Positions 1 to 64,000 of a DNA stretch of 64,000 nucleotides are shown here, piece by piece. The translations under genes were made by a program, and so were the position numbers. Position 1 is the first letter of the stretch. Each line of letters starts with the position of its first letter. The stretch is from a bacterium (GTDB lineage: Bacteria > Sysuimicrobiota > Sysuimicrobiia > Sysuimicrobiales > Segetimicrobiaceae): contig DATGHU010000005.1 of the NCBI GenBank assembly GCA_035307765.1, positions 118,446 through 182,445 of the forward strand. The letters run 5' to 3'. The notes below the pieces were generated by a model. The model was not told where the DNA came from. It saw nothing but the letters and a program-made list of their open reading frames with translations, and searched no databases.

Positions 1-315
1 AACCTCCCGAGCCCATTCGTCGGGCCGTGGGAACTCCTCTGGATGCCGCTGGCTAACCTCGTCGGTGGATGGGCCGGCTGGCGGGTCGGGCGGGTCAACG
101 CCTACCTCGGCGCCACCGTGTACGCGGTCATCATCGGCGCCGCGGTCACGACGATGCTCTCCGTGCTGCTCCGGGCGCCTTTCCGAGCGCTGATCACCCC
201 GCTGATCGGAAGCGAGGTGATCCTCTTGATCGCCGGGGTCCCCATGATGCACCCCGTGCACGTCGCGCTCCAACGGCTGCGTGGGCGGACGGCGGGGAGC
301 GCCGCGCCTCGCTAG
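1..315 (+). CDS. QueT-like ECF transporter S component, 3' end only
   Basis: The frame is open at the first base of the window, so only the last 104 residues are visible. The fragment starts with a short N-x-x-SPFG-like stretch, followed by NLVGGWAGW and two hydrophobic segments (YLGATVYAVIIGAAVTTML and a later VILLIAGVP stretch). This order resembles the C-terminal half of QueT-family substrate-binding membrane proteins, which capture queuosine precursors or related small molecules for energy-coupling factor transporters. The assignment rests on this pattern only. The gene ends 45 bp before the stop of the convergent amidase and is not part of that operon, although the neighbouring operon carries a complete ECF module that could in principle energise it. 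Confidence 0.5.
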   Translation, partial: NLPSPFVGPWELLWMPLANLVGGWAGWRVGRVNAYLGATVYAVIIGAAVTTMLSVLLRAPFRALITPLIGSEVILLIAGVPMMHPVHVALQRLRGRTAGSAAPR

Positions 316-359
316 CGGGCGGCAGCGCCAGCCTCCGAGTTCAGCCGGGTCGATCCGGG

Positions 360-1778
360 TCAGCGTTCCTCGGGCGGCTCGGGGGGACGTCGCTCGTGCC
401 ATGGGGTTGCCCGCTCATAGGCATGGGCGATGGCGAGGATCGTGGCCTCGTCCATCGGGCGGCCCACGATCTGCAGCCCAATGGGCAGGCCGTCGTCGCC
501 GAAGCCGCACGGAACCGAGATCGCAGGAAGCCCCACGAGGTTGATGAGCCGTGAGAACCGGGTAAGGAAGCCGCGCACTTCGATCTGGCGCCCACCGACC
601 TCGAGCGTGCGCTGGCCTATTGGCGGCGCCGTGGTGGGCACGGAGGGAAGAACGACCGCCGCGTAAGGGGCCAGCCATTCATCGACCTCGCCCAGCAGCA
701 GCGCGCGAACTTTCTGGGCGCGCAGGTATTGGCTGGCCGTGACGAAGGCTCCCTGGCGCAGCAGGTCGAGCGTCTCCGGACCGTAGTCCCCGGGCCGCTC
801 ACGCATCCATCCCTCGTGCACGCTGGCGGCCTCGGCCAAAATGACGGCGGTGGCCGCGGCCCGGGCTTCGTTCGGTCGGGGGAACGGGACGTCCTCCAGC
901 CGCAGGCCCAGGGATCTCAAGACCTCGAGCGCGGCGCGAAACCGGGACCGCACCTCCTCGGTCATCTCCTGATGGTACTCGTCGTCGAGCACACCCAGGC
1001 GCCCACCCCGGGGGGGCCCACCGAGCCCGGCGTAAAAATCCGGCACGGCATGGCCGAGGGTTGACGGATCGGCGGGGTCCGGGCCGGCGATCGCCCGAAG
1101 CACCAAGGCGGCATCCTCCACGCTCCGGGTGAGCGGCCCGATGTGGTCGAGGGTCCACGAGAGCGGAAACACCCCGTGGCGGCTGACGCGGCCGTAGGTA
1201 GGTTTGAGCCCCACCACGCCGCACACCGCCGCCGGGATGCGGATGCTCCCGCCGGTGTCCGTCCCCAGTGACACCGGACCCAATCCCGCGGCGACGGCCG
1301 CACCTGAGCCCCCGCTCGATCCCCCCGGAATGCGGTCGATGTCCCACGGGTTGCGTGTCGGACCGTAGTGCGGATTGTTGGACGTCACCCCGAACGCGAA
1401 CTCGTGCAGCGCGTTCTTCCCAAGAAGAACCGCACCCGCCTCCCGCAACCGCATCGTGACGGTGGCGTCGCGGATGGGGACGTGCTCGGCCAGGATCCGC
1501 GAGCCGCACGTCGTGCGCGTCCCACGCGTATCGATGAGATCCTTGAGCGAAACGGGAATCCCGTGCAGCGGTCCCCGGTACTGCCCGCCGGCAATCTCCC
1601 GTTCCGCCTCCCTGGCCTGGGCCAGGGCCACATCAGCCGTTACGGTGATGAACGCATTCAGCACCCGACACCGCTCGATGCGAGCGAGGAGCGACTCCAC
1701 GAGCGCCACCGGCGAGAGCGCCCTGGCCCGGATCTGAGGCGCCAGTTCGGCGGCGGTCGCGTAGGCCAGTTCGCTCAC
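360..1778 (-). CDS. GatA-like amidase (amidase signature family)
   Basis: Amidase-signature hydrolase, about 472 residues from GTG 1778. That start overlaps the stop of the upstream GatC-like gene as GTGA; an upstream ATG at 1811 is possible but less typical. With the GTG start the catalytic triad falls at Lys79 (PVSLKDL), cis-Ser154 (GGSSGGS) and Ser178 (GTDTGGSIR), the same numbering as classical GatA. The neighbours and the short GatC-like partner suggest either a housekeeping amidotransferase subunit or, more likely, a dedicated amide hydrolase using a small accessory subunit, since no GatB is visible. It is the last gene of an eight-gene minus-strand operon containing an ECF transporter, so its substrate may be what that transporter imports. 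The true substrate cannot be read from sequence. Confidence 0.85.
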
Positions 1779-1978
1779 CGGGGGCGGCTTCCCGGGGTCA
1801 TCTCCCCCCACGGTTTGGGGGTGAACGCCGGCTCCAGATCGGCGATCGGCAACGCCGTCAACCGGTCGAGGTCCACGTAGAGGGCGTCCACAAGCGGGAG
1901 TAACCGCTCCAGGTCGACTTGGGTCATCCGGACCCCGGCCAGGTGCGCGATCCGCCCCAGGTCACCGATCGTGAGCAT
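1775..1978 (-). CDS. Short GatC-like amidase accessory subunit
   Basis: A 67-residue protein with the GatC pattern: an N-terminal helix (IGDLGRIAHLAGVRMTQ), a second helix around VDALYVDLDRL, then a short ..LPIADLEPAF tail. GatC proteins are usually 90-100 residues; here the C-terminal extension is missing. GatC wraps around GatA and stabilises it, and small AtzG-type subunits do the same for catabolic amidases. Because it sits immediately before the GatA-like gene with a 4-nt GTGA overlap, coupled translation and a 1:1 complex are likely. The start has no strong SD but follows the S-component stop by only 15 nt. GatC-like is well supported by context, less so by sequence alone. Confidence 0.65.
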   Translation of the reverse strand: MLTIGDLGRIAHLAGVRMTQVDLERLLPLVDALYVDLDRLTALPIADLEPAFTPKPWGEMTPGSRPR

Positions 1979-1993
1979 GCCGGGCGCGCCCCC

Positions 1994-2545
1994 TTAGACG
2001 CGCGCCCGGGCCTGTCCGACCTGCACCCGCTTCCAGGAGAGGAGCACGGCAAGGGAAATGATCACGGCGACGATGATCTCGGGGATACCGTGGGTGAAGG
2101 CCACGGTCCACGCCACCTTACCCGGCAGGTAGTGGCGGGCCACACCGAGCCCGAGCACAAGGATGGTGTTCGTGGCGGTGCCGACGATCGCGGCGACCGT
2201 GATTCCCCACCACTCCCCGGCCCGACGGGCGGCGAAATAGGCCCAGGCGGCAAAGACGCCGATGAAAATCCGTGGCACGATCGCCACGATCGGATCCTTG
2301 AACATCGGGGTCGTCGCCTGCAGAAAACTATAGATGCCGAAGATGATGCCGATCAGTCCGCCGACGATGGGTCCTTCCAAAATCCCTCCGATGATCGCCG
2401 GCACGTGCATGATCGTGGCGTTGATCCCGGTCGGCATCGGGATAAAACCGAGACGGGTGGCTCCAAGGAAGATGGCAATCGCCCCGAGGACCCCAGAGAT
2501 CACGATCCCGCGCGTCGAGAGCCCTCCCTGACGTACCTCCTGCAT
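1994..2545 (-). CDS. ECF transporter S component (substrate-binding membrane protein)
   Basis: A 183-residue integral membrane protein with about five to six hydrophobic segments, beginning after a short hydrophilic head (residues 1-12) with GIVISGVLGAIAIFLGAT. The glycine-rich LxGxLxGPxxGxxxGxxFG-type loop near residues 52-70 is typical of ECF S components, which bind the substrate and dock onto the EcfT-A-A' module. The genes for that module lie directly upstream in the same operon, so this is very probably the dedicated specificity subunit. A good SD (GGAGGGGGTGAGGAG) precedes the ATG. The family does not let the substrate be named; the flanking hydrolases and aldehyde dehydrogenase suggest a carbon or nitrogen compound, or a vitamin precursor. 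Confidence 0.75.
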   Translation of the reverse strand: MQEVRQGGLSTRGIVISGVLGAIAIFLGATRLGFIPMPTGINATIMHVPAIIGGILEGPIVGGLIGIIFGIYSFLQATTPMFKDPIVAIVPRIFIGVFAAWAYFAARRAGEWWGITVAAIVGTATNTILVLGLGVARHYLPGKVAWTVAFTHGIPEIIVAVIISLAVLLSWKRVQVGQARARV

Positions 2546-2689
2546 CTCCTCACCCCCTCCCGGACCTCCCCGTCAGGAACCCGGGGCCGGTTGCCGGATG
2601 TACTGGCACATTCCCTGCCGGATCTGAGCCCCCCTGCCGCCGAGGCCGCCACTCGCCGTGGCGGGCGTCACGCCTGGAATCGCCCGCGC

Positions 2690-3529
2690 CTAGAAGGGAA
2701 AGCGGACGAACAGCATGGCCACAAGAAAGGCCAACGCCGCGACGGGGGCGAGCCAGTCCAGCGGCCGCCCGGGGAGAATGGCGTAGGTGGTTCGACCTTC
2801 CCCCCCCATATACGCCCGCGCTTCCATCGCGACGATCAGCTCTTCCCCGCGGCGGAGCGCGAACGTGAACAAGGGGACGAGGACGGGGAGAAGACGCCGG
2901 GTGGCCGCCACGAAGTTCCCGCGCCGGCCGCGAATGGTGCCGCCGCGGGAGGCCTGGGCTTTCAGGAGCCGCTCCGCCTCCAAGGCAATCGTCGGGATGA
3001 ATCGAAGCGCGATCGTGACCACCAGGGCCAGTTCGTGCGAGGGCACCCGCAGCCGCCGGAAGGGACGGAGCAGCCGTTCGATGCCGTGCGTGAGCTCGGT
3101 CGTTCGGGTCGATAGGGTGAACACGCTCGTCACGAGGAGCAACTCGACGAAACGCGCTGCGGAGATCACGACCAGGCGGGCGACCGCCGCGGTCACGACA
3201 ATCCACCCCCAGTGAAAGATCACCGGGCTGGTGGGATCATAGTTGCGGCCGAAAAACAGCAGCTGCAGCAGCGCGAGGATGAGCAGGAGCGGAACGGCCG
3301 GGATCAACCCGCGCAGGGCGTACGAGAAGGGGATGCGGCCGAGCACCACGACCGCCGAGCAGGCGATCAGCAGAGAGGCATTGCCGAGAATGCTGGGCGT
3401 GAAGCTCACCGCTGCGGTCAGCAGGACCGCGGCAATGATCTTCGCCCGCGGGTCCAGCCGGTGCAGGTACGAGCCGGTCGGCAGATACTGGCCGATCGTA
3501 ATGTTGCGCAGCAGCTCGAACTCGTTCAC
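2690..3529 (-). CDS. ecfT: ECF transporter T component (EcfT)
   Basis: Membrane coupling subunit of an energy-coupling factor transporter, 279 residues from GTG 3529, which overlaps the upstream EcfA2 stop as GTGA. The N terminus (ITIGQYLPTGSYLHRLDPR) is the conserved family start ending in the H-x-LDPR motif. Hydrophobic helices follow, then the coupling helices with the two A-R-G-type motifs seen here as AQASRGG (near residue 200) and MEARAYMG (near 245), which contact the ATPases. The open frame continues upstream to 4012, but that part lies inside EcfA2 and is not coding. It works with the two ATPases upstream and the S component downstream. Confidence 0.9.
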   Translation of the reverse strand: MNEFELLRNITIGQYLPTGSYLHRLDPRAKIIAAVLLTAAVSFTPSILGNASLLIACSAVVVLGRIPFSYALRGLIPAVPLLLILALLQLLFFGRNYDPTSPVIFHWGWIVVTAAVARLVVISAARFVELLLVTSVFTLSTRTTELTHGIERLLRPFRRLRVPSHELALVVTIALRFIPTIALEAERLLKAQASRGGTIRGRRGNFVAATRRLLPVLVPLFTFALRRGEELIVAMEARAYMGGEGRTTYAILPGRPLDWLAPVAALAFLVAMLFVRFPF

Positions 3530-4440
3530 GGACCCTCGCTCAACAGGGGCGCCAGGGCCTGCTCGGCCTCCTCTACGGTCAGCGCGTCGCCGCGAACGTG
3601 GTACCCTCGCGCGCGCAGTCGCTGGACGACCTGGGTCGCCTCGGGGGGGGCGAGGCCGAGTTCGGCGAGGCGCGCGCCGTCGACGAACACCTCCCGCGGG
3701 GTGCCGGTTGCCACCACCGCTCCGTCGTGCAGGATGTAGAGGCGGTCGCTCAGCCGAGCCACCTCCTCCATATCGTGCGAGACGAGCACCAGCGTCATCC
3801 CCTCGCGCGTGCGGAGATCCCGGATGCGCCCCCGAAGCTCCTCGCGGGCCCCCGGATCCAACCCCGACGTCGGCTCGTCGACCACCAGCACCCGAGGCCG
3901 CAACGCGAGCACGCCGGCAAGCGCCGCCTTTCGCAACTCGCCGCCGCTCAGCGTGAAGGTGTACCGGTCCTTGAAAGCGTCGAAGGGGAGACCGACCGTC
4001 TCCATCGCCCACCGGACACGTTCACGGATCTCGAGGAATGGAAGGCGAAGCTGGCGGGGTCCGTACGCGATGTCGTCGCCGACCAGGCGCTCGAACACCT
4101 GGGTCTCCGGTTCCTGGAAGACGAGGCCCACGATGCGCCTGACGGCGGCCAGATCGACATCCGGCCTCCCCAGATCATGCCCCGCGACCAGGACCCGGCC
4201 GCGGATGGGACGCATCAGGCCGTTGAAATACTGGATTAGGGTGGACTTTCCGGACCCGGTCTGGCCGATGACCCCGACGGCTTCGCCGGGATAGATGTTC
4301 AGGCTGATGCCGCGCAGGGCTTGGTGCTCGAACGGGGTCCCCGCCATGTAGGTATGCCAAAGGTTCTCCACCGCGATGAGCGGAGACACCCCCGGCCGCG
4401 CGGCGGTGAGGGTTCCGGCGTGCTCCCCCCGGTCGATCAC
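3526..4440 (-). CDS. ecfA2: ECF transporter ATPase, EcfA2-type
   Basis: ABC ATPase of 304 residues. Walker A GQTGSGKST is near residues 58-66, Q-loop FQEPETQ near 109-115, signature LSGGELRK near 163-170, Walker B VLVVDEPTSGLDP near 184-196, and switch His in LVSHDME. The FQEPETQVF sequence and the leading SPLIAVENLWHTY are typical of the EcfA2 branch of energy-coupling factor transporters, which pairs with EcfA1 to form a heterodimer. The gene overlaps EcfA1 upstream by 4 nt (ATGA) and EcfT downstream by 4 nt. The first 18 residues precede the conserved domain, so a start slightly further in is possible. Confidence 0.93.
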   Translation of the reverse strand: MIDRGEHAGTLTAARPGVSPLIAVENLWHTYMAGTPFEHQALRGISLNIYPGEAVGVIGQTGSGKSTLIQYFNGLMRPIRGRVLVAGHDLGRPDVDLAAVRRIVGLVFQEPETQVFERLVGDDIAYGPRQLRLPFLEIRERVRWAMETVGLPFDAFKDRYTFTLSGGELRKAALAGVLALRPRVLVVDEPTSGLDPGAREELRGRIRDLRTREGMTLVLVSHDMEEVARLSDRLYILHDGAVVATGTPREVFVDGARLAELGLAPPEATQVVQRLRARGYHVRGDALTVEEAEQALAPLLSEGP

Positions 4441-5315
4441 CGGGGAATCGAGGCCCGTGCCGCCACCGCCTGCACCATCTCATCCACGGTCAGCAGGCCG
4501 GCGGGAAACGTCGGGACCCGGCGGTGCAGCCTGCCGGCGAGCGCGGCCACAGGGGGGAGGTCGAGCCCGATGCGGTGCAGCTCATCCACCTGGGCGAACA
4601 CCCTGCGCGGCGTCCCCGCCAGCCGGATCGTCCCTCGGTCGAGGACGATCACCCGATCGGCCACGGCGGCCTCGCTCATCAGGTGGGTGATGGTCACGAT
4701 CGCCGTCCCGCCGCGGCGCAGGGCCGCGACCACCTCGGCCACCTCTCCTCGCCCGCGCGGGTCCAGCATGGAGGTCGCTTCGTCGAGGACCAGGCACTCA
4801 GGCTGCATGGCCAGCACGCCGGCGATAGCCACCCGCTGCTTCTGACCGGCCGACAGCAGGTGGGGCGGACGATCTCGTGCCTCCCACATTCCAACGGTCT
4901 CCAAGGCCCGGCGAACCCGCCGCCGCAACTCGGCGTGGGGCACCCCGAGGTTCTCGGGGCCGAAGGCGACGTCTTCCTCCACGATCGTCGCCACCATCTG
5001 GCTCTCCGGGTGCTGGAACACCATTCCAACGGTCTGCCGGATGGCCCGCAGGCTGCCTGGGTCGGCGGTGTCCATGCCGCGGACTCGGACCGTTCCGCGC
5101 TGGGGCCGCAGCAGCCCGTTCAGGTGGCGGGCGAGGGTGGATTTCCCGGACCCGTTCGGCCCGATGATCGCCAGGTGCTCGCCCGGGGTGACCTCAAGCG
5201 AGACGCCGCGGAGCACCCGGGCATCCGAGCCCGGCTCGCCGCCTTGCGGCGCCCCGGCGGCAGATGCGGCATACGAAAACTCCACGCCGTCGCAGACGAT
5301 CAGGGGGCCCGGCAT
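4437..5315 (-). CDS. ecfA1: ECF transporter ATPase, EcfA1-type
   Basis: ABC ATPase of 292 residues forming the second half of the ECF motor. It shows Walker A GPNGSGKST, Q-loop FQHPESQ, signature LSAGQKQRVA, Walker B CLVLDEATSMLDP and switch His in TITHLMSE. The LSAGQKQRVAIAGVLAM and DEATSMLDP wording marks the EcfA1 group. An insertion of about 12 residues (near AAGAPQGGEPGSD, residues 17-30) lengthens the first strand region compared with most members. The start codon shares one nucleotide with the stop of the M20 gene (TGATG), showing coupled translation inside the operon. Confidence 0.93.
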   Translation of the reverse strand: MPGPLIVCDGVEFSYAASAAGAPQGGEPGSDARVLRGVSLEVTPGEHLAIIGPNGSGKSTLARHLNGLLRPQRGTVRVRGMDTADPGSLRAIRQTVGMVFQHPESQMVATIVEEDVAFGPENLGVPHAELRRRVRRALETVGMWEARDRPPHLLSAGQKQRVAIAGVLAMQPECLVLDEATSMLDPRGRGEVAEVVAALRRGGTAIVTITHLMSEAAVADRVIVLDRGTIRLAGTPRRVFAQVDELHRIGLDLPPVAALAGRLHRRVPTFPAGLLTVDEMVQAVAARASIPR

Positions 5316-6544
5316 CAGGCGGCACCGCCGAGAGCGTAGCAGGCGGCCACGGCGAAGATCCGGCAGGCTTCGACGAGGTCGGTCACCCGGATAAACTCAT
5401 CGACCTGGTGAGGAATCGTCACGTCTCCCGGGCCGATCGTCACGATGGGAATGTGGGCCCAGGCGTGCAGGAAGGTCCCATCGGTGGCGCCGGGCACCCC
5501 TCGGTATCGCGGCGGCCGGGCTTGGACCCGCCGGCAGGCGTGCTCGACCGCCGAGACGATCGACGCGTCCCGGGGAGTCTCCGTCCACGGCCGCTCCTCG
5601 AACACCTCGAGGTCGCCCGTGCAGCCCGGGAGGGCCGCGACCGCGGCGTCGACGGCCGCGGCGAGGTCGCGGCGGATCTCCGCGTCCGCTTGACCAGGAA
5701 TCGTTCGGATATCCAGTCCGACCAGGGCCTGATCGTGCATGACGTTGAGTTGTGCCACGCTCCCCGCCGCCAGCACGGTGGGCGTGACGCTGGGCTCGCC
5801 GAGCAGCGGATGGCTCCCGTGGCGCGCCACGTATCGCTCCTCGAGCGTCCGCATCCCGGCGACAAACGCCGCCGCCGCTGGGATGGGGTTGAGGCCGCTC
5901 TTCGGCATCGCGCCGTGCGCCATCTTTCCCCTGAACCGCGCCAGCGCCCGGAGCGCGCCCTTCTGAACGAGGCAGATGTTGTTGGCTTCGGGCTCGCAGA
6001 TAATCGCCCCGCAGGCCCCCTCAGCCCACCCGTTCCGGATGAACGACTTGATGCCGAGCATCATCCCCTCTTCGTCGGCAACAACCGCGATCCGGATCCG
6101 GCCGGGCAACGTGACCCCGGCGTCGCGGATCGCGCGCACCGCGGCGATCGCGGCGGCGACCCCCCCCTTCATATCGGCAGCCCCCCGCCCGTAGAGGCGC
6201 CCGTCGGCGACCACGCCGCCGAATGGCGGTACCGACCACGCCGAGGCGTCGCCCTCGGTCACCACGTCGCTGTGACCTTCCAGAATCAGGAGCGGTCCCG
6301 CCCCCCGTCCTCGCCAGTCCCCGATGACGTTGGGGCGACCCGGAGCCGCTTCCTCGCAGTGCACCTCGAGCCCGAGCCGCCGCAACTCATCGGCGACGAG
6401 CGACGCGGCGGCGGTTTCGTTGGCGAGGGGATCCTCTGGCCGGAACACGCTCGGAGTCCTCACCAGTCGGCAGGCCAGATCGATGAGATACGGCTCGTCA
6501 ACCGCCGTCACCACCGCATCGACCGCCGTATCGAACGCGCGCAT
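5315..6544 (-). CDS. M20 family metallohydrolase (ArgE/DapE-like)
   Basis: A 409-residue zinc amidohydrolase of the M20 peptidase/deacylase group. Metal and catalytic motifs are in order: LEGHSDVV (His), YGRGAADMKGG (bridging Asp), VVADEEGMM (general base Glu and ligand Glu), CEPEAN, and a late His in VDEF-flanked IPHQ. A dimerisation domain lies between. The family hydrolyses N-acyl amino acids, N-carbamoyl compounds or dipeptides; the sequence looks closest to ArgE/DapE-like desuccinylase/deacetylase proteins, but arginine and lysine genes are absent here. Placed between the aldehyde dehydrogenase (8 nt gap) and EcfA1 (1 nt overlap), it probably processes the compound that the ECF transporter imports. 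Confidence 0.85.
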   Translation of the reverse strand: MRAFDTAVDAVVTAVDEPYLIDLACRLVRTPSVFRPEDPLANETAAASLVADELRRLGLEVHCEEAAPGRPNVIGDWRGRGAGPLLILEGHSDVVTEGDASAWSVPPFGGVVADGRLYGRGAADMKGGVAAAIAAVRAIRDAGVTLPGRIRIAVVADEEGMMLGIKSFIRNGWAEGACGAIICEPEANNICLVQKGALRALARFRGKMAHGAMPKSGLNPIPAAAAFVAGMRTLEERYVARHGSHPLLGEPSVTPTVLAAGSVAQLNVMHDQALVGLDIRTIPGQADAEIRRDLAAAVDAAVAALPGCTGDLEVFEERPWTETPRDASIVSAVEHACRRVQARPPRYRGVPGATDGTFLHAWAHIPIVTIGPGDVTIPHQVDEFIRVTDLVEACRIFAVAACYALGGAA

Positions 6545-6552
6545 CGAGGGGC

Positions 6553-8037
6553 TCAGTAGATATTCGACTGCCGCACCCGCCCGGTATAGTCCCAGAACAC
6601 GCTCTTGATCTCAGTGAAGAATTCCAATCCTTCCTCCGCCATCTCCCGGCCGCCGACGCCGCTCCACTTGATGCCGCCGAACGGGATCTGGGCCTCACCC
6701 CCAACGGTGGGGGAGTTCACGTGGACCATGCCGACCTCGACGCCGTCGATGAAGCGCATGATCGCGTTGGCGTCGGACGCGTAGATCGAGGAAGAGAGAC
6801 CGTAGCGAAGACCATTGGTGACCGCGAGGGCCTCGTCGAGGGACGCGACTTCGATCACCGACAGCACCGGGCCGAAGATTTCTTCCCGCGCGATCCGGTG
6901 GCCGGGCTGGACGTCCGCAAACACGGTGGGCTCGACGAAGTATCCCCGGGCGTACGCACCATCGGCCAAGCGCCGACCTCCGCAGAGCAGGCGCGCGCCC
7001 TCGGCCCGCCCGGCCTCGATGTAGCCGAGAACCGTGGTGAGCTGGTGCGAATCCACGAGCGGGCCCATGCCGACGCCGGCCTCCAGACCGTTGCCGACGC
7101 GGATGCTCCGGGCCCGATCGACAATCGCGTCGGCGAGCCGCGCGCGCACGTCCCGGTGCACCACACATAGGCTGGTGGCGGTACAGCGCTGGCCGGTGCT
7201 GCCAAAGGCACCCTGGACGATCCCGGCGACCGCGAGTTCCAGATCGGCATCGGGCATGACGACGACAGCGTTCTTGCCCCCCATTTCGCAGGTGACCTTC
7301 GCCAACCGGCGGGCCGCGCGCGCGTAGACCTCTCCCCCAATCTCACAGGACCCGGTGAAGGAGACGGCCCGCACCATCGGATGGGTGACCAACGCATCGC
7401 CAACTTCGGGACCCGGCCCGACGATGATGGTCAGCACGCCCCGCGGGAGCCCGGCCTCCTCGAGGATATCCCGGTACCGCTGGGCGACGAGCGGCGTCAA
7501 CGATGCCGGTTTGAGGATGACGGCGTTTCCCGCCACGAGGGCCGGGGCGACCTTCCAGGCCGGCTCCGCCCAAGGGAAGTTCCAGGGAGTGATCACCGCG
7601 ACGACCCCGAGCGGTTCCCGCAACGTCATCAGCACCGTCGTGGGCATCTCCGACGGCCGGGTTTTGCCGCCCATCCGAAAGCCCTCGCCGGCGTACCACT
7701 CGAGCAGAGCAATCCCCTTGAGCACCTCTCCGCGTGCCTCGCTGAGGATCTTGCCTTCTTCGCGAGTGAGCAAGCCCGCGAGTTCGTCGAGCCGGGACCG
7801 GGCAAGCTCGGCCGCCCTCGCCAGGACACGCCCCCGCTCCGGCGCCGGGGTCGCGCGCCAGATCCGATACGCCCCTTGGGCCCGCTCCACGGCCCGGATC
7901 ACATCCTGCGCGGTGTGCTGCGGAATCTCCGCCAACACCTCAGCGGTATCGGCGGGGTTGGTATCGATGACCGTGCGGGGACCTCTACCCCCGGTCCCGG
8001 CACGCCGAGACTCTGGAAGATCGCGGGTCGTGCTCAT
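6553..8037 (-). CDS. NAD(P)-dependent aldehyde dehydrogenase
   Basis: Aldehyde dehydrogenase superfamily enzyme, 494 residues from ATG 8037. This start was chosen because AAGGAGGG lies 5 nt upstream; an in-frame ATG at 8079 has no SD. Motifs: [14 protein letters not shown] near residue 145, [13 protein letters not shown] cofactor loop, catalytic Glu in CEMGGKN and nucleophile Cys in GQRCTATS, then EEIFGPVL near 385. The GQRCTATS form is common in semialdehyde dehydrogenases such as alpha-ketoglutarate semialdehyde or sugar-acid pathway enzymes. It is the first gene of the eight-gene operon that runs down to the GatA-like amidase, so oxidation of an aldehyde released from the imported substrate is a reasonable guess. 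The exact substrate is unknown. Confidence 0.92.
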
Positions 8038-8180
8038 CCACGCCCTCCTTCTGGTGCGCATCGGCGGGTTTCCGGGCACCGGCGGCCGTGTTCAGTTCCG
8101 CCTGAGGAAAGTCCTTCCGCGGGAAGCGTTCGCGCAGGCGCGCGCGTTACGCACGGTGTGGGCAGTTTCGCCGATTCGTA

Positions 8181-8188
8181 GGGAGGAG
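8181..8188 (+). promoter_or_regulatory. Shine-Dalgarno site fixing the GTG start at 8194
   Basis: GGGAGGAG lies 5 nt before GTG 8194, so the amidohydrolase starts there and not at a later ATG. The 156 bp between this gene and the divergent aldehyde dehydrogenase hold both promoters, but I cannot identify clear -35/-10 boxes in this GC-rich stretch. Confidence 0.7.
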
Positions 8189-8193
8189 TCGGG

Positions 8194-9204
8194 GTGCAGG
8201 GACAACCACTCGAGCACGCACGGGCGAAGGGGTTCGCCAGCCCTCCGCCGCGGAAGATCAGGGGCCCCATTGTCGATGTGCACACACACACCACGGAGCC
8301 GGCCACGAATCACGAGCTGATCGAGGCGGCACGGCTCTACGGGATCACCACGCTTGTGGCGATCGCCCCGCTCGACGTCGGCCGCGCGATACAAAACAGA
8401 TACCCAAAGGAAATTGTGCTGGCGGTCCGGCCGATTCTGAATGAACCAAACGGTCAGATCGCGCTCCTGGACCGGGCGGTGGAAACCGTGCACCAAGCCC
8501 GAGCGCTGGGCGCCCCGCTGATCAAATTTTGGTTCGCCCCCCGAATCCGCGATCGGCTGGACTTTCTCCTGGACTCGCCACGGTTGGATCCGGTGTTCCG
8601 GGCGATCGATGAAGAAGGGCTGGGAGTCCTCGTACACGTCAGCGATCCCGACCGGTGGTTCAAGCATAAGTACGACCCCGCCAAATACGGGACGAAGGCG
8701 GACCAGTACCCAATGCTTGAGACCCGGCTCCGGCAGTTCCCGCGGATTCCATTTCTCGCGGCGCATATGGGCGGGGATCCGGAACACCTCGATCACCTGG
8801 CAGACCTGCTGACCCGGTACCCGAATCTCTACCTCGATACGAGCGCCACCAAATGGATCGTCCGCGAGCTCGGCCGGCAGCGGGAGGCCGCGCGAACCTT
8901 CTTTCACCGGTGGGCGGACCGGATCTGCTTCGGGACGGATCAGGTCGTGCTCAAGGAATCCGATCCCACCCGGTACCTCGTACGGTACTGGGTGCACCAG
9001 ATGTTTTGGGAAACGGATCTGCAGTGCCCGTCGCCGATCCCCGATCCTGACAGCGACGGGCCTCCCTCGCTACGCGGACTCGATCTGCCTGAGGGCGTGC
9101 TGGGTGAGATTTATTCGAAAACCGCGGAACGGGCCTTCGGAATTCAAGCCCGCCGACCTGAGGGAGCGCAGACGCACTCCACAACGAAGACCGCTAGCGA
9201 ATGA
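8194..9204 (+). CDS. Amidohydrolase-2 family protein (TIM-barrel metal hydrolase)
   Basis: A 336-residue protein of the amidohydrolase_2 group. The N-terminal strand carries the metal motif VDVHTHT (residues about 27-33), followed by a His in LAAHMGGD near 190 and the catalytic Asp in CFGTD near 248. Members are decarboxylases or hydrolases such as those acting on 2-amino-3-carboxymuconate semialdehyde or uronates; here the substrate is not predictable. It is transcribed away from the ECF/aldehyde dehydrogenase operon and stands alone. Its last 11 nt overlap the end of a very small opposite-strand ORF. Confidence 0.8.
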   Translation: MQGQPLEHARAKGFASPPPRKIRGPIVDVHTHTTEPATNHELIEAARLYGITTLVAIAPLDVGRAIQNRYPKEIVLAVRPILNEPNGQIALLDRAVETVHQARALGAPLIKFWFAPRIRDRLDFLLDSPRLDPVFRAIDEEGLGVLVHVSDPDRWFKHKYDPAKYGTKADQYPMLETRLRQFPRIPFLAAHMGGDPEHLDHLADLLTRYPNLYLDTSATKWIVRELGRQREAARTFFHRWADRICFGTDQVVLKESDPTRYLVRYWVHQMFWETDLQCPSPIPDPDSDGPPSLRGLDLPEGVLGEIYSKTAERAFGIQARRPEGAQTHSTTKTASE

Positions 9205-9265
9205 TCAAGTGCCCGGTGGCCCAAAGGGCAAGGCCAATCAGCGCAAGGATCCCTGCGAGAAGCAC
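9194..9265 (-). CDS. Predicted 23-residue hydrophobic small protein
   Basis: A very short ORF starting at GTG 9265 encodes a single membrane-helix-like peptide (VLLAGILALIGLALWATGH then LIIR). The case for translation is the upstream AGGAGGTGA, a full nine-base complement to the 16S anti-SD, placed 5 nt before the GTG. An in-frame GTG at 9274 would overlap the SD itself. No family can be named; single-helix proteins of this size often modulate larger membrane proteins. Its 3' end overlaps the end of the convergent amidohydrolase by 11 nt. Confidence 0.5.
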   Translation of the reverse strand: MLLAGILALIGLALWATGHLIIR

Positions 9266-9376
9266 GACCTTCACCTCCTCCCGAAACTTCTCTCGCCGCC
9301 CTGTATCTTACCCCGTGGGGGTCCCGGTCAAACTTTACGGTCCATCCCCTTGGTCTCCCCACCGCGCCTGCGCCCG

Positions 9377-9676
9377 CTAAGGCTCGAGGGCTTTCTCCAC
9401 GTCCTGCCGAGTGAGGTCTTCCCCAAGTTCGCCCGACCACCGGAGCAGAGCCTGCACCACTTCTTCCTGGGCCATCCCCAAACTCGATGTCATCTCTTGG
9501 ACGCACATCTCGACCACATACTCCAGGCGCCCGCTCCACCCGGCATCCTTCGCCTCGGCGATCAGGGAGACGACGACACCAGCGAGCAGCGGTTCGGCCC
9601 AGGCGCGGCGATCACTCGCAGCGTCGGGAGCGGCCGTGGCCCCCTTCCCCTCTGCCATACGGCCGTCATCCTCCAC
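9377..9676 (-). CDS. Hypothetical acidic protein
   Basis: A 99-residue protein with a disordered, polar head (residues 1-22) and a helical remainder rich in Glu and Leu. It contains a moderately hydrophobic stretch (AGVVVSLIAEAK) and a C terminus (GELGEDLTRQDVEKALEP) that resembles a small helix-turn-helix or EF-like pair. I recognise no family. GTG 9676 has GGGAGGTG four nt upstream; an ATG at 9658 is an alternative. It follows the DUF4337 gene on the same strand after about 50 bp and may be co-transcribed with it. Confidence 0.55.
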   Translation of the reverse strand: MEDDGRMAEGKGATAAPDAASDRRAWAEPLLAGVVVSLIAEAKDAGWSGRLEYVVEMCVQEMTSSLGMAQEEVVQALLRWSGELGEDLTRQDVEKALEP

Positions 9677-9726
9677 AGTGCACCTCCCGTTTCCATCCCC
9701 CGCGGGCGCCTCGCCGATGCCCGCGG

Positions 9727-10332
9727 TCAGCCGGCACGCCCCCCTGCGGTGCGGAAGAACACCTCAAACCCCAAGAACAGCACCCCGGCCGCACCGCCGA
9801 TGAGCCCCACATACCACAAGAACGGCCGCCGGACGATCGCCGCTACCGAGCAAACCACGATTCCGATCTGAAAGAAGGCGACGGCGAGGGACAAGCGTTG
9901 GTACCGCTCGTCAAATCGCTGCGCGACGACTTTGGCCTCATCGCGCTCGCGCTCGCGCGCTTTCGCCTCCTTCGCGATCTCGTCTTGGTCGAGCGCATAC
10001 CGCTTGATCTCCTTCTCGTACGCCGTGACCTGCGCGGCCGCCCCCGGCGTCGAGTTCAAACGCAACACGTCTCTCTCGACCTCGAAGACGTGTCGTTTGA
10101 TGCCTTTGGCCTGATAGAAATTCCACTGGTCTGATGCCAGATTCTGGGCGATCGCCGCCCCGTTCAACTCGGCCAGCGAGTGATGTGCGGCACGCCCGGC
10201 GAGCAGGCTGCTCAGCGCCGCACAAACCGCGAGCGCCGCAGTGGTGACGGCAATCGCGGTGATCAACCACGCCCCGTGAGCGTCGCCGGCGCCCTCCAGG
10301 CGCGCCTCGACTTCGAACCCTTCTTCGCTCAT
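9727..10332 (-). CDS. DUF4337 family membrane protein
   Basis: A 201-residue protein with one transmembrane helix near the N terminus (residues about 21-46, ITAIAVTTAALAVCAAL), a long periplasmic or cytoplasmic helical segment with the family-like N-LASDQWNFYQAKGIKRH motif around residues 63-80, a charged coiled-coil (KEAKARERERDEAKV), and two C-terminal helices (residues about 145-190). This layout matches DUF4337 proteins, whose function is not known. No clear SD is visible before the ATG. The neighbouring S11 carboxypeptidase suggests an envelope setting, but no functional link is shown. Confidence 0.75.
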   Translation of the reverse strand: MSEEGFEVEARLEGAGDAHGAWLITAIAVTTAALAVCAALSSLLAGRAAHHSLAELNGAAIAQNLASDQWNFYQAKGIKRHVFEVERDVLRLNSTPGAAAQVTAYEKEIKRYALDQDEIAKEAKARERERDEAKVVAQRFDERYQRLSLAVAFFQIGIVVCSVAAIVRRPFLWYVGLIGGAAGVLFLGFEVFFRTAGGRAG

Positions 10333-10390
10333 CTAACATCTGTTCGGGGTTACGTCTGCGCACTCCTGCGGCGCCGACGCGTGGGGAGCG

Positions 10391-11644
10391 CTACTGTTGC
10401 GGGATGAACGTCCCGGTCCAGGTTGTCTGGCGATGATGGATCAACCCGCCGACTTTGTACCGCAGCATCCCCAACAGCCGGCCGATGACGCCGGCGCGGC
10501 CAACGGCTGCCGCGGCCACAACGGGTGACGTGGCAAGGACAGACGACGGCGTCCGAACCGTCAGCGTGCCGATTTGCTGCCCCTGCTGGAAGGGCGCGAT
10601 CGGGCGGACGCTGATCTCCTCTGAAACCGTGATTGGAGTGCGATCGTCCCGCGGGAGGATGACGTCGAGCGCGTGGGAGGCCGCCAGCGACAACCGCCCG
10701 GCGTTCCCGCCGTAGACCCTGATCGCGTTGGGCACGAACTGCTGCCACGGCACCGCGACTATCTCGTATCGGGCAAACCCCATGTTGAGCAAGGCTTCGA
10801 CCGCAGCGGTGCGGCGTATCAGGGTATGCGCCCCCATCGTGACGGCGATGAAGCGCAGCCCCCCCTGCCGTGCGGTGGCGACGATGTGATAGCCCGCTGC
10901 TTCGGTGAACCCGGTCTTCATGCCGTCGACCCGCGCATCCCGAAAGAGGAGGTTGTTCCAATTTGCCTGACGGATCCCGCCGTACGTCTCGTAGCGAGGG
11001 CTGGTGTAGGTTAGGGCGTCGGGGTACTCCACCAAGATCTGCCGCGCCAGGTGGCCCATGTCCCACGCGCTCGTGTGCTCGCCCGGGGTCGGAAGCCCGT
11101 GCGGGGTGACAAAGTGAGTGTCGTGCATGCCCAGGCGGGCCGCGGTCGCGTTCATTTCCGCGACGAACTGCTCACCGGATCCGGCCAGGGTTTCGGCGAG
11201 CGTCTCGGCCGCGTCGTTGCCGGAGGCGATCATCAACCCGTGCAGGAGTTGGTCGACCGTGACCGTATCGCCCGCGTTCAAGAACATGCGGCTGCTGCCC
11301 GGAGTGCGCCCAATCCGCCACGCCTCGGCGCTGACGGTAACCGGTGTGGTCAAGGCGATCCGACCGGTCTTGATCGCCCCGAGGGTCAAGTAGAAAGTCA
11401 TCAGCTTGTCCAGGCTCGCCGGGGGGCGCTGTCGGTGGGGATCCGTGGCCGCGAGGATCTGTCCGGTGGACACTTCAATGAGCAGGGTCGAGGGCGGGCC
11501 GGGCAGCCCCACCTGCCGGGGAAGGACAGCGGCGCCAGGGCGCGGCGCCGCCCACGCCACGACGGCGGCTCGAGGGCCCACCCCCACGAAGGCCTGCAGG
11601 ATCATCGCCAGAATCACACCAGTGCCGAGCCCCCGGATGCCCAT
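10391..11644 (-). CDS. S11 family D-alanyl-D-alanine carboxypeptidase
   Basis: Secreted penicillin-binding-protein-type carboxypeptidase that trims the terminal D-Ala from peptidoglycan stem peptides. Counting from ATG 11644, a signal sequence covers residues 1-33, then SxxK PASLDKLM (Ser77, Lys80), SGN (141-143) and KTG in DGMKTGF near residue 230: the full set of active-site motifs. A C-terminal domain follows, ending with amphipathic residues like the membrane anchor of DacA-type enzymes. A GTG at 11665 overlaps the upstream dehydrogenase stop (GTGA), but the sequence between contains the SD (GAGGAGGGAG), so the ATG is preferred. Confidence 0.9.
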   Translation of the reverse strand: MGIRGLGTGVILAMILQAFVGVGPRAAVVAWAAPRPGAAVLPRQVGLPGPPSTLLIEVSTGQILAATDPHRQRPPASLDKLMTFYLTLGAIKTGRIALTTPVTVSAEAWRIGRTPGSSRMFLNAGDTVTVDQLLHGLMIASGNDAAETLAETLAGSGEQFVAEMNATAARLGMHDTHFVTPHGLPTPGEHTSAWDMGHLARQILVEYPDALTYTSPRYETYGGIRQANWNNLLFRDARVDGMKTGFTEAAGYHIVATARQGGLRFIAVTMGAHTLIRRTAAVEALLNMGFARYEIVAVPWQQFVPNAIRVYGGNAGRLSLAASHALDVILPRDDRTPITVSEEISVRPIAPFQQGQQIGTLTVRTPSSVLATSPVVAAAAVGRAGVIGRLLGMLRYKVGGLIHHRQTTWTGTFIPQQ

Positions 11645-11661
11645 CGCTCGCCTCTCCCTCC

Positions 11662-12756
11662 TCACCGGTCCATCACCAGGATGCCGCGCAGGCCGTCCCC
11701 GCGGTCGAGCGCGGCCACCGCGTCGTTGACCCGATCCAGCGGGTACGTCGCCGTCACGAGCTCGTCCAACAACAACCGCTTCCCCTGGTAGAGAGCGAGG
11801 AGTCGCGGAATATCAGCCCGAAGGTGCGCGGACCCGTAGAAACAGGCGTGCAGCGTTTTCTCGTTGAGGACAAACGCCGGCCCGCCAACCGCATACTCCT
11901 CGCGGGCGGGGGGAATCCCGACCGCGACCGCAACGCCGCCCCGGGCGAGGCTATCGACCGCTTGCCGGACGACCGCGGCCCGGCCGATCACTTCAAACGC
12001 ATAATCGACCCCGCCCCCGGTCAGGTGCTGGATCGCCCGCACCGGGTCTTCCTCCGATGCCAAGACGGTGTGGGTCGCGCCAAACCGCTTCGCCGACTCC
12101 AGGCGGTGTTCGAGGAGGTCGACGGCAATGATCGTCGCCGCCCCGGCGAGGCGCGCCCCCTGCACGACATTAATGCCCACCCCTCCCGCGCCGAAGACCG
12201 CCACGCTGCTCCCGGGCCGTACCCGCGCCGTGTTCACCACCGCGCCCACCCCCGTGGTCACGGCGCACCCCAACAGCGCGGCGACGGTCAGCGGGACTTC
12301 CTCGCTGATCCGCAGGACCCCCGCTTCGGGAACCACCGCCATCTCCGCCCACGACGACACGCAGGTGAAGTGGTGTACCTCCTGCCCGCGCCACCGCAGG
12401 CGGGTGGTGCCGTCCGGCATCTTCCCCCGCACCCGGTACCGCATCTCGCAGAGATGGGGCCGCCCCGTATCGCAGTACCGGCAGCGTCCGCAGGCGGGGG
12501 CAAAGAGCAGCACGACGTGATCCCCGGGACGGACCGACTCCACTCCCTCGCCCACGGCGTCCACGATCCCGGCGGCCTCGTGCCCCAGGATGACTGGCAG
12601 GGGCATGGCTAGGTCGCCTTTGATGTAGTGCAGGTCGCTGTGGCACACTCCGGTAGCCAAGATCCGAACCGCGACTTCGCGGCGACGCGGTCCCTCGATC
12701 TCCACCGTGTCGATTGCCAGCGGCTTCCCCACCTCGTAGAGCACGGCGGCGCGCAT
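11662..12756 (-). CDS. Zinc-dependent alcohol dehydrogenase (MDR superfamily)
   Basis: A 364-residue medium-chain dehydrogenase. It carries catalytic zinc ligands Cys37-His (ATGVCHSD) and GHEAAGIV, the four-cysteine structural zinc loop (CGRCRYCDTGRPHLC near residues 90-104), and a Rossmann GAGGVG motif near residue 190 followed by an acidic residue in VDLLEHR, suggesting NAD(H). The arrangement resembles class III-like and mycothiol- or aryl-alcohol dehydrogenases. GAGGTGA precedes the ATG. Immediately downstream lies the S11 carboxypeptidase, with a shared GTGA or a 17-nt gap depending on its start; there is no obvious functional link. Confidence 0.9.
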   Translation of the reverse strand: MRAAVLYEVGKPLAIDTVEIEGPRRREVAVRILATGVCHSDLHYIKGDLAMPLPVILGHEAAGIVDAVGEGVESVRPGDHVVLLFAPACGRCRYCDTGRPHLCEMRYRVRGKMPDGTTRLRWRGQEVHHFTCVSSWAEMAVVPEAGVLRISEEVPLTVAALLGCAVTTGVGAVVNTARVRPGSSVAVFGAGGVGINVVQGARLAGAATIIAVDLLEHRLESAKRFGATHTVLASEEDPVRAIQHLTGGGVDYAFEVIGRAAVVRQAVDSLARGGVAVAVGIPPAREEYAVGGPAFVLNEKTLHACFYGSAHLRADIPRLLALYQGKRLLLDELVTATYPLDRVNDAVAALDRGDGLRGILVMDR

Positions 12757-12867
12757 GCGCGTTCACCTCTTCGAAGATGTCGAAACACTGTTCCCCCTCC
12801 CCGCAGGGATTCCTCCGGGAGGAGGCGAACGCTACGAACGCATGGGTTCCGCCCGCTCCGCTCCTCA

Positions 12868-13770
12868 TTGAGCCGCCTCCACTCCCACCCGGCCCTGGGG
12901 AATCTCCTCCTCTTGCTCGTTCCGGTCGTGTGGGGACTGAACTTCATCATTATTAAAGCCGCGCTCAACCAGTTCTCCTCACCCCAGAGCTTCAACGCCC
13001 TGCGCTGGATCCTCGCCTCGGGCATCCTGGGGATCGCCGTCGCGGTGCGCCGGGACTCCCTTCGGATCGCTCCCCGGGATTGGGGGAGGATCATCGCCGT
13101 CGCGATCCTCGGGAACGTCCTGCAACAGGTGACGTTCATCAACGGGATTCGGCTGACCACCGCCGGTCACTCCGCCCTGATGATGGGGCTTTCACCCCTT
13201 GTGGTGGCGCTGGTCAGCGCGGCGAGGGGTCTCGAGGACGTCCGGGCCCGGACCTGGGCGGGGATCGGCCTTTCTCTCTTCGGCCTCGTCATCTTGGTGC
13301 GGCCCGCGACCGACCAGGGAGGGTCCGGGATGTTCGTCGGCGACCTGCTGACGCTTGCCTCAGCGGCCTGTTGGGCCGTGTACTCGCTCTTGGCACGGCG
13401 GCTCACCCTCGCGTATTCCCCGACCGTGGTCACGGCCGTCGCCATGGGAACCGCCACGATCGTCCTCGTGGCCATCGGCCTGCCGGACCTCCGCACTCAA
13501 TCCTGGACCTCCGTCCGTTGGACCGGGTGGGCCAGTCTGGCCTACTCCGGGGGGCTCACGATCGCGTTCGGATATCTGGCCTGGGGGTTGGCCATCCGGC
13601 GGGTGGGATCGACCCGCACTTCGATCGTCTCCAACCTGACCCCGGTAGTCGCGCTGATCGCGGCGTGGGCACTGCTCGGCGAGCGGTTGGACCCATGGCA
13701 GATGCTCGGGGCGGGCATGGTCGTGGGAGGCACCGCGCTGGCGCGGGGAGGAGATGCGGCATCATCGTAA
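12868..13770 (+). CDS. EamA/DMT-family exporter
   Basis: Ten-helix drug/metabolite transporter with two EamA repeats. The first helix is LLLLVPVVWGLNFIIIK, and the repeat junction lies near VGDLLTLASAACWAVYSLL. The open frame extends to 12628, but the conserved domain begins at about 12895. TTG 12868 is the closest plausible start, though without a clear SD; a strong GGGAGGAGG at 12818-12825 fits no in-frame start, so the start is uncertain. EamA proteins export amino acids, sugars or toxic metabolites; the substrate is unknown. The gene is divergent from the alcohol dehydrogenase. Confidence 0.82.
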   Translation: MSRLHSHPALGNLLLLLVPVVWGLNFIIIKAALNQFSSPQSFNALRWILASGILGIAVAVRRDSLRIAPRDWGRIIAVAILGNVLQQVTFINGIRLTTAGHSALMMGLSPLVVALVSAARGLEDVRARTWAGIGLSLFGLVILVRPATDQGGSGMFVGDLLTLASAACWAVYSLLARRLTLAYSPTVVTAVAMGTATIVLVAIGLPDLRTQSWTSVRWTGWASLAYSGGLTIAFGYLAWGLAIRRVGSTRTSIVSNLTPVVALIAAWALLGERLDPWQMLGAGMVVGGTALARGGDAASS

Positions 13771-13877
13771 AGCTTGCGGCAAACCTGCAGGAAATCTTCC
13801 GCAGATCTTCGAAGCGTAAGGCGGGGGGGGAAGTTCGGAGGGCAGGCTAGGTCCACACCAGGGGACGGAGGGGAGAC

Positions 13878-14081
13878 ATGGATCTGCGGGATTTCGTCCA
13901 CAAGCTCACCGATTTCATTTGGGATCGGGAACACCAGAGTCAGAAATCGGTCGACGCCGCGATCCTGAGCTATGTCCAGGATGCGGTCATCGCCGAGCTC
14001 GAATACCGACGACGCATGCAGGATCTCGATCGAAGGATCGCCGAACTCGACGCCTTGGCCGTGGCCGGCGTGCATTCCTAG
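13878..14081 (+). CDS. Small hypothetical charged protein
   Basis: A 67-residue, mostly helical protein (MDLRDFVHKLTDFIWDREHQ.. to ..AVAGVHS) with many Asp, Glu and Arg residues and a coiled-coil-like second half (ELEYRRRMQDLDRRIAELDAL). GGAGGGGAG lies 3 nt before the ATG, which supports translation. I know of no family. A 13-bp perfect hairpin follows 30 bp after the stop, giving a self-contained transcription unit downstream of the EamA gene. Confidence 0.6.
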   Translation: MDLRDFVHKLTDFIWDREHQSQKSVDAAILSYVQDAVIAELEYRRRMQDLDRRIAELDALAVAGVHS

Positions 14082-14111
14082 GGCAACACGGGTTCCCTCA
14101 TCGAAGCCACG

Positions 14112-14142
14112 GCGCCCACCGACCACGGAGGTCGGTGGGCGC
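14112..14142 (+). terminator. Strong hairpin, probable terminator
   Basis: A perfect 13-bp inverted repeat (14112-14124 and 14130-14142, GCGCCCACCGACC and its complement) with a 5-nt loop ACGGA lies just after the small gene ending at 14081. Only a weak T-run (gtgattt) follows, so it may act as a terminator or as a 3' stabilising structure. Confidence 0.55.
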
Positions 14143-14570
14143 GTGATTTGGCGCGCGATCCGCGGGAGGGTCGCCCGCGGCGGCAATCCGAATCCCCTGT
14201 CGAGTGGGCCGGCTTCCTCGTCTGAAGCCCGCCGCGGCTCATTCCGAAGACTGTCCCTGTCAACGCAAGGCTGCCGTTCCATCGGGGTCGTCTAAGCCTC
14301 CCGGCCGACGACCCGGAGTCGCACGGCGCGCCAGCCAGGCGACGGGCACCCACGGGAACGGGGCCCGGATCCCTCGGGAGCCACCCGTAACGATCCTCGA
14401 CCGCGCCCGCCGGCTCGCGCCAGATCACGGCATGGCCACGCCCTACCCTCCCAATTACCTCCTGTGATCCTCCTTCGGCATCGAGGACCGACGCGTCTAG
14501 GTCGGGTGCACTAAGGGCATGGAGGTAAGGAGCCTTCATATCGACCTTGTCGTACTTGGGAGGGTGACCG
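14143..14570. other. Intergenic stretch without visible gene
   Basis: About 430 bp between the hairpin and the next gene. The long opposite-strand frame that crosses it lacks an SD and recognisable motifs. I see no tRNA, repeat or riboswitch. The promoter of the secreted protein at 14571 must lie at the right end. Confidence 0.4.
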
Positions 14571-15152
14571 ATGCGCTCGTTCCGCTTGCTGTCGATGATC
14601 GTCGCCGTGATCCTGGGGACCTGTGGAGTTGTAGCCGCGGGCGCCCAATCGCCGGGCATGCAGGTGGCCGCGGACCCCAGCGGACGGTTTACGATCAGCT
14701 TCCCGTCGGGCTGGAAAGTGGTCACCCGAGAAAACAGCCTCCCGGCGATCATCGGGGTGGCCCCCGACGCCCCAGGGGGGTTCCACGCCAATGTGAACGT
14801 GGTCGTCGAAACTCTCCCAACGGAACTGTCGGCCAAAGCCTACGCCGACCTCAGCGAGCCCGCTCTCCGGGCGATGTTCCACGATTTCACGATTGTCGAC
14901 CAGGGCCCCGCCAGGATCGCCGGTCGAGGAGCATATTACCGGTATTTCACGTGGCAGCCGAACCGCGGGGGCGTCCTCTACCAAGTCCAAGCCTACTTTA
15001 CGGTCGGCGCCAAGGGCTTCGTACTCACGGGGACCACCTTGAACGACGACACCCGCATTCGTCGCGATTTCAGCCTGATTTCCCAGATCTTCGAGACGTT
15101 TAGGCCGGCGTCGAGCCGCGCCACCGCTTCGTCCCGCCGCGTTTCGCTCTAG
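14571..15152 (+). CDS. Secreted protein with PsbP/DcrB-like fold
   Basis: A 193-residue exported protein. The signal peptide is residues 1-25 (LLSMIVAVILGTCGVVAAGAQ, cleavage near AGA-QS), followed by a compact domain with FTISFPSGWKVV at residues 41-52 and a closing ..RRDFSLISQIFETFRP helix. This start-and-end pattern is typical of PsbP/DcrB-type (DUF1795-like) proteins with a beta-sheet core; the function is unknown. GGGAGGGTGA precedes the ATG. The last 53 nt overlap, tail to tail, the end of the cobalamin-binding protein gene on the other strand. Confidence 0.6.
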   Translation: MRSFRLLSMIVAVILGTCGVVAAGAQSPGMQVAADPSGRFTISFPSGWKVVTRENSLPAIIGVAPDAPGGFHANVNVVVETLPTELSAKAYADLSEPALRAMFHDFTIVDQGPARIAGRGAYYRYFTWQPNRGGVLYQVQAYFTVGAKGFVLTGTTLNDDTRIRRDFSLISQIFETFRPASSRATASSRRVSL

Positions 15153-16143
15153 GGCCGCCTTCGCGCTCGGCGGCCGGGCTTTGGGTCCGTCCATCTCCCG
15201 GACCTGTGGGACCACACCGCCACCTCGATGATACGCGCTGGAGAGAGCGCGGGGGAAGCTTGAAGGCGAAGGCGTCGGGGTGAATCGCCGAGGCCAGAAT
15301 CTCCAGGCCATCGACGAGTCGGGGACCGGGACGGTTGAAATACGAAGACGCGTCGGTGAGATAGACGCGGCCGTTTCGAACGGAGGGGAGATCGCACCAT
15401 CCGGGGCGGGCGGCCATCGCGGGGAACTCACGGCGTGTGCGGGCGAGGTCGAACCCGCACGGCATCAGCATCAGCACCTCCGGGGTTGAGGCGGACACCA
15501 CCTCCCACCCCACCACGCGGGACGGCTCGCGGCCGTGCCCGAGCACGTCCAGGCCACCCGCGGCCTCCACCATCTCGGGCAGCCAGTGCCCACCGACATA
15601 GATCGGGTCGAGCCACTCCAGACAGGCAACCCGGGGGCGCACACCGGTGGCCCGCGCCCGGGCTCGCACCGCATCGATCCGCCCTTGCAGTCGGTCGACC
15701 ACCGCCCGCGCGCGGCGCGCGGTCCCGGTGAGCTCACCGATGAGCATGATGTTGTCCAGCACATCGAACAACCCGTGCGGCTCCAGCGAGACGAGCTTGG
15801 GCTCCCTCGCCAGAAGGTTTGCCGCGTGCCGCACGAGCGTGTAGGCGGGGGCACACACCGTGCAGAGTTCCTGGGTGATGATCAGGTCGGGAGCCAGCCC
15901 GGCCAGCGCCGCCTCGTCCAGATGATACACGCTCCTGCCGGTGTGGACCGCCCCACGGATCCGGGCCTCGATCATCGGGCTGGGCATCGAGGGACCGACG
16001 ATCGCCTCGCTGAGTACGGGCTTCCCGCGAACCCCCGGCGGAAAGTCGCAGTCGTGCGAGATGCCGACAAGAGCGTCGGCGAGACCGAGCGCACAGACGA
16101 TCTCGGTGGCGCTGGGGAGCAGCGACACGATCCGCACAGTCAT
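15100..16143 (-). CDS. Cobalamin-binding protein, BtuF-like
   Basis: A 347-residue member of the periplasmic-binding-protein/BtuF group. It begins RIVSLLPSATEIVCALG, then LVGISHDCDFP, and has the LAPDLIITQELCTVCAP segment typical of the cobalamin-binding subgroup that lacks a signal peptide. The protein therefore appears cytoplasmic, or exported by a non-classical route, unlike canonical BtuF. The last ~55 residues are Arg/Gly-rich and look unstructured. It overlaps the DUF1684 gene upstream by 4 nt (ATGA), so the two are translated together. Corrinoid or metal-chelate binding is inferred from the family. Confidence 0.75.
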   Translation of the reverse strand: MTVRIVSLLPSATEIVCALGLADALVGISHDCDFPPGVRGKPVLSEAIVGPSMPSPMIEARIRGAVHTGRSVYHLDEAALAGLAPDLIITQELCTVCAPAYTLVRHAANLLAREPKLVSLEPHGLFDVLDNIMLIGELTGTARRARAVVDRLQGRIDAVRARARATGVRPRVACLEWLDPIYVGGHWLPEMVEAAGGLDVLGHGREPSRVVGWEVVSASTPEVLMLMPCGFDLARTRREFPAMAARPGWCDLPSVRNGRVYLTDASSYFNRPGPRLVDGLEILASAIHPDAFAFKLPPRSLQRVSSRWRCGPTGPGDGRTQSPAAEREGGPRAKRGGTKRWRGSTPA

Positions 16144-16763
16144 ATCCCCCCAACCGGGGTCCGCTCACCTGCCCGGACGGGCACGGACAAGCGGTTGAGG
16201 GGCGGTGCCAGCGGGCAGACCCATCTTGCGTCATAGGCACATGACGGATTGTACGCAAAATTGAAGTCGAGGATGAGCCGCCCGCCCTCCGCCGCGCCCA
16301 GATCGGCTCCCTTGACGGTGTCGAGGAGGTAACGGCCCGCACCGTACGTTTCGGTGCCGCTAGTGACATCGCGAAAAGGCAGAAAGAGCCCCCCACCATA
16401 CCCCCCCAGCCAGTACAGCTCGAGCTCGCACCGCGATCCCCACAGGTCGAACCTCGCGATGGCCGTCCGGGTGAACGGGTACGCATCGTCTCCGCTGGTG
16501 GGGATGGTGCAGGGAACCGGGGTCGTGTCGACGATCTCCCCCAGCACCCGAGCGGAAGGATCGTACTCGAAGTAGAGGAGGCCGGCGAATCCGCCGCGCC
16601 GGGCGTCTGGAATCGGCGACATGGGGTGCCCGGCGAACAACCGATTCCGTACGGCGCGCCAGCCGTCCCAGGCCGCGGCCGGGTCGGGAGAGGCGCGGAT
16701 GTGCTGGTACAGCTCGAACACCTGACGTTTCCAGTCCAGCAACTCGAGTCGTTCACCGATCAT
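16140..16763 (-). CDS. DUF1684 family protein
   Basis: A 207-residue protein ending with the family hallmark LDFNFAYNPSCAYDARWVCP-type segment followed by PPLNRLSVPVRAGE. An earlier stretch has AGLLYFEYDP and the Trp/Tyr-rich strand LYWLGGYGGGLFLPFRD. DUF1684 proteins are small beta proteins of unknown role. It is translationally coupled to the BtuF-like gene, which is odd because the two are not known partners. A TAGACT hexamer lies 10 nt before the ATG and no good SD is present, so transcription may start near the start codon. Confidence 0.75.
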   Translation of the reverse strand: MIGERLELLDWKRQVFELYQHIRASPDPAAAWDGWRAVRNRLFAGHPMSPIPDARRGGFAGLLYFEYDPSARVLGEIVDTTPVPCTIPTSGDDAYPFTRTAIARFDLWGSRCELELYWLGGYGGGLFLPFRDVTSGTETYGAGRYLLDTVKGADLGAAEGGRLILDFNFAYNPSCAYDARWVCPLAPPLNRLSVPVRAGERTPVGGI

Positions 16764-16881
16764 CTTACCGTCCAGTCTAGCAGATCCGAAACCTCACCAC
16801 GCCGCGACTGGGGAGAGGGCTTCGCGTCCCCCACCATGAAGAACGCTACGGGGACGAGACTTGGATCATGGGGAGGATGAC

Positions 16882-18303
16882 GTGGGTCCTGAGGAACTGT
16901 GTTGGACGCCGGCCGCCGAACTGGCGCGCCTGATTCGGGCAAAGGACATTTCGCCGGTCGAAGTGGTCGAAGCGGTCCTCGGCCGGATCGAGCGTATCAA
17001 CCCCGCGATCAACGCGTACTGCACGGTGGCCGCGGACCAGGCGCGGGCCGCCGCCCGAGACGCGGAGGCGGCGGTGATCCGCGGTGGGCCCCTGGGCCCG
17101 CTGCACGGGGTGCCGTTCTCGATCAAGGACCTGACCCCGACGAAGGGCATCCGCACGACGATGGGATCCAAAATCTTCGAGGGCAACGTGCCGGAAGAGG
17201 ACGCGCTGCTCGTGGAGCGGCTGCGCGCCGCGGGCGGGATCCTGATCGGGAAGACGAACACCCCCGAATTCGGCTGCAAACCATTTACCGACAACCGCCT
17301 GTTTGGCGCCACCGCCAATCCGTGGATGACGACGCATTCGGCGGGAGGGTCGAGCGGAGGAGCCGCGGCGGCCGTGGCCGCCGGTCTCGGTCCGCTCGCG
17401 GAGGGGAGCGATCTGGCAGGGTCGATCCGCCATCCCGCGGCGTGGTGCGGCGTCGTCGGCTTCAAACCTTCGCAAGGACGTATCGCGCGCTATCCGAACG
17501 CGGCGGCGTGGAACGCGATGTCGACCAACGGCCCGATCACCCGCACGGTGGGGGACGCCGCCGTGATGTTCGCCGCCATGGTCGGCCCGGACCCGCGGGA
17601 CCCTCTCGCCCTCCCCCACACCGGCGAGGACTGGGCCCGGCTCCCTCAGGGAGCGAGCATCCGGGGAGCGCGGGTCGCCTGGACGCCGGATCTCGGCGGG
17701 GCGACGCCGGTGGATCCCGCCGTGGCGTCGATCTGCGAAACCGCGGCGGGGGCCTTCGCGGACCTGGGGTGCTCCCTCGAGGTGGCCTCCCCGGAGATCG
17801 GCAGCATCAAGGAGCCGTTCCTCGCACTGAACGCCGCCCTCCGCCAGGCCACGGTCGGCAAGTACCTTGAGCGATGGCGGGATCAGATGGATCCGATCCT
17901 CGTCCGCCGGATTGAGATCAGCAGGACCCTGACCACCGAGGACATCGGACGTGCGGAAGTTGAGCGGTCGGCCTACCACCAGCGCCTGCGCCGATTCTTC
18001 GAGCGCTACGACCTCCTGGTGCTCCCCACGACGACCATCGCGGCATCCCCGCTCGACGCCCTCCTTCCCAAGGAAATCGCCGGCCGCCCGATCCACGACC
18101 ACCTCGACATGCTGATCCCGACCTACGCCTTCAACCTCAGCGCGCATCCGGCGCTCTCGGTTCCCTGCGGCTGGACGGAAACGGGTTTGCCGGTGGGCCT
18201 CCAAATTGTCGGTGGGTGGCGGCAGGACGCCCTCGTCCTACGGGCCGCGGTGTGCTTTGAAGCAGCCGCCCCCTGGACCAGCAAGCGGCCTCAGCTGAGG
18301 TAG
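16882..18303 (+). CDS. Amidase (amidase signature family)
   Basis: A stand-alone amidase-signature enzyme, 473 residues from GTG 16882. That start was chosen because GGGGAGGA ends 4 nt before it; a TTG at 16861 lies upstream of the SD. Catalytic residues in this numbering: Lys82 (FSIKDL), cis-Ser157 (GGSSGG) and Ser181 (SDLAGSIRHP), the expected 24-residue Ser-Ser spacing. Unlike the first amidase it has no GatC-like partner. The aldo/keto reductase starts 26 bp after its stop, suggesting a two-gene unit. Likely roles are hydrolysis of aliphatic or aryl amides; the substrate is unknown. Confidence 0.88.
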   Translation: MGPEELCWTPAAELARLIRAKDISPVEVVEAVLGRIERINPAINAYCTVAADQARAAARDAEAAVIRGGPLGPLHGVPFSIKDLTPTKGIRTTMGSKIFEGNVPEEDALLVERLRAAGGILIGKTNTPEFGCKPFTDNRLFGATANPWMTTHSAGGSSGGAAAAVAAGLGPLAEGSDLAGSIRHPAAWCGVVGFKPSQGRIARYPNAAAWNAMSTNGPITRTVGDAAVMFAAMVGPDPRDPLALPHTGEDWARLPQGASIRGARVAWTPDLGGATPVDPAVASICETAAGAFADLGCSLEVASPEIGSIKEPFLALNAALRQATVGKYLERWRDQMDPILVRRIEISRTLTTEDIGRAEVERSAYHQRLRRFFERYDLLVLPTTTIAASPLDALLPKEIAGRPIHDHLDMLIPTYAFNLSAHPALSVPCGWTETGLPVGLQIVGGWRQDALVLRAAVCFEAAAPWTSKRPQLR

Positions 18304-18329
18304 CGAACCGCGAAGGAGCGCGAATCGCC

Positions 18330-19316
18330 ATGGACTACCGAAGTCTCGGCAATACGGGATTGCGCGTGTCGGCGCTCGGGTACGGATCGGGAGCGATCGG
18401 CGGATTGTTCGTCCGGGGCGATCCCGAAGAACAGCGGCGGGCGGCGGCCCGGGCCCTCGACGCGGGGATTACCTACTTCGATACCGCGCCGAGTTACGGC
18501 GACGGACGCTCCGAGACGAATCTCGGCCGCGTGTTTCGGGACCTGGCCGCCTGGGGGCGCGTCGTCGTGGGAACGAAGGTCCGCCTCCGGCCGGCCGACC
18601 TCCGGAACCCTAAGGACGCGGTCCTCCGATCGGCCACAGAGAGCCTGAAGCGGCTGGGGCGCGATTCGATCGACCTGCTGCAACTTCACAACCCCGTGCG
18701 CGCCGACGGCGGGGCCACCGGCGGGAACGCCCTCGACCTCGGGACCGTGCTGGGGGAGGTCGCCGATGGATTGCACGAAGCGTCGCGGCAGGGGCTGGCC
18801 GCCCACGTCGGCCTCACGGGATTGGGGGAAGCCGCACCCCTCCTCGCGGTGATCGGGTCAGGCCGGTTCGCGACGATCCAGACGTACTTCAACGCGCTGA
18901 ACCCGAGCGCGGGGTTCGCGGGCGCGAGCGGCGGCGGGCAGGATTTCGGTGGACTGATCGACGCCGCGGCGGCCGCGGCGATGGGCGTGATCGCCATCCG
19001 GGTGATGGCGGCGGGAGCGGTGTCCGGCGCGCCGGAGCGGCACGCCAACGCCGGGGACCCCGGAGACCCCCTGGCGCGCGGCGCCGAGTACAACCGGGAT
19101 CTCGAGCGGGCGCGCGGGCTCGTCGCGCTCGCCCGGGAGGTCGGGGTGGAAGGCCCGCTGGAACTGGCCCTGCGCTTCGCGCTGGCCAAGCCGGCGGTCT
19201 CCACCGTGCTCGTGGGGTACTCGGACCTGGCTCAACTCGAGGACGCGATCCGCTGGACCGCGCGCGGACCACTGCCCCCGGATGCCGTCAACCGCACCCT
19301 CGCCGTTGCCCGGTAG
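18330..19316 (+). CDS. Aldo/keto reductase
   Basis: A 328-residue TIM-barrel NADPH-dependent oxidoreductase. The N terminus MDYRSLGNTGLRVSALGYG is the classic AKR start. The catalytic Asp-Tyr pair lies in YFDTAPSYGDGRSE (near residues 48-62), Lys in VVGTKV and His in LLQLHNP. AAGGAG precedes the ATG. The family reduces carbonyls of sugars or small aldehydes; this one looks like the broad-specificity AKR5/AKR12-type group. It follows the amidase closely and may share its transcript. Confidence 0.9.
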   Translation: MDYRSLGNTGLRVSALGYGSGAIGGLFVRGDPEEQRRAAARALDAGITYFDTAPSYGDGRSETNLGRVFRDLAAWGRVVVGTKVRLRPADLRNPKDAVLRSATESLKRLGRDSIDLLQLHNPVRADGGATGGNALDLGTVLGEVADGLHEASRQGLAAHVGLTGLGEAAPLLAVIGSGRFATIQTYFNALNPSAGFAGASGGGQDFGGLIDAAAAAAMGVIAIRVMAAGAVSGAPERHANAGDPGDPLARGAEYNRDLERARGLVALAREVGVEGPLELALRFALAKPAVSTVLVGYSDLAQLEDAIRWTARGPLPPDAVNRTLAVAR

Positions 19317-19349
19317 CGGAATCGACCTCCCACCCCCGCTCCCCCGCGC

Positions 19350-20174
19350 TCAGCGGACGTCCTTCGAGGCCGTCAACGAAAACATCAGGGGAATGTCCCC
19401 GCTCCCGGGAGGCAGCTCCCAGCAGCCGTCCGATCGTGCCTCCATCCAGGGGAGCATCGCCCATCCCATGAACGGGTATTCCTCGAATGTGTCGATCCGC
19501 AGCCCGGCGCGGAGGAGCGATCCGATGATATCCGACATCGAGTGGACCCACTGATAGGTCACGCTGCGAATCGGGGCGTCGGGGGCGGCGTACGAACCAT
19601 CGCGCTCCACCCGCATCGGCTCGCGGCGGTGAAAATAGGGGTAGCCGGGCCGGAGCTCCCGATCTGAGCGTGCGTCGTCGAAGGTCAGGGCGAACGGGTG
19701 GGCCTCCACGATGCAGAACCGCCCGCGGGGGCGGAGGAAGCGAGCGATGATCTCCGCCCACCGGCCCAGGTCGGGCAGCCACCCCAACACCCCGTGCGAA
19801 GTGAACACGATGTCGAATTCGCCTTGAAGCCGCCCCGGCAAATCGTACAGGTCGCTTTCGACAAACGCGGCGTCCGGCGCCACCTCCTCGGCCAGCGCGC
19901 GCGCGGCCGCAATCGCCTCGCCGGAGAAGTCAACACCCGTCACCTTCGCCCCCCGTCGCGCCCACGCGAGCGTGTCGAGGCCGAAGTGGCACTGGAGGTG
20001 GAGCAAAGACCTGCCGGTAACGTCGCCGAGCAATCGGACTTCCAGGGCATCCAGGCCGGCACGGTCGCGGCGTCGGCCGGCCTTGAACCCTTCCACATCG
20101 TAAAACGGCCCCCGCAGATGGTACCGGGCCCAGGTGTCCCAGGTGGATTGATTGACCTTAAGATGGCGGTCCAT
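19350..20174 (-). CDS. Class I SAM-dependent methyltransferase
   Basis: A 274-residue Rossmann methyltransferase. Motif I is LLHLQCHFGLDTLAWARRGA (near residues 57-76), the acidic ribose-binding residue is in VTGVDFS, and motif IV-like FDIVFTSHGVLGW follows near 121-133. The N-terminal NQSTWDTWARYH start and QCHFG motif are common in small-molecule methyltransferases of unknown specificity. GGAGGG precedes the ATG. The gene is convergent with the aldo/keto reductase, separated by 33 bp. Confidence 0.87.
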   Translation of the reverse strand: MDRHLKVNQSTWDTWARYHLRGPFYDVEGFKAGRRRDRAGLDALEVRLLGDVTGRSLLHLQCHFGLDTLAWARRGAKVTGVDFSGEAIAAARALAEEVAPDAAFVESDLYDLPGRLQGEFDIVFTSHGVLGWLPDLGRWAEIIARFLRPRGRFCIVEAHPFALTFDDARSDRELRPGYPYFHRREPMRVERDGSYAAPDAPIRSVTYQWVHSMSDIIGSLLRAGLRIDTFEEYPFMGWAMLPWMEARSDGCWELPPGSGDIPLMFSLTASKDVR

Positions 20175-20303
20175 CGATGGCCCTCCGGACCGGCCGCCGT
20201 GGGAACCGGAGGCGGCGGGCTCGTTCGAGCAGGGCTTCGGGGGCGGCGAGCGACCTCCTGGAGGCGGGGCCCCCGACCGGCTTCCCGGGACCTCAGCCGG
20301 TGA

Positions 20304-20948
20304 TCAGGAGGGGGGGTCTCGATCCATCGCGATGAACGCGTCGACGGTCCCGGGGTCGAATTCCCGCCCGACGTGGTCGCAGATGTACTCCTGCGCCTCC
20401 TCGGGGGTCCAGGGCGCGCGGTAGGGGCGCTGAGAGCAGAGTGCGTCCCAGACGTCGACGACCGAATAAATCCGCGCGGCGATGGGGATCTGTTCGCCCA
20501 CCAGGCGGCGAGGGTAGCCGCTCCCGTCCCACTTCTCATGGTGGCAGTACGGGATGTCCAGTGCCGGGCGAAACTGGGTGATTGGGAAGAGAATTTCGTA
20601 GGCATAGGTGGGGTGGCGACGGATCGCCTCCCACTCCTGCGCGGTCAGCGGACCGGGCTTGAGCAGAACCGCGTCCGGAATCAACATCGTCCCGATGTCG
20701 TGCAGCAGCGCCCCGCGCCGCAGGTGCACCAGCACTTCCTCGTCCAGGCCGAGCGCCCGGCCGAGCCGGACGGTGAGGTCGGCCGCCCGGGCGCTGTGTC
20801 CCTCCGCCTGCTGCTCTCGCATGTCGAGTGCCCGGGCCCACCCGGTGATGATGTCGTCGTAGGCCGTGCGCAGCTCGGCCCGTAACTGTTCGCGCAGGCG
20901 CAGTTGCTCCCCGCTCTCGGCGGGCAGTTCATGCATCCTCGAGGTCAC
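20304..20948 (-). CDS. HD-GYP domain phosphodiesterase-like protein
   Basis: A 214-residue stand-alone HD-GYP domain, starting at GTG 20948 behind GGAGG. Residues 1-45 form a helical lead. Then come HSARAADL (His51), HD at 83-84 in ALLHDIG, a His at 112 (RRHPTYAYEIL), and HHEKWDGSGYP at 136-146 carrying the GYP signature. These proteins hydrolyse cyclic di-GMP or related dinucleotides. The usual HDIGK lysine is Thr87 here; the metal-ligand histidines and aspartate are kept, so activity is likely but not certain. No sensor domain is attached, so it would act as a soluble enzyme or partner of a separate receptor. Confidence 0.88.
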   Translation of the reverse strand: MTSRMHELPAESGEQLRLREQLRAELRTAYDDIITGWARALDMREQQAEGHSARAADLTVRLGRALGLDEEVLVHLRRGALLHDIGTMLIPDAVLLKPGPLTAQEWEAIRRHPTYAYEILFPITQFRPALDIPYCHHEKWDGSGYPRRLVGEQIPIAARIYSVVDVWDALCSQRPYRAPWTPEEAQEYICDHVGREFDPGTVDAFIAMDRDPPS

Positions 20949-21047
20949 AAGGTGGCCTCCACGCCCCGCTACGCCGGGATCGGACCGCTCGACCCCAGGG
21001 GCGAGCCCGGCGCACTTCCGGTGGGTGTCGGGGCGCCCGGATCTCCG

Positions 21048-21596
21048 TCAGTACCACGCCTTCAACCAGCCGCGCAGAACCGCCGATGCACCGCCTCCGT
21101 CCTTCAGCGCTTGGAGGGCCAAGGCCCGCACCTCCGGCCGGCTCGACTTCTCCGACGCCAGGCGCGCCAGCGCGGAGGTCTGGTCCAACTGTGCCGCCAG
21201 CATGGGGAGGTACGCACGCTCCAGCGCGGACCCCCGCAGGGTCCGGAGCTTCTTGACGGATGTCGTCGCCACCCCCGCCCGTCGCTCGGCGGGGCCCGCC
21301 CCCATCGCCTGTAGCAGGGAGAGCGTCTGCCGGACCTGGCCGTTCTCTCGCTCAACGAAGTCTTGATTCCACCGAAGGAGATCGGGGTGATCGGCGTACA
21401 GGGTCGCGGTCATTGCCATCTCCACGGCCTCCTCGTCCGCGGGGACCAGCGACTGCAGGAAGGCGATGTCGAACGTCTGCCCGCTCAGACCCGAGAGGCG
21501 AGCAAGGGTCGCACTGGGAGCGGACGTGGTCGAGTTTCCCACCGCCACCGTTGTGGTCAGCATCAGAATCGCCAGAGCCAACGCCATCCGCATCAT
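21048..21596 (-). CDS. Secreted DUF305-like helical protein lacking the usual histidines
   Basis: A 182-residue exported protein from ATG 21596, with GAGGTG upstream. The signal peptide is about residues 1-21 (MALALAILMLTTTVAVG). A helix pair reads FLQSLVPADEEAVEMAMTA and a second, weaker repeat YLPMLAAQLDQTSALARLA. DUF305/DUF4142-type proteins have F-x-x-M-I-x-HH-x-x-A-x-x-MA at this place; here HH is replaced by Ala-Asp. The fold assignment therefore rests on the surrounding pattern, and any histidine-based metal role is lost. The function is unknown. Confidence 0.55.
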   Translation of the reverse strand: MMRMALALAILMLTTTVAVGNSTTSAPSATLARLSGLSGQTFDIAFLQSLVPADEEAVEMAMTATLYADHPDLLRWNQDFVERENGQVRQTLSLLQAMGAGPAERRAGVATTSVKKLRTLRGSALERAYLPMLAAQLDQTSALARLASEKSSRPEVRALALQALKDGGGASAVLRGWLKAWY

Positions 21597-21755
21597 ACAC
21601 CTCGCAGCTGTTGAGGCTTTAGACCGACTGGGAAAGTCCGGCACAGGTATGGTGCCCAACGCCGGCGGGGGAAAGACCTGGTAAACCGCCGCCGTCGGTG
21701 CCGCACCAGGATGTCGCCCGGCGGGCGCGAACTCAGATGCCGGAGGTGAATCGGC

Positions 21756-22151
21756 ATGTCACTGCCGCGGCTGCAACACGTCTCGTCCCCGTATCCCGCC
21801 GGGAGGCAGGGCGACGTGCGGGCATTCTACGGGGCGCTGCTCGGGCTGGCAGAGGTGCCCATCCCGCATACCCTCGAGCACCGGGGGCTGGTGTGGTTCT
21901 CGGCCGGCGCCGGCGGGGTCGAGATGCACTTCTTCCCGGGCGGCCCCGACCCCGAGCACCCGCGTCACCTCGCCTTGGAGATTGAGGATCTCGGGCAGCT
22001 GCGGAGCCGGCTTGAGACTGCGGGCTATAAGCCCTACGACACCATCGCGATCCCGAACCGACCGCGCTTCTTCTGCCGCGATCCATTTGGGAACCTCGTC
22101 GAGTTCACGACGATCCTCGGGAGTTACCTTCGGACGCCGGCGACCCCCTGA
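21756..22151 (+). CDS. VOC (glyoxalase/dioxygenase-fold) protein
   Basis: A 131-residue single vicinal-oxygen-chelate domain. It shows LQHVSSPYP (first metal-type His), a DVRAFYGALLGL helix, HLALEIEDL (second His) and DPFGNLVEFTT (Glu ligand), the typical order for one VOC unit. GGAGGTGA precedes the ATG by 5 nt. Such proteins isomerise, open or inactivate small molecules such as methylglyoxal adducts or antibiotics; the specificity cannot be inferred. Confidence 0.85.
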   Translation: MSLPRLQHVSSPYPAGRQGDVRAFYGALLGLAEVPIPHTLEHRGLVWFSAGAGGVEMHFFPGGPDPEHPRHLALEIEDLGQLRSRLETAGYKPYDTIAIPNRPRFFCRDPFGNLVEFTTILGSYLRTPATP

Positions 22152-22164
22152 ACCCGGCCGCGGC

Positions 22165-22833
22165 TTACTCCCCCGGCACGAGATCGAAGAAGGCCCAACA
22201 ATCACGCTGCACGGTCTCGCCGGGGGTCCACGCCACCTCCCGGTGAAAGATCGGCCCGTCGAACACAAACGTGTGGAACTCCCCGTTCTCGCCGCACGGA
22301 TCGACGGTCGGGGGGAGCGCAGCGAGCAACCCGCGATCGAAGCGGCGGCCGGCGAAGGAAGGGTCCAGGACCCGGGTATCGACGCAGACCACGACCGCCC
22401 GGTAGCCGCTATCGACAAACTCTCGAGCCAGCCTGTCCGTTTCGCGCTTCCAGATCGGAAAGATCGCCCGCATCCCCTCCCGGGCCAGCCACTCTTCTCG
22501 ATACCGACGGATGTCCTCGAGGAAGAGATCGCCAAAGGCGACCGTGCTGAGCCCCTGCCGTCGATAGCCGTCGAATGCCTCCTCCATCCGGGACTGGTAC
22601 GCTTCGTTGGTGGCGTTCGGCGGGATGGGGACGAGGTGGAGGGGAAACCCCAGGGCCGCGGCCTGGCGTTCCAGGAGGACGCGACGGACTCCGTGCATGC
22701 TGACGCGATCGTACCCCTCCGTGATCGTCGAGAGCAGTACCTCGACCCGATACACGCCGTCCCGAATGAGCTCGGCCAGGGTCAGGCAGCTGTCCTTCCC
22801 GCCGCTCCACGATTGCAGGATCCGCGTCGTCAC
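22165..22833 (-). CDS. PP-loop ATPase, Dph6/MJ0570-like
   Basis: A 222-residue adenine nucleotide alpha hydrolase starting at GTG 22833; GAGGGGG lies just upstream. The PP-loop SWSGGKDSCL is at residues 8-17, with the family motif ENGEFHTFVFDGP near the C terminus. Archaeal and eukaryotic relatives ligate ammonia to diphthine on EF2. Bacteria lack diphthamide, so the bacterial version must amidate or adenylate another target, not yet known. The frame is open upstream to 22995, but that part lacks conservation and overlaps the divergent MsrA promoter region. Confidence 0.8.
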   Translation of the reverse strand: MTTRILQSWSGGKDSCLTLAELIRDGVYRVEVLLSTITEGYDRVSMHGVRRVLLERQAAALGFPLHLVPIPPNATNEAYQSRMEEAFDGYRRQGLSTVAFGDLFLEDIRRYREEWLAREGMRAIFPIWKRETDRLAREFVDSGYRAVVVCVDTRVLDPSFAGRRFDRGLLAALPPTVDPCGENGEFHTFVFDGPIFHREVAWTPGETVQRDCWAFFDLVPGE

Positions 22834-23009
22834 ATCCCCCTCTCCGACCGCGCGTCGTCGCCGATTCCCGGCGCCGCCGCGCTGCTCCACGACGAGAATT
22901 CGCGACCGATCTCGCGACTCATCCCGGATCGCGAGCCTTGCAGGAACGCCGCCCTGTTCGCATTGAACGTTCCCCGTGGTTGGGACCCGCATCACGGAGA
23001 GGCAGAGCG

Positions 23010-23594
23010 ATGAGCCACACCGAGCAGACCGGGAACGCGCACCCGCCGCACCAGGAGGTCGCCACGCTCGCCGGCGGATGCTTCTGGTGCATCGAAGCCG
23101 TCTTCGACGACCTGAAGGGCGTCAAGATGGTCGAGTCGGGGTACTCCGGCGGGACGGTGACCACCCCCAGCTACCGGCAGGTATGCAGCGGGACCACCGG
23201 ACATGCGGAGGTGGTCCAGATCACCTTCGACCCGACGGTGGTCTCGTTTCGGGAGATCCTCGAGGCGTTCTTCTCGGTGCACGATCCAACCACCCTCAAC
23301 CGACAAGGGCCGGACACGGGAACACAGTACCGCTCCGCTATCTTCTACCACACTCCGGCGCAGAAGGCGGCCGCCGAGCAGCTGATCGGGGAGCTGACCG
23401 CGTCGCGGGTGTGGCACGCCCCCATCGTCACCGAAGTCACGCCGTTTACCACCTTTTACCGGGCGGAAGACTACCACCAGGAATACTTCAGATTGAATGG
23501 GGAACAGCCCTATTGTCGGGCCGTGGTCGCGCCCAAGGTGGCGAAGTTCCGGAAGCAGTATCGGGACCGGCTGAAATCGTCCGCGGGCGTCTGA
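23010..23594 (+). CDS. msrA: Peptide methionine (S)-S-oxide reductase MsrA
   Basis: Repairs oxidised methionine in proteins using thioredoxin. The active-site motif GCFWC (Cys24-Cys27, nucleophile Cys24) follows EVATLAGG, and later family blocks are present (GYSGG, YRQVCSGTTGHAEVV, FFSVHDPT, QYRSAIFY, and the YFRLN region). 194 residues from ATG 23010, with GGAGAGG upstream; the frame is open further upstream but not conserved. The ThDP-dependent enzyme starts 24 nt after the stop. Confidence 0.95.
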   Translation: MSHTEQTGNAHPPHQEVATLAGGCFWCIEAVFDDLKGVKMVESGYSGGTVTTPSYRQVCSGTTGHAEVVQITFDPTVVSFREILEAFFSVHDPTTLNRQGPDTGTQYRSAIFYHTPAQKAAAEQLIGELTASRVWHAPIVTEVTPFTTFYRAEDYHQEYFRLNGEQPYCRAVVAPKVAKFRKQYRDRLKSSAGV

Positions 23595-23617
23595 CGCCCG
23601 CCAGCGGCGACCGGCGC

Positions 23618-25363
23618 ATGGCCGATGACGTCGGGGCGGGCCGGCGGGTCGCCGTGGACACCGCGGCCGATGCGCTCGTGGAAGCCTTGCGAGCGGCCGG
23701 GGTGGAGCTGATCTTTGCCAATCTCGGCACCGATCATCCGCCCCTGATCGAGACCTTGGCCAAGTTCCACGCCCTCGGCCGACCGGCGCCCAAGATCATC
23801 CAGTGCCCCCATGAGAGTGTCGCGCTGTCCGCGGCCCACGGATTCGCTCAGGTGACCGGACGGCCCCAGGTTGTCCTGGTCCACGTCGATGCCGGAACCG
23901 CCAACCTGGGAGGGGCCGTGCATAATGCGGCCCGCTCGCGCATTCCAGTGCTGATCCTGGCGGGGCGGACGCCGTTCACCGAGCGCGGTGAGCTGAAGGG
24001 GAGCCGCGATAGCTACGTCCAGTTCCTGCAGGACGTCTACGACCAATCCGGCATCGTCCGTCCCTACGTGAAGTGGGAGTACGAACTGCACCGCGGCGCG
24101 AACATCGGGTTGGTGGTGCAGCGGGCGCTCCGCCTGGCGGTCGCCGATCCGGGGGGCCCCGTCTACCTCACGGCCCCGCGGGAGGTCCTGGAGGAGCCCA
24201 TCGACGCTGTCGACCTGCCGGACCCCGCGTCGTCCGTGCCGCCTGTGCCGACGATCCCCGACGGTGCGGCCCTCCGCCAAATCGCCCGGTGGCTCCGCGC
24301 CGCGGAGCGGCCCGTCGCCGTGACCAGCTACATCGGCCGCCGCGCGGCGGCCGTCGGCGCGCTCGTCGCGCTCGCCGATCAGTTGGCCCTTCCCGTGGCG
24401 GAGATGCTGCCCCGAGCGTACATGAACTTTCCAACCGACCACCCCCTCTACCTCGGCGCCGGGTGGCACCCGCGCCTGGGGACGGCCGACCTCGTCCTGG
24501 TCGTCGACTGCGATGTGCCTTGGATCCCGTCGGCCGCACAGCCGGCGGCGGGGGCGCGGATCATCCACCTCGACCTGGATCCCGTCAAAGAGGATCTGCC
24601 CCTCTGGATGTTTCCCGCACATCTCTCGGCTCGGGTCGATGCGGCGGCGACGCTCTCCTGCCTCGTTGAAGAGCTGCGGTGTGGCTGGACCCCCGACGTG
24701 GAAGCCCGAGTCGACGGCCGTCGCCGCGCCCTCGAGGACGAAGCCGGTGCGCGGCGCACTGCCTGGCGGGACGCGGCTCCGCCGCCGCCGCCCGGCGGCC
24801 CGATCACCGCGGCCTGGCTGACCCGGTGGCTCGGCGGCATCCTCCCCCCCGACGCGATCGCGGTCACCGAGCTCGTCACGCACGCTCCCGAAACCGCGCG
24901 GCACCTGCCGCGATCACTCCCCGGGTCGCTGCTGTCGGCCGGAGGCACCAGCCTGGGCTGGGGGTTGGGGGCATCGATTGGGGTCAAGTTGGCCCGCCCC
25001 GAGGCGGAGGTGGTCTGCCTGGTGGGCGACGGGTCGTTCCTATTCGGGGTGCCCTCGGCGGCGCTCTGGACGAGCCGGCGATACCACGCCCCGTTCCTCG
25101 CCATCATCTACAACAACAGGGGCTGGGCGGCGGCGAAGAACGCCACGCGGCGCCAGCATCCCTCGGGGTATGCCGTGCGTGGGGGGGAATTCCTCAGCAG
25201 CTTCGGCGAGGGGGTGGATTTTGCCGCAATCGCCGCGGGCGCGGGCGGATACGGGGAGCGGGTCGTACGTCCTGAAGATGTTCCGGCGGCGGTGGACCGG
25301 GCGCGCCGGGCCGTCCGTGAAGGGCAGACCGCCGTCCTCGACGTCACGATCACACCGGTGTGA
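23618..25363 (+). CDS. Thiamine diphosphate-dependent enzyme, acetolactate synthase-like
   Basis: A 581-residue ThDP enzyme from ATG 23618. The N-terminal Pyr domain has the catalytic Glu in CPHESVALSAAHG (near residue 60) and VHVDAGTANLGG. A central domain follows, and the C-terminal PP domain carries GDGSFLFGVPSALW then YNNRGW, the metal/diphosphate motif with Asn in NNRGW. Its N-terminal TADALVEALRAAGVELIF is typical of acetolactate-synthase-type proteins. Relatives include benzoylformate decarboxylase, oxalyl-CoA decarboxylase and sulfoacetaldehyde acetyltransferase; the precise reaction is unclear. Its stop overlaps the ureohydrolase GTG start, so the two are translationally coupled. Confidence 0.88.
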   Translation: MADDVGAGRRVAVDTAADALVEALRAAGVELIFANLGTDHPPLIETLAKFHALGRPAPKIIQCPHESVALSAAHGFAQVTGRPQVVLVHVDAGTANLGGAVHNAARSRIPVLILAGRTPFTERGELKGSRDSYVQFLQDVYDQSGIVRPYVKWEYELHRGANIGLVVQRALRLAVADPGGPVYLTAPREVLEEPIDAVDLPDPASSVPPVPTIPDGAALRQIARWLRAAERPVAVTSYIGRRAAAVGALVALADQLALPVAEMLPRAYMNFPTDHPLYLGAGWHPRLGTADLVLVVDCDVPWIPSAAQPAAGARIIHLDLDPVKEDLPLWMFPAHLSARVDAAATLSCLVEELRCGWTPDVEARVDGRRRALEDEAGARRTAWRDAAPPPPPGGPITAAWLTRWLGGILPPDAIAVTELVTHAPETARHLPRSLPGSLLSAGGTSLGWGLGASIGVKLARPEAEVVCLVGDGSFLFGVPSAALWTSRRYHAPFLAIIYNNRGWAAAKNATRRQHPSGYAVRGGEFLSSFGEGVDFAAIAAGAGGYGERVVRPEDVPAAVDRARRAVREGQTAVLDVTITPV

Positions 25364-26433
25364 GGGAGGATGAGCTTGTCCGCTCGAACGCACACGCGAT
25401 CTCAGGGGTCACGCTGATGCCCCGGCGCAAGCCGACGAGAACCGATCGCCGTTCCGCCGCCTCGGGTGCGCGACCGAGGCTGAAGCCCCCGGGCCTCATC
25501 GTCAACTGGCTGAAAGGGGACCCGGTCGAGACCCGGGCAAACTCGTGGCTGGAGTGGACCGGCACGTGGGAGCTGGACGCGGTGTTCCTGGGTGCGCCGT
25601 TCGACGGCGCCGGCACGGTCCGCTCCGGGTCGCGGCACGCCCCCGATGCCGTTCGATCCGCGCTGCCCGGGTACACCACGTACAGTACGAGCGATGGCGT
25701 CGCGATGGATCATCTGCGCGCGGCGGACGTCGGGGACGTCGCGACGATCGTCACGGATATGGAGACGACTTTCCGGAACATTTCCGACGCCACCCGCTTC
25801 CTCTCCAAGCGCGGAATCCGGCCGGCCATAATCGGCGGGGACAACTCCATCTCCTATCCGGCGGTGCGCGGCCTGTGCGAGGGGCTCCGGAGGAAGACGA
25901 TCGCCCTGATTCAGATCGATGCGCACCACGATCTCCGTGAATCGCACCTCGGCGCGTTGTCCAGCGGCGTGCCCTACCGCCTGCTGCTGGAGCGGCATCC
26001 CGACCAGGTCCGGGGGTCGCAGATGACCCAGATCGGCATCGCGGACTTCAACAACAATCCGACGCACCATCGCTACGCCCAAGCCCACGGGATCGCCGTC
26101 CTCTCCAACATCGAGGTGTGGCGGCGGGGAATCCGGCACGCGATCGACGTGGCGCTGGACCGAGCCGGGGAGGCGGACGCGATCTACATCAGCATCGACG
26201 TCGACGGCGTCGACCAGTCGAGCGCTCCGGGGACCGCCGCCCCCAACCCCTTCGGCCTCGACGGCCGCGACGTGATCATGGCCGTGCGCGAACTGGCCGC
26301 CCAACGAAAATGCGCGGGGCTGGAGATCGTGGAGCTCTCGCCGCCGACCGACCACTTCGGCATGACCGCGAACTGGGCCGCCGCCGTCGTCATGAACTTC
26401 TTCTACGGGCTGGCGCAGCAGAAGGCGCGCTGA
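25360..26433 (+). CDS. Ureohydrolase (agmatinase/arginase) family protein
   Basis: A 357-residue member of the manganese ureohydrolase family, which removes urea or formamide-like groups from guanidino or formimino compounds. Five of the six metal ligands are present: Asp187, His189, Asp191 (QIDAHHDLR) and Asp280, Asp282 (SIDVDGVD). The sixth, His in GGDHS, is Asn162 here (GGDNS). The start overlaps the ThDP gene stop; ATG 25417 is an alternative, since the first ~40 residues are not conserved. The neighbouring hydantoinase and nucleobase permease suggest catabolism of a nitrogen-rich small molecule. Confidence 0.85.
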   Translation: MREDELVRSNAHAISGVTLMPRRKPTRTDRRSAASGARPRLKPPGLIVNWLKGDPVETRANSWLEWTGTWELDAVFLGAPFDGAGTVRSGSRHAPDAVRSALPGYTTYSTSDGVAMDHLRAADVGDVATIVTDMETTFRNISDATRFLSKRGIRPAIIGGDNSISYPAVRGLCEGLRRKTIALIQIDAHHDLRESHLGALSSGVPYRLLLERHPDQVRGSQMTQIGIADFNNNPTHHRYAQAHGIAVLSNIEVWRRGIRHAIDVALDRAGEADAIYISIDVDGVDQSSAPGTAAPNPFGLDGRDVIMAVRELAAQRKCAGLEIVELSPPTDHFGMTANWAAAVVMNFFYGLAQQKAR

Positions 26434-26442
26434 AGCCCGCGC

Positions 26443-27816
26443 TCACCGACCCCCGCCCCCGCGACGGGCGAGGTACCGCCCGGATCCCCCCGGCAGCCGC
26501 AGCGTGTCGCCATCCAAGAGCACCCGGCCGCGAAGAAAGCTCATCACCGGCCACCCGCGCACCCGCCGGCCGTGATACAGGGTGTAGCCGGATCCACCCA
26601 CCTGGCCCTCGCTGCGGATTTCCACCTCGCGCTCCGGATCGATGAGCACGAGGTCGGCATCCATGCCCGGAGCGATGACCCCCTTTCCGGCCAGGCCGAA
26701 GATGCGCGCGGGGGTCGCGGCGAGGACGCGGGCCAGTACTGTCGGCGGGATCCCGCGCCGCCGGCACGCATCCCACATGACGGGCAGCATCGTCTGCACG
26801 CCGGGAGCGCCGTACCAGCACTCGAAGATGTCGCGGAAGCCCCCGGCCTTCGTCTCGCGTGAATGGGGGGAATGGTCAGACCCGATCACCTGAATCCGCT
26901 CAGCGGAAAGATGGGGCCACAGCCCGGCGGCGGTCGCGCCGTCGCGCAACGGCGGTGAGATCTTCGCCAGCGGACCCCACCGTGCCAGTTCCTGATCGGT
27001 CAGCTCCAAGTACTGCGGGCAGGTCTCGGCCCACACCACCTGTCCTTCGCCCCGCGCCGCCGCGATGAGCTCGACGCCCCGCGGCGTGCTGACGTGCACC
27101 ATATAGAGGGGGCAGCCCGTCAACCGCGCGTACTGCAGGGCCTTGTGGATCGCCAGCCATTCCGCTTCGTCCGGGTGGGTCCACAGAAAATCCGCCGGGG
27201 CGACCCGCCCGCGGGCTCGCTGGATGGCGATCCGCCGATCGATCACTTCCCCGTCCTCGGCATGCACCAGCAACAGACCGCCCGCGGAGGCGATGGCCTC
27301 CATGGCGGAAAGGAGGTGGCCGTCGCTGGCCATGCGGCCGATGGACCGATAGGCCAGGAACAGTTTGAAAGACGGAATCCCCTCGGCGATCAGTCGGGGG
27401 ATCTCGTCCAGCACCCCGTCCCGTTCGGCGAGCCACGCGTGAAAGGAAAAATCAACGACGCCCTCGCGCGCGCCCAGATCGCGGAATTCGTTCAGCAGGT
27501 CAGAAGCGGAAACGCGCTCGGCCGCGCTCGGCAGGAGGTGGACGATGGCACTCGTTGCTCCGCCGCGCGCCGCCGCAGCCATCGTGATGGGGAGCGCATC
27601 GACATGGTGGCTGTGGATCTTGCAGTGGAGGTGGGCGTCGATGACGCCAGGGAACACAACTCTCCCTTCCGCATCGATGGTCCGCTCGGCCGCCTTGAGC
27701 GTCCCCGGCGCGCCGAGCGCGGCGATCCGTTCGTCGGCAATCCCGATGTCGAGCCGACGAACCGCGTCGGGGGTCACCACCTCCCCACCCCGGATCAACA
27801 GGTCAAACCGCTGCAC
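26443..27816 (-). CDS. Hydantoinase/allantoinase/dihydroorotase-type cyclic amidohydrolase
   Basis: A 457-residue amidohydrolase with the full binuclear zinc set: His62-x-His64 (IDAHLH), carbamylated Lys151 (SFKLFLAY), His185 (VHAED), His241 (VHVST) and Asp314 (GSDHSPH). The length and motifs fit D-hydantoinase, allantoinase or dihydropyrimidinase, which open cyclic ureides, rather than housekeeping PyrC, since no pyrimidine genes are nearby. It is convergent with the ureohydrolase gene (9 bp between stops) and close to a uracil/xanthine-type permease, consistent with ureide or nucleobase catabolism. Confidence 0.9.
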   Translation of the reverse strand: MQRFDLLIRGGEVVTPDAVRRLDIGIADERIAALGAPGTLKAAERTIDAEGRVVFPGVIDAHLHCKIHSHHVDALPITMAAAARGGATSAIVHLLPSAAERVSASDLLNEFRDLGAREGVVDFSFHAWLAERDGVLDEIPRLIAEGIPSFKLFLAYRSIGRMASDGHLLSAMEAIASAGGLLLVHAEDGEVIDRRIAIQRARGRVAPADFLWTHPDEAEWLAIHKALQYARLTGCPLYMVHVSTPRGVELIAAARGEGQVVWAETCPQYLELTDQELARWGPLAKISPPLRDGATAAGLWPHLSAERIQVIGSDHSPHSRETKAGGFRDIFECWYGAPGVQTMLPVMWDACRRRGIPPTVLARVLAATPARIFGLAGKGVIAPGMDADLVLIDPEREVEIRSEGQVGGSGYTLYHGRRVRGWPVMSFLRGRVLLDGDTLRLPGGSGRYLARRGGGGR

Positions 27817-28090
27817 GGGTATCTCTCAACGCGCCAACTTCCCACCTCGGACAACGGCTCCCCACGATTGTCCTACTCCCTCGATGTCGTCAGCCACATC
27901 TCAGGCCTGCCGAAGGTCGCAGCCGTCTCGTTCGCCGTCCCCCGGCGGTCTCGAGACGTGCTCACCTCCGGCTCGAGCCAGGTTCGGTCGTTGCGTGACC
28001 CGTTCCTGCCCCCAACGGCAGGGGCGGTCGATGGTGCCCATCGAATGGAATTGCGGTCTCACGTCTGACGCCGAGGGCAGAGGGCTCACC

Positions 28091-28954
28091 ATGAACACGC
28101 GGCGAGTGGTCCTCATCGGGGCGGCCGGATACATCGCCCAGCGCATGCTTCCGGAGCTCAACACACGATGGGAGTTGGTCCCGATCGACGTTCGAACGGC
28201 CGCGCGGGACGGGAAATCGATCCCGGGGCTGGTGGTCGCGGATCTCACTCGGCCGGATCGCAACGAATACCGCCAACACTTCCGCGGCGCCGACGCCGTG
28301 ATTCACTGCGGGTACGTCAGCGCCCCGGGCCTCGATGCCACCACCTGGCAGGACAACAGCGATGCCAAGTTCTGGGCGGAGTACCAAAACGTCGCGTTGG
28401 CCTACAACGTCTACAAGACGGCCCTCGAAGAAGGCGTCCGCCGTGTGGTCGTGGCCAGCTCCAACCACGCGGCGGATTACTACGAGCGCCTGATCTGGCA
28501 GGAGAAAATGGAAAGCGTCACCCCAGACATGCCGCCCCGGTCCGACAACTGGTACGGCTGGGCCAAAGGCGCCTACGAGCTCTTGGGGTTCGTCTTCGCC
28601 ACGGGCCAGGTCGAGGGCCGAAAGCTGGAGATCGTCCAATGGCGGATCGGCGCTCCGAGGGATGACGACATCGATCGAGTGCAGCGGGGGAATATCAAAG
28701 CGATGCACCGCGCTCTGGGCGCATATCTCTCCCGACGCGACCAGGTGCAGCAGGCGATCCGCATGGTCGAGACCGAGGACATCACCGACCAGCACGGCGT
28801 GCCCTTCTTGATCGTCTACGGCATCAGCGGCAACACCCACCGCTTCTGGAGCATCGCCAATGCCCGCCGGACGATCGGGTATGAACCCCAGGACGACAGC
28901 CAGGTGAACTTCGCCGACCGGATTGCGGCGATTGCTCGGGCGACCGGCACCTGA
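28091..28954 (+). CDS. NAD-dependent epimerase/dehydratase family (SDR extended)
   Basis: A 287-residue extended SDR from ATG 28091 (AGAGGG upstream). It has NAD-binding VVLIGAAGYIAQRML at the N terminus, ADAVIHCGYVS, VVVASSNHAADYYE, and a catalytic YGWAK (Tyr-xxx-Lys). The arrangement resembles uronate dehydrogenases and nucleotide-sugar epimerases. The frame is open 500 bp upstream, but that sequence overlaps the divergent hydantoinase gene. It lies 209 bp before the permease on the same strand. Confidence 0.85.
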   Translation: MNTRRVVLIGAAGYIAQRMLPELNTRWELVPIDVRTAARDGKSIPGLVVADLTRPDRNEYRQHFRGADAVIHCGYVSAPGLDATTWQDNSDAKFWAEYQNVALAYNVYKTALEEGVRRVVVASSNHAADYYERLIWQEKMESVTPDMPPRSDNWYGWAKGAYELLGFVFATGQVEGRKLEIVQWRIGAPRDDDIDRVQRGNIKAMHRALGAYLSRRDQVQQAIRMVETEDITDQHGVPFLIVYGISGNTHRFWSIANARRTIGYEPQDDSQVNFADRIAAIARATGT

Positions 28955-29163
28955 AGCGGCACACCGCTGCGGCAACATCCGCGGCCGGCGGAAGATCGGG
29001 CCATCGGGGATCCAGCATTGCCGCCGCGCGCGCCACCGCATTTCGCCGGCTCGGGGGCCACGGCCGGCGTGCAAACGCCGTCAGAGGAGAGGGACCTGAG
29101 CAGGCAGAACAAGCGAAGAGAACCGGTTTTGACGTCATACGTTGCCCAGGGGGGATAGCGCGT

Positions 29164-30477
29164 ATGGCCACAAACACCGTTCCCGGGGAACACGAAGCCA
29201 TCTACTATCCAGAAGATCGCCTGCCTTGGCTCCAAACGACCTTCCTCGGCATCCAGCATGTCATGGCCATGTTCGGGGCCACGGTGCTGGTACCGCTTAT
29301 CCTCGGATTCAACGTGAACACCGTGCTCTTCTTCAGTGGCGTGGCCACCCTGATCTTCCTCGCCATGACCGGGGGCAAGATCCCGAGCTACCTCGGGTCT
29401 TCCTTCTCCTTCATCGGATCGGTCCTCGCCATTCAGGGTGGTGCCGGGCACAATCAATCGCTCGCCTTCGGCGGGATTTTCATCGCGGGCGCGCTGTACT
29501 TTCTCGTCGGAGTGGTGGTCCACAAGGCCGGGGCTGAGGTCATCCGCTTTTTCATGCCTCCGGTCGTCACCGGCACGGTCGTCGCGGTGATCGGCCTTGC
29601 CCTCGCGGGCGTCGCCTGGGCAAACTACTCCAAAGGCCTCTTCACCGCATCGATCACGCTGCTCGCCGCCGTACTGGCGAGCGTCTATCTCCGCGGGTTC
29701 CTCCGGCTCCTGCCGATTCTTGTCGGGATCATTGTCGGCTATCTGGTTGCGGTGGTCGATCCGTCCTGCGCCGCGGCGTCGGCGGGCTGCCATGTCAACT
29801 TTGGCCTGGTGACCGGGGCGCAGTGGTTTGGCCACCCCCAGTTTAGTTTCCCCCCGCAGTTCAGCGTGAGGGCACTGAGCCTGTTCTGGTTCATTCCCAT
29901 TGTCCTCATCGCGGAAAATGCCGGTCACATCTATGCCATCAGCGGCTTGATGAAACGGGACCTGAGCGGGTCCCTCGGTCGGGCCTTCATGGGGGACGGG
30001 GTCGGAACGATGCTCAGTGCGCTCTTCGGGGGCACCGGAGAGACCACCTACGCGGAGAACATCGGAGTCATGGGCGTCACGCGGGTGTTCTCGATTCCGG
30101 TATACATCGTCGCTGCCGTGGCGGCGCTGCTGCTCGGGTTTATCCCAAAGTTTGGCGCTTTGGTCGACAGCATTCCGGTGAGCGTGCTCGGGGGCATCGA
30201 ATTATACCTGTTTGGACTCATCGCCGCGATCGGAGGCAAGATTTGGGTGGACGGTCGCGTAGACTTCTCCAACCGGGCCAACCTCGCCACCGCGGCGATT
30301 CCGCTCATCCTGGCGGCGGGCGGAGCAAGCATCAAGCACGGCGCCTTCGAGCTCAACAATCTGGGACTGGGCGCCCTCGGGGCGATTATCCTCTACCAGA
30401 TCCTGAGGCCTGGCATGGCCGACCGCGGGACGTCCAGCGCCCCCCCAGGCGTCCCGGCGGCCGCGAGCAAGCGGTAG
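29164..30477 (+). CDS. Uracil/xanthine permease (NCS2 family)
   Basis: A 437-residue membrane protein with about 12-14 helices. Hallmarks are LQTTFLGIQHVMAMFGAT, VPLILGFN, the conserved SYLGSSFSFIG (near residues 76-86), ENAGHIYAISGL and GTGETTYAENIGVMGVTR (near 285-302) with the NCS2 glutamate. UraA-type proteins import uracil with protons; the close sub-branch takes xanthine or urate. Its setting beside the cyclic amidohydrolase and ureohydrolase suggests uptake of a nucleobase or ureide. The SD is poor (only a G-run 9-14 nt upstream). Confidence 0.92.
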   Translation: MATNTVPGEHEAIYYPEDRLPWLQTTFLGIQHVMAMFGATVLVPLILGFNVNTVLFFSGVATLIFLAMTGGKIPSYLGSSFSFIGSVLAIQGGAGHNQSLAFGGIFIAGALYFLVGVVVHKAGAEVIRFFMPPVVTGTVVAVIGLALAGVAWANYSKGLFTASITLLAAVLASVYLRGFLRLLPILVGIIVGYLVAVVDPSCAAASAGCHVNFGLVTGAQWFGHPQFSFPPQFSVRALSLFWFIPIVLIAENAGHIYAISGLMKRDLSGSLGRAFMGDGVGTMLSALFGGTGETTYAENIGVMGVTRVFSIPVYIVAAVAALLLGFIPKFGALVDSIPVSVLGGIELYLFGLIAAIGGKIWVDGRVDFSNRANLATAAIPLILAAGGASIKHGAFELNNLGLGALGAIILYQILRPGMADRGTSSAPPGVPAAASKR

Positions 30478-30718
30478 ACGTTAAGAGAGGCGACCCGGGG
30501 GGGCAGCGAAGCTCTCCTGGCTGATTGCCGCCATCCTCCGGGGCAACGGGGGATCATGGGAGCACTCGCCGGGAGGGGGGGAACCTCGGCCTCCCGCTCA
30601 TCGTTGCGACTCAACCTGGCGCCCACGCGACTCGCTTCCATTCCCGGACCGGTGTGGATGAACCGAGGGGTCGGCGAGGTCTTGCCTCGGACCGCGTTGT
30701 GAACCGGCCCGTGGGGGA

Positions 30719-31591
30719 TTAGCGCAGCGATCGAAGCCTCGGATCAAAGGCATCACGGACCGCGTCCCCCAGCAAGTTGAACCCCAATACCGCCAGGAAG
30801 ATCGCCACCCCAGGAAACGTCGGATACCACCACGCGTCGACCATATAGCTGCGCGCCTGAGCGATAATCGCCCCCCATTCGGGTGTCGGCGGTTGAGCGC
30901 CCAGCCCGATAAAGCTCAAGCCTGCCGTTGCGAGAATCGCATACCCGACATCGATCGAGGCCTGAATCACGACGGTCGTCCCGACGTTTGGCAGGAGATG
31001 GCGGAGGAGGATGCGGCTGCCGCCCGTCCCGACGGAGACCGCTGCGAGGACGAATTCTTGCTGCCGCAGCGAAAGGAGCTGCCCGCGAACGAGGCGTGTG
31101 TACCACGGCCACCAGGAGAGCGCGATCGCGACCATCGCGTTGTACAAGCCCGGCCCGAGCGTCGCGGCAATCGCGATCGCCAGCACAAGCCGCGGGAACG
31201 CCAGGAAGACGTCGGTGGTGCGCATGATCGCTTCGTCCGCCCAGCCCCCCGCCGACCCGGCGATCAAGCCCAACCCGACGCCCAGGGTCATTGCGATCGC
31301 CAGCACCATCGCGCTGACGCTGAGCGAAATGCGCGCACCGGTCATTACGCGGCTCAGCAGATCCCGGCCCAGGTCGTCGGTCCCAAACCAATGGCGTGGC
31401 GACGGTGGAAGGAGCTTGTCGGCGACGGAGATGCGCAGAGGATCAAACGGCGCCGCCGCCGGGCCGAACAGCGCCAACAGAATGAGAAAGATGACGATGG
31501 CGGCCCCGATCCACGCCGCGGGAATCTGGGCAAGGAGCCGAACCGACCGCGCAAGATAACTAGTACCGTATGCGCGGGTCGATGAAGGCAT
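30719..31591 (-). CDS. ABC transporter permease, DppC/OppC-type
   Basis: A 290-residue inner-membrane permease. The N-terminal cytoplasmic stretch is followed by one helix (AAIVIFLILLALFGP), then the HWFGTDDLGRDLLSRV motif typical of DppC/OppC, and the EAA-like loop around VRGQLLSLRQQEFVLAAVSVG. It forms the second channel subunit with the DppB-like protein encoded upstream, overlapping it by 32 nt. No ATPase genes lie here, so the system must use ATPases encoded elsewhere or be incomplete. Likely cargo is short peptides or nickel-like chelates, as for the family. Confidence 0.9.
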   Translation of the reverse strand: MPSSTRAYGTSYLARSVRLLAQIPAAWIGAAIVIFLILLALFGPAAAPFDPLRISVADKLLPPSPRHWFGTDDLGRDLLSRVMTGARISLSVSAMVLAIAMTLGVGLGLIAGSAGGWADEAIMRTTDVFLAFPRLVLAIAIAATLGPGLYNAMVAIALSWWPWYTRLVRGQLLSLRQQEFVLAAVSVGTGGSRILLRHLLPNVGTTVVIQASIDVGYAILATAGLSFIGLGAQPPTPEWGAIIAQARSYMVDAWWYPTFPGVAIFLAVLGFNLLGDAVRDAFDPRLRSLR

Positions 31592-32564
31592 AGAGCAGGT
31601 CCACCGCGAGATTGATGAGCACGAACGCCACCGTGAGGAGCAGCGAGGTGCCCATGATCGCCGAATAGTCCAGTGCGGTGATCGCGTTCACACTGTACAA
31701 TCCCACTCCTGGCCAGTTAAAAATCAACTCCACCAGGAACACCCCGCCGAGGAGACCGCTCGCGTACAGGCCGAGCACGGTGACGATCGGGATCAGGGCA
31801 TTCCGGAGGCCGTGCCGGAGGAATATACGCGTGGGGACAAGGCCCTTCGCCCACGCCGTTCGCATGTAATCCTGGGAGAGCACTTCGAGCATCGTTGAGC
31901 GCGTCATCCGAACCGTGGGAGCGAGCGACGCGAGGGCGAGGGTCAGACTAGGGAGCGCCAGGTGCGCCAGCGCGCTGCGCAACCCGGCGAGGTTTCCCGT
32001 GGCCAGGCTGTCGATCACGTACAATCCGGTCAGGTGGGACGGCGGGAGCGCCGTGATTCCCAGCCGACCGGACAGCGGGAACCACCCCAACCACCTCGAC
32101 AATCCGAGCTGCAACAGGAGCCCGAAGAAGAAGATCGGAAAAGAGAGACCACTCAGGCTGAGGACCTGGGCGATCAAATCGATCGCGCTGCCACGCCGGA
32201 TCGCCGCGATGATGCCAAGAGGGACCGCGAGCAAGATCGTCAGCACCATCGCAGATACCGCAAGCTCGATCGTCGCCGGGAAGTACTGCATCAAATCGCC
32301 CGACACCGAACTGTCGGTCTGCATGGACACACCCAGGTCCCCACGCGCCAGCTTCGCGAGATACACCAGGTACTGCTCGGGCAGGGGGCGATCCAAACCA
32401 AACGCGTGGCGCACGGCCGCAATCTGCTCGGGCCCAGCGTGCTCGCCGGCGATCAACTTGGCAGGGTCGGCCGGCACGAGATGGGTGAGGGAAAAGAGAA
32501 GGAGGCTCACCCCCACCAGGAGGGGCGGGAGCAGGGCGAGCCTCCTGAGAACGTATGCGCCCAA
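31560..32564 (-). CDS. ABC transporter permease, DppB/OppB-type
   Basis: A 334-residue permease. The family start (LRRLALLPPLLVGVSLLLF) and the conserved Asp-Pro loop after THLVPADP are clear; GDLGVSMQTDSSV and an EAA loop (RMTRSTMLEVLSQDYMRTAWAKGL-like segment) follow. TTG 32564 is the start that best matches relatives; the longer frame to 32840 runs back into the substrate-binding protein gene and is not conserved. It is placed between the substrate-binding protein (stop at 32579) and DppC, in the usual operon order. Confidence 0.88.
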   Translation of the reverse strand: MGAYVLRRLALLPPLLVGVSLLLFSLTHLVPADPAKLIAGEHAGPEQIAAVRHAFGLDRPLPEQYLVYLAKLARGDLGVSMQTDSSVSGDLMQYFPATIELAVSAMVLTILLAVPLGIIAAIRRGSAIDLIAQVLSLSGLSFPIFFFGLLLQLGLSRWLGWFPLSGRLGITALPPSHLTGLYVIDSLATGNLAGLRSALAHLALPSLTLALASLAPTVRMTRSTMLEVLSQDYMRTAWAKGLVPTRIFLRHGLRNALIPIVTVLGLYASGLLGGVFLVELIFNWPGVGLYSVNAITALDYSAIMGTSLLLTVAFVLINLAVDLLYAFIDPRIRY

Positions 32565-32578
32565 TCGGCGGAACGCTC

Positions 32579-34207
32579 TTAACTCTTGTGGATCGCGTAC
32601 AAGTCGAACGTATTCCCCAACAACGGATTGTAGACGTAACCCTGGACGTTGGACCGGACCGCCACCTGGTTGATCAGCGTGCCGATGAAGATTGCCGGCG
32701 CCTCTTGCACGATGATCTTCTGGGACTCCTTGAAGAGCTGGGTCCGTTTTTGTTGATCGGTCATCCCATTCGCTTGCGCCATCATCTGCTCGACCTTGTC
32801 GTTGGCGTAGAAGCTGAAGTTCCACCCGGCCGATCCCCACGCGTCCTTGCCGAACGTCGCCAGGATCATCGCCGAGGGGTCCGCGTAGTCCGGATAATTG
32901 CGGACGGGCAGGAGGTCGGGCGCGGTCTCGGGCTTCGCGGCCTTGTCCAGCAGGACGGATGAGGTGAGCTCCTGGATGTTGACGCCGATGTTGAGAGTTT
33001 TGAGCTGTCCCTGGAGAATCTCTGCGGCCTTGCGAAACGTGGGGTCTCCGGCAAAGAGAAAACAGCTTAGGCTGAACCCACCGTTCGGGTGGCTCGACTC
33101 ACTGAGCAGCTGCTTGGCTTTCTGCATATTGAAACTATATGGTTTGTCGGACGCTGACAGGTGCGCAGGATCATTGTTGGGCAACGGACCGTACAGCGGA
33201 TCGAGGTGCCCGTTGAAGATCAGGTCTTTTGCGCTCGGGTAGTCGAAGGCGTAGGATAGGGCCTGCCGGATTTTCGGGTCTTTGAGCGGCTCACGCTGAC
33301 AGTTCATCGCGATGTAGAAGATGCGCATCGTTGGGAACTCGAGAATCTTGATCCCAGGTTCTTTGACCACGGCCTGGATGACATCGGGCGCCACGACCGT
33401 GAGGACATCGGCGTCACCCCCCTCGAGCATCAGGCGCTGGGTGGATGCCTCGGGCACGATCTTGAAGATAATGCGCTTCAGGTGAGAACCCTGCCACCCG
33501 CCCCAGTACCCGGGGAACGCCGATAGCACAACCTGCCCGGCGCCCTTGTCATAGCTCTCCAACACGTAAGGCCCAGTGCCGACCTCGTGATCCTTGAGCC
33601 ACCCCTGGCCAAGGTCGTCCCCCTGGGCGTGATCCGCGATCGCCTTTGGGCTGACCATCAGGGCCCCGGAGACCGCGGCCAACTTGGCGACAAACGCCGC
33701 GTCGGGGCCGGTGAGCGAAAACCTGACCGTCAACGGGTCGGGGGCGTCGACCTTCGCCACGGTCCCCTTGAAAGCATACGCCAGCCCGCGGTTAATCTTG
33801 ATCAAGCGCTCGACGGCAATCTTCACGGCCTCCGACGTCAATGTCGTGCCGTCGTGAAACCGCACACCCGGGCGGAGTTTGAAAGTCCACTCCCGTGCAT
33901 CCGGCGTGCCCTTCCAAGAGGTCGCAAGCCGTGGAATGATCTCGGGGGTACCGCCTTTCAGGGACACGAGGCCCTCGTAGAATCCGCGTGTAATCACCAG
34001 GGTATTGTCGTACACGATCTGAGGGTCGAACGTCTGCACCACCAGTCCCTGCGCAACGGCCAGCGTATCCGGTCCGACCGCAGCGGCAGCAGCCTTCCTG
34101 AGCTGGAACAACCCCCCGAGCCCAGCAGCGCCTGCCCCGAGCACGGCGGCGCCCAGTCCTGCCGTTTGGAGCAGGCTCCGGCGGGAAAGTCGATCACTCC
34201 CTGTCAT
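32579..34207 (-). CDS. Family 5 ABC transporter substrate-binding protein
   Basis: A 542-residue extracytoplasmic solute-binding protein (DppA/OppA type). It opens with a twin-arginine signal (SRRSLLQTAGLGAAVLGAG, Arg pair near residues 9-10), so it is probably exported folded by Tat. The family blocks include WTFKLRPGVRFHDGTTLTSEAV near residue 105 and FDYPSAKDLIFNG. It binds peptides or other small solutes and feeds the two permeases downstream. A strong SD (GGAGGAGGGA) precedes the ATG. Confidence 0.93.
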   Translation of the reverse strand: MTGSDRLSRRSLLQTAGLGAAVLGAGAAGLGGLFQLRKAAAAAVGPDTLAVAQGLVVQTFDPQIVYDNTLVITRGFYEGLVSLKGGTPEIIPRLATSWKGTPDAREWTFKLRPGVRFHDGTTLTSEAVKIAVERLIKINRGLAYAFKGTVAKVDAPDPLTVRFSLTGPDAAFVAKLAAVSGALMVSPKAIADHAQGDDLGQGWLKDHEVGTGPYVLESYDKGAGQVVLSAFPGYWGGWQGSHLKRIIFKIVPEASTQRLMLEGGDADVLTVVAPDVIQAVVKEPGIKILEFPTMRIFYIAMNCQREPLKDPKIRQALSYAFDYPSAKDLIFNGHLDPLYGPLPNNDPAHLSASDKPYSFNMQKAKQLLSESSHPNGGFSLSCFLFAGDPTFRKAAEILQGQLKTLNIGVNIQELTSSVLLDKAAKPETAPDLLPVRNYPDYADPSAMILATFGKDAWGSAGWNFSFYANDKVEQMMAQANGMTDQQKRTQLFKESQKIIVQEAPAIFIGTLINQVAVRSNVQGYVYNPLLGNTFDLYAIHKS

Positions 34208-34570
34208 CTTGTCCCTCCTCCGGGTCTGTGCCCCACCATGATGGGGCCGTCAGGTGCATGGCGCCGGAAATGCCGCGAATCGGGCGGACTGCTCGCGGGG
34301 GAGGCCATCCAGCCGATTGTGGGCGTGAACGACGTCGCCAAGAGACCGCCGCGATGTTCTTCCGCGGTCGACTCAAGCCGGCGGCCCCACCGGGAACGCG
34401 CCCAGGGAGGCTGATACGATGTTGCTGCAAATCTTCCACCGCAATTGGCCGAGACGTTTCGCTGACCGTTGCTTGGAGTCCTCCAACGGAATGGCAGACG
34501 TTCCGCGCCGCGCGCCCCCCGCCGTTCGAATGGAACGCGGGTCCAGTGGAGGGTAGTAGATTACGGCTTC
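34208..34570. other. Intergenic region upstream of the ABC operon
   Basis: 363 bp between the M28-type gene stop and the substrate-binding protein start. It must hold the ABC operon promoter. I see no ORF with an SD, no tRNA and no convincing riboswitch fold. Confidence 0.4.
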
Positions 34571-36244
34571 TCAACTCACCCGCGCAAGGCAGCGCTCCAC
34601 CGCAGCGCGGGCTTCGCGTAGCGCCGCGATCACGGCGTTCCGGCCCCGCACGAGGTCCACCAGCAGGAACCTGGCCGCATCACTCTCGCGTGGGAGCGAG
34701 GCCAATCTCCGGGCCGCGGCGAGCCGCGGGAGGAACTCGTTGTCGAGGGCCGGGTCATGTGAAAACCGACCGGCGGAGGTGTACGTCGCGGGAATCAACG
34801 TGCGGCAGAGTGCCAGAAGACAGGCGTTGATCTCTCGGGCGCGGACCCCGGCGGCGCTCGCCGAGACCTGTTGGAGCCGTCCGCAGGCATCTTCCAAGCC
34901 GACGGCGGCGGCGGTGGCGGCTGAGAGATCAAACGCGCTCCCCGCCTCGCGTGCGAGGCCTTCGAGGCTCGCCCGAAGGTCCGCGGCACCGGCCAACGCG
35001 TTCAACGGCAGCAGTTCGCCGCTCAGCCACCGATCCACCACCAGGGCAAAGATTTTGGCGTCCCGCACGAGGCGCACCGGGTCGATCTTGTCAACCGTGT
35101 CGTGGGGAGTGTGCCACCACCACCCCAAACTCCCGTCCGTTTGATGGGAAAGCGAACCGAGGATGGACGGGATGCCCACGCCGAGGAACGACTGGTCGGA
35201 GTCCCGTCCGACGCGTTTGCCGTTGAGTTCGGCTTGTGCGACCTGCCGGACAGCCCACGCACCCAGCTCCAGAGTCTCGGGCATGGAGTTTGTGACGAAC
35301 CGGTCGGCGGCGATCCCGCCGACGGAGTCGATATTCACATGGGCTACGCAGTGCTCAGCGAGGTCGAACCAGTGATGGTCCACGTACCACGCGGACGAGG
35401 AGTACCGCCCGTGCGAGTGCCCGGACCAGAATGCCAGCCGCAGGCCGCGGCGAAAATCTGCGCGGCGGGACGCGAGCACCCGGGCAACCTCCAACATTGT
35501 GGCGTTGGCGCTGCCGTTGTCCATCGCCCCCAGGTGCCACCCGTCCAAGTGCCCGGAAAAGAGGACGAACTGCTCAGGATCGGCCTCGGAGTGCCCGGGG
35601 CGAAGGTCGGCAATCACGATCGGGGTATTGGTCCACTTGGTCTCCACGGCCGCTGTCATGTGCACGTCCACCCGGGCTTTGGCGCACAACTCCCGCAGCA
35701 TCTCTCCGTCGGCACGATGGACCGAAAGCAGAGGGATGCGGGGAAGCGCCTGGATCGTGCTGGCCGCCGGATTCCCCCAGATCGGCGAGACGCACATCTC
35801 GTGGGCGTGCCTGCCGCTGATGAAGATCAGACCCCGCACCCCCGCTCGGGTTCCTTCAACCGCCTGTTCGGGAGTCGCCATGTCGTCCACCAGGGCCACC
35901 TTCCCCTTGGCCCCCGCACGGGCGTACTCGTCGGGGGTGCCCTTGCCGACGTACACCAGCTCCCCGATGACACCGGAAGGATCCGTCTTCACTCCCATCG
36001 AGTGCGTGATGCAGAAGATTTCCCGGCTCTCCGGGGCAGTCATCCGCAGCGTCGCGGGGCCGGGGAGGCTGATGTAGGCGTCGTGAACGAGAATCTGGGT
36101 GGTATATCCAAACTCCCGGAGCTGGCCTTCCACATACGCCGCGGCCGCCCGTTCCTCGGCGGTGCCGGACAAGCGCGTCCACTTTGCGATGGTTCGATGG
36201 TATTCGACGAGGTGCGATGGAGAGATGAGCTTCAGGTCGATCAC
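34571..36244 (-). CDS. M28 family peptidase-like protein with PA domain
   Basis: A 557-residue protein starting at GTG 36244, chosen because GGAGGAGGG lies 6 nt upstream; the open frame extends to 36343. An N-terminal helical segment is followed by a protease-associated-like insert (residues about 110-200), then the M28 core: SGHLDGWHLGAMDNGSA (His and Asp ligands), HVNIDSVGG and HTPHDTVD (last His ligand). The usual catalytic EE of M28 is replaced by GHSHGRYSS (FWSGHSHGRYSSSAWY). Members are aminopeptidases; this may be a variant or a dead enzyme. No signal peptide is seen. Confidence 0.8.
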   Translation of the reverse strand: MIDLKLISPSHLVEYHRTIAKWTRLSGTAEERAAAAYVEGQLREFGYTTQILVHDAYISLPGPATLRMTAPESREIFCITHSMGVKTDPSGVIGELVYVGKGTPDEYARAGAKGKVALVDDMATPEQAVEGTRAGVRGLIFISGRHAHEMCVSPIWGNPAASTIQALPRIPLLSVHRADGEMLRELCAKARVDVHMTAAVETKWTNTPIVIADLRPGHSEADPEQFVLFSGHLDGWHLGAMDNGSANATMLEVARVLASRRADFRRGLRLAFWSGHSHGRYSSSAWYVDHHWFDLAEHCVAHVNIDSVGGIAADRFVTNSMPETLELGAWAVRQVAQAELNGKRVGRDSDQSFLGVGIPSILGSLSHQTDGSLGWWWHTPHDTVDKIDPVRLVRDAKIFALVVDRWLSGELLPLNALAGAADLRASLEGLAREAGSAFDLSAATAAAVGLEDACGRLQQVSASAAGVRAREINACLLALCRTLIPATYTSAGRFSHDPALDNEFLPRLAAARRLASLPRESDAARFLLVDLVRGRNAVIAALREARAAVERCLARVS

Positions 36245-36526
36245 AGACGTCCCTCCTCCAACCAACCCTGACATGGGGCGGATCCCTATGCGTCGTCGGG
36301 AGCGGGAGGTCCTGGATTCGATATCAAAGATGCTGCATCCCACGTCCGCTTCGGCGACCGCTCAAAGATCTTCCGCTCCGCGAACCGATCAGCGGCCGAT
36401 AGCGAATGCGGTCCCCGGAACTGCCGGCCGAGACCTGCAATGAACCCGCACCCTCCGCGCCCTGCCGGTCATTGCCGAAAATACTTGCGAGGGTGAGTCC
36501 CCCCTGCGCGGACACCCCGATTGCAC

Positions 36527-37306
36527 TTATTCGCCCCGGAACTGAGGCGCTCGCCTATCTCGGAAAGCTTGGATCCCCTCGCGGGCATCGTGGGAGGAGA
36601 GGATGCGCCGGGCCCAGTGCTCTTCCAGTTCCGCGGCCTGATCCACCCCTTCGCGATACTGACACCGTACCCCCTCCTTGATCGCTTGCAGCGCGAGGGG
36701 AGCGCCACTCGCCAGTCGCTCGGCGACCCGCCGAGCCTCGCCATCGACTTGATCATCGGGGACCACCAGGCTCACCAGGCCGAGCTCCGCGGCCCGCTCA
36801 GCGTTGATATCGTCACCCAACAACAGCACATCCAACGCCCGATTGCGCCCAATATAATGGACGAGGCGCACCATACCCAGGCTCCAGGTCGGGATAATCC
36901 CCAGATAGGCGTCCCCCGCTCGGAACTTTGCGCTCGTCCCGGCAAGGCGAATATCGCACGCCCAGGCCAGCCCCGTCCCGCCGCCGATGCACCAGCCTCG
37001 AATGGCGGCTACGATCGGCTTGGGGAATGTCTCGATCTCTTCCACCAGACGGCGACCGGCGTCGCGAAGGCCGCGGCCCCCTTCATCGCGGGGTCGCGAC
37101 TCCTCGTTCAAATCCGCCCCGGCGCAAAACGCGCGAGGTCCCGATCCCGTCAGGATCACTGACCGCGTCTCCGCTCGGCTCCGCACCAGGTCGAAGGCGG
37201 CGTGAAGTTCCCCTAACATCTCCGCCGTTAACAGGTTGAGGGGGGGCCGGCTGAGCGCAATCTGAGAAACCCGCCCACTGTGGGAGAGCACGAGCGTTGT
37301 GAACAT
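36527..37306 (-). CDS. Crotonase (enoyl-CoA hydratase/isomerase) superfamily protein
   Basis: A 259-residue crotonase-fold protein from ATG 37306 (GGGAGGA, 5 nt away). The oxyanion-hole segments FCAGADL (residues 60-66) and IRGWCIGGGTGLAWACDIR are present. Of the two hydratase glutamates, the first is Gly112 and the second is Asp132 (FRAGDAYLG), so simple enoyl-CoA hydration is doubtful; isomerase, hydrolase or decarboxylase activity on a CoA thioester is more likely. It lies downstream of an SDR on the same strand, with 125 bp between. Confidence 0.85.
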   Translation of the reverse strand: MFTTLVLSHSGRVSQIALSRPPLNLLTAEMLGELHAAFDLVRSRAETRSVILTGSGPRAFCAGADLNEESRPRDEGGRGLRDAGRRLVEEIETFPKPIVAAIRGWCIGGGTGLAWACDIRLAGTSAKFRAGDAYLGIIPTWSLGMVRLVHYIGRNRALDVLLLGDDINAERAAELGLVSLVVPDDQVDGEARRVAERLASGAPLALQAIKEGVRCQYREGVDQAAELEEHWARRILSSHDAREGIQAFRDRRAPQFRGE

Positions 37307-37449
37307 ACCGTCCTCCCTTGTCATTGTGTCGTCCGCTCAAGATCGTGGGCACCACTCGGTTTGGCGCGCATGGACGGCGGGACCCGATTCGCCATGGCCG
37401 TGAACACACGGTCACCAACACGCCTTTGACGGAAGCGTCGCAGCAAAGC

Positions 37450-38271
37450 CTACCGGTCAGCGGCGTGATTCACCCGCATCAGGTACCGGTACGGATCGCT
37501 GGTCATCACCGCGCCGCCCGAAACGAGGAGCACCGTTCCCGACACCCAGGCCGCTTCATCGGATGCAAGGTAGACAGCGGCGGCGGCAACGTCGGCGGGC
37601 TGACCGACTCGGCGCAGCGGGTAGAATGCCGCACGATCGCGCCGATCCGCGTCCTTGGCGAGCCACGCCGCGGTAAGCGGTGTCTCGACGACCGCGGGCG
37701 CAATCGCGTTCACGCGGATCCGGTGCTGCCCGAGTTCAACGGCCATCGTCTGCGTAATGTTGTTGAGCGCCGCCTTGCAGGCGCCGTAGATGCCCTCGCC
37801 GCCCGGAGCAGCGTAGAGGCTGTCAATCGAGGAGAGAAAGAGAATGACCCCCCCTGAGGCCTGCCGCCGCATCACCCGTGCCGCAGCCTGGGCCCCAAAC
37901 ACCTGCGCCGTGAGGTTCAACCGAAGCATCTGCTCCCACCCCGTCTCGGTCACCTCAAGCCATTCGCTCGTGCTTCCTGGGGCCTCGGTAAAGCCCCCGG
38001 CGTTGTTGACCCAAACATCGATCTTTCCAAGGCGGGCAACCGCGGTCTCGGCCGCGGCGCCCAGCTGGTCTAAAACGGTAACATCCGTAATCTGGATTAC
38101 CGCCCGCCGCCCCCGCGCTTCGATCAGGCGCCCCACCTCCTCGAGGCCATCGCGGCTCCGGGCGGACAGGACAAGATCGGCGCCCTGCTCGGCGAAGGCC
38201 AACGCGATCGCGCGGCCGATTCCCCGGCTCGCCCCCGTCACCACACAGGCCTTGCCCGTCAGCGAAAACAT
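37450..38271 (-). CDS. Short-chain dehydrogenase/reductase
   Basis: A 273-residue classical SDR. It has NAD(P) motif TGASRGIG (residues 13-20), NNAG near 90-93, catalytic Ser in LSSID, and YGACK (Tyr-Lys). An Arg in the SARSRDG stretch after the second strand suggests NADP preference. GGAGGGTGG precedes the ATG. The substrate is unknown; the position after a selenoprotein gene and before a crotonase suggests acyl or amino-acid-derived metabolism. Confidence 0.92.
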   Translation of the reverse strand: MFSLTGKACVVTGASRGIGRAIALAFAEQGADLVLSARSRDGLEEVGRLIEARGRRAVIQITDVTVLDQLGAAAETAVARLGKIDVWVNNAGGFTEAPGSTSEWLEVTETGWEQMLRLNLTAQVFGAQAAARVMRRQASGGVILFLSSIDSLYAAPGGEGIYGACKAALNNITQTMAVELGQHRIRVNAIAPAVVETPLTAAWLAKDADRRDRAAFYPLRRVGQPADVAAAAVYLASDEAAWVSGTVLLVSGGAVMTSDPYRYLMRVNHAADR

Positions 38272-38597
38272 CTCTCCACCCTCCTCGACGTGGTCCGCCG
38301 TCCTTCTGGACGCGGCCGGCGTTCCCCTCGCTCCGGGTTGAGGTCAACGAAGCCAGACACGGCGACCCCCATGGATTGCGGGATGCCGGCATGGCGTCCT
38401 CCCCTTGGTTGTGGCGCCGGGACCGGACCGGCCCAGTCAACCGGCCGGCTCCAACAAGACCCGGCCGATCCCAGAACCCAGCGATTGGGCAGAGGTATCC
38501 GAGCGCAGACGCCCAGGTCAAAGCGAGAGCAAACAAGTGGTTTCCGTTCTTCTACCAGTCGATCTCGGGGCCCTCGGAGGGTGAAGCTATCGGTCGT
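38272..38597. other. Intergenic region
   Basis: 326 bp between the selenoprotein-like gene stop and the SDR start on the same strand. It is GC-rich with no SD-preceded ORF and no repeat that I can recognise. Confidence 0.35.
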
Positions 38598-39332
38598 CTA
38601 GCTGAATGAACGCGCCTCGTCCCCCCGGAGGCGTGCCGCTCGGTGCACGCGCACGGCTGCTCCATAGCCGACGATGAGCGGGTGTGGATGTTCGGCGGCC
38701 GAATTGGCTTGCGGCAAGAACAACGTGGCGAGAAAGAACGGATGGCTCGGGAGCTCCACGATCCGTGCCTCCCCCTCCCCCCCCACCCCGCTGACAATCA
38801 TCCCGCCCGCCTCAAGCTGCCGCCGGTACTCTGGGTTCACGCCGTAGTTGCAGTAATAGGCTTCTATTGACTCCTCCGCCCCGTAGAGAGCGGCGGCGCG
38901 AGAATTCGGGAGGATGGTAACCCGCTGCTTCTGCCCCACGAGCGAACATGCCAGCGGCGTAACGACCAGGCACTTGCCCTCGGGGTCGGTCTCTGCGTGA
39001 TCCGCATCCTCGAGCCCGAGGACGTTGCGCGCGAACTCAACGATCGCGTGCTGAAAACCCCCTCAGGTTCCGACCAGCGGTACGCCACGCTCGCGTGCAT
39101 ATCGAATCGCCCGGAGCGCCCCAACCATGCTGCGGTAGGGGCTGGCCGGAGCGATCCAGAGTCCGTCAAAGCCAGCCAAGCGTGCTGAAGGATCCCGTCC
39201 CACATCGTCGGTGCCGATCCACGCAAAGTCAAGGTCGGCGTGGGTTAGGGCGGCGTTTGTGAATTGATGCGTTTCGTTGCTCGGGCTGTAGTCACCAATG
39301 ACGCAGATTTCCGGACGGACCACAATCGCCAC
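38598..39332 (-). CDS. Predicted selenoprotein: CTP-synthase C-terminal-like class I glutamine amidotransferase domain
   Basis: One 244-codon gene read through a single in-frame UGA. The first 89 residues form the N-terminal half of a class I amidotransferase fold (ICVIGDYSP, FDGLWIAPASPYRSM, YARERGVPLVGT). UGA (39063-39065, codon 90) then falls exactly at the nucleophile position of the GT-C-GGFQH elbow, and the frame continues without further stop through VVTPLACSLVG, YYCNYGVNPEY and SHPFFLATLFLPQ to a normal stop. NCBI-type annotation knows a family called CTP synthase C-terminal region-related (seleno)protein, which this matches. The classic His-x-Glu pair after the elbow is Leu206 and Gln208, so ammonia release from glutamine is unlikely; a redox or other Sec/Cys chemistry is possible. 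GTG 39332 has TATACT 6 nt upstream and no SD, suggesting a leaderless message. Confidence 0.8.
39027..39051 (-). promoter_or_regulatory. Candidate bacterial SECIS hairpin
   Basis: Eleven nt after the UGA codon the message can fold CGCGA/TCGCG (5 bp, 39044-39048 with 39030-39034) around a 9-nt loop TCGTTGAGT. Two more pairs follow below a single mismatch. The loop begins about 19 nt after the UGA, inside the window expected for SelB-binding elements in bacteria, and contains G and U residues. The fold was found by eye. Confidence 0.5.
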
Positions 39333-39338
39333 ACCAGG

Positions 39339-39349
39339 AGTATATCATA
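39339..39349 (-). promoter_or_regulatory. -10-like element of the selenoprotein-like gene
   Basis: On the minus strand TATGAT overlaps TATACT. The second hexamer ends 6 nt before the GTG at 39332, so transcription would begin at or next to the start codon. No convincing -35 box is visible. Confidence 0.4.
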
Positions 39350-39467
39350 AGCGGATGGGTCGGCTCTTCCCCCCTCGCAGCCTACGCCAAGAGACCCGGT
39401 GGATGGATGACGGACGCGGGCGCATCGAGGATGATTCAGTGTGGGGGCGGAGAGTCACCCGCTGCGC

Positions 39468-40340
39468 TCAATCGAACACGACGGTCTTGTTCCCGTAGCA
39501 GAGGACTCGGCGCTCCAGCCACAGCCGGACGGCCCGCGCCAGCACGAGTCGTTCCAGGTCTCGCCCCTTGCGCTGGAGATCTTCGACCGTGTCGCGGTGG
39601 GTCACACGGACAACGTCCTGCTCGATGATCGGTCCCTCGTCGAGCGCCTCCGTCACGAAGTGGCTCGTGGCTCCGACAAGTTTGACCCCGTGCTCGACGG
39701 CCTGATGGTACGGCCGCGCCCCCGGGAACGCGGGAAGAAAACTGTGATGGATGTTGATGATTCGAAGCGGGTACGCCTGAACGACGCGCGCGCTGAGAAT
39801 CTGCATGTATCGTGCCAGGACGACCAGATCGACACGCTCCGCGGCGAGCATTGTGAGAAGCTTGCCTTCCTGCTCCTCCCGCAACCCAGGGGTGACCGGC
39901 AGGCAAACAAACGGCACGCTAAAGAGCTCCGTCAGTGGCCGCACGGTTTCGTGGTTGCTTGCCACCACGACGATATGACCGCGGAGCTCCCCGGCCCGCG
40001 CGCGGAGCAGGAGGTCGATCAGGCAGTGCTCCAGTTTGGACACGAGAACAGCAAGGCGCGGCAGCGGCTCATGGCCAAACAGCTCAAAGTCCATATTGAG
40101 ATCCGTCATTAGCGGCCCGAGTTGGTCGCGAAGGGCGGTAAAGGCAAGGTCCATCTCATCCATTGCAAATTCGATGCGCTGGAAGAACATACCAGCAAGG
40201 GGATCGATATGCTGGTCGGCGTGCAAGATGTTGGCCCCGTGGCCATAGAGAAACCCGGTGATCGTGGCCACCAATCCCTTACGGTCTGCGCCGCGCGCCA
40301 GCAGCACCGCAGTTCGCCGGGGGGCAGAGCGGGTTACCAT
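39468..40340 (-). CDS. purU: Formyltetrahydrofolate deformylase
   Basis: A 290-residue two-domain enzyme that hydrolyses 10-formyl-THF to THF and formate. The N-terminal ACT domain (LLARGADRKGLVATITGFLYGHG region) precedes the formyltransferase domain with ASNHETV, the catalytic block NIHHSFLPAFPGARPYHQA (Asn and His) and DEGPIIEQD (Asp). ATG 40340 has GGAGAGGA upstream; the frame extends further but is not conserved. It is upstream of the selenoprotein-like gene on the same strand. Formate production and a possible selenium link (as in formate dehydrogenases) are interesting but not proven here. Confidence 0.95.
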   Translation of the reverse strand: MVTRSAPRRTAVLLARGADRKGLVATITGFLYGHGANILHADQHIDPLAGMFFQRIEFAMDEMDLAFTALRDQLGPLMTDLNMDFELFGHEPLPRLAVLVSKLEHCLIDLLLRARAGELRGHIVVVASNHETVRPLTELFSVPFVCLPVTPGLREEQEGKLLTMLAAERVDLVVLARYMQILSARVVQAYPLRIINIHHSFLPAFPGARPYHQAVEHGVKLVGATSHFVTEALDEGPIIEQDVVRVTHRDTVEDLQRKGRDLERLVLARAVRLWLERRVLCYGNKTVVFD

Positions 40341-40500
40341 GAGTCCTCTCCATCTCGTACCCGGGGGCGAAGGGACGGCCACCCCCACAGTTTCAGGATC
40401 GAGCCCGGTCGGCAGCACGCGCCCGTGCGCGAACGGCTCCGCACCACTGGGCGCCTAACCCGACCGGGCCTCGGGCCTGCGCTCGCCGGTGAGGCCGATC

Positions 40501-41262
40501 CTACCACCCGCCGTACGCAACCCAGCCGCCGTCTACCGTCACACATGACCCCGTGATGTAGCTGGCGTCGTCGGACCCGAGGAATGCAGCAACTCTAGCA
40601 ACCTCTTCGGCGGTCCCGAAGCGTCCCGCCGGGGTTCGCCGCTCGATATCGGCGTTCGTGTAGTCCCCGGACCCCTGGTCGCGTTCATCCATCGGCGTCT
40701 TGATGTACGCTGGATCGATGCTCACCACTCGAATCCCATGACGTGCCCACTCTGCAGCAAGCACCTTAGTCAGTCCGATCAGGCCGTGTTTGCTGGCGCA
40801 GTAAGCTGCACGCTTCGGCAGGCCTACCTCTCCCAGAATCGAGGAGATGTTGAGGATGACGCCGCTTCGTTGGGGGATCATCACCCGCGCGGCAGCCTGG
40901 GCACAGAAAAACGCCCCGGTCAAGTTTGTGTCAATCGTGAGCCGCCAACCTTCCTCCGGCAGCGCCTCGGACGGACCGATCATCGACGTGCCGGCATTAT
41001 TGACGAGGACGTCCAAGCGATTCCACCGCTGCTGAGCCGTCGCCATCATGCGGTCCGCGAACGATTGGTCGCGTACGTCGCCCGCGATAGCGACTGCATC
41101 GTGTCCTTCTTCCCGGAGAGCGCGGGCGACCCGTTCTCCCCGATCTTGGGAGCGAGAGTTGACGACGATGCGTGCGCCCTCGCGGGCGAACGCCCAAGCG
41201 ATTGCTTCGCCGATCCCCATGCTTGACCCGGTAATAACCGCGACACGGTCGCGCAGCCGCAT
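40501..41262 (-). CDS. Short-chain dehydrogenase/reductase
   Basis: A 253-residue classical SDR starting at ATG 41262 (GAGGAGAGGA upstream). Motifs are TGSSMGIG (residues about 12-19), NNAG, the catalytic Ser in NISSILGE, YCASK, and a C-terminal SYITGSCVTVDGGW typical of 3-oxoacyl-reductase/glucose-dehydrogenase-like SDRs. Arg in NSRSQDR favours NADP. It is between leucine dehydrogenase and purU on the same strand. Confidence 0.92.
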   Translation of the reverse strand: MRLRDRVAVITGSSMGIGEAIAWAFAREGARIVVNSRSQDRGERVARALREEGHDAVAIAGDVRDQSFADRMMATAQQRWNRLDVLVNNAGTSMIGPSEALPEEGWRLTIDTNLTGAFFCAQAAARVMIPQRSGVILNISSILGEVGLPKRAAYCASKHGLIGLTKVLAAEWARHGIRVVSIDPAYIKTPMDERDQGSGDYTNADIERRTPAGRFGTAEEVARVAAFLGSDDASYITGSCVTVDGGWVAYGGW

Positions 41263-41298
41263 TCCTCTCCTCCTCATCCGCACTGACTTCCCGGTGGG

Positions 41299-42390
41299 CT
41301 ACATGCGCACCTCGCCGCGAGCCGCCAACAACTTCGCCTTCCGCACCGCCTCAATGCGCCGTTCGGCCAACAGATCGGCCGCCCGGTACGTGGGAATCCG
41401 CTCTTGCCGGGAGACGCGGATGAGGGAGGACATCGTCTCATAGATCCTCGACACGTTTGTCATGGCGCGCTCCCGGTTGAACCCACCGGGGTTGAGCCGA
41501 TCGGTGTCGAAAATCGTACCCCCCGCGTTCACGATGTAGTCGGGGGCGTACAGAATGCCTTTGGTCTCAACTTCCTGGCCGTCGCGTTCTTCTCGCAGTT
41601 GGTTATTGGCCGATCCGCAGATGATCTTGACCTTGAGCTGCGCGAGCGTCTGCGTGTTGATCACTCCGCCCAACGCACACGGGCAGAAGATGTCGGCTTC
41701 CCGGCCGATGATCTCATCTGGGTGGACGGAGGAAACCGAAAACTCGGCCGTGACCGCTTCTACCTTCTCCCGGTCGATATCGGTGACAACCACCCGCGCG
41801 CCTTCCTTGACCAGGAGGGGCACCACCTCCGACCCGACCGCGCCCAATCCCTGGATGGTTACGGTACGTCCCTCGAGGGAATCGCTCTCGTAGACGGCCT
41901 TGGCACACGCTTTCATCCCCTGCACGACCCCAAAGGCTGTGGCCCCTCCGATGGGGCCCGCACCCCCCCAGGAAGCGGGGAGGGTCACGACGTAGGGGGT
42001 TTCCATCCGCATGTACTCCATTTCACGAAGGGTGGTCCCGACATCCTCACCCGTGATGTAGATCCCACCGAGCCGATTGATGAAACGCCCCAACGAGCGA
42101 AATAACATCTCGCTCTTCTCTCGCCGTGGGTCTCCGATGACGACGCACTTTCCCCCCCCCAGATTCACTCCCGCCGCCGCGTATTTGTAAGTCATCCCGC
42201 GCGCCAAGCGGAGGGCGTCCTCAATGGCCTCCATTTCCGATGGAAACGTCCACATGCGCGTTCCACCGGTGGCCGGGCCGAGGGTCGTGTCGTGGATGGC
42301 GATGACGGCCCGCAAACCGACGGCCTTGTCCTGACAGATGAATACGTTCTCGTAATCGTATCGCTCCATGTATGCCAGGATGGAGTCCAT
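41299..42390 (-). CDS. Leucine dehydrogenase (Glu/Leu/Phe/Val dehydrogenase family)
   Basis: A 363-residue NAD-dependent branched-chain amino acid dehydrogenase. The N-terminal domain carries the glycine-rich NLGGGKCVV with Lys81 and an upstream TYKYAAAG with Lys69, matching the two catalytic lysines (68 and 80) of leucine dehydrogenase; the NAD-binding domain has IQGLGAVGSEV near residue 200. It deaminates leucine, valine or isoleucine to oxoacids and ammonium. GGGAGGGG precedes the ATG. The crotonase-type protein further downstream would suit branched-chain oxoacid breakdown, but the CoA dehydrogenases are absent. Confidence 0.93.
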   Translation of the reverse strand: MDSILAYMERYDYENVFICQDKAVGLRAVIAIHDTTLGPATGGTRMWTFPSEMEAIEDALRLARGMTYKYAAAGVNLGGGKCVVIGDPRREKSEMLFRSLGRFINRLGGIYITGEDVGTTLREMEYMRMETPYVVTLPASWGGAGPIGGATAFGVVQGMKACAKAVYESDSLEGRTVTIQGLGAVGSEVVPLLVKEGARVVVTDIDREKVEAVTAEFSVSSVHPDEIIGREADIFCPCALGGVINTQTLAQLKVKIICGSANNQLREERDGQEVETKGILYAPDYIVNAGGTIFDTDRLNPGGFNRERAMTNVSRIYETMSSLIRVSRQERIPTYRAADLLAERRIEAVRKAKLLAARGEVRM

Positions 42391-42713
42391 TCAACCCCTC
42401 CCAACCCCGGGGGACGCACCATTCCCCGCCAGAGGCACAGATCACCGGCGGCGCAGAGGGTCGTCCCCGACTGCAGGAAATCTTCGTCAATGATTCCGGG
42501 TCCAAAAAGCCCAATCCTCTCCGTCCGCCGGCGGGCGAAGGAGGAACACTGCCAGCACGGCACCGGGTCGCCGGCGCCTCACCTCACGGCAATCGTTTGA
42601 GCACCCGCCCTCCGTCACATGCGGCCACTCCGGCAAACCGAATTGCCGGGCACCACGACTTCCCGGCCGATTCGGCTCCCGTTTCGAGCAACGATCTCCC
42701 GGGCCGAGCGGAG
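42391..42713. other. Intergenic region upstream of leucine dehydrogenase
   Basis: 323 bp between the DUF1989 stop and the leucine dehydrogenase start. It must contain the dehydrogenase promoter. No ORF with an SD, tRNA or repeat was recognised. Confidence 0.35.
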
Positions 42714-43547
42714 TTAGGAAGAGGGGAATTTGAGGCCGTGGACCCCGCGATAATCCGCGGGGGGCAGGGGTGTCCAACCTGACAGCAGTTCAGCCGCCGG
42801 GCGATATACCTCCACCGCCAGAGGCCGGCAGGTCGAGAGAGGATCACGCCGTTCCGGCCCCCACATCGGTACGGACAAATCTCCGTGCGGGCATGTGGAA
42901 ATCGCACAGAGTAAATCCATCTCCGCGAAAAACTCAAAGAAATCCCCGGTCTTTGCCGGGCTCCCCTTGGCAAAGTACCGCCCGTCGCGCCTCAATCCGG
43001 TGACCATGAAGATGTTCAGCACATCATGCACATCAAATTCGGTGAGGCGATACGGGGCTACGGCGCGCACCAAATTCGAGTGGCAGGAATAGTCAAATTC
43101 TTCCCCGTTCAGCATTTTGTGAACGTAGGGGTCACACCGCGTCCCAAGCAGGTCATGGCATCCCGCCCCGTCCGCGTCGATCCCATAGCCGACAGTATCG
43201 TTTGTGATTGTCAGCATCGGTCGGAGGTACGGGAGACACGACCACAGCCGATCAAATGTCGTGACGTGCGTGCCGTGCAGCTGCCGAGTCCTGGCCGCCC
43301 AGAAGCGCTCGCGCGGATTGTGGCGATTCCAGGCATTAAAATCGGCCACCTGCGGGCCCTCGATCACGACAATGCGGCATAGGTGGCCGCCGGGAACGGT
43401 CCAGGCCTGTCCGGACCGGCGCGGGACAACCATTCGCTCAACGAGGGTGCGTTTGCCGATATCGTGGGCGAGCCTGTTGTAGAACGTTTGGTCGACGTCA
43501 AGCGGTGTTCCCGGGTTGCGATCATAGAGAGCCCTCGGTTCGACCAC
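42714..43547 (-). CDS. DUF1989 (urea carboxylase-associated) family protein
   Basis: A 277-residue protein starting at GTG 43547 (GGAGG 7 nt upstream). It contains the DUF1989 blocks: VPGGHLCRIVVIEGPQVADF, DGAGCHDLLGTRCDPY (conserved Cys and His residues near 158-173), CHSNLVRAV, and DVLNIFM. Members accompany urea carboxylase/allophanate hydrolase systems in many bacteria and are thought to bind metal through the conserved Cys/His; their reaction is uncertain. No urea carboxylase is present here. The nearby amino acid dehydrogenase fits a general nitrogen-metabolism setting. Confidence 0.87.
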   Translation of the reverse strand: MVEPRALYDRNPGTPLDVDQTFYNRLAHDIGKRTLVERMVVPRRSGQAWTVPGGHLCRIVVIEGPQVADFNAWNRHNPRERFWAARTRQLHGTHVTTFDRLWSCLPYLRPMLTITNDTVGYGIDADGAGCHDLLGTRCDPYVHKMLNGEEFDYSCHSNLVRAVAPYRLTEFDVHDVLNIFMVTGLRRDGRYFAKGSPAKTGDFFEFFAEMDLLCAISTCPHGDLSVPMWGPERRDPLSTCRPLAVEVYRPAAELLSGWTPLPPADYRGVHGLKFPSS

Positions 43548-43977
43548 GATGCGCCTCCTCGGAGCGGACCTGGCGGGCTTGCGTACCCGTTGGCATGACG
43601 GGGGTCGACCCTTTTCCACCTGGACGGAAGGCGATCAGATCCGCGGCCCACCCCCCACCCTCCTTTTACCGCCATGAGCCTCGGTCCCTCTCATGCGGCA
43701 CAATTGCGCGTTCGTCATGCGGTGATCGGAGCGGCACCAACAACATGCCTCACGATGCCGACCGCCTATGGGAGCGTGGGGTTTTGATGTTACGCATTTC
43801 ACGTACCGCATTCCCATGGGTGACAAATGGAACGAGCGACAACCAGAACAACAGGCGCAGATCCCCTCGAGATCTTTCCGTCGATACGATACACCCACCT
43901 CACCGCCTTCTGTTCCCTATCGCGCCCGCAGGCGGCTTCTTTGCCGAGAAGTTGGCTGTTTGCCGTTCTCCTTCAGA
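43548..43977. other. Intergenic region without visible gene
   Basis: 430 bp. It holds the start region of the DUF1989 gene and the tail side of the DUF899 gene. No SD-led ORF, tRNA, repeat or clear hairpin was seen. Confidence 0.35.
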
Positions 43978-44691
43978 TTAGCGCCCGTATTCATCGTGAC
44001 GACGCACCCAGTACGGGCCCCGGCCGCCTTCGTCTCGACCCTTTGGCACTAGGTCAAGGTAGTGATAGTCTACATTGAGCATGTCGATGCCCCGGGCGTA
44101 AGCCGAATACGTGTGGAATACTCCGCCCGTTGCGTCCTTGAAGAACACGCTGACCCCCTCTCGCTCCGATACCCCCGGATCTTGTATCGTGAAGTTGTAA
44201 AAAGCCGCTGCCCTCGCCAACTCCTGCGGCGTGAACGATACGTGGTAGTCGGAATTGAAATCGGTCTCCGCCGACGAGACCCACTTGAAACCCCAGCTCA
44301 TCCGCTTCCGGTACGCCGCCAACGTGCCGTACGATACCCGAGACACCGCAACCATAGTGACATCGCGTTGGTTCAGATGCACAATGACTCCATTGAAGTT
44401 GTCGGCCCAACGCGAACAGTGCGGACATCCTTCCTTCCAATCCGGGGCAAACATGAAGTGGTAGATAACCAGCTGGCTCCTCCCGGCGAAGAGCTCCGAC
44501 AACGTCTCCTTGCCGTTCGGCCCCTCGAAGGAGTACGGTTTGTCGACGCGCTCCCAGGGCAGGTCGCGCCGATCCTGACTCAACTGGTCGCGCAACCGTG
44601 TGAACTCCTTCTCTTTGACCAGAAGCCGCTTACGCGCCTCGATCCACTCGTCCTTGGACACCACAGCATGATGACCTGTCATGTCGACCAT
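43978..44691 (-). CDS. DUF899 thioredoxin-like protein
   Basis: A 237-residue thioredoxin-fold protein of the DUF899 family. Conserved elements are YSFEGPNGKETLSELFAGRSQL, YHFMFAPDWKEGCPHCS with the CxxC-like CPHC (near residues 89-92), SRVSYGTLAAYRKRMSWGFKW, and an aromatic tail (YHYLDLVPKGRDE). Its role is unknown, presumably redox. GGGGGAGGT precedes the ATG. It stands alone. Confidence 0.9.
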   Translation of the reverse strand: MVDMTGHHAVVSKDEWIEARKRLLVKEKEFTRLRDQLSQDRRDLPWERVDKPYSFEGPNGKETLSELFAGRSQLVIYHFMFAPDWKEGCPHCSRWADNFNGVIVHLNQRDVTMVAVSRVSYGTLAAYRKRMSWGFKWVSSAETDFNSDYHVSFTPQELARAAAFYNFTIQDPGVSEREGVSVFFKDATGGVFHTYSAYARGIDMLNVDYHYLDLVPKGRDEGGRGPYWVRRHDEYGR

Positions 44692-44921
44692 AAGTACCTC
44701 CCCCTAGGTACCAACCATGTCTCTTTGTTGGAGTGCAAATCAAGCGGAAATCCACTCATCGTCCTTGCAGTGACTGGATCACCATCTTACCGAAGGAGCT
44801 GAATCATACCGAGTTCCATCCAGCGCGCGGCGTTTTCCCACAAACAACGGGATCGCGGCCTTGCGGTTATGCGCGCCCACGTGACCCGGCTCAGTCCTCG
44901 GCTTTTTCCCGGCCAGCGTCG

Positions 44922-45461
44922 TCAATCGCCTCGAATCGGTGAGCGTCGGGCGAGATAGCGGGCGAGTTTATCCACGATCTGCCCCCATCCTCCCTGGTGA
45001 CGCTTTACCTCATCGGCGTTGGCGAAGCGCTCGTGCGTGAGGACGAGTTCGCACGCACTGCCGCGCTCGAAAAGCTCGACAGTGACGAGCGTCGGTTGGT
45101 TGCCGGTGGTTTTGGAGATCCACGTAAAAGCGAGTTTCGACGGCGGCTCGACCACCAGATATTCCCCCGTATGGTCGATCGCGCGGGTGCCCTTCATGAC
45201 GATCCGATACGTACCCCCGCCACGGGGGTCAAGCTGCGCTTCGGCCGTGACGATTTCTCCGGGGCACATCCACTCGCCAATGCTCTTCGGGTCGATCCAG
45301 GCCGCGAAGACCTCTTCGCAAGACGCCTGAATGACTTTGCGTATTACAAGCCGATCTCGTCGCTCCTCCTCAGCCACCACACGGACCCCCGACGCGAGTG
45401 TGTCCCACCCCTCATCCGGTCTGCGCGCCGCGTCGATCACGTTTTCGCTTGGCAACGACAT
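44922..45461 (-). CDS. SRPBCC (AHSA1-like) domain protein
   Basis: A 179-residue START/SRPBCC-fold protein from ATG 45461. Its pattern is typical of AHSA1-type proteins that travel with ArsR regulators: LVIRKVIQASCEEVFAAWIDP, GEYLVVEPPSKLAFTW, and GWGQIVDKLARYL at the end. The start lies inside the end of the ArsR gene (50-nt overlap), with GGAGG 12 nt upstream, so the pair is co-transcribed. The fold binds hydrophobic ligands; this pair likely senses or handles a small molecule. Confidence 0.88.
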   Translation of the reverse strand: MSLPSENVIDAARRPDEGWDTLASGVRVVAEEERRDRLVIRKVIQASCEEVFAAWIDPKSIGEWMCPGEIVTAEAQLDPRGGGTYRIVMKGTRAIDHTGEYLVVEPPSKLAFTWISKTTGNQPTLVTVELFERGSACELVLTHERFANADEVKRHQGGWGQIVDKLARYLARRSPIRGD

Positions 45462-45771
45462 GTCGTTCGAGCGCCTCCAGCCTCGCCTCCCAGAACGCGC
45501 GGTGGTGCTCGAGCCAATCCGTCGCTGGGCGCAGTGCCCTCGGCTCAAGGTGGCAGTAGTGTTCACGGCCCACCACTACCCGGCGGATCAGTCCGGCGCG
45601 TTCAAGTGTCTTGATGTGCTTCGAGATCGCGTTGAGGGAGACCGGAAATGGTCGAGCGATCTCTGTTACCTTTGCGGGCCTCCGGGCAAGCGCAGCGAGA
45701 ATGGCGCGCCGCGTCGGATCGGCCACCGCTGTGAACACCTGATCGAGCAGGCCCGGATTATATTCAACCAT
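45412..45771 (-). CDS. ArsR/SmtB-type winged-helix regulator
   Basis: A 119-residue winged-helix repressor. The N terminus VFTAVADPTRRAILAALARRP is the family start; the recognition helix lies in LNAISKHIKTLERAGLI, followed by the wing (VVVGREHYCHLEPRAL). The metal-type cysteine pair of SmtB is absent, as usual for the subgroup paired with SRPBCC proteins. ATG 45771 sits in the middle of an 18-bp palindrome and 8 nt after TATACT, so the message is probably leaderless and self-repressed. Confidence 0.92.
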   Translation of the reverse strand: MVEYNPGLLDQVFTAVADPTRRAILAALARRPAKVTEIARPFPVSLNAISKHIKTLERAGLIRRVVVGREHYCHLEPRALRPATDWLEHHRAFWEARLEALERHVVAKRKRDRRGAQTG

Positions 45772-45780
45772 ATGGTTGAA
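45763..45780. promoter_or_regulatory. Palindromic operator overlapping the ArsR start codon
   Basis: Perfect 18-bp palindrome TTCAACCATATGGTTGAA covering the start codon of the ArsR gene and touching the -10-like TATACT (45780-45785 on the minus strand). Repressor bound here would block polymerase directly. ArsR proteins commonly use 12-2-12-like or compact palindromes at their own promoters. Confidence 0.7.
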
Positions 45781-45959
45781 GTATATCCTGGCCCCCGCCG
45801 TCCCGTCAAGCTTGTGCGTAAGAATCCCTAGTGGCTCAGCGGCCCCCGGAGGGTACGCCTCGAGGGGATTCACCCTCGAGATGTCGAACACGACCAAACG
45901 GTCGCGGAACTGCAGAAAGGTCTGCGGCGATCGGGAGTATCCGGGGAGAAGGCGCAGCC

Positions 45960-46937
45960 ATGCGCACGACCGGCGTTGAACCCATCCAGGATGTCGCTCA
46001 TCTCGCCCATGTCGAAATACAGACTCCCCGGATGAGTGAGACGCTTGCGTTCTTCACGACGGTCATTGGCCTTCAGGAGAGTCGCCGCGAAGGCGCCTCC
46101 GTGTTTCTGCGGGCGTGGGGAGATTACTACCATCATACCTTGAAGATCACGGAAGCCGACCAGGCGGGATTGGGACACGTTGCGTGGCGGGCGGTCAGCC
46201 CTCAGGCCTTGGAGCGTCGAGTGAAAGCCCTGCACGACGGTGGATGGGGGCGGGGGTGGATCAAGGGGGACATCGGTCACGGTCCGGCGTACAGGTTCGT
46301 CGATCCAGCCGGGCACCCCATGGAGATCTTCTACGAGGTCGAGTGGCACGAGTCACCCGCAGCGTCGCATACCAGGTTAAAGAACCAACCGGACCGGCGT
46401 CCCATCACCGGCATCGGGGCCCGGAGGATTGATCACGTCAACCTGTCAGCCAAGGATGTCCGGGCAAACAGCCAGTTCATGCAGGAATGCATGGGGTTCA
46501 GGCTGCGTGAGCACATCGTGCATGATGGGCTTGAAATAGGCGCGTGGCTGAGTGTCACGCCGCTGGTACACGACATCGCCTATATGCGTGACGTTTCAGG
46601 GGCCGATGGTCGTTTCCACCACGTCGCCTTTTGGCTGGATGACTACGGCGACCTCATCCGGGCGGCCGACATCCTCAGAGAATCTGCCGGGCACATCGAG
46701 GCCGGTCCCGCAAAACATGCCATCACGAACGCTTTGTTCCTGTACCTCTACGAGCCGGGCGGAAACCGCCTGGAGCTGTACACAGGCGGATACCTGATCT
46801 TTCCCCCTGATTGGCGCCCCGTGACCTGGACGAAGGAAGATCAAGATCTACGCGTCTGGTGGGGTGGCGATCTGCCTGAAAGCTTCTTTACTTACGCAAC
46901 GCCGGTGGCACCGGCGAAGGCCAACCTTCCCGCTTAG
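45960..46937 (+). CDS. Type I extradiol (catechol 2,3-) dioxygenase-like protein
   Basis: A 325-residue two-module VOC protein from ATG 45960 (GGGGAGAAGG upstream). The N-terminal module (residues 10-130) is structural; the C-terminal module carries the iron ligands His in RIDHVNLSAKDV, His in RFHHVAFWLDD and Glu in GNRLELYTGGY. Such enzymes cleave catechol rings next to a hydroxyl. No other aromatic pathway genes are nearby, but the next gene is an alpha/beta hydrolase, a common ring-cleavage partner. Confidence 0.88.
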   Translation: MRTTGVEPIQDVAHLAHVEIQTPRMSETLAFFTTVIGLQESRREGASVFLRAWGDYYHHTLKITEADQAGLGHVAWRAVSPQALERRVKALHDGGWGRGWIKGDIGHGPAYRFVDPAGHPMEIFYEVEWHESPAASHTRLKNQPDRRPITGIGARRIDHVNLSAKDVRANSQFMQECMGFRLREHIVHDGLEIGAWLSVTPLVHDIAYMRDVSGADGRFHHVAFWLDDYGDLIRAADILRESAGHIEAGPAKHAITNALFLYLYEPGGNRLELYTGGYLIFPPDWRPVTWTKEDQDLRVWWGGDLPESFFTYATPVAPAKANLPA

Positions 46938-47189
46938 CCTGTATCCATTGGGACGCCGGAACCCGTCGTAACCAAGGGGATATCTGCCACCCCCAGTTCT
47001 CCTGGGGGCTTGCGGGAGATGATCCGACCCGCGACGATGCAGGTTCCCTCATCGTCCATCAGCCCCAACCCCCGCCGGAATGCACCCACACCTGTATCCT
47101 CCGCTGCCCCGGAGTGGGTACAATTGAAACCGTTGAATGCTTCGCTCGTCGTGGCCGCACGGCCAACGGATCGAAGTCGGGGGCGCATC

Positions 47190-48011
47190 ATGAAGATCAA
47201 CGGGGAAACAATCTGCTGTGAAGTTGAAGGGCAGGGTCCACCCGTCGTGCTCATCCATGGGTGGACCTTGAACCTCCGAATGTGGGATAGGCAGATGAAG
47301 GCATTGAGCCGACGGTTTCGGGTTATTCGCTATGACCGTCGAGGCTTCGGCAAATCCAGTGGGCGTGAGGACCTCCAGTGGGATGGGGCGGATCTCGAAG
47401 AACTGCTTGATCATCTCGACATTGACAACGCGCATATCCTCGGCATGTCTCAGGGCGGCAGCGTTGCGCTCCGGTTCGTCCGAACTTTTCCCGCCCGGGC
47501 GCGCTCTCTCATCTTACACGGCAGCATCCCGCCGGAGGGCTATCCGCTACCGTGGACGGGGCCCGATCGCATCCCCATGAGCGAGTGGCGGTCTCTTGTG
47601 AAGAAATCGGGACTCGACGCTTTCCGCCGAGACTGGAGCACTCATCCGATCATGCGAGTCCCGGACGACCGTCACGACGTCCAGGTGGCTCTTGCAGACA
47701 TGATACAAGCGTATCGCGGTGAGCGCTTTCTGAACCCTGCAAAACCCTCCGGTCCGATCGGGCCCGCCACCATGGATGACCTTCCGCGTCTCACCCTTCC
47801 CACACTGGTGGTTATCGGCGAGACCGACGTCCCGTATCTCCAGATTGCCGCGCGCATGTTTGCGTACTATTTGCCAAACGCGCAGATGGCTGTGATTCCA
47901 GGTGGTGGACACATGATCAACTTGCTAGAACCTGAGCGGTACAATACCACGATCCTTCGCTTCCTTGAGAACACTCAGATCACCGGGGGCGAGGCCGGAA
48001 CCTTCAAGTGA
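47190..48011 (+). CDS. Alpha/beta hydrolase
   Basis: A 273-residue hydrolase starting at ATG 47190. It has the oxyanion motif LIHGWTLNLRMWD, nucleophile Ser in ILGMSQGGSVAL, Asp in VIGETDVPY and His in IPGGGHMINL. The family includes C-C hydrolases of meta-cleavage pathways (fitting the dioxygenase 250 bp upstream), haloperoxidase-like and carboxylesterases. A TACAAT hexamer at 47117-47122 may be the -10 box, giving a short leader. Confidence 0.88.
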   Translation: MKINGETICCEVEGQGPPVVLIHGWTLNLRMWDRQMKALSRRFRVIRYDRRGFGKSSGREDLQWDGADLEELLDHLDIDNAHILGMSQGGSVALRFVRTFPARARSLILHGSIPPEGYPLPWTGPDRIPMSEWRSLVKKSGLDAFRRDWSTHPIMRVPDDRHDVQVALADMIQAYRGERFLNPAKPSGPIGPATMDDLPRLTLPTLVVIGETDVPYLQIAARMFAYYLPNAQMAVIPGGGHMINLLEPERYNTTILRFLENTQITGGEAGTFK

Positions 48012-48342
48012 TGATAATGAATCACCCGCATTCTCTCCCAGGCAAGGCCCGACCGAGAGAGCGTCCCCTTGCGCACCCAGCGCAACGCCCCCCGACTCGG
48101 AATAAACTGTGCATGTAGCTGGCGCCTCACTGCCTCAAGACAGGTCAGCAAAGAGACGTTCAGTGGGGCGACGGTGCGTATCCGGCTTCCCCTATTCTCT
48201 TCATGAATTCCGCATGAGTTCTTGGCGGAGTTTTCACACTAGCCCGCTATGATCAGAGTCGGGATATCCTTAGAGCGCATTACCGGATGTGGGAGGGCAC
48301 CAACGACGTTAACCCATATTCCTTGCGCGGGGAGGTTTCGTC
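48012..48342. other. Intergenic region
   Basis: 331 bp between the hydrolase and a small zinc-ribbon-like gene. It is less GC-rich than the flanks. No ORF, tRNA or repeat was recognised. Confidence 0.35.
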
Positions 48343-48525
48343 ATGCGCTTTCGTTGCCCAGAGTGCGGGGCTGAAACCGAGGTCATCCTGAAAGAGGGAG
48401 AAGAGGTTGTCTCTGTGTACTGCCTCAAACACAAGGGCGGGGCGGACGCCCACATACGCCCCGTTTACATGAGCAGTGTCCCATCGGCGGCCACCAAAGC
48501 CGTGCCGGAGGTGGCCTTTGCCTAA
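48343..48525 (+). CDS. Small zinc-ribbon-like protein
   Basis: A 60-residue protein beginning MRFRCPECGAETEV with a CPEC knuckle at residues 5-8 and a lone second Cys in VYCLKHKG (residue 27) followed by His, enough for a rubredoxin-like or treble-clef zinc site. The C-terminal third is featureless. GGGGAGGT lies 7 nt before the ATG, so it is probably expressed. No family name can be given. Confidence 0.6.
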   Translation: MRFRCPECGAETEVILKEGEEVVSVYCLKHKGGADAHIRPVYMSSVPSAATKAVPEVAFA

Positions 48526-48603
48526 GACGCCGTGCCATTAATCATGCGCCGACAGGAGGGCCTTCGTCCTACCTACCTGCGGTCGCTAACGGAGCATACC
48601 TGT

Positions 48604-48609
48604 TATGCT
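48604..48609 (+). promoter_or_regulatory. -10 box of a probably leaderless gene
   Basis: TATGCT is followed by exactly 8 nt and then ATG 48618. There is no SD. The same -10 to start distance occurs before the ArsR gene. Confidence 0.45.
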
Positions 48610-48617
48610 TTCGGCAG

Positions 48618-49130
48618 ATGAAAAGCTACGCGGCGTTCCTCCGGGGCGTGAGCCCGATGAACACGAAGATGCCGGAACTCAGGCGGGCATTTGAGGCCGC
48701 AGGCTTCACGGACGTAAGGACGGTTCTCTCGAGCGGGAATGTGGTCTTCAGTGCGCCGCCGGCGTGGGAAGCAGCGCTCGAGCGCAAGACCGAAGCGGCG
48801 ATTAAGAAGCACCTCGGTCACGCACACCTCACCATCGTGCGCCCGATCGATGCGCTCCGCAGGATGCTTGCGACGAACCCCTACAAGTTTTTCCGACTGA
48901 AGCCCGGCTCGAAACGAGTCGTCACGTTCCTGCGCGGGAATCCGCATGCCCGGTTCGCACTACCGATCGAACTTGATGACTCGCGCATTCTTCACAGGAA
49001 AGGCGGGGAGGTCTTCAGTGCCTACGTCCCAGGTCCCGACGGACCCGTGTTCATGAGACTCATCGAGAAAACCCTCGGCAAGGATCTCACAACGCGCACG
49101 TGGGAAACGGTTATGAAGGTCGCAAAGTGA
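48618..49130 (+). CDS. DUF1697 family protein
   Basis: A 170-residue protein with the DUF1697 hallmarks: YAAFLRGVSPMNTKMPELRRAFEAAGF (residues 4-30), VRTVLSSGNVVFSA and a C-terminal ..IEKTLGKDLTTRTWETVMKV. The family is a small alpha/beta protein of unknown function, widespread in soil bacteria. The ATG lies 8 nt after a TATGCT hexamer without an SD, consistent with leaderless translation. Confidence 0.92.
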   Translation: MKSYAAFLRGVSPMNTKMPELRRAFEAAGFTDVRTVLSSGNVVFSAPPAWEAALERKTEAAIKKHLGHAHLTIVRPIDALRRMLATNPYKFFRLKPGSKRVVTFLRGNPHARFALPIELDDSRILHRKGGEVFSAYVPGPDGPVFMRLIEKTLGKDLTTRTWETVMKVAK

Positions 49131-49248
49131 AAAGAAGTGAGTCGACCTTCGCGCCGCGTACCGCCGCTAGGGAGGGAGCGTCACGACCAGCGCATCCATT
49201 TAGCGCGCAGGTTCCAGAACGTGTTCGGACGAAGACTGTCTCGGACGG

Positions 49249-50013
49249 ATGTTTACGGTTGAGGAGCGCGATCGGGTCCGACACGCCATCCTGAAGATGG
49301 CCCACGCGGATCCGCGAGTGGTCGCGGGTGCGATGATCGGCTCGCTCGCGCTGGGCGCCGGCGATTCCTGGTCGGATCTTGACCTCGGCTTCGGCCTAGT
49401 GGATGGGTCTTCACCCAGCGACGTACTTGCGCAGTGGACGTCGAGACTCGAGCGAGAGTTTGGCGCGGTTCATCTTTTCGACTTGCCGTCACTGTCCACC
49501 ATTTACCGCGTCTTCCTATTCCCCGGGTGTCTGGAGGTCGACGTGTCAATGACTCCCGCCTCAGAGTTCGGAGCCCACGGACCCAAGTTCAAAGTGCTCT
49601 TCGGCCGCGCCGTTGAGCGGCCTCAAACCGTGCGGCCGCCGGCGGAGCATCTGTTCGGGTTGGGCGTTCACCACGCAGTACGCGCGCGTTTCTGCGTGGC
49701 CCGAGGCCGGTTCTGGCAGGCCCAGTACTGGATCGGCGAAGTCCGCAACCTGGCGCTGTCGCTGGCTTGCCGTCGGCGCGGGCTCGAGGTGCGCCAGGGT
49801 AGAGGCTACGATGAGCTTCCGGCGGAGATTTTGGCCACCTTCGAGGAAACGCTGGTACGGTCCATGAATCCGGGAGAGCTCTTGCGTGCCTTGGGCCACG
49901 TTGTCGGGGGACTCCTGCGCGAAGCGACCGAGGCGGCGGAGTTGGCGTCAAAGGTTGAAGGCCACCTAAGTCAGTTAGCGTCTCCGCGTTTCGTGGGACG
50001 GCTGAGTGACTAA
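49249..50013 (+). CDS. Nucleotidyltransferase-domain protein
   Basis: A 254-residue protein whose N-terminal half is a minimal nucleotidyltransferase: GSLALGAGDSWSDLDLGFG (residues 31-49) gives GS and the DxD pair, and EVDVSM near 102 supplies the third carboxylate. A helical C-terminal domain may bind substrate, as in aminoglycoside- or HEPN-linked nucleotidyltransferases. No toxin/antitoxin partner is adjacent. No clear SD is present. Confidence 0.8.
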   Translation: MFTVEERDRVRHAILKMAHADPRVVAGAMIGSLALGAGDSWSDLDLGFGLVDGSSPSDVLAQWTSRLEREFGAVHLFDLPSLSTIYRVFLFPGCLEVDVSMTPASEFGAHGPKFKVLFGRAVERPQTVRPPAEHLFGLGVHHAVRARFCVARGRFWQAQYWIGEVRNLALSLACRRRGLEVRQGRGYDELPAEILATFEETLVRSMNPGELLRALGHVVGGLLREATEAAELASKVEGHLSQLASPRFVGRLSD

Positions 50014-50136
50014 GCCTGCCTTAGTCACGGCCGCGACCCCCGCAGCATGCCGCCCTCCTTCAGCAGACAAACGTGGCCGCAGAGTGGGCGGAGGGCGCTG
50101 AAACAAGATGGGCCTTCGCTTGCCCTTTTCACCGCT

Positions 50137-50793
50137 CTAATAGAGTCCCGGAATCAGCCGTGATGTCCGGGCACGGTAGGCATCGTACTCGTCGCCGAAC
50201 TGCGTGCGTAGCAGTCTCTCTTCCGCATGGATGCGCGCGAGTATCGGCGGGATAGTCAGCGCTGTTAGTAGCACACCAATCCCCGAACGGAAGGCCAGAC
50301 CCCATCCTAGCGAGTTGACGAGCAAACCCAGGTAGCTAGGGTGGCGGATGACGCCATAGACACCGACGGTGATCAAGGTGTGCCCGGGTTGGATCGCGAC
50401 CAGCCCGCTGAACTGTCGGCCCAGCACGAAAACCGGCCAGAGCCGCAGCGCGCCCCCGACGGCGAAGAGAAGAACCCCAAGCCAGCGAATGCTGTCGCCG
50501 TCAAGGACCCAGAACTCCATGCGGTCCGTCCAGGCCGGCACATAGCCACCCAGTAGCCCGATCAGCGCAAACGCAGCAAGGACCCAGCGGTTGGAACGAT
50601 CTTCGCGCTCGCCGGGGCTCAAGTTCCCGCCAGCAAATGATGCCACGCCAGATAGAATTAGGAGTGCAATGGCGAGCGCGATCAGCGCCCGGTGAGAAAA
50701 GAACGCCATAAACCCGCCCCAACCAAGCACGGCCAGGCCCAGAAAGGCAGCGGTGCCCACAATGATCAGCGTAAAGCGCACGGTCGGTCTCAA
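50137..50793 (-). CDS. Isoprenylcysteine carboxyl methyltransferase-like membrane protein
   Basis: A 218-residue protein with five to six helices. The C-terminal block VYGVIRHPSYLGLLVNSLGW followed by EERLLRTQFGDEYDAYRARTSRLIPGLY matches the ICMT/PEMT-type SAM-binding end of membrane methyltransferases. The start is TTG 50793; a TATAGC hexamer lies about 10 nt before it and no SD is visible, another possible leaderless start. The bacterial members methylate unknown small substrates. Confidence 0.87.
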   Translation of the reverse strand: MRPTVRFTLIIVGTAAFLGLAVLGWGGFMAFFSHRALIALAIALLILSGVASFAGGNLSPGEREDRSNRWVLAAFALIGLLGGYVPAWTDRMEFWVLDGDSIRWLGVLLFAVGGALRLWPVFVLGRQFSGLVAIQPGHTLITVGVYGVIRHPSYLGLLVNSLGWGLAFRSGIGVLLTALTIPPILARIHAEERLLRTQFGDEYDAYRARTSRLIPGLY

Positions 50794-51168
50794 TCGTCAA
50801 GCTATAGGCTATCACAAGGGGGCACGGGTGTCAGTCCACCGAGTGGCTAGCCCGGTCAACACGGCGCCTCGGCCGATTGTTAAGCTTATAGGGGGAACGG
50901 GACTTCCTTCGGTGAATCGCGATACACGCGACGACCTGGCTAGGGATCGAGCGCGGGCCTGCTCACGCTCACCGGCCGGCGGCGCCTGTCGATGTTGAGG
51001 CCCATGATCGACCCAGCGGGTGTGCCGGTTGTTGAGCGAGCCTTCTCAATGGGGGCCGCAGGATCCCCGGTGACGTTCCCGATCGCCGGATGATAACATT
51101 CATTGAGGCGCGCTGCTGCCATGCCATTCCTACACCGCGCTAGGCGGACGGAACCGGAGGGAGCCGAG
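50794..51168. other. Intergenic region between divergent genes
   Basis: 375 bp holding the promoters of the methyltransferase-like gene (-) and the DinB gene (+). No tRNA, repeat or extra ORF with an SD was recognised. Confidence 0.35.
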
Positions 51169-51651
51169 ATGATCACGCGGACAATGCTGACCGACCAACT
51201 CGACTTGTATCACGCGCGTCTGGAGATGGCTTTAGAGGGCATCACGGGCGAGGATGCACGCAGGGTCGTGGCCAAACCTCTTGCGCCGATCGTCTGGCAG
51301 ATCGGACATCTGGCGGTCGTTGACGCCATCTATGTCCAGCGAGGCGGTGGATCCTACACGGTGCAGCCAAGCTACGACACCCTGTTCAAGCCGGGGACAG
51401 GTGGGGAGGCGGAGTATCCGCTGCTGGGTGAAGTGTGGGCGGCATTTTCCGACGCCCACCAGGCCCTGCGGGCTCTCGTCAAAGAAGCGGATCTAGCCAG
51501 GCCGCTCCAGCACCCCGCCGGCGCCTACACCAGCGTGGGCGGGATGCTCCTCTATGCCTGCTACCATCGGGGCTACCACGCCGGCAAGATTGGCACGCTG
51601 CGCGCGCTACTCGGCAAGCCACTCCCCATGGTGCCGCCGGCAAGACGGTGA
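51169..51651 (+). CDS. DinB-like metal-binding protein
   Basis: A 160-residue four-helix-bundle protein from ATG 51169 (GGAGGGAG upstream). Metal ligands are His in WQIGHLAVVD and the HxxxH in CYHRGYHAGKIG, the DinB/YfiT pattern. Members are thiol- or mycothiol/bacillithiol-dependent transferases or have unknown roles. It stands alone, 58 bp before a small hypothetical gene. Confidence 0.88.
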   Translation: MITRTMLTDQLDLYHARLEMALEGITGEDARRVVAKPLAPIVWQIGHLAVVDAIYVQRGGGSYTVQPSYDTLFKPGTGGEAEYPLLGEVWAAFSDAHQALRALVKEADLARPLQHPAGAYTSVGGMLLYACYHRGYHAGKIGTLRALLGKPLPMVPPARR

Positions 51652-51708
51652 TGTTTAGGCCTAAATCCGCCACCCTCAAAAACCGTCCTCGGGGTCACTC
51701 CCGCTGCG

Positions 51709-51993
51709 ATGAGCTGGCCACTCAACTTCTGGCTCACTGACTTCGAAGTGCAGGTCCGCGTGGGCCGTTGGGTCGTGCGCCGCGTCGCCTTCTCTGATAT
51801 TCGGGAGGCGAGCGTGGCGACCGGGCTGCGCGTCCCGCTCTGGAACGAGCACTGGTGCAATTTCTGGCCACTCCGCTATGTTGTCCTCCAACGGCGGAGC
51901 GGGTGGATCGCGACCTTCATCATCAATCCGCCCGACCCTGAGGAGTTCCTGGCTGACCTGGCCCGCCGCGCTTCGCTGCCGCGGGACGGTTGA
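51709..51993 (+). CDS. Hypothetical protein, PH-like strand pattern
   Basis: A 94-residue protein rich in beta strands: VQVRVGRWVVRRVAFSDIREAS, a WNEHWCNFW turn, LRYVVLQRRSGW, and ATFIINPPDPEEFLADL at the end. The closing D-P-x-x-F helix and strand order resemble small bacterial PH-like domains. No SD is evident. The coding look (biased third positions, sensible composition) supports a gene, but the function is unknown. Confidence 0.55.
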   Translation: MSWPLNFWLTDFEVQVRVGRWVVRRVAFSDIREASVATGLRVPLWNEHWCNFWPLRYVVLQRRSGWIATFIINPPDPEEFLADLARRASLPRDG

Positions 51994-52174
51994 TGGACGC
52001 TCCCGCCGAACGAGGGCTGGACCAAAATCGGGCCCCACGCGCATACCCCTCGCTCGCGTCCGCCACGCCGCAACGAAGACGGGGCCAGGTCGGTCAGAAG
52101 CTCCCGTAGCTTAGAACATCGCCACTGCGCCCTCAAATTTTGCGCCGTGGCTACGTGACTACTTATCGCGTGTT

Positions 52175-52399
52175 CTAAGGATTCGGCTTGTCTATTGCGG
52201 TTTTGATTCGTCGTATGAGAGGGAAGCTGGGTCGGGCTCGTTCACTGACAATTTCGGAGATATGAGCAGCACTAATTCCTACCCTCGCGGCTAGTGCAGA
52301 TAGGCTCATCCTTCGCACCCTGCACCACAGCTGAATGTCCATTCTCAGCTGGTGGAGAGATTCTTCTTCTGCTTGAGGGATGTCGACTTTCAACTTCAC
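52175..52399 (-). CDS. Small helix-turn-helix (Xre-like) regulator
   Basis: A 74-residue protein. The second half is a helix-turn-helix (MSLSALAARVGISAAHISEI then VSERARPSFPLIRRI), as in Cro/CI-type regulators; the first 25 residues form a charged helix. GTG 52399 is used as start, with no clear SD. A 15-bp palindrome lies 20-35 bp upstream and may be its own operator. The gene sits at the edge of the degraded island and could be a phage or toxin-antitoxin relic. Confidence 0.65.
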   Translation of the reverse strand: MKLKVDIPQAEEESLHQLRMDIQLWCRVRRMSLSALAARVGISAAHISEIVSERARPSFPLIRRIKTAIDKPNP

Positions 52400-52420
52400 C
52401 GTGGCCGATGGTGCAGCGTC

Positions 52421-52435
52421 GGCTAGGTCCTAGCC
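52421..52435. promoter_or_regulatory. Palindrome upstream of the HTH gene
   Basis: GGCTAGG-T-CCTAGCC, two 7-bp perfect arms with a 1-bp centre, 22 bp upstream of the regulator start. Its size and position fit an autoregulatory operator. Confidence 0.45.
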
Positions 52436-53382
52436 TACCCGAATAACATCAACTCAAGGTGAAGGCCGCGTGAAGGAAAGTTCAGATCATCAGGGTCAAG
52501 AATCATCCGGAATGTAGATGCCACCTGGGCTCGGGTCCCGCATCCACGTTGATCCAGTCCCCTATACGCCGGTTGGCTCAAAAGTTGAATGCACAGCGGA
52601 GGTCGCCGACGTTGGCATCCCGGCTGTGAGCGGCAGGCGGTTCCAGCGCCGTTCGATCAGCCTCAGAATCGCGATTGTGTCATACTTGGAGTGTGATCGA
52701 TGAAGTGCCGTTTCGCGTGAGGCGAAATGATAACCGTCACCCGGGCGCCCGGAATCCTATGCAACGAACCAGTTCCAGTCTGTCATGGGAAACCCGCCGA
52801 TCCCCGAATCCACTGGTCGCATTGGTTCGACTCCCGCAACTTCTATCCATACTTCAGTGCAAGCCGAGCATCGGTCACGGATAGAAGCGTTATGCCCTCG
52901 ATGAGCGCGAGGATCAATGGAATGAATGTTCAGAAAAACACAATGTAACCCGCCCCCCTTGGGTCGGTTCACCAAGGTAGACTCCGCATGCGACCCCGCT
53001 ACGCTGCGACGCATGGCCCTGGTGTAGGCCGGGGGGCCGGAAACATGCGCCGGAGACGGCAAGACCCAAGGTCTGCGCTGATAAGGCCCCATGCTGACTT
53101 CGCTTCTCTGGTTGAATAAGCGTAGAATGAACTTGTTTCCCCCTTACTCGACGATAATTTCCTCGGCAATCAGTCAGCCGCCCGAATCTTCACTACCCCG
53201 TCGATTGTGGTCTGGACGAAGTAGCGGCGGGTTCGGAACCAATTGGGGCAAGCGGTGATCACTGATCGCGGTCGCGACTACTTGGTGAGACGGGGCCTGG
53301 AGGCATCATACGTACCATCACCGCACTAGGAAATCGGCACCGACAGACAGACTCCCTGTAGGGAGATGGAGGTAGGAACCAT
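52436..53382. other. Long non-coding stretch
   Basis: About 950 bp with no convincing gene. All frames are interrupted or lack an SD. It contains one copy of a diverged repeat at 52985-53099 that recurs at 61769-61884. The remainder shows nothing recognisable. Confidence 0.4.
52985..53099 (+). repeat. Diverged repeat, copy 1
   Basis: About 115 bp (beginning CGCATGCGACC and ending AAGGCCCCATGCTGACTTCG) that matches 61769-61884 on the same strand at roughly 80 percent by eye. It is GC-rich and non-coding, and may be the remnant of a mobile element or a structured RNA. Confidence 0.5.
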
Positions 53383-53670
53383 ATGCATCTGAGCGCACGG
53401 CGGTACGAGAATGTGACCAATCCTCGCGAACTGGGGCGGCACGTCAGCGAGACCTTTATCCCGTTGATCAGCGCGGTACCCGGGTTCATCGCGTATTATT
53501 TCACCGATGCTGGGAACGGTACGATGGTCTCCACCAGCATCTTTACGGACAAAACGGGCGCTGAGGAATCCAATAGGGTAGCAGCGGAATGGGTCAAGAA
53601 GAATCCGAATGTGCTTCCGACTGCCACGCGGGTGACAACCGGGGAAGTGCTCGGGCAAAAGGTCAAATAG
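53383..53670 (+). CDS. Small ABM-like (dimeric alpha-beta barrel) protein
   Basis: A 95-residue protein: RRYENVTNPRELGRHVSETFIPLISAVPGFIAYYF followed by MVSTSIFTDKTGAEESNRVAAEWV. The order strand, long helix, PGF-x-x-Y strand, S-x-x-F-x-D-x-x-x-AE helix is that of antibiotic-biosynthesis-monooxygenase-like dimeric alpha-beta barrels, often of unknown function in soil bacteria. TGGAGGTAGG lies about 6 nt before the ATG. It is one of the few intact genes in this region. Confidence 0.75.
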   Translation: MHLSARRYENVTNPRELGRHVSETFIPLISAVPGFIAYYFTDAGNGTMVSTSIFTDKTGAEESNRVAAEWVKKNPNVLPTATRVTTGEVLGQKVK

Positions 53671-54068
53671 GCCAGGAAATCGGTTGCGAGATGACGAGGG
53701 CCGGGAACACTCCGGCCCTTCTCTCTTCGCCGACTTGAAACAAGCTCTGTGGTGGCCCTCGCTGGACTTGGAGGAAAGTTTCGGAAACGCTGGTGCCGGG
53801 AAGGGGGATTTTTGCGTTTCCGAAAGCCCGATTGCGATTGGATGGTAGCCTGATGTCCGGTACCAGGAGGGCTACCACCGCTGCCTCAACCGTCAGGACC
53901 AAAAGCCTCATGCCTGTACTCGCTTTCGAGCATGAGATCGTACTCGCATCGCTTTGAAAGCGGATCGGGGCCTCCGCCACCTAAGCGTTCGGGATCCCAC
54001 CCCCGAAAGGCGGGCTACATACGGTGGTCCTGAGCTGATGGGGCCTTCAGGATTGTCCCACTCTGACC
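53671..54068. other. Non-coding stretch with inverted repeat
   Basis: 398 bp between the ABM-like gene and the DUF1905 gene. An opposite-strand frame with a hydrophobic start at about 53914 exists but has no SD or family match. The notable element is the 12-bp inverted repeat at 53779-53825. Confidence 0.4.
53779..53825. repeat. 12-bp inverted repeat (hairpin)
   Basis: Arms TTTCGGAAACGC (53779-53790) and GCGTTTCCGAAA (53814-53825) are perfectly complementary around a 23-nt spacer. The left arm with its flank recurs at 61896-61920 without the right arm. It may be a terminator, a transposon end or a recombination site. Confidence 0.55.
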
Positions 54069-54341
54069 TTACCCGATCCGCTCCTCGAGCCTTACGGTCA
54101 CACTATCACCCGCCTCTTTCCCAATGGCCTCTCGTACATCCGCCTTTACGGGCAGCATGTGTCTGCCATCCCCCATGGCCATAAACGCACTGTGGAATGG
54201 ATAGCCATTGATCGTGCCCCGCACCTTCACGAGACCCCGCGTCCCGAAAAATTTGACCGATTCAGGCCACACTACGTATGTCCACGCTCCCCTACTGCGG
54301 CCTTTTTCTAGGGTAGCTGTGAATCGTTTGATTAACCTCAT
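54069..54341 (-). CDS. DUF1905 domain protein
   Basis: A 90-residue beta-barrel-like protein from ATG 54341 (GGGAGGGGG upstream). It has [36 protein letters not shown] and MLPVKADVREAIGKEAGDSV, the three DUF1905 blocks. The function is unknown. A broken second copy of this gene lies at 58966-59131. Confidence 0.88.
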   Translation of the reverse strand: MRLIKRFTATLEKGRSRGAWTYVVWPESVKFFGTRGLVKVRGTINGYPFHSAFMAMGDGRHMLPVKADVREAIGKEAGDSVTVRLEERIG

Positions 54342-54400
54342 AACCCCCTCCCACCCCACTCTCCGCCGACAAGGCCGCTGGTTCGTTTCAAAACGGGCTT
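54176..54400. repeat. Region duplicated at 58966-59187
   Basis: The first two thirds of the DUF1905 gene plus its upstream region recur about 4.8 kb away at roughly 80 percent identity by eye, on the same strand. The divergence suggests an old duplication or two separately acquired paralogues. Confidence 0.65.
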
Positions 54401-54553
54401 GTCCCTGTTCGTTCGGCAGTGGCGGCTCGAAGGGAACGGAAAGCCTCCGGTCATTGTTTCAAAATACCCAACGGGAGTGACTCGGGATGAGTAAAGTCTT
54501 GTGATTCCGAACAGAATCATCGAGTCCGGAAAGTATTGGCGTTACCCTTTTTC

Positions 54554-54832
54554 CTAGTCGCCCGCCCGCACATCCTGGATAACGGAGCCCTCGGGAGAAT
54601 CCATCATCACGTGCACAGTCCGTCGATTCTCCCTCGCCTCGTGCAATTGTCTCAAAATCTCATCAAACTTTCGATTTTCCCGCAGCAACGCGTAAAACCG
54701 CGCCGACTCCGAAAAGGCCACTTCCACCGAATCCTTGTCCTTTCGATCGCGTATCAGGACAACCGTCATCTGCCGGTACTCCCGCTTGTCCCGCCGCTTC
54801 GCCCCCCCCAGTTCGTTGTCTCCGGCTAGCAC
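54554..54832 (-). CDS. Hypothetical protein coupled to the protein-glutaminase-like gene
   Basis: A 92-residue protein from GTG 54832, overlapping the stop of the upstream gene by 7 nt; ATG 54769 with GGGAG upstream is an alternative giving 71 residues. Visible pattern: TVVLIRDRKDKDSVEVAF strand pair, a helical ARFYALLRENRKFDEILRQLHEARE and a closing strand TVHVMMDSPEGSVI. I know no family. The close coupling suggests an accessory or inhibitor of the preceding enzyme. Confidence 0.5.
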   Translation of the reverse strand: MLAGDNELGGAKRRDKREYRQMTVVLIRDRKDKDSVEVAFSESARFYALLRENRKFDEILRQLHEARENRRTVHVMMDSPEGSVIQDVRAGD

Positions 54833-55752
54833 GTGACCGACTTCTGATACGCAAGTAGTGTCGCATCTGTCGCGGTGTAGTTCGGATCCGTTGTGAACGC
54901 GGTCCAGCCGCCCGCCGGAGTGTAGGCCGATCCGGGCTGGATCGAATACAGCGACACATGGGCGTACGGGCTGCAATTCTTATTCTCCTGCGCTGCCAGC
55001 CACGTGCTAAGCAACACCGGCTTGTCGAACATCCCTGGATCGATCACCAACAGCAGCACTGCCCATCTTCCCAATCGCACTCGTACCAGTGGCGCCACGT
55101 GATACCACCACGTCACGCAACATCCGCCCCACTTGTTCGCCTGCACCGCCAGCGCATCATTTCCATACACTGCAAAGCTGAAAATCTTTTCGCAACAGTA
55201 GCGGTATTTCGTCGTGATGATCCAGCGCATCTTGTGCGCGCGTGCATAGCAGCCATCAATCACGTACTGAAACGGGATGCACGGCGACACTTGGAACGGT
55301 CCTCCCAGGCTGCACGTCTGCTTCGCGCAATAATCAAAAATCCTTTTCGCCTTCTGGTAGTTTGGGATGATCCGCCTGCACTGCCGGAAACAGCGCACTC
55401 TCCGATGATGATCAACCACATTGAAAACCGTCGGGTCAACCGATGCCACATTCAGCCGTTGAGTTTTCTCCGGCCTCTCCAACAAGGTGCGGTTCCGGTG
55501 AAATTCTTCTAACTCCCTGCGCGAGGGCTCCGCGGTCCTGTGAATCACTCCATCCCGCGTGCCAATTTGTGCCTTTACCGGCAACTTCTTCAGCAGCCCA
55601 TCCTTGAGCAGCGCGGCCGACGCCCGTCTGGCTTTCCCACTCACGGCCAGTGTGAAAATCGCCTGCTTCTCGCTAAAAAGGTACTGCGTCTCTCCCTTGA
55701 CCTTCCGTATCATAGCAAGCGTCAGGATCCCAGTCTCTTTCGTGGATGGCAT
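54826..55752 (-). CDS. Protein-glutaminase (protein glutamine deamidase)-like protein
   Basis: A 308-residue protein. Residues 1-125 form a variable N-terminal region with no signal peptide. From about 155 on the sequence matches the protein-glutaminase domain pattern: Cys168 in DGCYARAH, His218 in TWWYHVAPLV, and Asp238 in LVIDPGMFDKPV, the expected Cys-His-Asp triad in the right order. The family converts side-chain glutamine to glutamate in proteins; relatives include secreted enzymes and effectors. An unusually high cysteine content and lower GC set it apart from neighbours. GGGGGTAGGG precedes the ATG. Confidence 0.7.
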   Translation of the reverse strand: MPSTKETGILTLAMIRKVKGETQYLFSEKQAIFTLAVSGKARRASAALLKDGLLKKLPVKAQIGTRDGVIHRTAEPSRRELEEFHRNRTLLERPEKTQRLNVASVDPTVFNVVDHHRRVRCFRQCRRIIPNYQKAKRIFDYCAKQTCSLGGPFQVSPCIPFQYVIDGCYARAHKMRWIITTKYRYCCEKIFSFAVYGNDALAVQANKWGGCCVTWWYHVAPLVRVRLGRWAVLLLVIDPGMFDKPVLLSTWLAAQENKNCSPYAHVSLYSIQPGSAYTPAGGWTAFTTDPNYTATDATLLAYQKSVTC

Positions 55753-56624
55753 CGCCCTACCCCCTACTCTTCACTATTGGATGCCCGTTCTATCCAGGAT
55801 TTCCGCCTGTAAAGTATCCGGATAGCGGAGAGACGCGCCCCAGCGTCGTACATCGCTCAGGACCGCGAGATGCTGCACCGATGGTCTATGCGTCGGTACT
55901 GGCACGATCCGGTCTCAGTCGCTCCTCGGGTGTGCCCATGTCTCAGCCTCTGCCTCATCCTCCAGCCTCTCGTCAAGACTTTTCGAGTTGAGGGGGGTGG
56001 GGCCCTTTGGTGTATCCGGGACAGTCAGATCTTTCTGATAGAAGGTTGGAAGATAGTGTTGACGAGTTGCGATTAAGCCCCCGCGAGGGTGTCCTGCATC
56101 GCCCTCTCGATGTCCCCCCATAATATGGGAGTGCTCATATCTGCTCTAATTCAGATGAACAGTAGAGGTTGCGTTCTGTTGGACAAAGCTCGCGCAGCAC
56201 ATCATATTGCGTCGAGAGGGTTGGCGTCTGGTTGCCGAACTCCAAGGGGATCTCCCCGGCCTGTTAGAGTGGACACGGAATTGTATAACCAATGGTCCCG
56301 GGAGGAGTCTCATATCGCACCGTACCATACCGCCGAGGTCGAGAAAGAGGGGTTGATTTTCCCACAGGAGGCCCGCGTCCTGCTTGCACCCAAGTAGCAA
56401 AGGAGCCACCGCGTCGTCACGGTCACACGGCGGTTGTACGTTGGTGCAGCGCGCGCGGGGGAAGCAGGCAAATACCGCGTTGCTTGAGAGCCGCGGCTCG
56501 AGTTGGTGCCGGCGCAATAGGGTGCAATATGCTCTGGTCTGGAAAAATCAGGGAGGGTCGGGCGAGCGCGGCGGACGAATAATACTCTCGAACCCTGGCG
56601 TTATCCACAGCTCTGGAGGATATT
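55753..56624. other. Long stretch without supported gene
   Basis: About 870 bp. The longest frame (56089-56397, plus strand) has neither SD nor known domain. The region is comparatively AT-rich and may hold the deamidase promoter at its left edge. Nothing else was recognised. Confidence 0.4.
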
Positions 56625-57071
56625 GTGCCCCCCACCATCGCCTTCAAGCTGCACACGGAAGACCGACTGGCCCACATCGAGACTGCGCTCCGAGAGGCGT
56701 TGGTGAGCCTACCTGGGCTGCAGATCAACGCGCATGAAGTGGGCTTCGTTCCGGTCCTGAAACCCGACGTTTTCCACGGGATGATCACGCGAATCAACAT
56801 CGATTTCTGGGAGCGCCGCGAGCGAACGAAAGAAGGTCCTCAGGAACTCACGGCGCGCTTCGCCAAAGCATTTCAGCGCGCCGCTGGAACGGACAGACAA
56901 GGGAAACGCGATGAGACCGCCGTACGACGTCGGGAAAATGCGCTGGGTTTCGGTCTGATCGCGCGTCCCCCCCCTCTGTGCCCGCCGGGTTTGGTCTGCC
57001 CAAATCGGACCCGAGGGAGTTGCGATTCGGGGTCGTTCACTTCGTCCCCTTGGAAGACGCTGACAAGTTAG
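56625..57071 (+). CDS. Uncharacterised protein, probably frame-shifted near its end
   Basis: GTG 56625 has GGAGG 5 nt upstream. The first ~90 residues look coding (VPPTIAFKLHTEDRLAHI, VSLPGLQINAHEVGFVPVL, KPDVFHGMITRINIDFWERR then a helical KAFQRAAG). After about residue 100 the composition becomes proline- and arginine-rich and looks out of frame. A sensible continuation appears in another frame from about 56978 (RFGVVHFVPLEDADKLVP to MREARR, ending 57208). I read this as one or two genes damaged by frameshift. No family is known. Confidence 0.4.
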   Translation: MPPTIAFKLHTEDRLAHIETALREALVSLPGLQINAHEVGFVPVLKPDVFHGMITRINIDFWERRERTKEGPQELTARFAKAFQRAAGTDRQGKRDETAVRRRENALGFGLIARPPPLCPPGLVCPNRTRGSCDSGSFTSSPWKTLTS

Positions 57072-57222
57072 TACCAGCGTCCTCGCTTCACCTCGTCGAC
57101 CAAGAGGCGTTCCGTGCCCTGCAAAACGGAACGCCCGAGGAGATCAACGGACTCTTCAACGGGAGATCGCCTACTCTGGTCACATGTATGCGTGAGGCAC
57201 GCAGATGACAAGAGGAGGGGCC

Positions 57223-57978
57223 ATGTACCAGACTGACATGTATGAAGGGATGTTTGCAGAGACCGTCACGATGCACGGCGCTGGCGGGGACGTTATCAAC
57301 GCCTACTTTGCCCGCCCCCTGGGCCCTGGCCGCTTTCCTGGCGTGGTGTTGATCCACCACCTGCCCGGCTGGGACGAGTGGTACCGCGAGGCCACGCGCA
57401 GGTTTGCACATCACGGGTATTCCGCGCTCTCTCCCAATCTTTACTTCCGCGACGGCCACGGCTCCCCTGAGGACGTCGCCGCGAAAGTGCGCGCAGCAGG
57501 CGGCGTGCCCGACGACCAGGTCGTGGGCGACGTTGGAGGAGCAATACGATTCCTGCGCTCGCTCCCCTACATCAACGGCAAAGTGGGTGTCTTCGGCACC
57601 TGTTCGGGTGGCCGACACGCGTTTCTCACGGCGTGTCGGGCGAAAGGCGTTGACGCGGTCGTGGACTGCTGGGGCGGTCGCGTAGTAATGTCTCATGAGG
57701 AACTCACGCCCAAACAGCCCGTGGCCCCAATCGACTACACCAGGGACCTCTCCTGCCCGCTCCTGGGCCTCTTTGGTGAGGAGGACAAGGGCCCCACGCC
57801 CGAACAGGTGATCCGCCATGAAGAGGAACTCAAGAAGTACGGCAAGACCTATGAGTTTCACATGTATCCCAATGCGGGCCATGGTTTCTTCTACTATGAT
57901 CGGCCGGCCTATCGGCAGCAGCAGGCGGTGGACGGCTGGGGAAAGGTTTTCGCCTTCCTTCAGAAGCACCTCGGTTGA
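57223..57978 (+). CDS. Dienelactone hydrolase family protein
   Basis: A 251-residue alpha/beta hydrolase from ATG 57223 (GAGGAGGGG upstream). It has the nucleophilic cysteine in VFGTCSGGRHAF, as in true dienelactone hydrolases, Asp in GLFGEEDKGPT and His in YPNAGHGFFYYDRPAY, plus the first block FPGVVLIHHLPGWDEW. It acts on cyclic lactones or related esters. The DUF6295 gene starts 20 nt after its stop, a pairing I have the impression of seeing elsewhere. Confidence 0.92.
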   Translation: MYQTDMYEGMFAETVTMHGAGGDVINAYFARPLGPGRFPGVVLIHHLPGWDEWYREATRRFAHHGYSALSPNLYFRDGHGSPEDVAAKVRAAGGVPDDQVVGDVGGAIRFLRSLPYINGKVGVFGTCSGGRHAFLTACRAKGVDAVVDCWGGRVVMSHEELTPKQPVAPIDYTRDLSCPLLGLFGEEDKGPTPEQVIRHEEELKKYGKTYEFHMYPNAGHGFFYYDRPAYRQQQAVDGWGKVFAFLQKHLG

Positions 57979-57998
57979 CAGCGGAGAGGAGACCGACA

Positions 57999-58283
57999 AT
58001 GTGCACCATGATCGTCAGGCAGGTGGACGTCGAGGGCAGAGGCAAGGGTGGGAGCGGGTGGTTCATCGTGCGCCAAGCCAACGTGTCCTATGACCACCCT
58101 TTCAGCCTCCCGCTGGAGCACGCTTTGAATATCGACTTTGTGAATGAGGCGCAGGGGCCGGGCGTGCGGGTCGCTGTAGAACTCACGGTGGAGTCGGCTC
58201 GCACCCTGGTTGAGACGATCCAGGCGGTGCTTAGGCGGGCCGAGGCGGGCGGATACTTGGAGGAGGGCCAGACTCATGCCTGA
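57999..58283 (+). CDS. DUF6295 family protein
   Basis: A 94-residue protein from ATG 57999 (GAGAGGAGA upstream). It begins MCTMIVRQVDVEGRGKG and contains SYDHPFSLPLEHALNIDFV and VAVELTVESARTLVETI, which match the small DUF6295 family. The function is unknown; it probably forms a unit with the dienelactone hydrolase upstream. Confidence 0.8.
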   Translation: MCTMIVRQVDVEGRGKGGSGWFIVRQANVSYDHPFSLPLEHALNIDFVNEAQGPGVRVAVELTVESARTLVETIQAVLRRAEAGGYLEEGQTHA

Positions 58284-58473
58284 CTTCAAGTTCCCCCCGG
58301 GCGACGGGCGAACCCGCATCCGCGGCGTCCCGCGCCCGTGCGGCTCGGACGTAACAAAACTGGGCAAGACTGAAGGGAGGTCTGAAGCGGAAATCTACAC
58401 CCCGAACTCCAACGCGATCTCCCGCACGTCTTTGGGCACCCTGGCCATGCCAGACACTTGGTCCGCGACATAG
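58276..58473 (+). CDS. Possible short ORF after DUF6295
   Basis: ATG 58276 overlaps the DUF6295 stop by 8 nt, and the first ~30 residues (MPDFKFPPGDGRTRIRGVPR..) look translatable. The rest runs over the opposite-strand RidA remnant and is probably meaningless. It may be the start of a gene truncated by rearrangement at about 58385. Confidence 0.25.
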   Translation: MPDFKFPPGDGRTRIRGVPRPCGSDVTKLGKTEGRSEAEIYTPNSNAISRTSLGTLAMPDTWSAT

Positions 58474-58541
58474 TGTAGAGCGCCTGCGCGCTTCACCGGA
58501 ACGTAGTTGGCCACCGGCTTCCGGGGGGGTGGAACCGTCTC
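58395..58541 (-). pseudogene. RidA (YjgF) family fragment
   Basis: The minus strand encodes ETVPPPRKPVANYVPVKRAG then ALHYVADQVSG, the N-terminal block of RidA enamine/imine deaminases (PPP-x-PVANYVP.. V.xG). The following residues leave the family and end at a stop, so only about 30 of ~130 residues survive. It appears to be part of a decayed operon with the livF fragment upstream. Confidence 0.6.
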
Positions 58542-58602
58542 TCGAGCTCGCAGCGGATCCACCATAACAAGCGGGACCAATGTCCCAGGACGAGCTGAAA
58601 TT

Positions 58603-58719
58603 TTACCTGGGTAAGATCTGGCGCTCGCTCTTTCCCAATGGGAGGATCCCCAAAATGGCATGCATCATCTCATGCCAGTACTTGCCGTTCCGCACCGCGT
58701 CGGAGCCTATCTGTTTCAT
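58603..58719 (-). CDS. 38-residue ORF with good SD, probable gene remnant
   Basis: ATG 58719 is preceded by CAGGAGGACGAACG. The peptide MKQIGSDAVRNGKYWHEMMH then AILGILPLGKSERQILPR has no known family. It lies 21 nt after the livF fragment stop, where the next operon gene would start, so it is probably the beginning of a truncated gene. Confidence 0.35.
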   Translation of the reverse strand: MKQIGSDAVRNGKYWHEMMHAILGILPLGKSERQILPR

Positions 58720-58740
58720 CGTTCGTCCTCCTGACTCGAT

Positions 58741-58965
58741 TCACCAGGTACGAGCGCTCCACGGCGCCGCTTGCCGAGACCGTCTTGGGGGGCCTTCGAC
58801 GGCAATGCGCCCGTTGACAAGGACGTACGCGTAGTCGGCGATACGGAGGGCCATGTTGCCGTTCTGCTCGACGAGCACGACCGTTGTCCCTTCATCACAG
58901 ATGGCCCGGATCCGAGCGAAGATCTGCCGCTTCACGATCGGCGCCAGGCCCAGGCTCGGCTCGTC
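58741..58965 (-). pseudogene. livF: livF fragment (branched-chain amino acid ABC ATPase, C-terminal part)
   Basis: About 75 residues match the C-terminal third of Liv[11 protein letters not shown] (Walker B end), VVLVEQNGNMALRIADYAYV (switch region) and LVNGRIAVEGPP, then the stop. The Walker A, Q-loop and signature regions are missing; the frame joins the DUF1905 remnant at about 58966. Non-functional. Confidence 0.75.
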
Positions 58966-59131
58966 CGGCCATAAAAGAACTGCGGAATGGATAGCCATTG
59001 ATCGTGCCTCGCACCTTCACGAGGCCCAGAGTCCCAAAGAACCCGACCGATTCTGGCCACACTATGTATGTCCACGCTCCTTTACTGCGGTCCTTTTCTA
59101 GGGCAGCGGTGAATCACGCGCTTAATTTCAT
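58966..59131 (-). pseudogene. Truncated second copy of the DUF1905 gene
   Basis: It starts ATG 59131 like the intact copy, but codon 6 is TGA (59114-59116, CGA in copy 1). The rest ([37 protein letters not shown]) matches, then is cut off at the junction with the livF fragment. The TGA is an ordinary nonsense change: the position is Arg in the intact copy. Confidence 0.75.
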
Positions 59132-59178
59132 AACCCCCCCTACTCCACTCTTTGCCGACAAGGCTGCCGGTTCGTTCC

Positions 59179-59187
59179 AAATCAGGG
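59179..59187. repeat. Target-site duplication, left copy
   Basis: CAAATCAGG directly left of the IS end, repeated at 60631-60639 directly right of it. Nine bp is usual for IS256-family insertions. Confidence 0.75.
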
Positions 59188-60630
59188 GTGATGTGTTAGA
59201 GTTCCTGTAAAAGTTGACGGCCTGGGCTACCCTACTGGTGTCGGCAAACACCAGCTCCCCGAGGGGAGCAGAAGAGGAGCCCAGACCATGCCTAGGATAG
59301 CACCGAGCCAGCAGATCCGGGAAGAGATCCACCGCCTGCTCCAGAACGGCGTGCCGGAGGGCCAGGACGTGACGGGAGTGCTGCTGCGGTTGGGGGCCCA
59401 GCGGTTGGCGCAGGAACTGCTCGAGGAAGAAGCCACGGACTTCCTCGGGCGGGACCGCTACGTCCGCCACCGCAGCCCCGACCCCCATCGCGGCTACCGG
59501 AACGGCTACGAGCCGGGGCGGGTGCGGACGGCCGAAGGGGAAATTCCGCTGCAGGTTCCCCAGGTGCGGCAGACGCCGGCCCCCTACCAGTCCCGCCTCC
59601 TCAGCTTCCTCCGCGGCCATACGGACGTCCTGGAACGGTTGGTGGCCGAGATGTACGCCCGCGGCTTGTCGACCCGGGATATCGCGGACACCTTCCGAGA
59701 CGTCACCGGGGCGTGCCTGGTGAGTGCCAGCGGGGTGAGTACGCTCACCGATCGGCTCTGGGAAGACTACGAGGCGTTCACCCAGCGCGACTTGTCCGGC
59801 TTTGCGGTGGAGTACCTATTCTTGGATGCGATCTACGAGTCGCTCCGGCCTCAGGGCGGCGGCCAGGAGGGCCTCGTGTGCGCCTGGGGTATCCTCGCGG
59901 ACGGCCAGAAAGTGTTGCTGCACCTGACGCTGGGCAATAAGGAAAGCCACGACTGCTGGCTCGGGAGGCTCCGGGACATGGTCCGCCGCGGCCTGCGCTC
60001 GCCGGTGAGCATCACCAGCGATGGAGCGCCAGGCTTGCTGCGGGCTATTCGGGAGACCTGGCCCCACAGTCTGCGGATCCGCTGCTGGGTCCATCGGATG
60101 CGAAATGTCTTGGATAAAGTGCCTGATGCGGCGCGAGCTGAGGTGAAGGCCCACTTGGTGGCACTCCGCGATGCGCCGACCCTCGAGGTGGGGCGGCAGA
60201 CCGCGACGGCGGTCCTGGCGCGCTTCGAGCGGGCCTTTCCGACGGCCATGGCCTCGCTGCGCGACGATCTCGAGGCAAGCTTGGCGCACCTGCGGCTCCC
60301 GATCGCGCATCGGAAGTGTGTGCGGAGTACGAACCTCATCGAGCGGAGCTTCGAGGAAGAACGCCGGCGCACCAAGGTCATCCCGCGCTTCTTCGATGAA
60401 CGGAGCTGTCTGAAGCTGGTGTACGCGACCCTGGTGCGCGCGAGCCGCCGGTGGCAGCGGATTCGGATCACGGATGCCGAGCGGGCACACTTGAGGCGCC
60501 TCCGGCAGCAACTCGCGATCCCCGTTCAGCAGACCACACCCGCACGACGAAAGGAGGGCAAGCGTTCAAAGGAGGCCATTGCAGCATGACCCAGGTCGGC
60601 ACATTTTTACAGGAGATCTGACACTTGACC
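59188..60630 (+). mobile_element. Complete IS256-family insertion sequence
   Basis: A 1443-bp element bounded by imperfect terminal inverted repeats: GGTGATGTGTTAGAG... at the left and GGTCAAGTGTCAGAT... read inward from the right, sharing a TCCTGTAAAA core. It is flanked by 9-bp direct repeats CAAATCAGG. It carries one intact transposase, so it may be active and inserted recently compared with the decayed DNA around it. Confidence 0.85.
59288..60589 (+). CDS. IS256 (Mutator-like) transposase
   Basis: A 433-residue DDE transposase. The N-terminal part has GYRNGYEPGRVRTAEGEIPL, then catalytic Asp180 (EYLFLDAIYESL), Asp245 (ITSDGAPGL) and Glu352 (STNLIERSFEEE), with the IS256 C-x2-H motif in CWVHRMRNVL (266-275). 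The length and all catalytic residues are intact. An A/G-rich stretch (AGAAGAGGAG) lies before the ATG. Confidence 0.97.
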   Translation: MPRIAPSQQIREEIHRLLQNGVPEGQDVTGVLLRLGAQRLAQELLEEEATDFLGRDRYVRHRSPDPHRGYRNGYEPGRVRTAEGEIPLQVPQVRQTPAPYQSRLLSFLRGHTDVLERLVAEMYARGLSTRDIADTFRDVTGACLVSASGVSTLTDRLWEDYEAFTQRDLSGFAVEYLFLDAIYESLRPQGGGQEGLVCAWGILADGQKVLLHLTLGNKESHDCWLGRLRDMVRRGLRSPVSITSDGAPGLLRAIRETWPHSLRIRCWVHRMRNVLDKVPDAARAEVKAHLVALRDAPTLEVGRQTATAVLARFERAFPTAMASLRDDLEASLAHLRLPIAHRKCVRSTNLIERSFEEERRRTKVIPRFFDERSCLKLVYATLVRASRRWQRIRITDAERAHLRRLRQQLAIPVQQTTPARRKEGKRSKEAIAA

Positions 60631-60639
60631 CAAATCAGG
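60631..60639. repeat. Target-site duplication, right copy
   Basis: CAAATCAGG immediately after the IS right end, identical to 59179-59187. Confidence 0.75.
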
Positions 60640-60819
60640 TTTGCGTAACTAATCGGTTTTAGTAGAGCACAGTAGGCAATCGTCGCGCTACAAGGGTGGC
60701 ATCAGCCCAGACGTCCCATGAATGTATCTCAACTGAACTAGTCCGACCCACTGCTGGGTACATAGATAGTAGTGCCCAGCGGGGAGTTGTGGGTACGCTG
60801 AAGACGATAGGAGGTACAT

Positions 60820-61503
60820 ATGCGCATACCAATGATCCTTGTACTTGCCGTCATTCTGATCCCGGCCCTTGGGCTCGCCGGGGTCGGTCAATCCCAGGCT
60901 CAAACTCTGCAAGTTTCGCCGGTCCCGATCTGGGGGCTTGTTTTGGGGACGATCATCGTCGCCGGGCTCCTCTACCTAGTAGTGCACAGCCCGGATGGTG
61001 GCTACTATCGGTATCCTTACTATGGCGAATACTACCACCATTACTACCGCCCGCAATACCGACCGTACACAGGCTTCTATCCCGCGTCCGCACCGGTCAT
61101 CATAGTCGCACCGACGATTGTCGGGGTCGTGCTTGGGGTCGTCGTCGTCAACCATCTCGAATACGTTCTGACACGTGACGCATACGGACATCTATATCGC
61201 TATCCTTACTACGGCCCCTACCGCCAGGTCTACTATCGGCCGACGTATCGACCGTACACGCGAACCTTCCAGGATGCACCGGTGCGGGAGGGTGATCGCC
61301 ACTGGGACACTGACAAGAGAAATCTTGCACCGGTCTACCAGCGGCCGCAGCGGCAGCCAACCCCAGCCTACCAGCAGCCCCAGGGGCACCCCAATCCAGG
61401 CCAAAATGGTGATCGGGGCAACTCGGGAGGATCCCGCCACCCCCAGGAGAAGTGCGGACACCCCCAGGAACAGCCCTGCTCCAACAACACACAGCATCAG
61501 TAA
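60820..61503 (+). CDS. Secreted or membrane protein with duplicated tyrosine/proline-rich segment
   Basis: A 227-residue protein with TAGGAGGT 4 nt before the ATG. The signal sequence or first helix is residues 5-27, a helix lies at about 37-55, then the Tyr/Pro module YRYPYYGEYYHHYYRPQYRP (63-82). A second helix (92-110) and a second module starting YRYPYYG at 126 and ending RPYT at 147 repeat the design with a 63-residue period. The tail (150-227) is Gln/Pro/Asn/Gly-rich and disordered. It may be a surface or envelope protein; no family is known. Confidence 0.65.
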   Translation: MRIPMILVLAVILIPALGLAGVGQSQAQTLQVSPVPIWGLVLGTIIVAGLLYLVVHSPDGGYYRYPYYGEYYHHYYRPQYRPYTGFYPASAPVIIVAPTIVGVVLGVVVVNHLEYVLTRDAYGHLYRYPYYGPYRQVYYRPTYRPYTRTFQDAPVREGDRHWDTDKRNLAPVYQRPQRQPTPAYQQPQGHPNPGQNGDRGNSGGSRHPQEKCGHPQEQPCSNNTQHQ

Positions 61504-62049
61504 GATTCAGCATTCTGGAGGTCAATCGTGATGCTAGTAACCAAGCGGCGTGGTTCTAGACTCCTCTGCCTATCACAAGGTGCATCGCTTCCTGATTTGA
61601 AACGAGCCTTGCGGTCGCTCCGGGCTTAGGATCAGAATCGTGCTGAGGAAGCGGCCGTGGGGCGAGGCCGCGCGACCGAGCGCATCAGGAAATCAAAGAT
61701 GAAGAAGACCTCTCACTAGGAACCAGACCGAGATTCCGCGTGCGCGCCACAGGCGGTAGGATCGGCTCCCCGCATGTGCCCCCCTACGCTACGACGCGTG
61801 GCTCTGGTGTGGCCGTGGGACCGGAAAACATGCGCCAGAGACGGTAAGGCCCATGATCCGGCTGATGAGGCCCCATGCTGGCTTCGCATGAAGGAGAGTT
61901 TCGGAAACGCTGATGCCGGGGGGGATTTCGTCATTGGCGCACTGGCCCATGGTGGCCGGGGTGGTCACGCAGGGGGAGCCGACGAGTCGGGGGCCCCCGT
62001 CTTCGCTTCCCCCGCAGGACGCGCCCACCGTTCCGCCGAACCGTCGGCC
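61504..62049. other. Non-coding stretch with repeat copies
   Basis: About 545 bp holding the second copy of the 115-bp repeat (61769-61884), followed at once by the left arm of the 12-bp inverted-repeat sequence (61896-61920). No supported gene. Confidence 0.4.
61769..61884 (+). repeat. Diverged repeat, copy 2
   Basis: Matches 52985-53099 at about 80 percent by eye, on the same strand. Here the TTTCGGAAACGC sequence follows after 13 bp, whereas in copy 1 it lies about 680 bp further along with the ABM-like gene between, suggesting insertion or deletion within an older unit. Confidence 0.5.
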
Positions 62050-62415
62050 ATGGCCCGGTTCTTCAACGCCATCGTTAGCGACGGGCGGCTCAACGTTGCC
62101 GGCCCTGCGGGACCCCACGACGGGTCAGGTTCTTCCACGAACCTGATGTCGATGGCGCCGTTTCCGGTTCAGTTCGCAAGATCGCGACCAAGGGTGAACC
62201 TTAACCGCGCGATTCAGGATTCGCACAACAGCCCGACCTCGCTCCCGCGCCTGGTCGACGAGACCCTGATGGACGCGGTGCGCGCACACTGGGAGCAAGG
62301 TCGCACCGTGACAGCGATGCTGTCCGGAGATAACGGAAAGCAGATCTGGAAAGAGATACTCAAGGTTAGAAGGCAGGATCTGCAACGTCGGGGGCGGGAG
62401 ATGGAACGAGACTGA
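62050..62415 (+). CDS. Doubtful hypothetical ORF
   Basis: A frame of 121 residues from ATG 62050. The last part (RLVDETLMDAVRAHWEQGRT, then SGDNGKQIWKEILKVRRQDL) has a helical, coding-like composition and ends 1 nt before the next small gene, but there is no SD and no known domain. It may be the tail of a decayed gene. Confidence 0.3.
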   Translation: MARFFNAIVSDGRLNVAGPAGPHDGSGSSTNLMSMAPFPVQFARSRPRVNLNRAIQDSHNSPTSLPRLVDETLMDAVRAHWEQGRTVTAMLSGDNGKQIWKEILKVRRQDLQRRGREMERD

Positions 62416-62416
62416 A

Positions 62417-62584
62417 ATGGGCAGACAGGTAGCGGTCGTGCTTTACGTGGTGGCGATGGCAGCCGTCATAGTCGGTGTAGATTTCGTGTTCTTCAGGAAT
62501 CGACTCTGGGAACGGCTGACGGTGAATATTGGCATTGTCTTGGTGTTCGCAGCTTTCTACTTGAGATTCCTTAGGCGTCCATGA
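62417..62584 (+). CDS. 55-residue two-helix membrane protein
   Basis: ATG 62417 to TGA 62584. Hydrophobic helix 1 (VAVVLYVVAMAAVIVGVDFVFF), a short loop FRNRLWERLTVN, and helix 2 (IGIVLVFAAFYLRFL), ending RRP. From memory, small bacterial proteins of this design (Y-x-V-A-M-A, VDxxFFRNRxWERLxxNIG) occur widely as uncharacterised membrane proteins. It is directly downstream of the doubtful ORF ending at 62415. It is easily missed because of its size. Confidence 0.6.
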   Translation: MGRQVAVVLYVVAMAAVIVGVDFVFFRNRLWERLTVNIGIVLVFAAFYLRFLRRP

Positions 62585-63326
62585 ACAAGGCGCGATAGCG
62601 CCCTTTCGCTGCGATTGTGCAGACGCACTTCGCACTCGCTAACAGACGAGCGATCTACGCTAACGTCCTCTGCCCGGCATGGGGTCCTGGATGCCTCGCA
62701 AATACATCGATCGTAGCGAGAAGAATGGCTGCGACGAACAGATGACGAGATTTCAGTTGCAAGGCTCCGGTTTTGGCTGCTGTTTAGCGCTCCCACCCTC
62801 ACGCCGCCACATGGAAGCGCGGCCGTCGTTGCGGAGGCGCAGCCCCAACATGCGCGCCAGCGCCGCCTCGCACCCTCATGCGCCTCGCATGGCACGCAAT
62901 TCCTCATTGCTGGGGCGCATAGACGACGCGGCGGCGAACCGCCATCATGACCAGGGATGGATTATGGGAGTCGCGCATACGAACCGTCTCGTTCGTACGC
63001 CTGAGGCACACTAAGGCCGCCACTGTCCCGAATCCAGGAGCTTCAGGACGCCACACGGGCCCTGACCCGGGCGCTCAGTCAGCAAATCGAACAGGATGCC
63101 AAAAAGGTCGCCACCCAACCTGAAAGCGACGGATGAGGACCAGCGCCCTATGGTGGGTGGCGGAGGCCACGCGACCATCTCCCACACCGTCGAGGCGCAG
63201 CTGCTGGCGATGCACGTCGGGAACTGTACCAGAGGACTCGAAAGGAAGAAGCGCGTGGGGCGACGGAGAACTAACGTTGCGGTGCAAATGATACCGGCTA
63301 TAGCGGCTGCGGTGGAGGCGTTAGAG
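62585..63326. other. Mostly non-coding stretch with a gene-tail fragment
   Basis: About 740 bp. From roughly 63003 to 63136 a plus-strand frame reads like the charged helical end of a protein (RIQELQDATRALTRAL, then SQQIEQDAKKVATQPESDG, stop) but has no beginning. The rest shows no ORF with an SD and no RNA gene. Confidence 0.4.
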
Positions 63327-63668
63327 ATGAGTTCGCGGCAGGCGCAGAGTAAAATGCCCATCGCGGAAGTCGTCAGCATGATCGACCTTGTCAAATACCA
63401 GGAAGGAGCCGTTGTCAGCCGGACGCTTGTGAACTGCTCGACGGGAACGGTCACGCTGTTCGCTTTCGATGAGGACCAAGGCCTAAGTGAGCATACAGTT
63501 CCGTTCGACGCACTTGTACATCTACTCGAGGGCGAAGCGGAGATTACGGTCTCTGGCACTCCGCTCCGGGCGACGGCAGGCGACGCGGTTCTCATGCCAG
63601 CACATCAACCTCACTCGTTGAAGGCCCTCAGCGCATTCAAGATGTTGCTGACGATGATCCGGTCATGA
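63327..63668 (+). CDS. Small cupin protein
   Basis: A 113-residue single-domain cupin from ATG 63327 (GGAGG about 9 nt upstream). It has HTVPFDALVHLLEGEAEITV for motif 1 (the usual G-x5-HxH is reduced: one His before PFDA and one after LV) and AGDAVLMPAHQPHSLKA for motif 2 with its His. Metal binding is plausible. Cupins of this type act as small-molecule isomerases, oxygenases or sensors. The frame extends upstream to 63096 without conservation. Confidence 0.8.
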   Translation: MSSRQAQSKMPIAEVVSMIDLVKYQEGAVVSRTLVNCSTGTVTLFAFDEDQGLSEHTVPFDALVHLLEGEAEITVSGTPLRATAGDAVLMPAHQPHSLKALSAFKMLLTMIRS

Positions 63669-63708
63669 GCAATGCGGACCGAGCTTTTGTCAAATGGTGT
63701 GGAAATTC

Positions 63709-64000
63709 TCAAGCGGCGGCCCCTCGCTTCGATGCCTTCGTGACTTCAATCCCGTTCACGAACTGAATTCCATCCAGCACCTTGGCCACCAAATGCGACG
63801 CATCGAGTCGCCGCCAGCGGTGGCCCGCACGCTGGACTAATTGGAACACCAAGTACAGCCCCGCCCGCGCTGTCTGCATGCGGCGGGTGGCTCGAGTTCG
63901 CAACCGCACCTGGGCGAAGATCGACTCAATCGGATTGGACGTGCGCAAACTCTTCCAGTGGTCCCGCGGGAAGTCGTAGTAGGCGAGCAGCTCATGCTGA
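63709..64000 (-). CDS. IS256-type transposase, C-terminal part (runs off the window)
   Basis: 97 residues to the stop, open at the window edge. DFPRDHWKSLRTSNPIESIF (Glu of the DDE triad in NPIES), then AQVRLRTRATRRMQTARAGL and a helical end match the C terminus of IS256/Mutator transposases. It differs clearly from the complete element at 59188-60630, so it belongs to another IS. The rest of the element lies beyond 64000. Confidence 0.9.
   Translation of the reverse strand, partial: QHELLAYYDFPRDHWKSLRTSNPIESIFAQVRLRTRATRRMQTARAGLYLVFQLVQRAGHRWRRLDASHLVAKVLDGIQFVNGIEVTKASKRGAAA

Follow-up and report, generated by a model that had tools for sequence, protein, structure and literature searches.

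In the part that concerns this protein, the deep-Sep study (2025, PMC12013277) describes a COG0504 glutamine amidotransferase selenoprotein in Desulfosediminicola, with TGA-containing homologues elsewhere, and the corresponding part of a 2026 review (PMC13188914) gives the family NF004836 as a GxUxG selenoprotein. A sequence-only reading of the DNA analyzed here had stated that such a selenoprotein family is known; it is indeed already in print in these two sources, and the Sec form is no new discovery. The same parts propose no function for the family and make no mention of the loss of a histidine or of the two cysteines numbered Cys129 and Cys161 below. What is new here comprises the lineages that carry Sec, three hairpin designs, the loss of the histidine in 65 of 65 aligned sequences, and the Cys129/Cys161 pair, with Cys161 at the His469 position of CTP synthase.

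The other systems for comparison are the amidotransferase domain of CTP synthase (PyrG) and the gamma-glutamyl hydrolases PuuD and SpuA. In CTP synthase, His515 and Glu517 are the catalytic partners, Gln383, Glu403 and Arg470 bind glutamine, and His469 is the counterpart of a second histidine that class I amidotransferases conserve. PuuD and SpuA have a catalytic histidine as well.

A gene of the NF004836 family with an in-frame UGA

The window is the whole stretch of DNA analyzed, 64,000 nucleotides of contig C5 in a host genome of 3.82 Mb (96% complete). With TGA translated as U, positions 39332-38598 give 244 residues with a single in-frame UGA at residue 90; the standard code splits this gene into two ORFs. 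The positions previously given for the UGA and the gene held when the frame was re-read, with the correction that the gene itself lies on the minus strand (Table 1). The UGA had also been described as the sole stop between two halves of one domain, and this is borne out by NCBIfam NF004836, which matches each half separately (85.1 and 194.6 bits) and both joined (302.2 bits, cut-off 260), so that the read-through protein is a member of the family. The earlier count of 42 stop-free codons after the UGA was too low, the actual number being 154. The NF004836 cut-off was reached in none of 14 control genomes.

Table 1. Features of the predicted selenoprotein gene, in window positions
Feature	Position	Strand	Remarks
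Predicted selenoprotein gene, NF004836 family	38598..39332	minus	244 residues, Sec90, GTG start, TAG stop
UGA at nucleophile position (residue 90)	39063..39065	minus	aligned to Cys379 of E. coli CTP synthase (1s1m)
SECIS-like hairpin GCACGCGAUCGUUGAGUUCGCGCGC	39027..39051	minus	apical loop GUUGA at 39041-39037, 21 nt past UGA
Stretch U+5 to U+12, synonymous sites frozen in Sec-type genes	39027..39050	minus	synonymous-codon identity
Cys129 codon, family-conserved cysteine	38946..38948	minus	65/65 in alignment A1; 45/49 DNA-derived members
Cys161 codon, at His469 position of E. coli CTP synthase	38850..38852	minus	65/65 in alignment A1; 46/49 DNA-derived members
Leu206 codon, at position of CTP synthase catalytic His515	38715..38717	minus	alignment
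Gln208 codon, at position of CTP synthase Glu517	38709..38711	minus	alignment

Against PF00117 the protein scores 27.9 bits (cut-off 22.8), and the class I amidotransferase fold and nucleophile elbow are present; the alignment of residue 90 with Cys379 upholds the placing of the UGA at the amidotransferase nucleophile. The protein failed the test for a CTP synthase, with a TIGR00337 score of 123.4 bits against a cut-off of 462.75 and no N-terminal synthase domain. A pyrG gene with Cys, His and Glu intact is found separately on contig C10 of the host, and CTP synthesis need therefore not depend on the NF004836-family gene. Among 8000 scored candidates (approximately 134-427 residues) there were 6041 relatives at E <=1e-10, a count that may include pieces of true CTP synthases, and "CTP synthase" is the name given to about 50 (by hand count) of 120 listed relatives.

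Reading of the UGA codon

The host genome was checked for selA, selB, selC and selD, as had been advised, and all four are present. Contig C13 carries tRNA-Sec (UCA anticodon, 72.1 bits; the next match of the tRNA search is a tRNA-Ser), selB (309 bits, or 333 with a second piece included) and selA (93049-94164, 502 bits), while the tRNA search of the window returned none. An N-terminal selA piece is found at the edge of contig C50 (3-365); the two selA pieces lie at contig ends and share 40 profile positions (82-121), as could be the case for one gene cut by the assembly. The selD gene on contig C34 (292205-293125, L019; 393 bits) likewise contains an in-frame UGA, close to the N-terminus, with a hairpin about 33 nt downstream that has a G-first loop (GUC). 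Ten of the 11 other genomes of the host's family have selA above the cut-off, so Sec use there is wider than the NF004836-family gene; two of these relatives of the host (G001 and G007) have two such selA matches each.

Once duplicate fetches of the same gene had been removed, the DNA-derived set comprised 49 distinct members, counting that of the window. Their nucleophile codon is TGA in 25 cases and either TGC or TGT in the other 24, which answers the suggestion that homologues be examined for Cys or U at this residue. At 20 related genome loci, TGA occupies exactly the same codon in 15 and TGC or TGT in five, making chance or sequencing error very unlikely. Within the host's family, four of 12 genomes (host included) have a member above the cut-off, with one TGA in all four. 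Of 95 genomes in the class to which the Rokubacteria genome G102 belongs, 20 have a match (TGA in 18, TGC in two). Among 400 Chloroflexota genomes, 12 match at 1e-60; they contribute 15 matches, three of them with TGA. Sec forms are hereby newly recorded in Rokubacteria, Chloroflexota and relatives of the host genome. Two genomes of the Rokubacteria class (L089, L092) have a Cys-type member, which groups with the Methylobacter plasmid copy and not with the Sec forms. The selA gene is present in 14 of the 15 Sec-form genomes and four of the five Cys-form genomes among the 20 related loci, so that a missing selA does not account for these Cys forms; together with the many Cys members, this indicates that the reaction does not need selenium.

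The bacterial SECIS model, as set out in part of the 2026 review (PMC13188914), calls for 3-9 nt in the loop, 4-16 bp in the stem, a G in the first two loop positions, a spacing of 16-37 nt after the UGA and an energy of <= -7.5 kcal/mol. A SECIS check of the window had been recommended, and the hairpin past the UGA, where the synonymous sites are frozen, satisfies this published rule (loop GUUGA, spacing 21, -10.2 kcal/mol). It begins 11 nt past the UGA, as had been noted, if its two outer G-C pairs are included. The 48-nt segment of the window starting at the UGA folds at -19.9 kcal/mol (z -2.53), and one of 200 shuffles was as good. The Rfam search of the window gave no family at gathering score and no SECIS family, only an unrelated weak match near the UGA.

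Conservation of this region was measured as synonymous identity, the fraction of comparable codon pairs that are identical, in windows of eight codons. For the 20 Sec genes with the hairpin type of the window, codons U+5 to U+12 have a value of 0.968 against 0.581 for the rest of the gene, and rank first of 198 windows; across all 25 Sec genes the values are 0.871 and 0.554 (second of 198). The 24 Cys genes show a mild excess at the same codons (0.492 against 0.413, 13th of 198). In an earlier run, 17 Sec genes had a value of 0.959 against 0.577, first of 196 windows, and 10 Cys genes a value of 0.593. The fold at U+5 to U+12 is GC-A-CGCGA-U-C-[GUYGA]-G-U-UCGCG-C-GC, with its loop 21 nt past the UGA; in L048, where Ile replaces Phe, a U-A pair takes the place of the U-U mismatch. 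Other stems are found in L095, L096, L097 and L101 (8-9 bp, GGU or GUU loop, spacing 20) and, as a third design, in L111 (loop GGUCG, spacing 20). Thus there are three hairpin designs in the family whose stem bases differ, with the distance of the loop from the UGA nearly constant.

The fit to the SECIS rule varies among relatives. In L083 and L094 the loop of the conserved hairpin starts with A and has no G in its first two positions, and L096 and L101 have short hairpins with an energy of -7.4, just above the -7.5 limit. A free search for any rule-obeying hairpin found one in 23 of 25 Sec genes (all but L094 and L101) and in 10 of 24 Cys genes, where the best one is never at spacing 20-21. 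Because 10 of the 24 Cys genes pass, the rule is not very specific, and it was rejected as sole evidence for Sec.

From these results, the UGA at residue 90 is very likely decoded as Sec in the cell. A real stop, whether a pseudogene mutation or a sequencing error, would have in its favor only the stop itself and the two relatives that deviate from the loop rule, and it is very improbable given a UGA at the same codon in 25 distinct genes from several phyla, a conserved downstream part, and the strong synonymous freeze that accompanies the UGA. Decoding as tryptophan or another standard residue could draw on a single database protein, P0004, which has W at residue 90, but this too is highly improbable, since the host has tRNA-Sec, selA, selB and selD, the 48 other homologues without UGA in the alignment described below have Cys, and a hairpin follows the UGA. 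The Trp in P0004 may itself be a UGA translated with another code.

Active-site residues and possible chemistry

Alignment A1 has 65 rows, comprising the window protein, the 20 genome loci and 44 of the 120 listed proteins, and includes 16 Sec forms. At residue 90, 64 rows have Sec or Cys and P0004 has W; rows without UGA other than P0004 have Cys in all 48 cases. The elbow GT(U/C)GGFQH is nearly invariant, and Gln94, Glu99, His112, Cys129, Glu157, Cys161 and Arg190 are invariant. Leu206 and Gln208 had been placed at the positions of the catalytic His and Glu, and the alignment confirms both. The loss of these partners is real and is found across the aligned family, and so is no quirk of the window protein: the His515 position holds Leu, Val, Gln or Cys in all 65 rows, and the Glu517 position has Gln in 59, Glu in five and Met in one. 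The Cys-His-Glu triad is hence incomplete in both the window protein and the aligned family, and the test for an active glutaminase failed. Cys161 takes the position of His469, and residue 162, which varies among N, S, R and D, that of Arg470. The residues aligned with Gln383 and Glu403 are retained (Gln 65/65, Glu 63/65); Cys129 has no unambiguous placement against CTP synthase. Exceptions to the two cysteines among the DNA-derived members (Table 1) are the Chloroflexota loci L109, L112, L113 and L114, with elbow GTCLGFHY, all four of which lack Cys129 and three also Cys161; three of the four are second copies in their genomes. Cys129 and Cys161 seem to be lost together in these relatives.

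Our preferred reading, held with moderate confidence, is of a stand-alone NF004836 domain in which a predicted, hairpin-aided Sec90 would serve as a selenol centre partnered by Cys129 and Cys161, with no hydrolysis of glutamine. Being ionized at neutral pH, selenocysteine does not depend on activation by a histidine. The loss of the catalytic His, together with two extra cysteines that are nearly always kept, points to redox chemistry as likely instead of glutamine splitting, and from the aligned residues we infer that the site is possibly, at somewhat under an even chance, a selenol/thiol centre rather than a glutaminase. In such a mechanism, the hairpin past the UGA would assist in reading this nucleophile codon as selenocysteine; Cys161 (in place of the pocket histidine) and Cys129 would lie near Sec90, which would form a selenenylsulfide or disulfide with them during turnover; and the substrate may be small and amino-bearing, held by the retained Gln94 and Glu114. 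The last three of these, the nearby cysteines, the bond formed in turnover and the substrate on Gln94 and Glu114, are proposed jointly and tentatively. If correct, many entries named "CTP synthase" would neither make CTP nor split glutamine. The Sec/Cys pairs that occur naturally in this amidotransferase pocket without a histidine would provide a test of why cells pay for selenium in a nucleophile.

Selenoesters favor aminolysis, and the main rival to a selenol/thiol centre is a histidine-free acyl transferase acting through a selenoester. Here Sec would be made and the protein would still be an amidase or acyl transferase, Sec90 attacking a gamma-glutamyl-type amide and the selenoester passing the acyl group to an amine without His. 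The shared fold and the retention of the residues aligned with Gln383 and Glu403 are consistent with this, as is a His-to-Asn mutant of SpuA (H221N, named in the structure title) recorded with a glutamyl-thioester (7d50, title), from which it appears that the nucleophile can attack without His. We consider the acyl transferase rather unlikely, as the catalytic His is absent in 65 of 65 rows, the Arg470-aligned residue varies, and nothing in this reading explains why Cys129 and Cys161 are so strongly conserved. An improbable alternative is a non-catalytic binding protein, in which Sec90, Cys129 and Cys161 bind a metal or serve as a thiol sensor; three conserved Sec/Cys positions, the lack of a catalytic histidine and of a fixed neighbor gene would suit it, but the GT(U/C)GGFQH elbow is nearly invariant, and Sec is not usually required for binding a metal.

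Gene context, origins of Sec and relation to known systems

Gene neighborhoods do not decide between the selenol/thiol centre and the acyl transferase. ORFs were clustered around 23 and then 45 loci (L026 and L131 being from the same genome), and 20 neighbor proteins were named by Pfam. Several rokubacterial loci have genes for a luciferase-like monooxygenase, an acyl-CoA dehydrogenase and a branched-chain amino-acid transporter in common, and Pseudomonas loci have another neighbor set. Across lineages, no partner gene in a fixed place and no redox partner was found around the 45 clustered loci; the recurring neighbors belong only to large, common superfamilies and lie at distances that vary, and for this reason no partner is claimed. 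Matches occur in 65 plasmid records, many of them to ordinary CTP synthase, and plasmid context was taken from five of these, three of which have no listed genes. In a Klebsiella record (L076:5331-5837), a Cys-type homologue lies divergently beside a 2-thiouracil desulfurase (PF04463, DUF523), and DUF523 is given in part of the deep-Sep paper as another new selenoprotein family (PMC12013277).

Several origins of Sec in the NF004836 family are suggested by the phylogeny. The careful tree, with 56 rows of which 20 are Sec forms, requires at least three state changes, and the Sec forms make up a single group in 0% of 200 bootstrap trees; it was built without nine of the 49 loci (including the Sec form L111), without the pyrG rows and without four of the 20 database proteins. 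A quick tree of 73 rows needs four changes, two of them forced, and its outgroup is unusable because two of the four pyrG outgroup rows are badly cut. A single Sec origin is disfavored by the state changes and the bootstrap, although the AU test does not reject one Sec clade (p 0.109). A fuller account, in which the fold has turned into a redox enzyme with both pocket histidines replaced, one of them by Cys161, and a reversible Sec90-Cys161-Cys129 selenenylsulfide, and in which Sec arose more than once, each time with its own hairpin, is unlikely as a whole.

Relative to described systems, the window protein is closest to NF004836 itself (CTP synthase C-terminal region-related (seleno)protein), sharing family membership, Sec at GxUxG and a SECIS-like hairpin. 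The case in the deep-Sep paper, in the part concerned, is from Desulfosediminicola (PMC12013277), whereas the present Sec forms are from other lineages. Compared with the PyrG amidotransferase domain (E. coli 1s1m and 5tkv; S. solfataricus 3nva), the window protein has no synthase domain, lacks His515 and Glu517, has a predicted Sec for Cys379 and a Cys for His469, and has lost Arg470. Identity to the PuuD and SpuA gamma-glutamyl hydrolases (6vtv, 7d4r) is only 18-20%, and their catalytic His is absent from the window protein.
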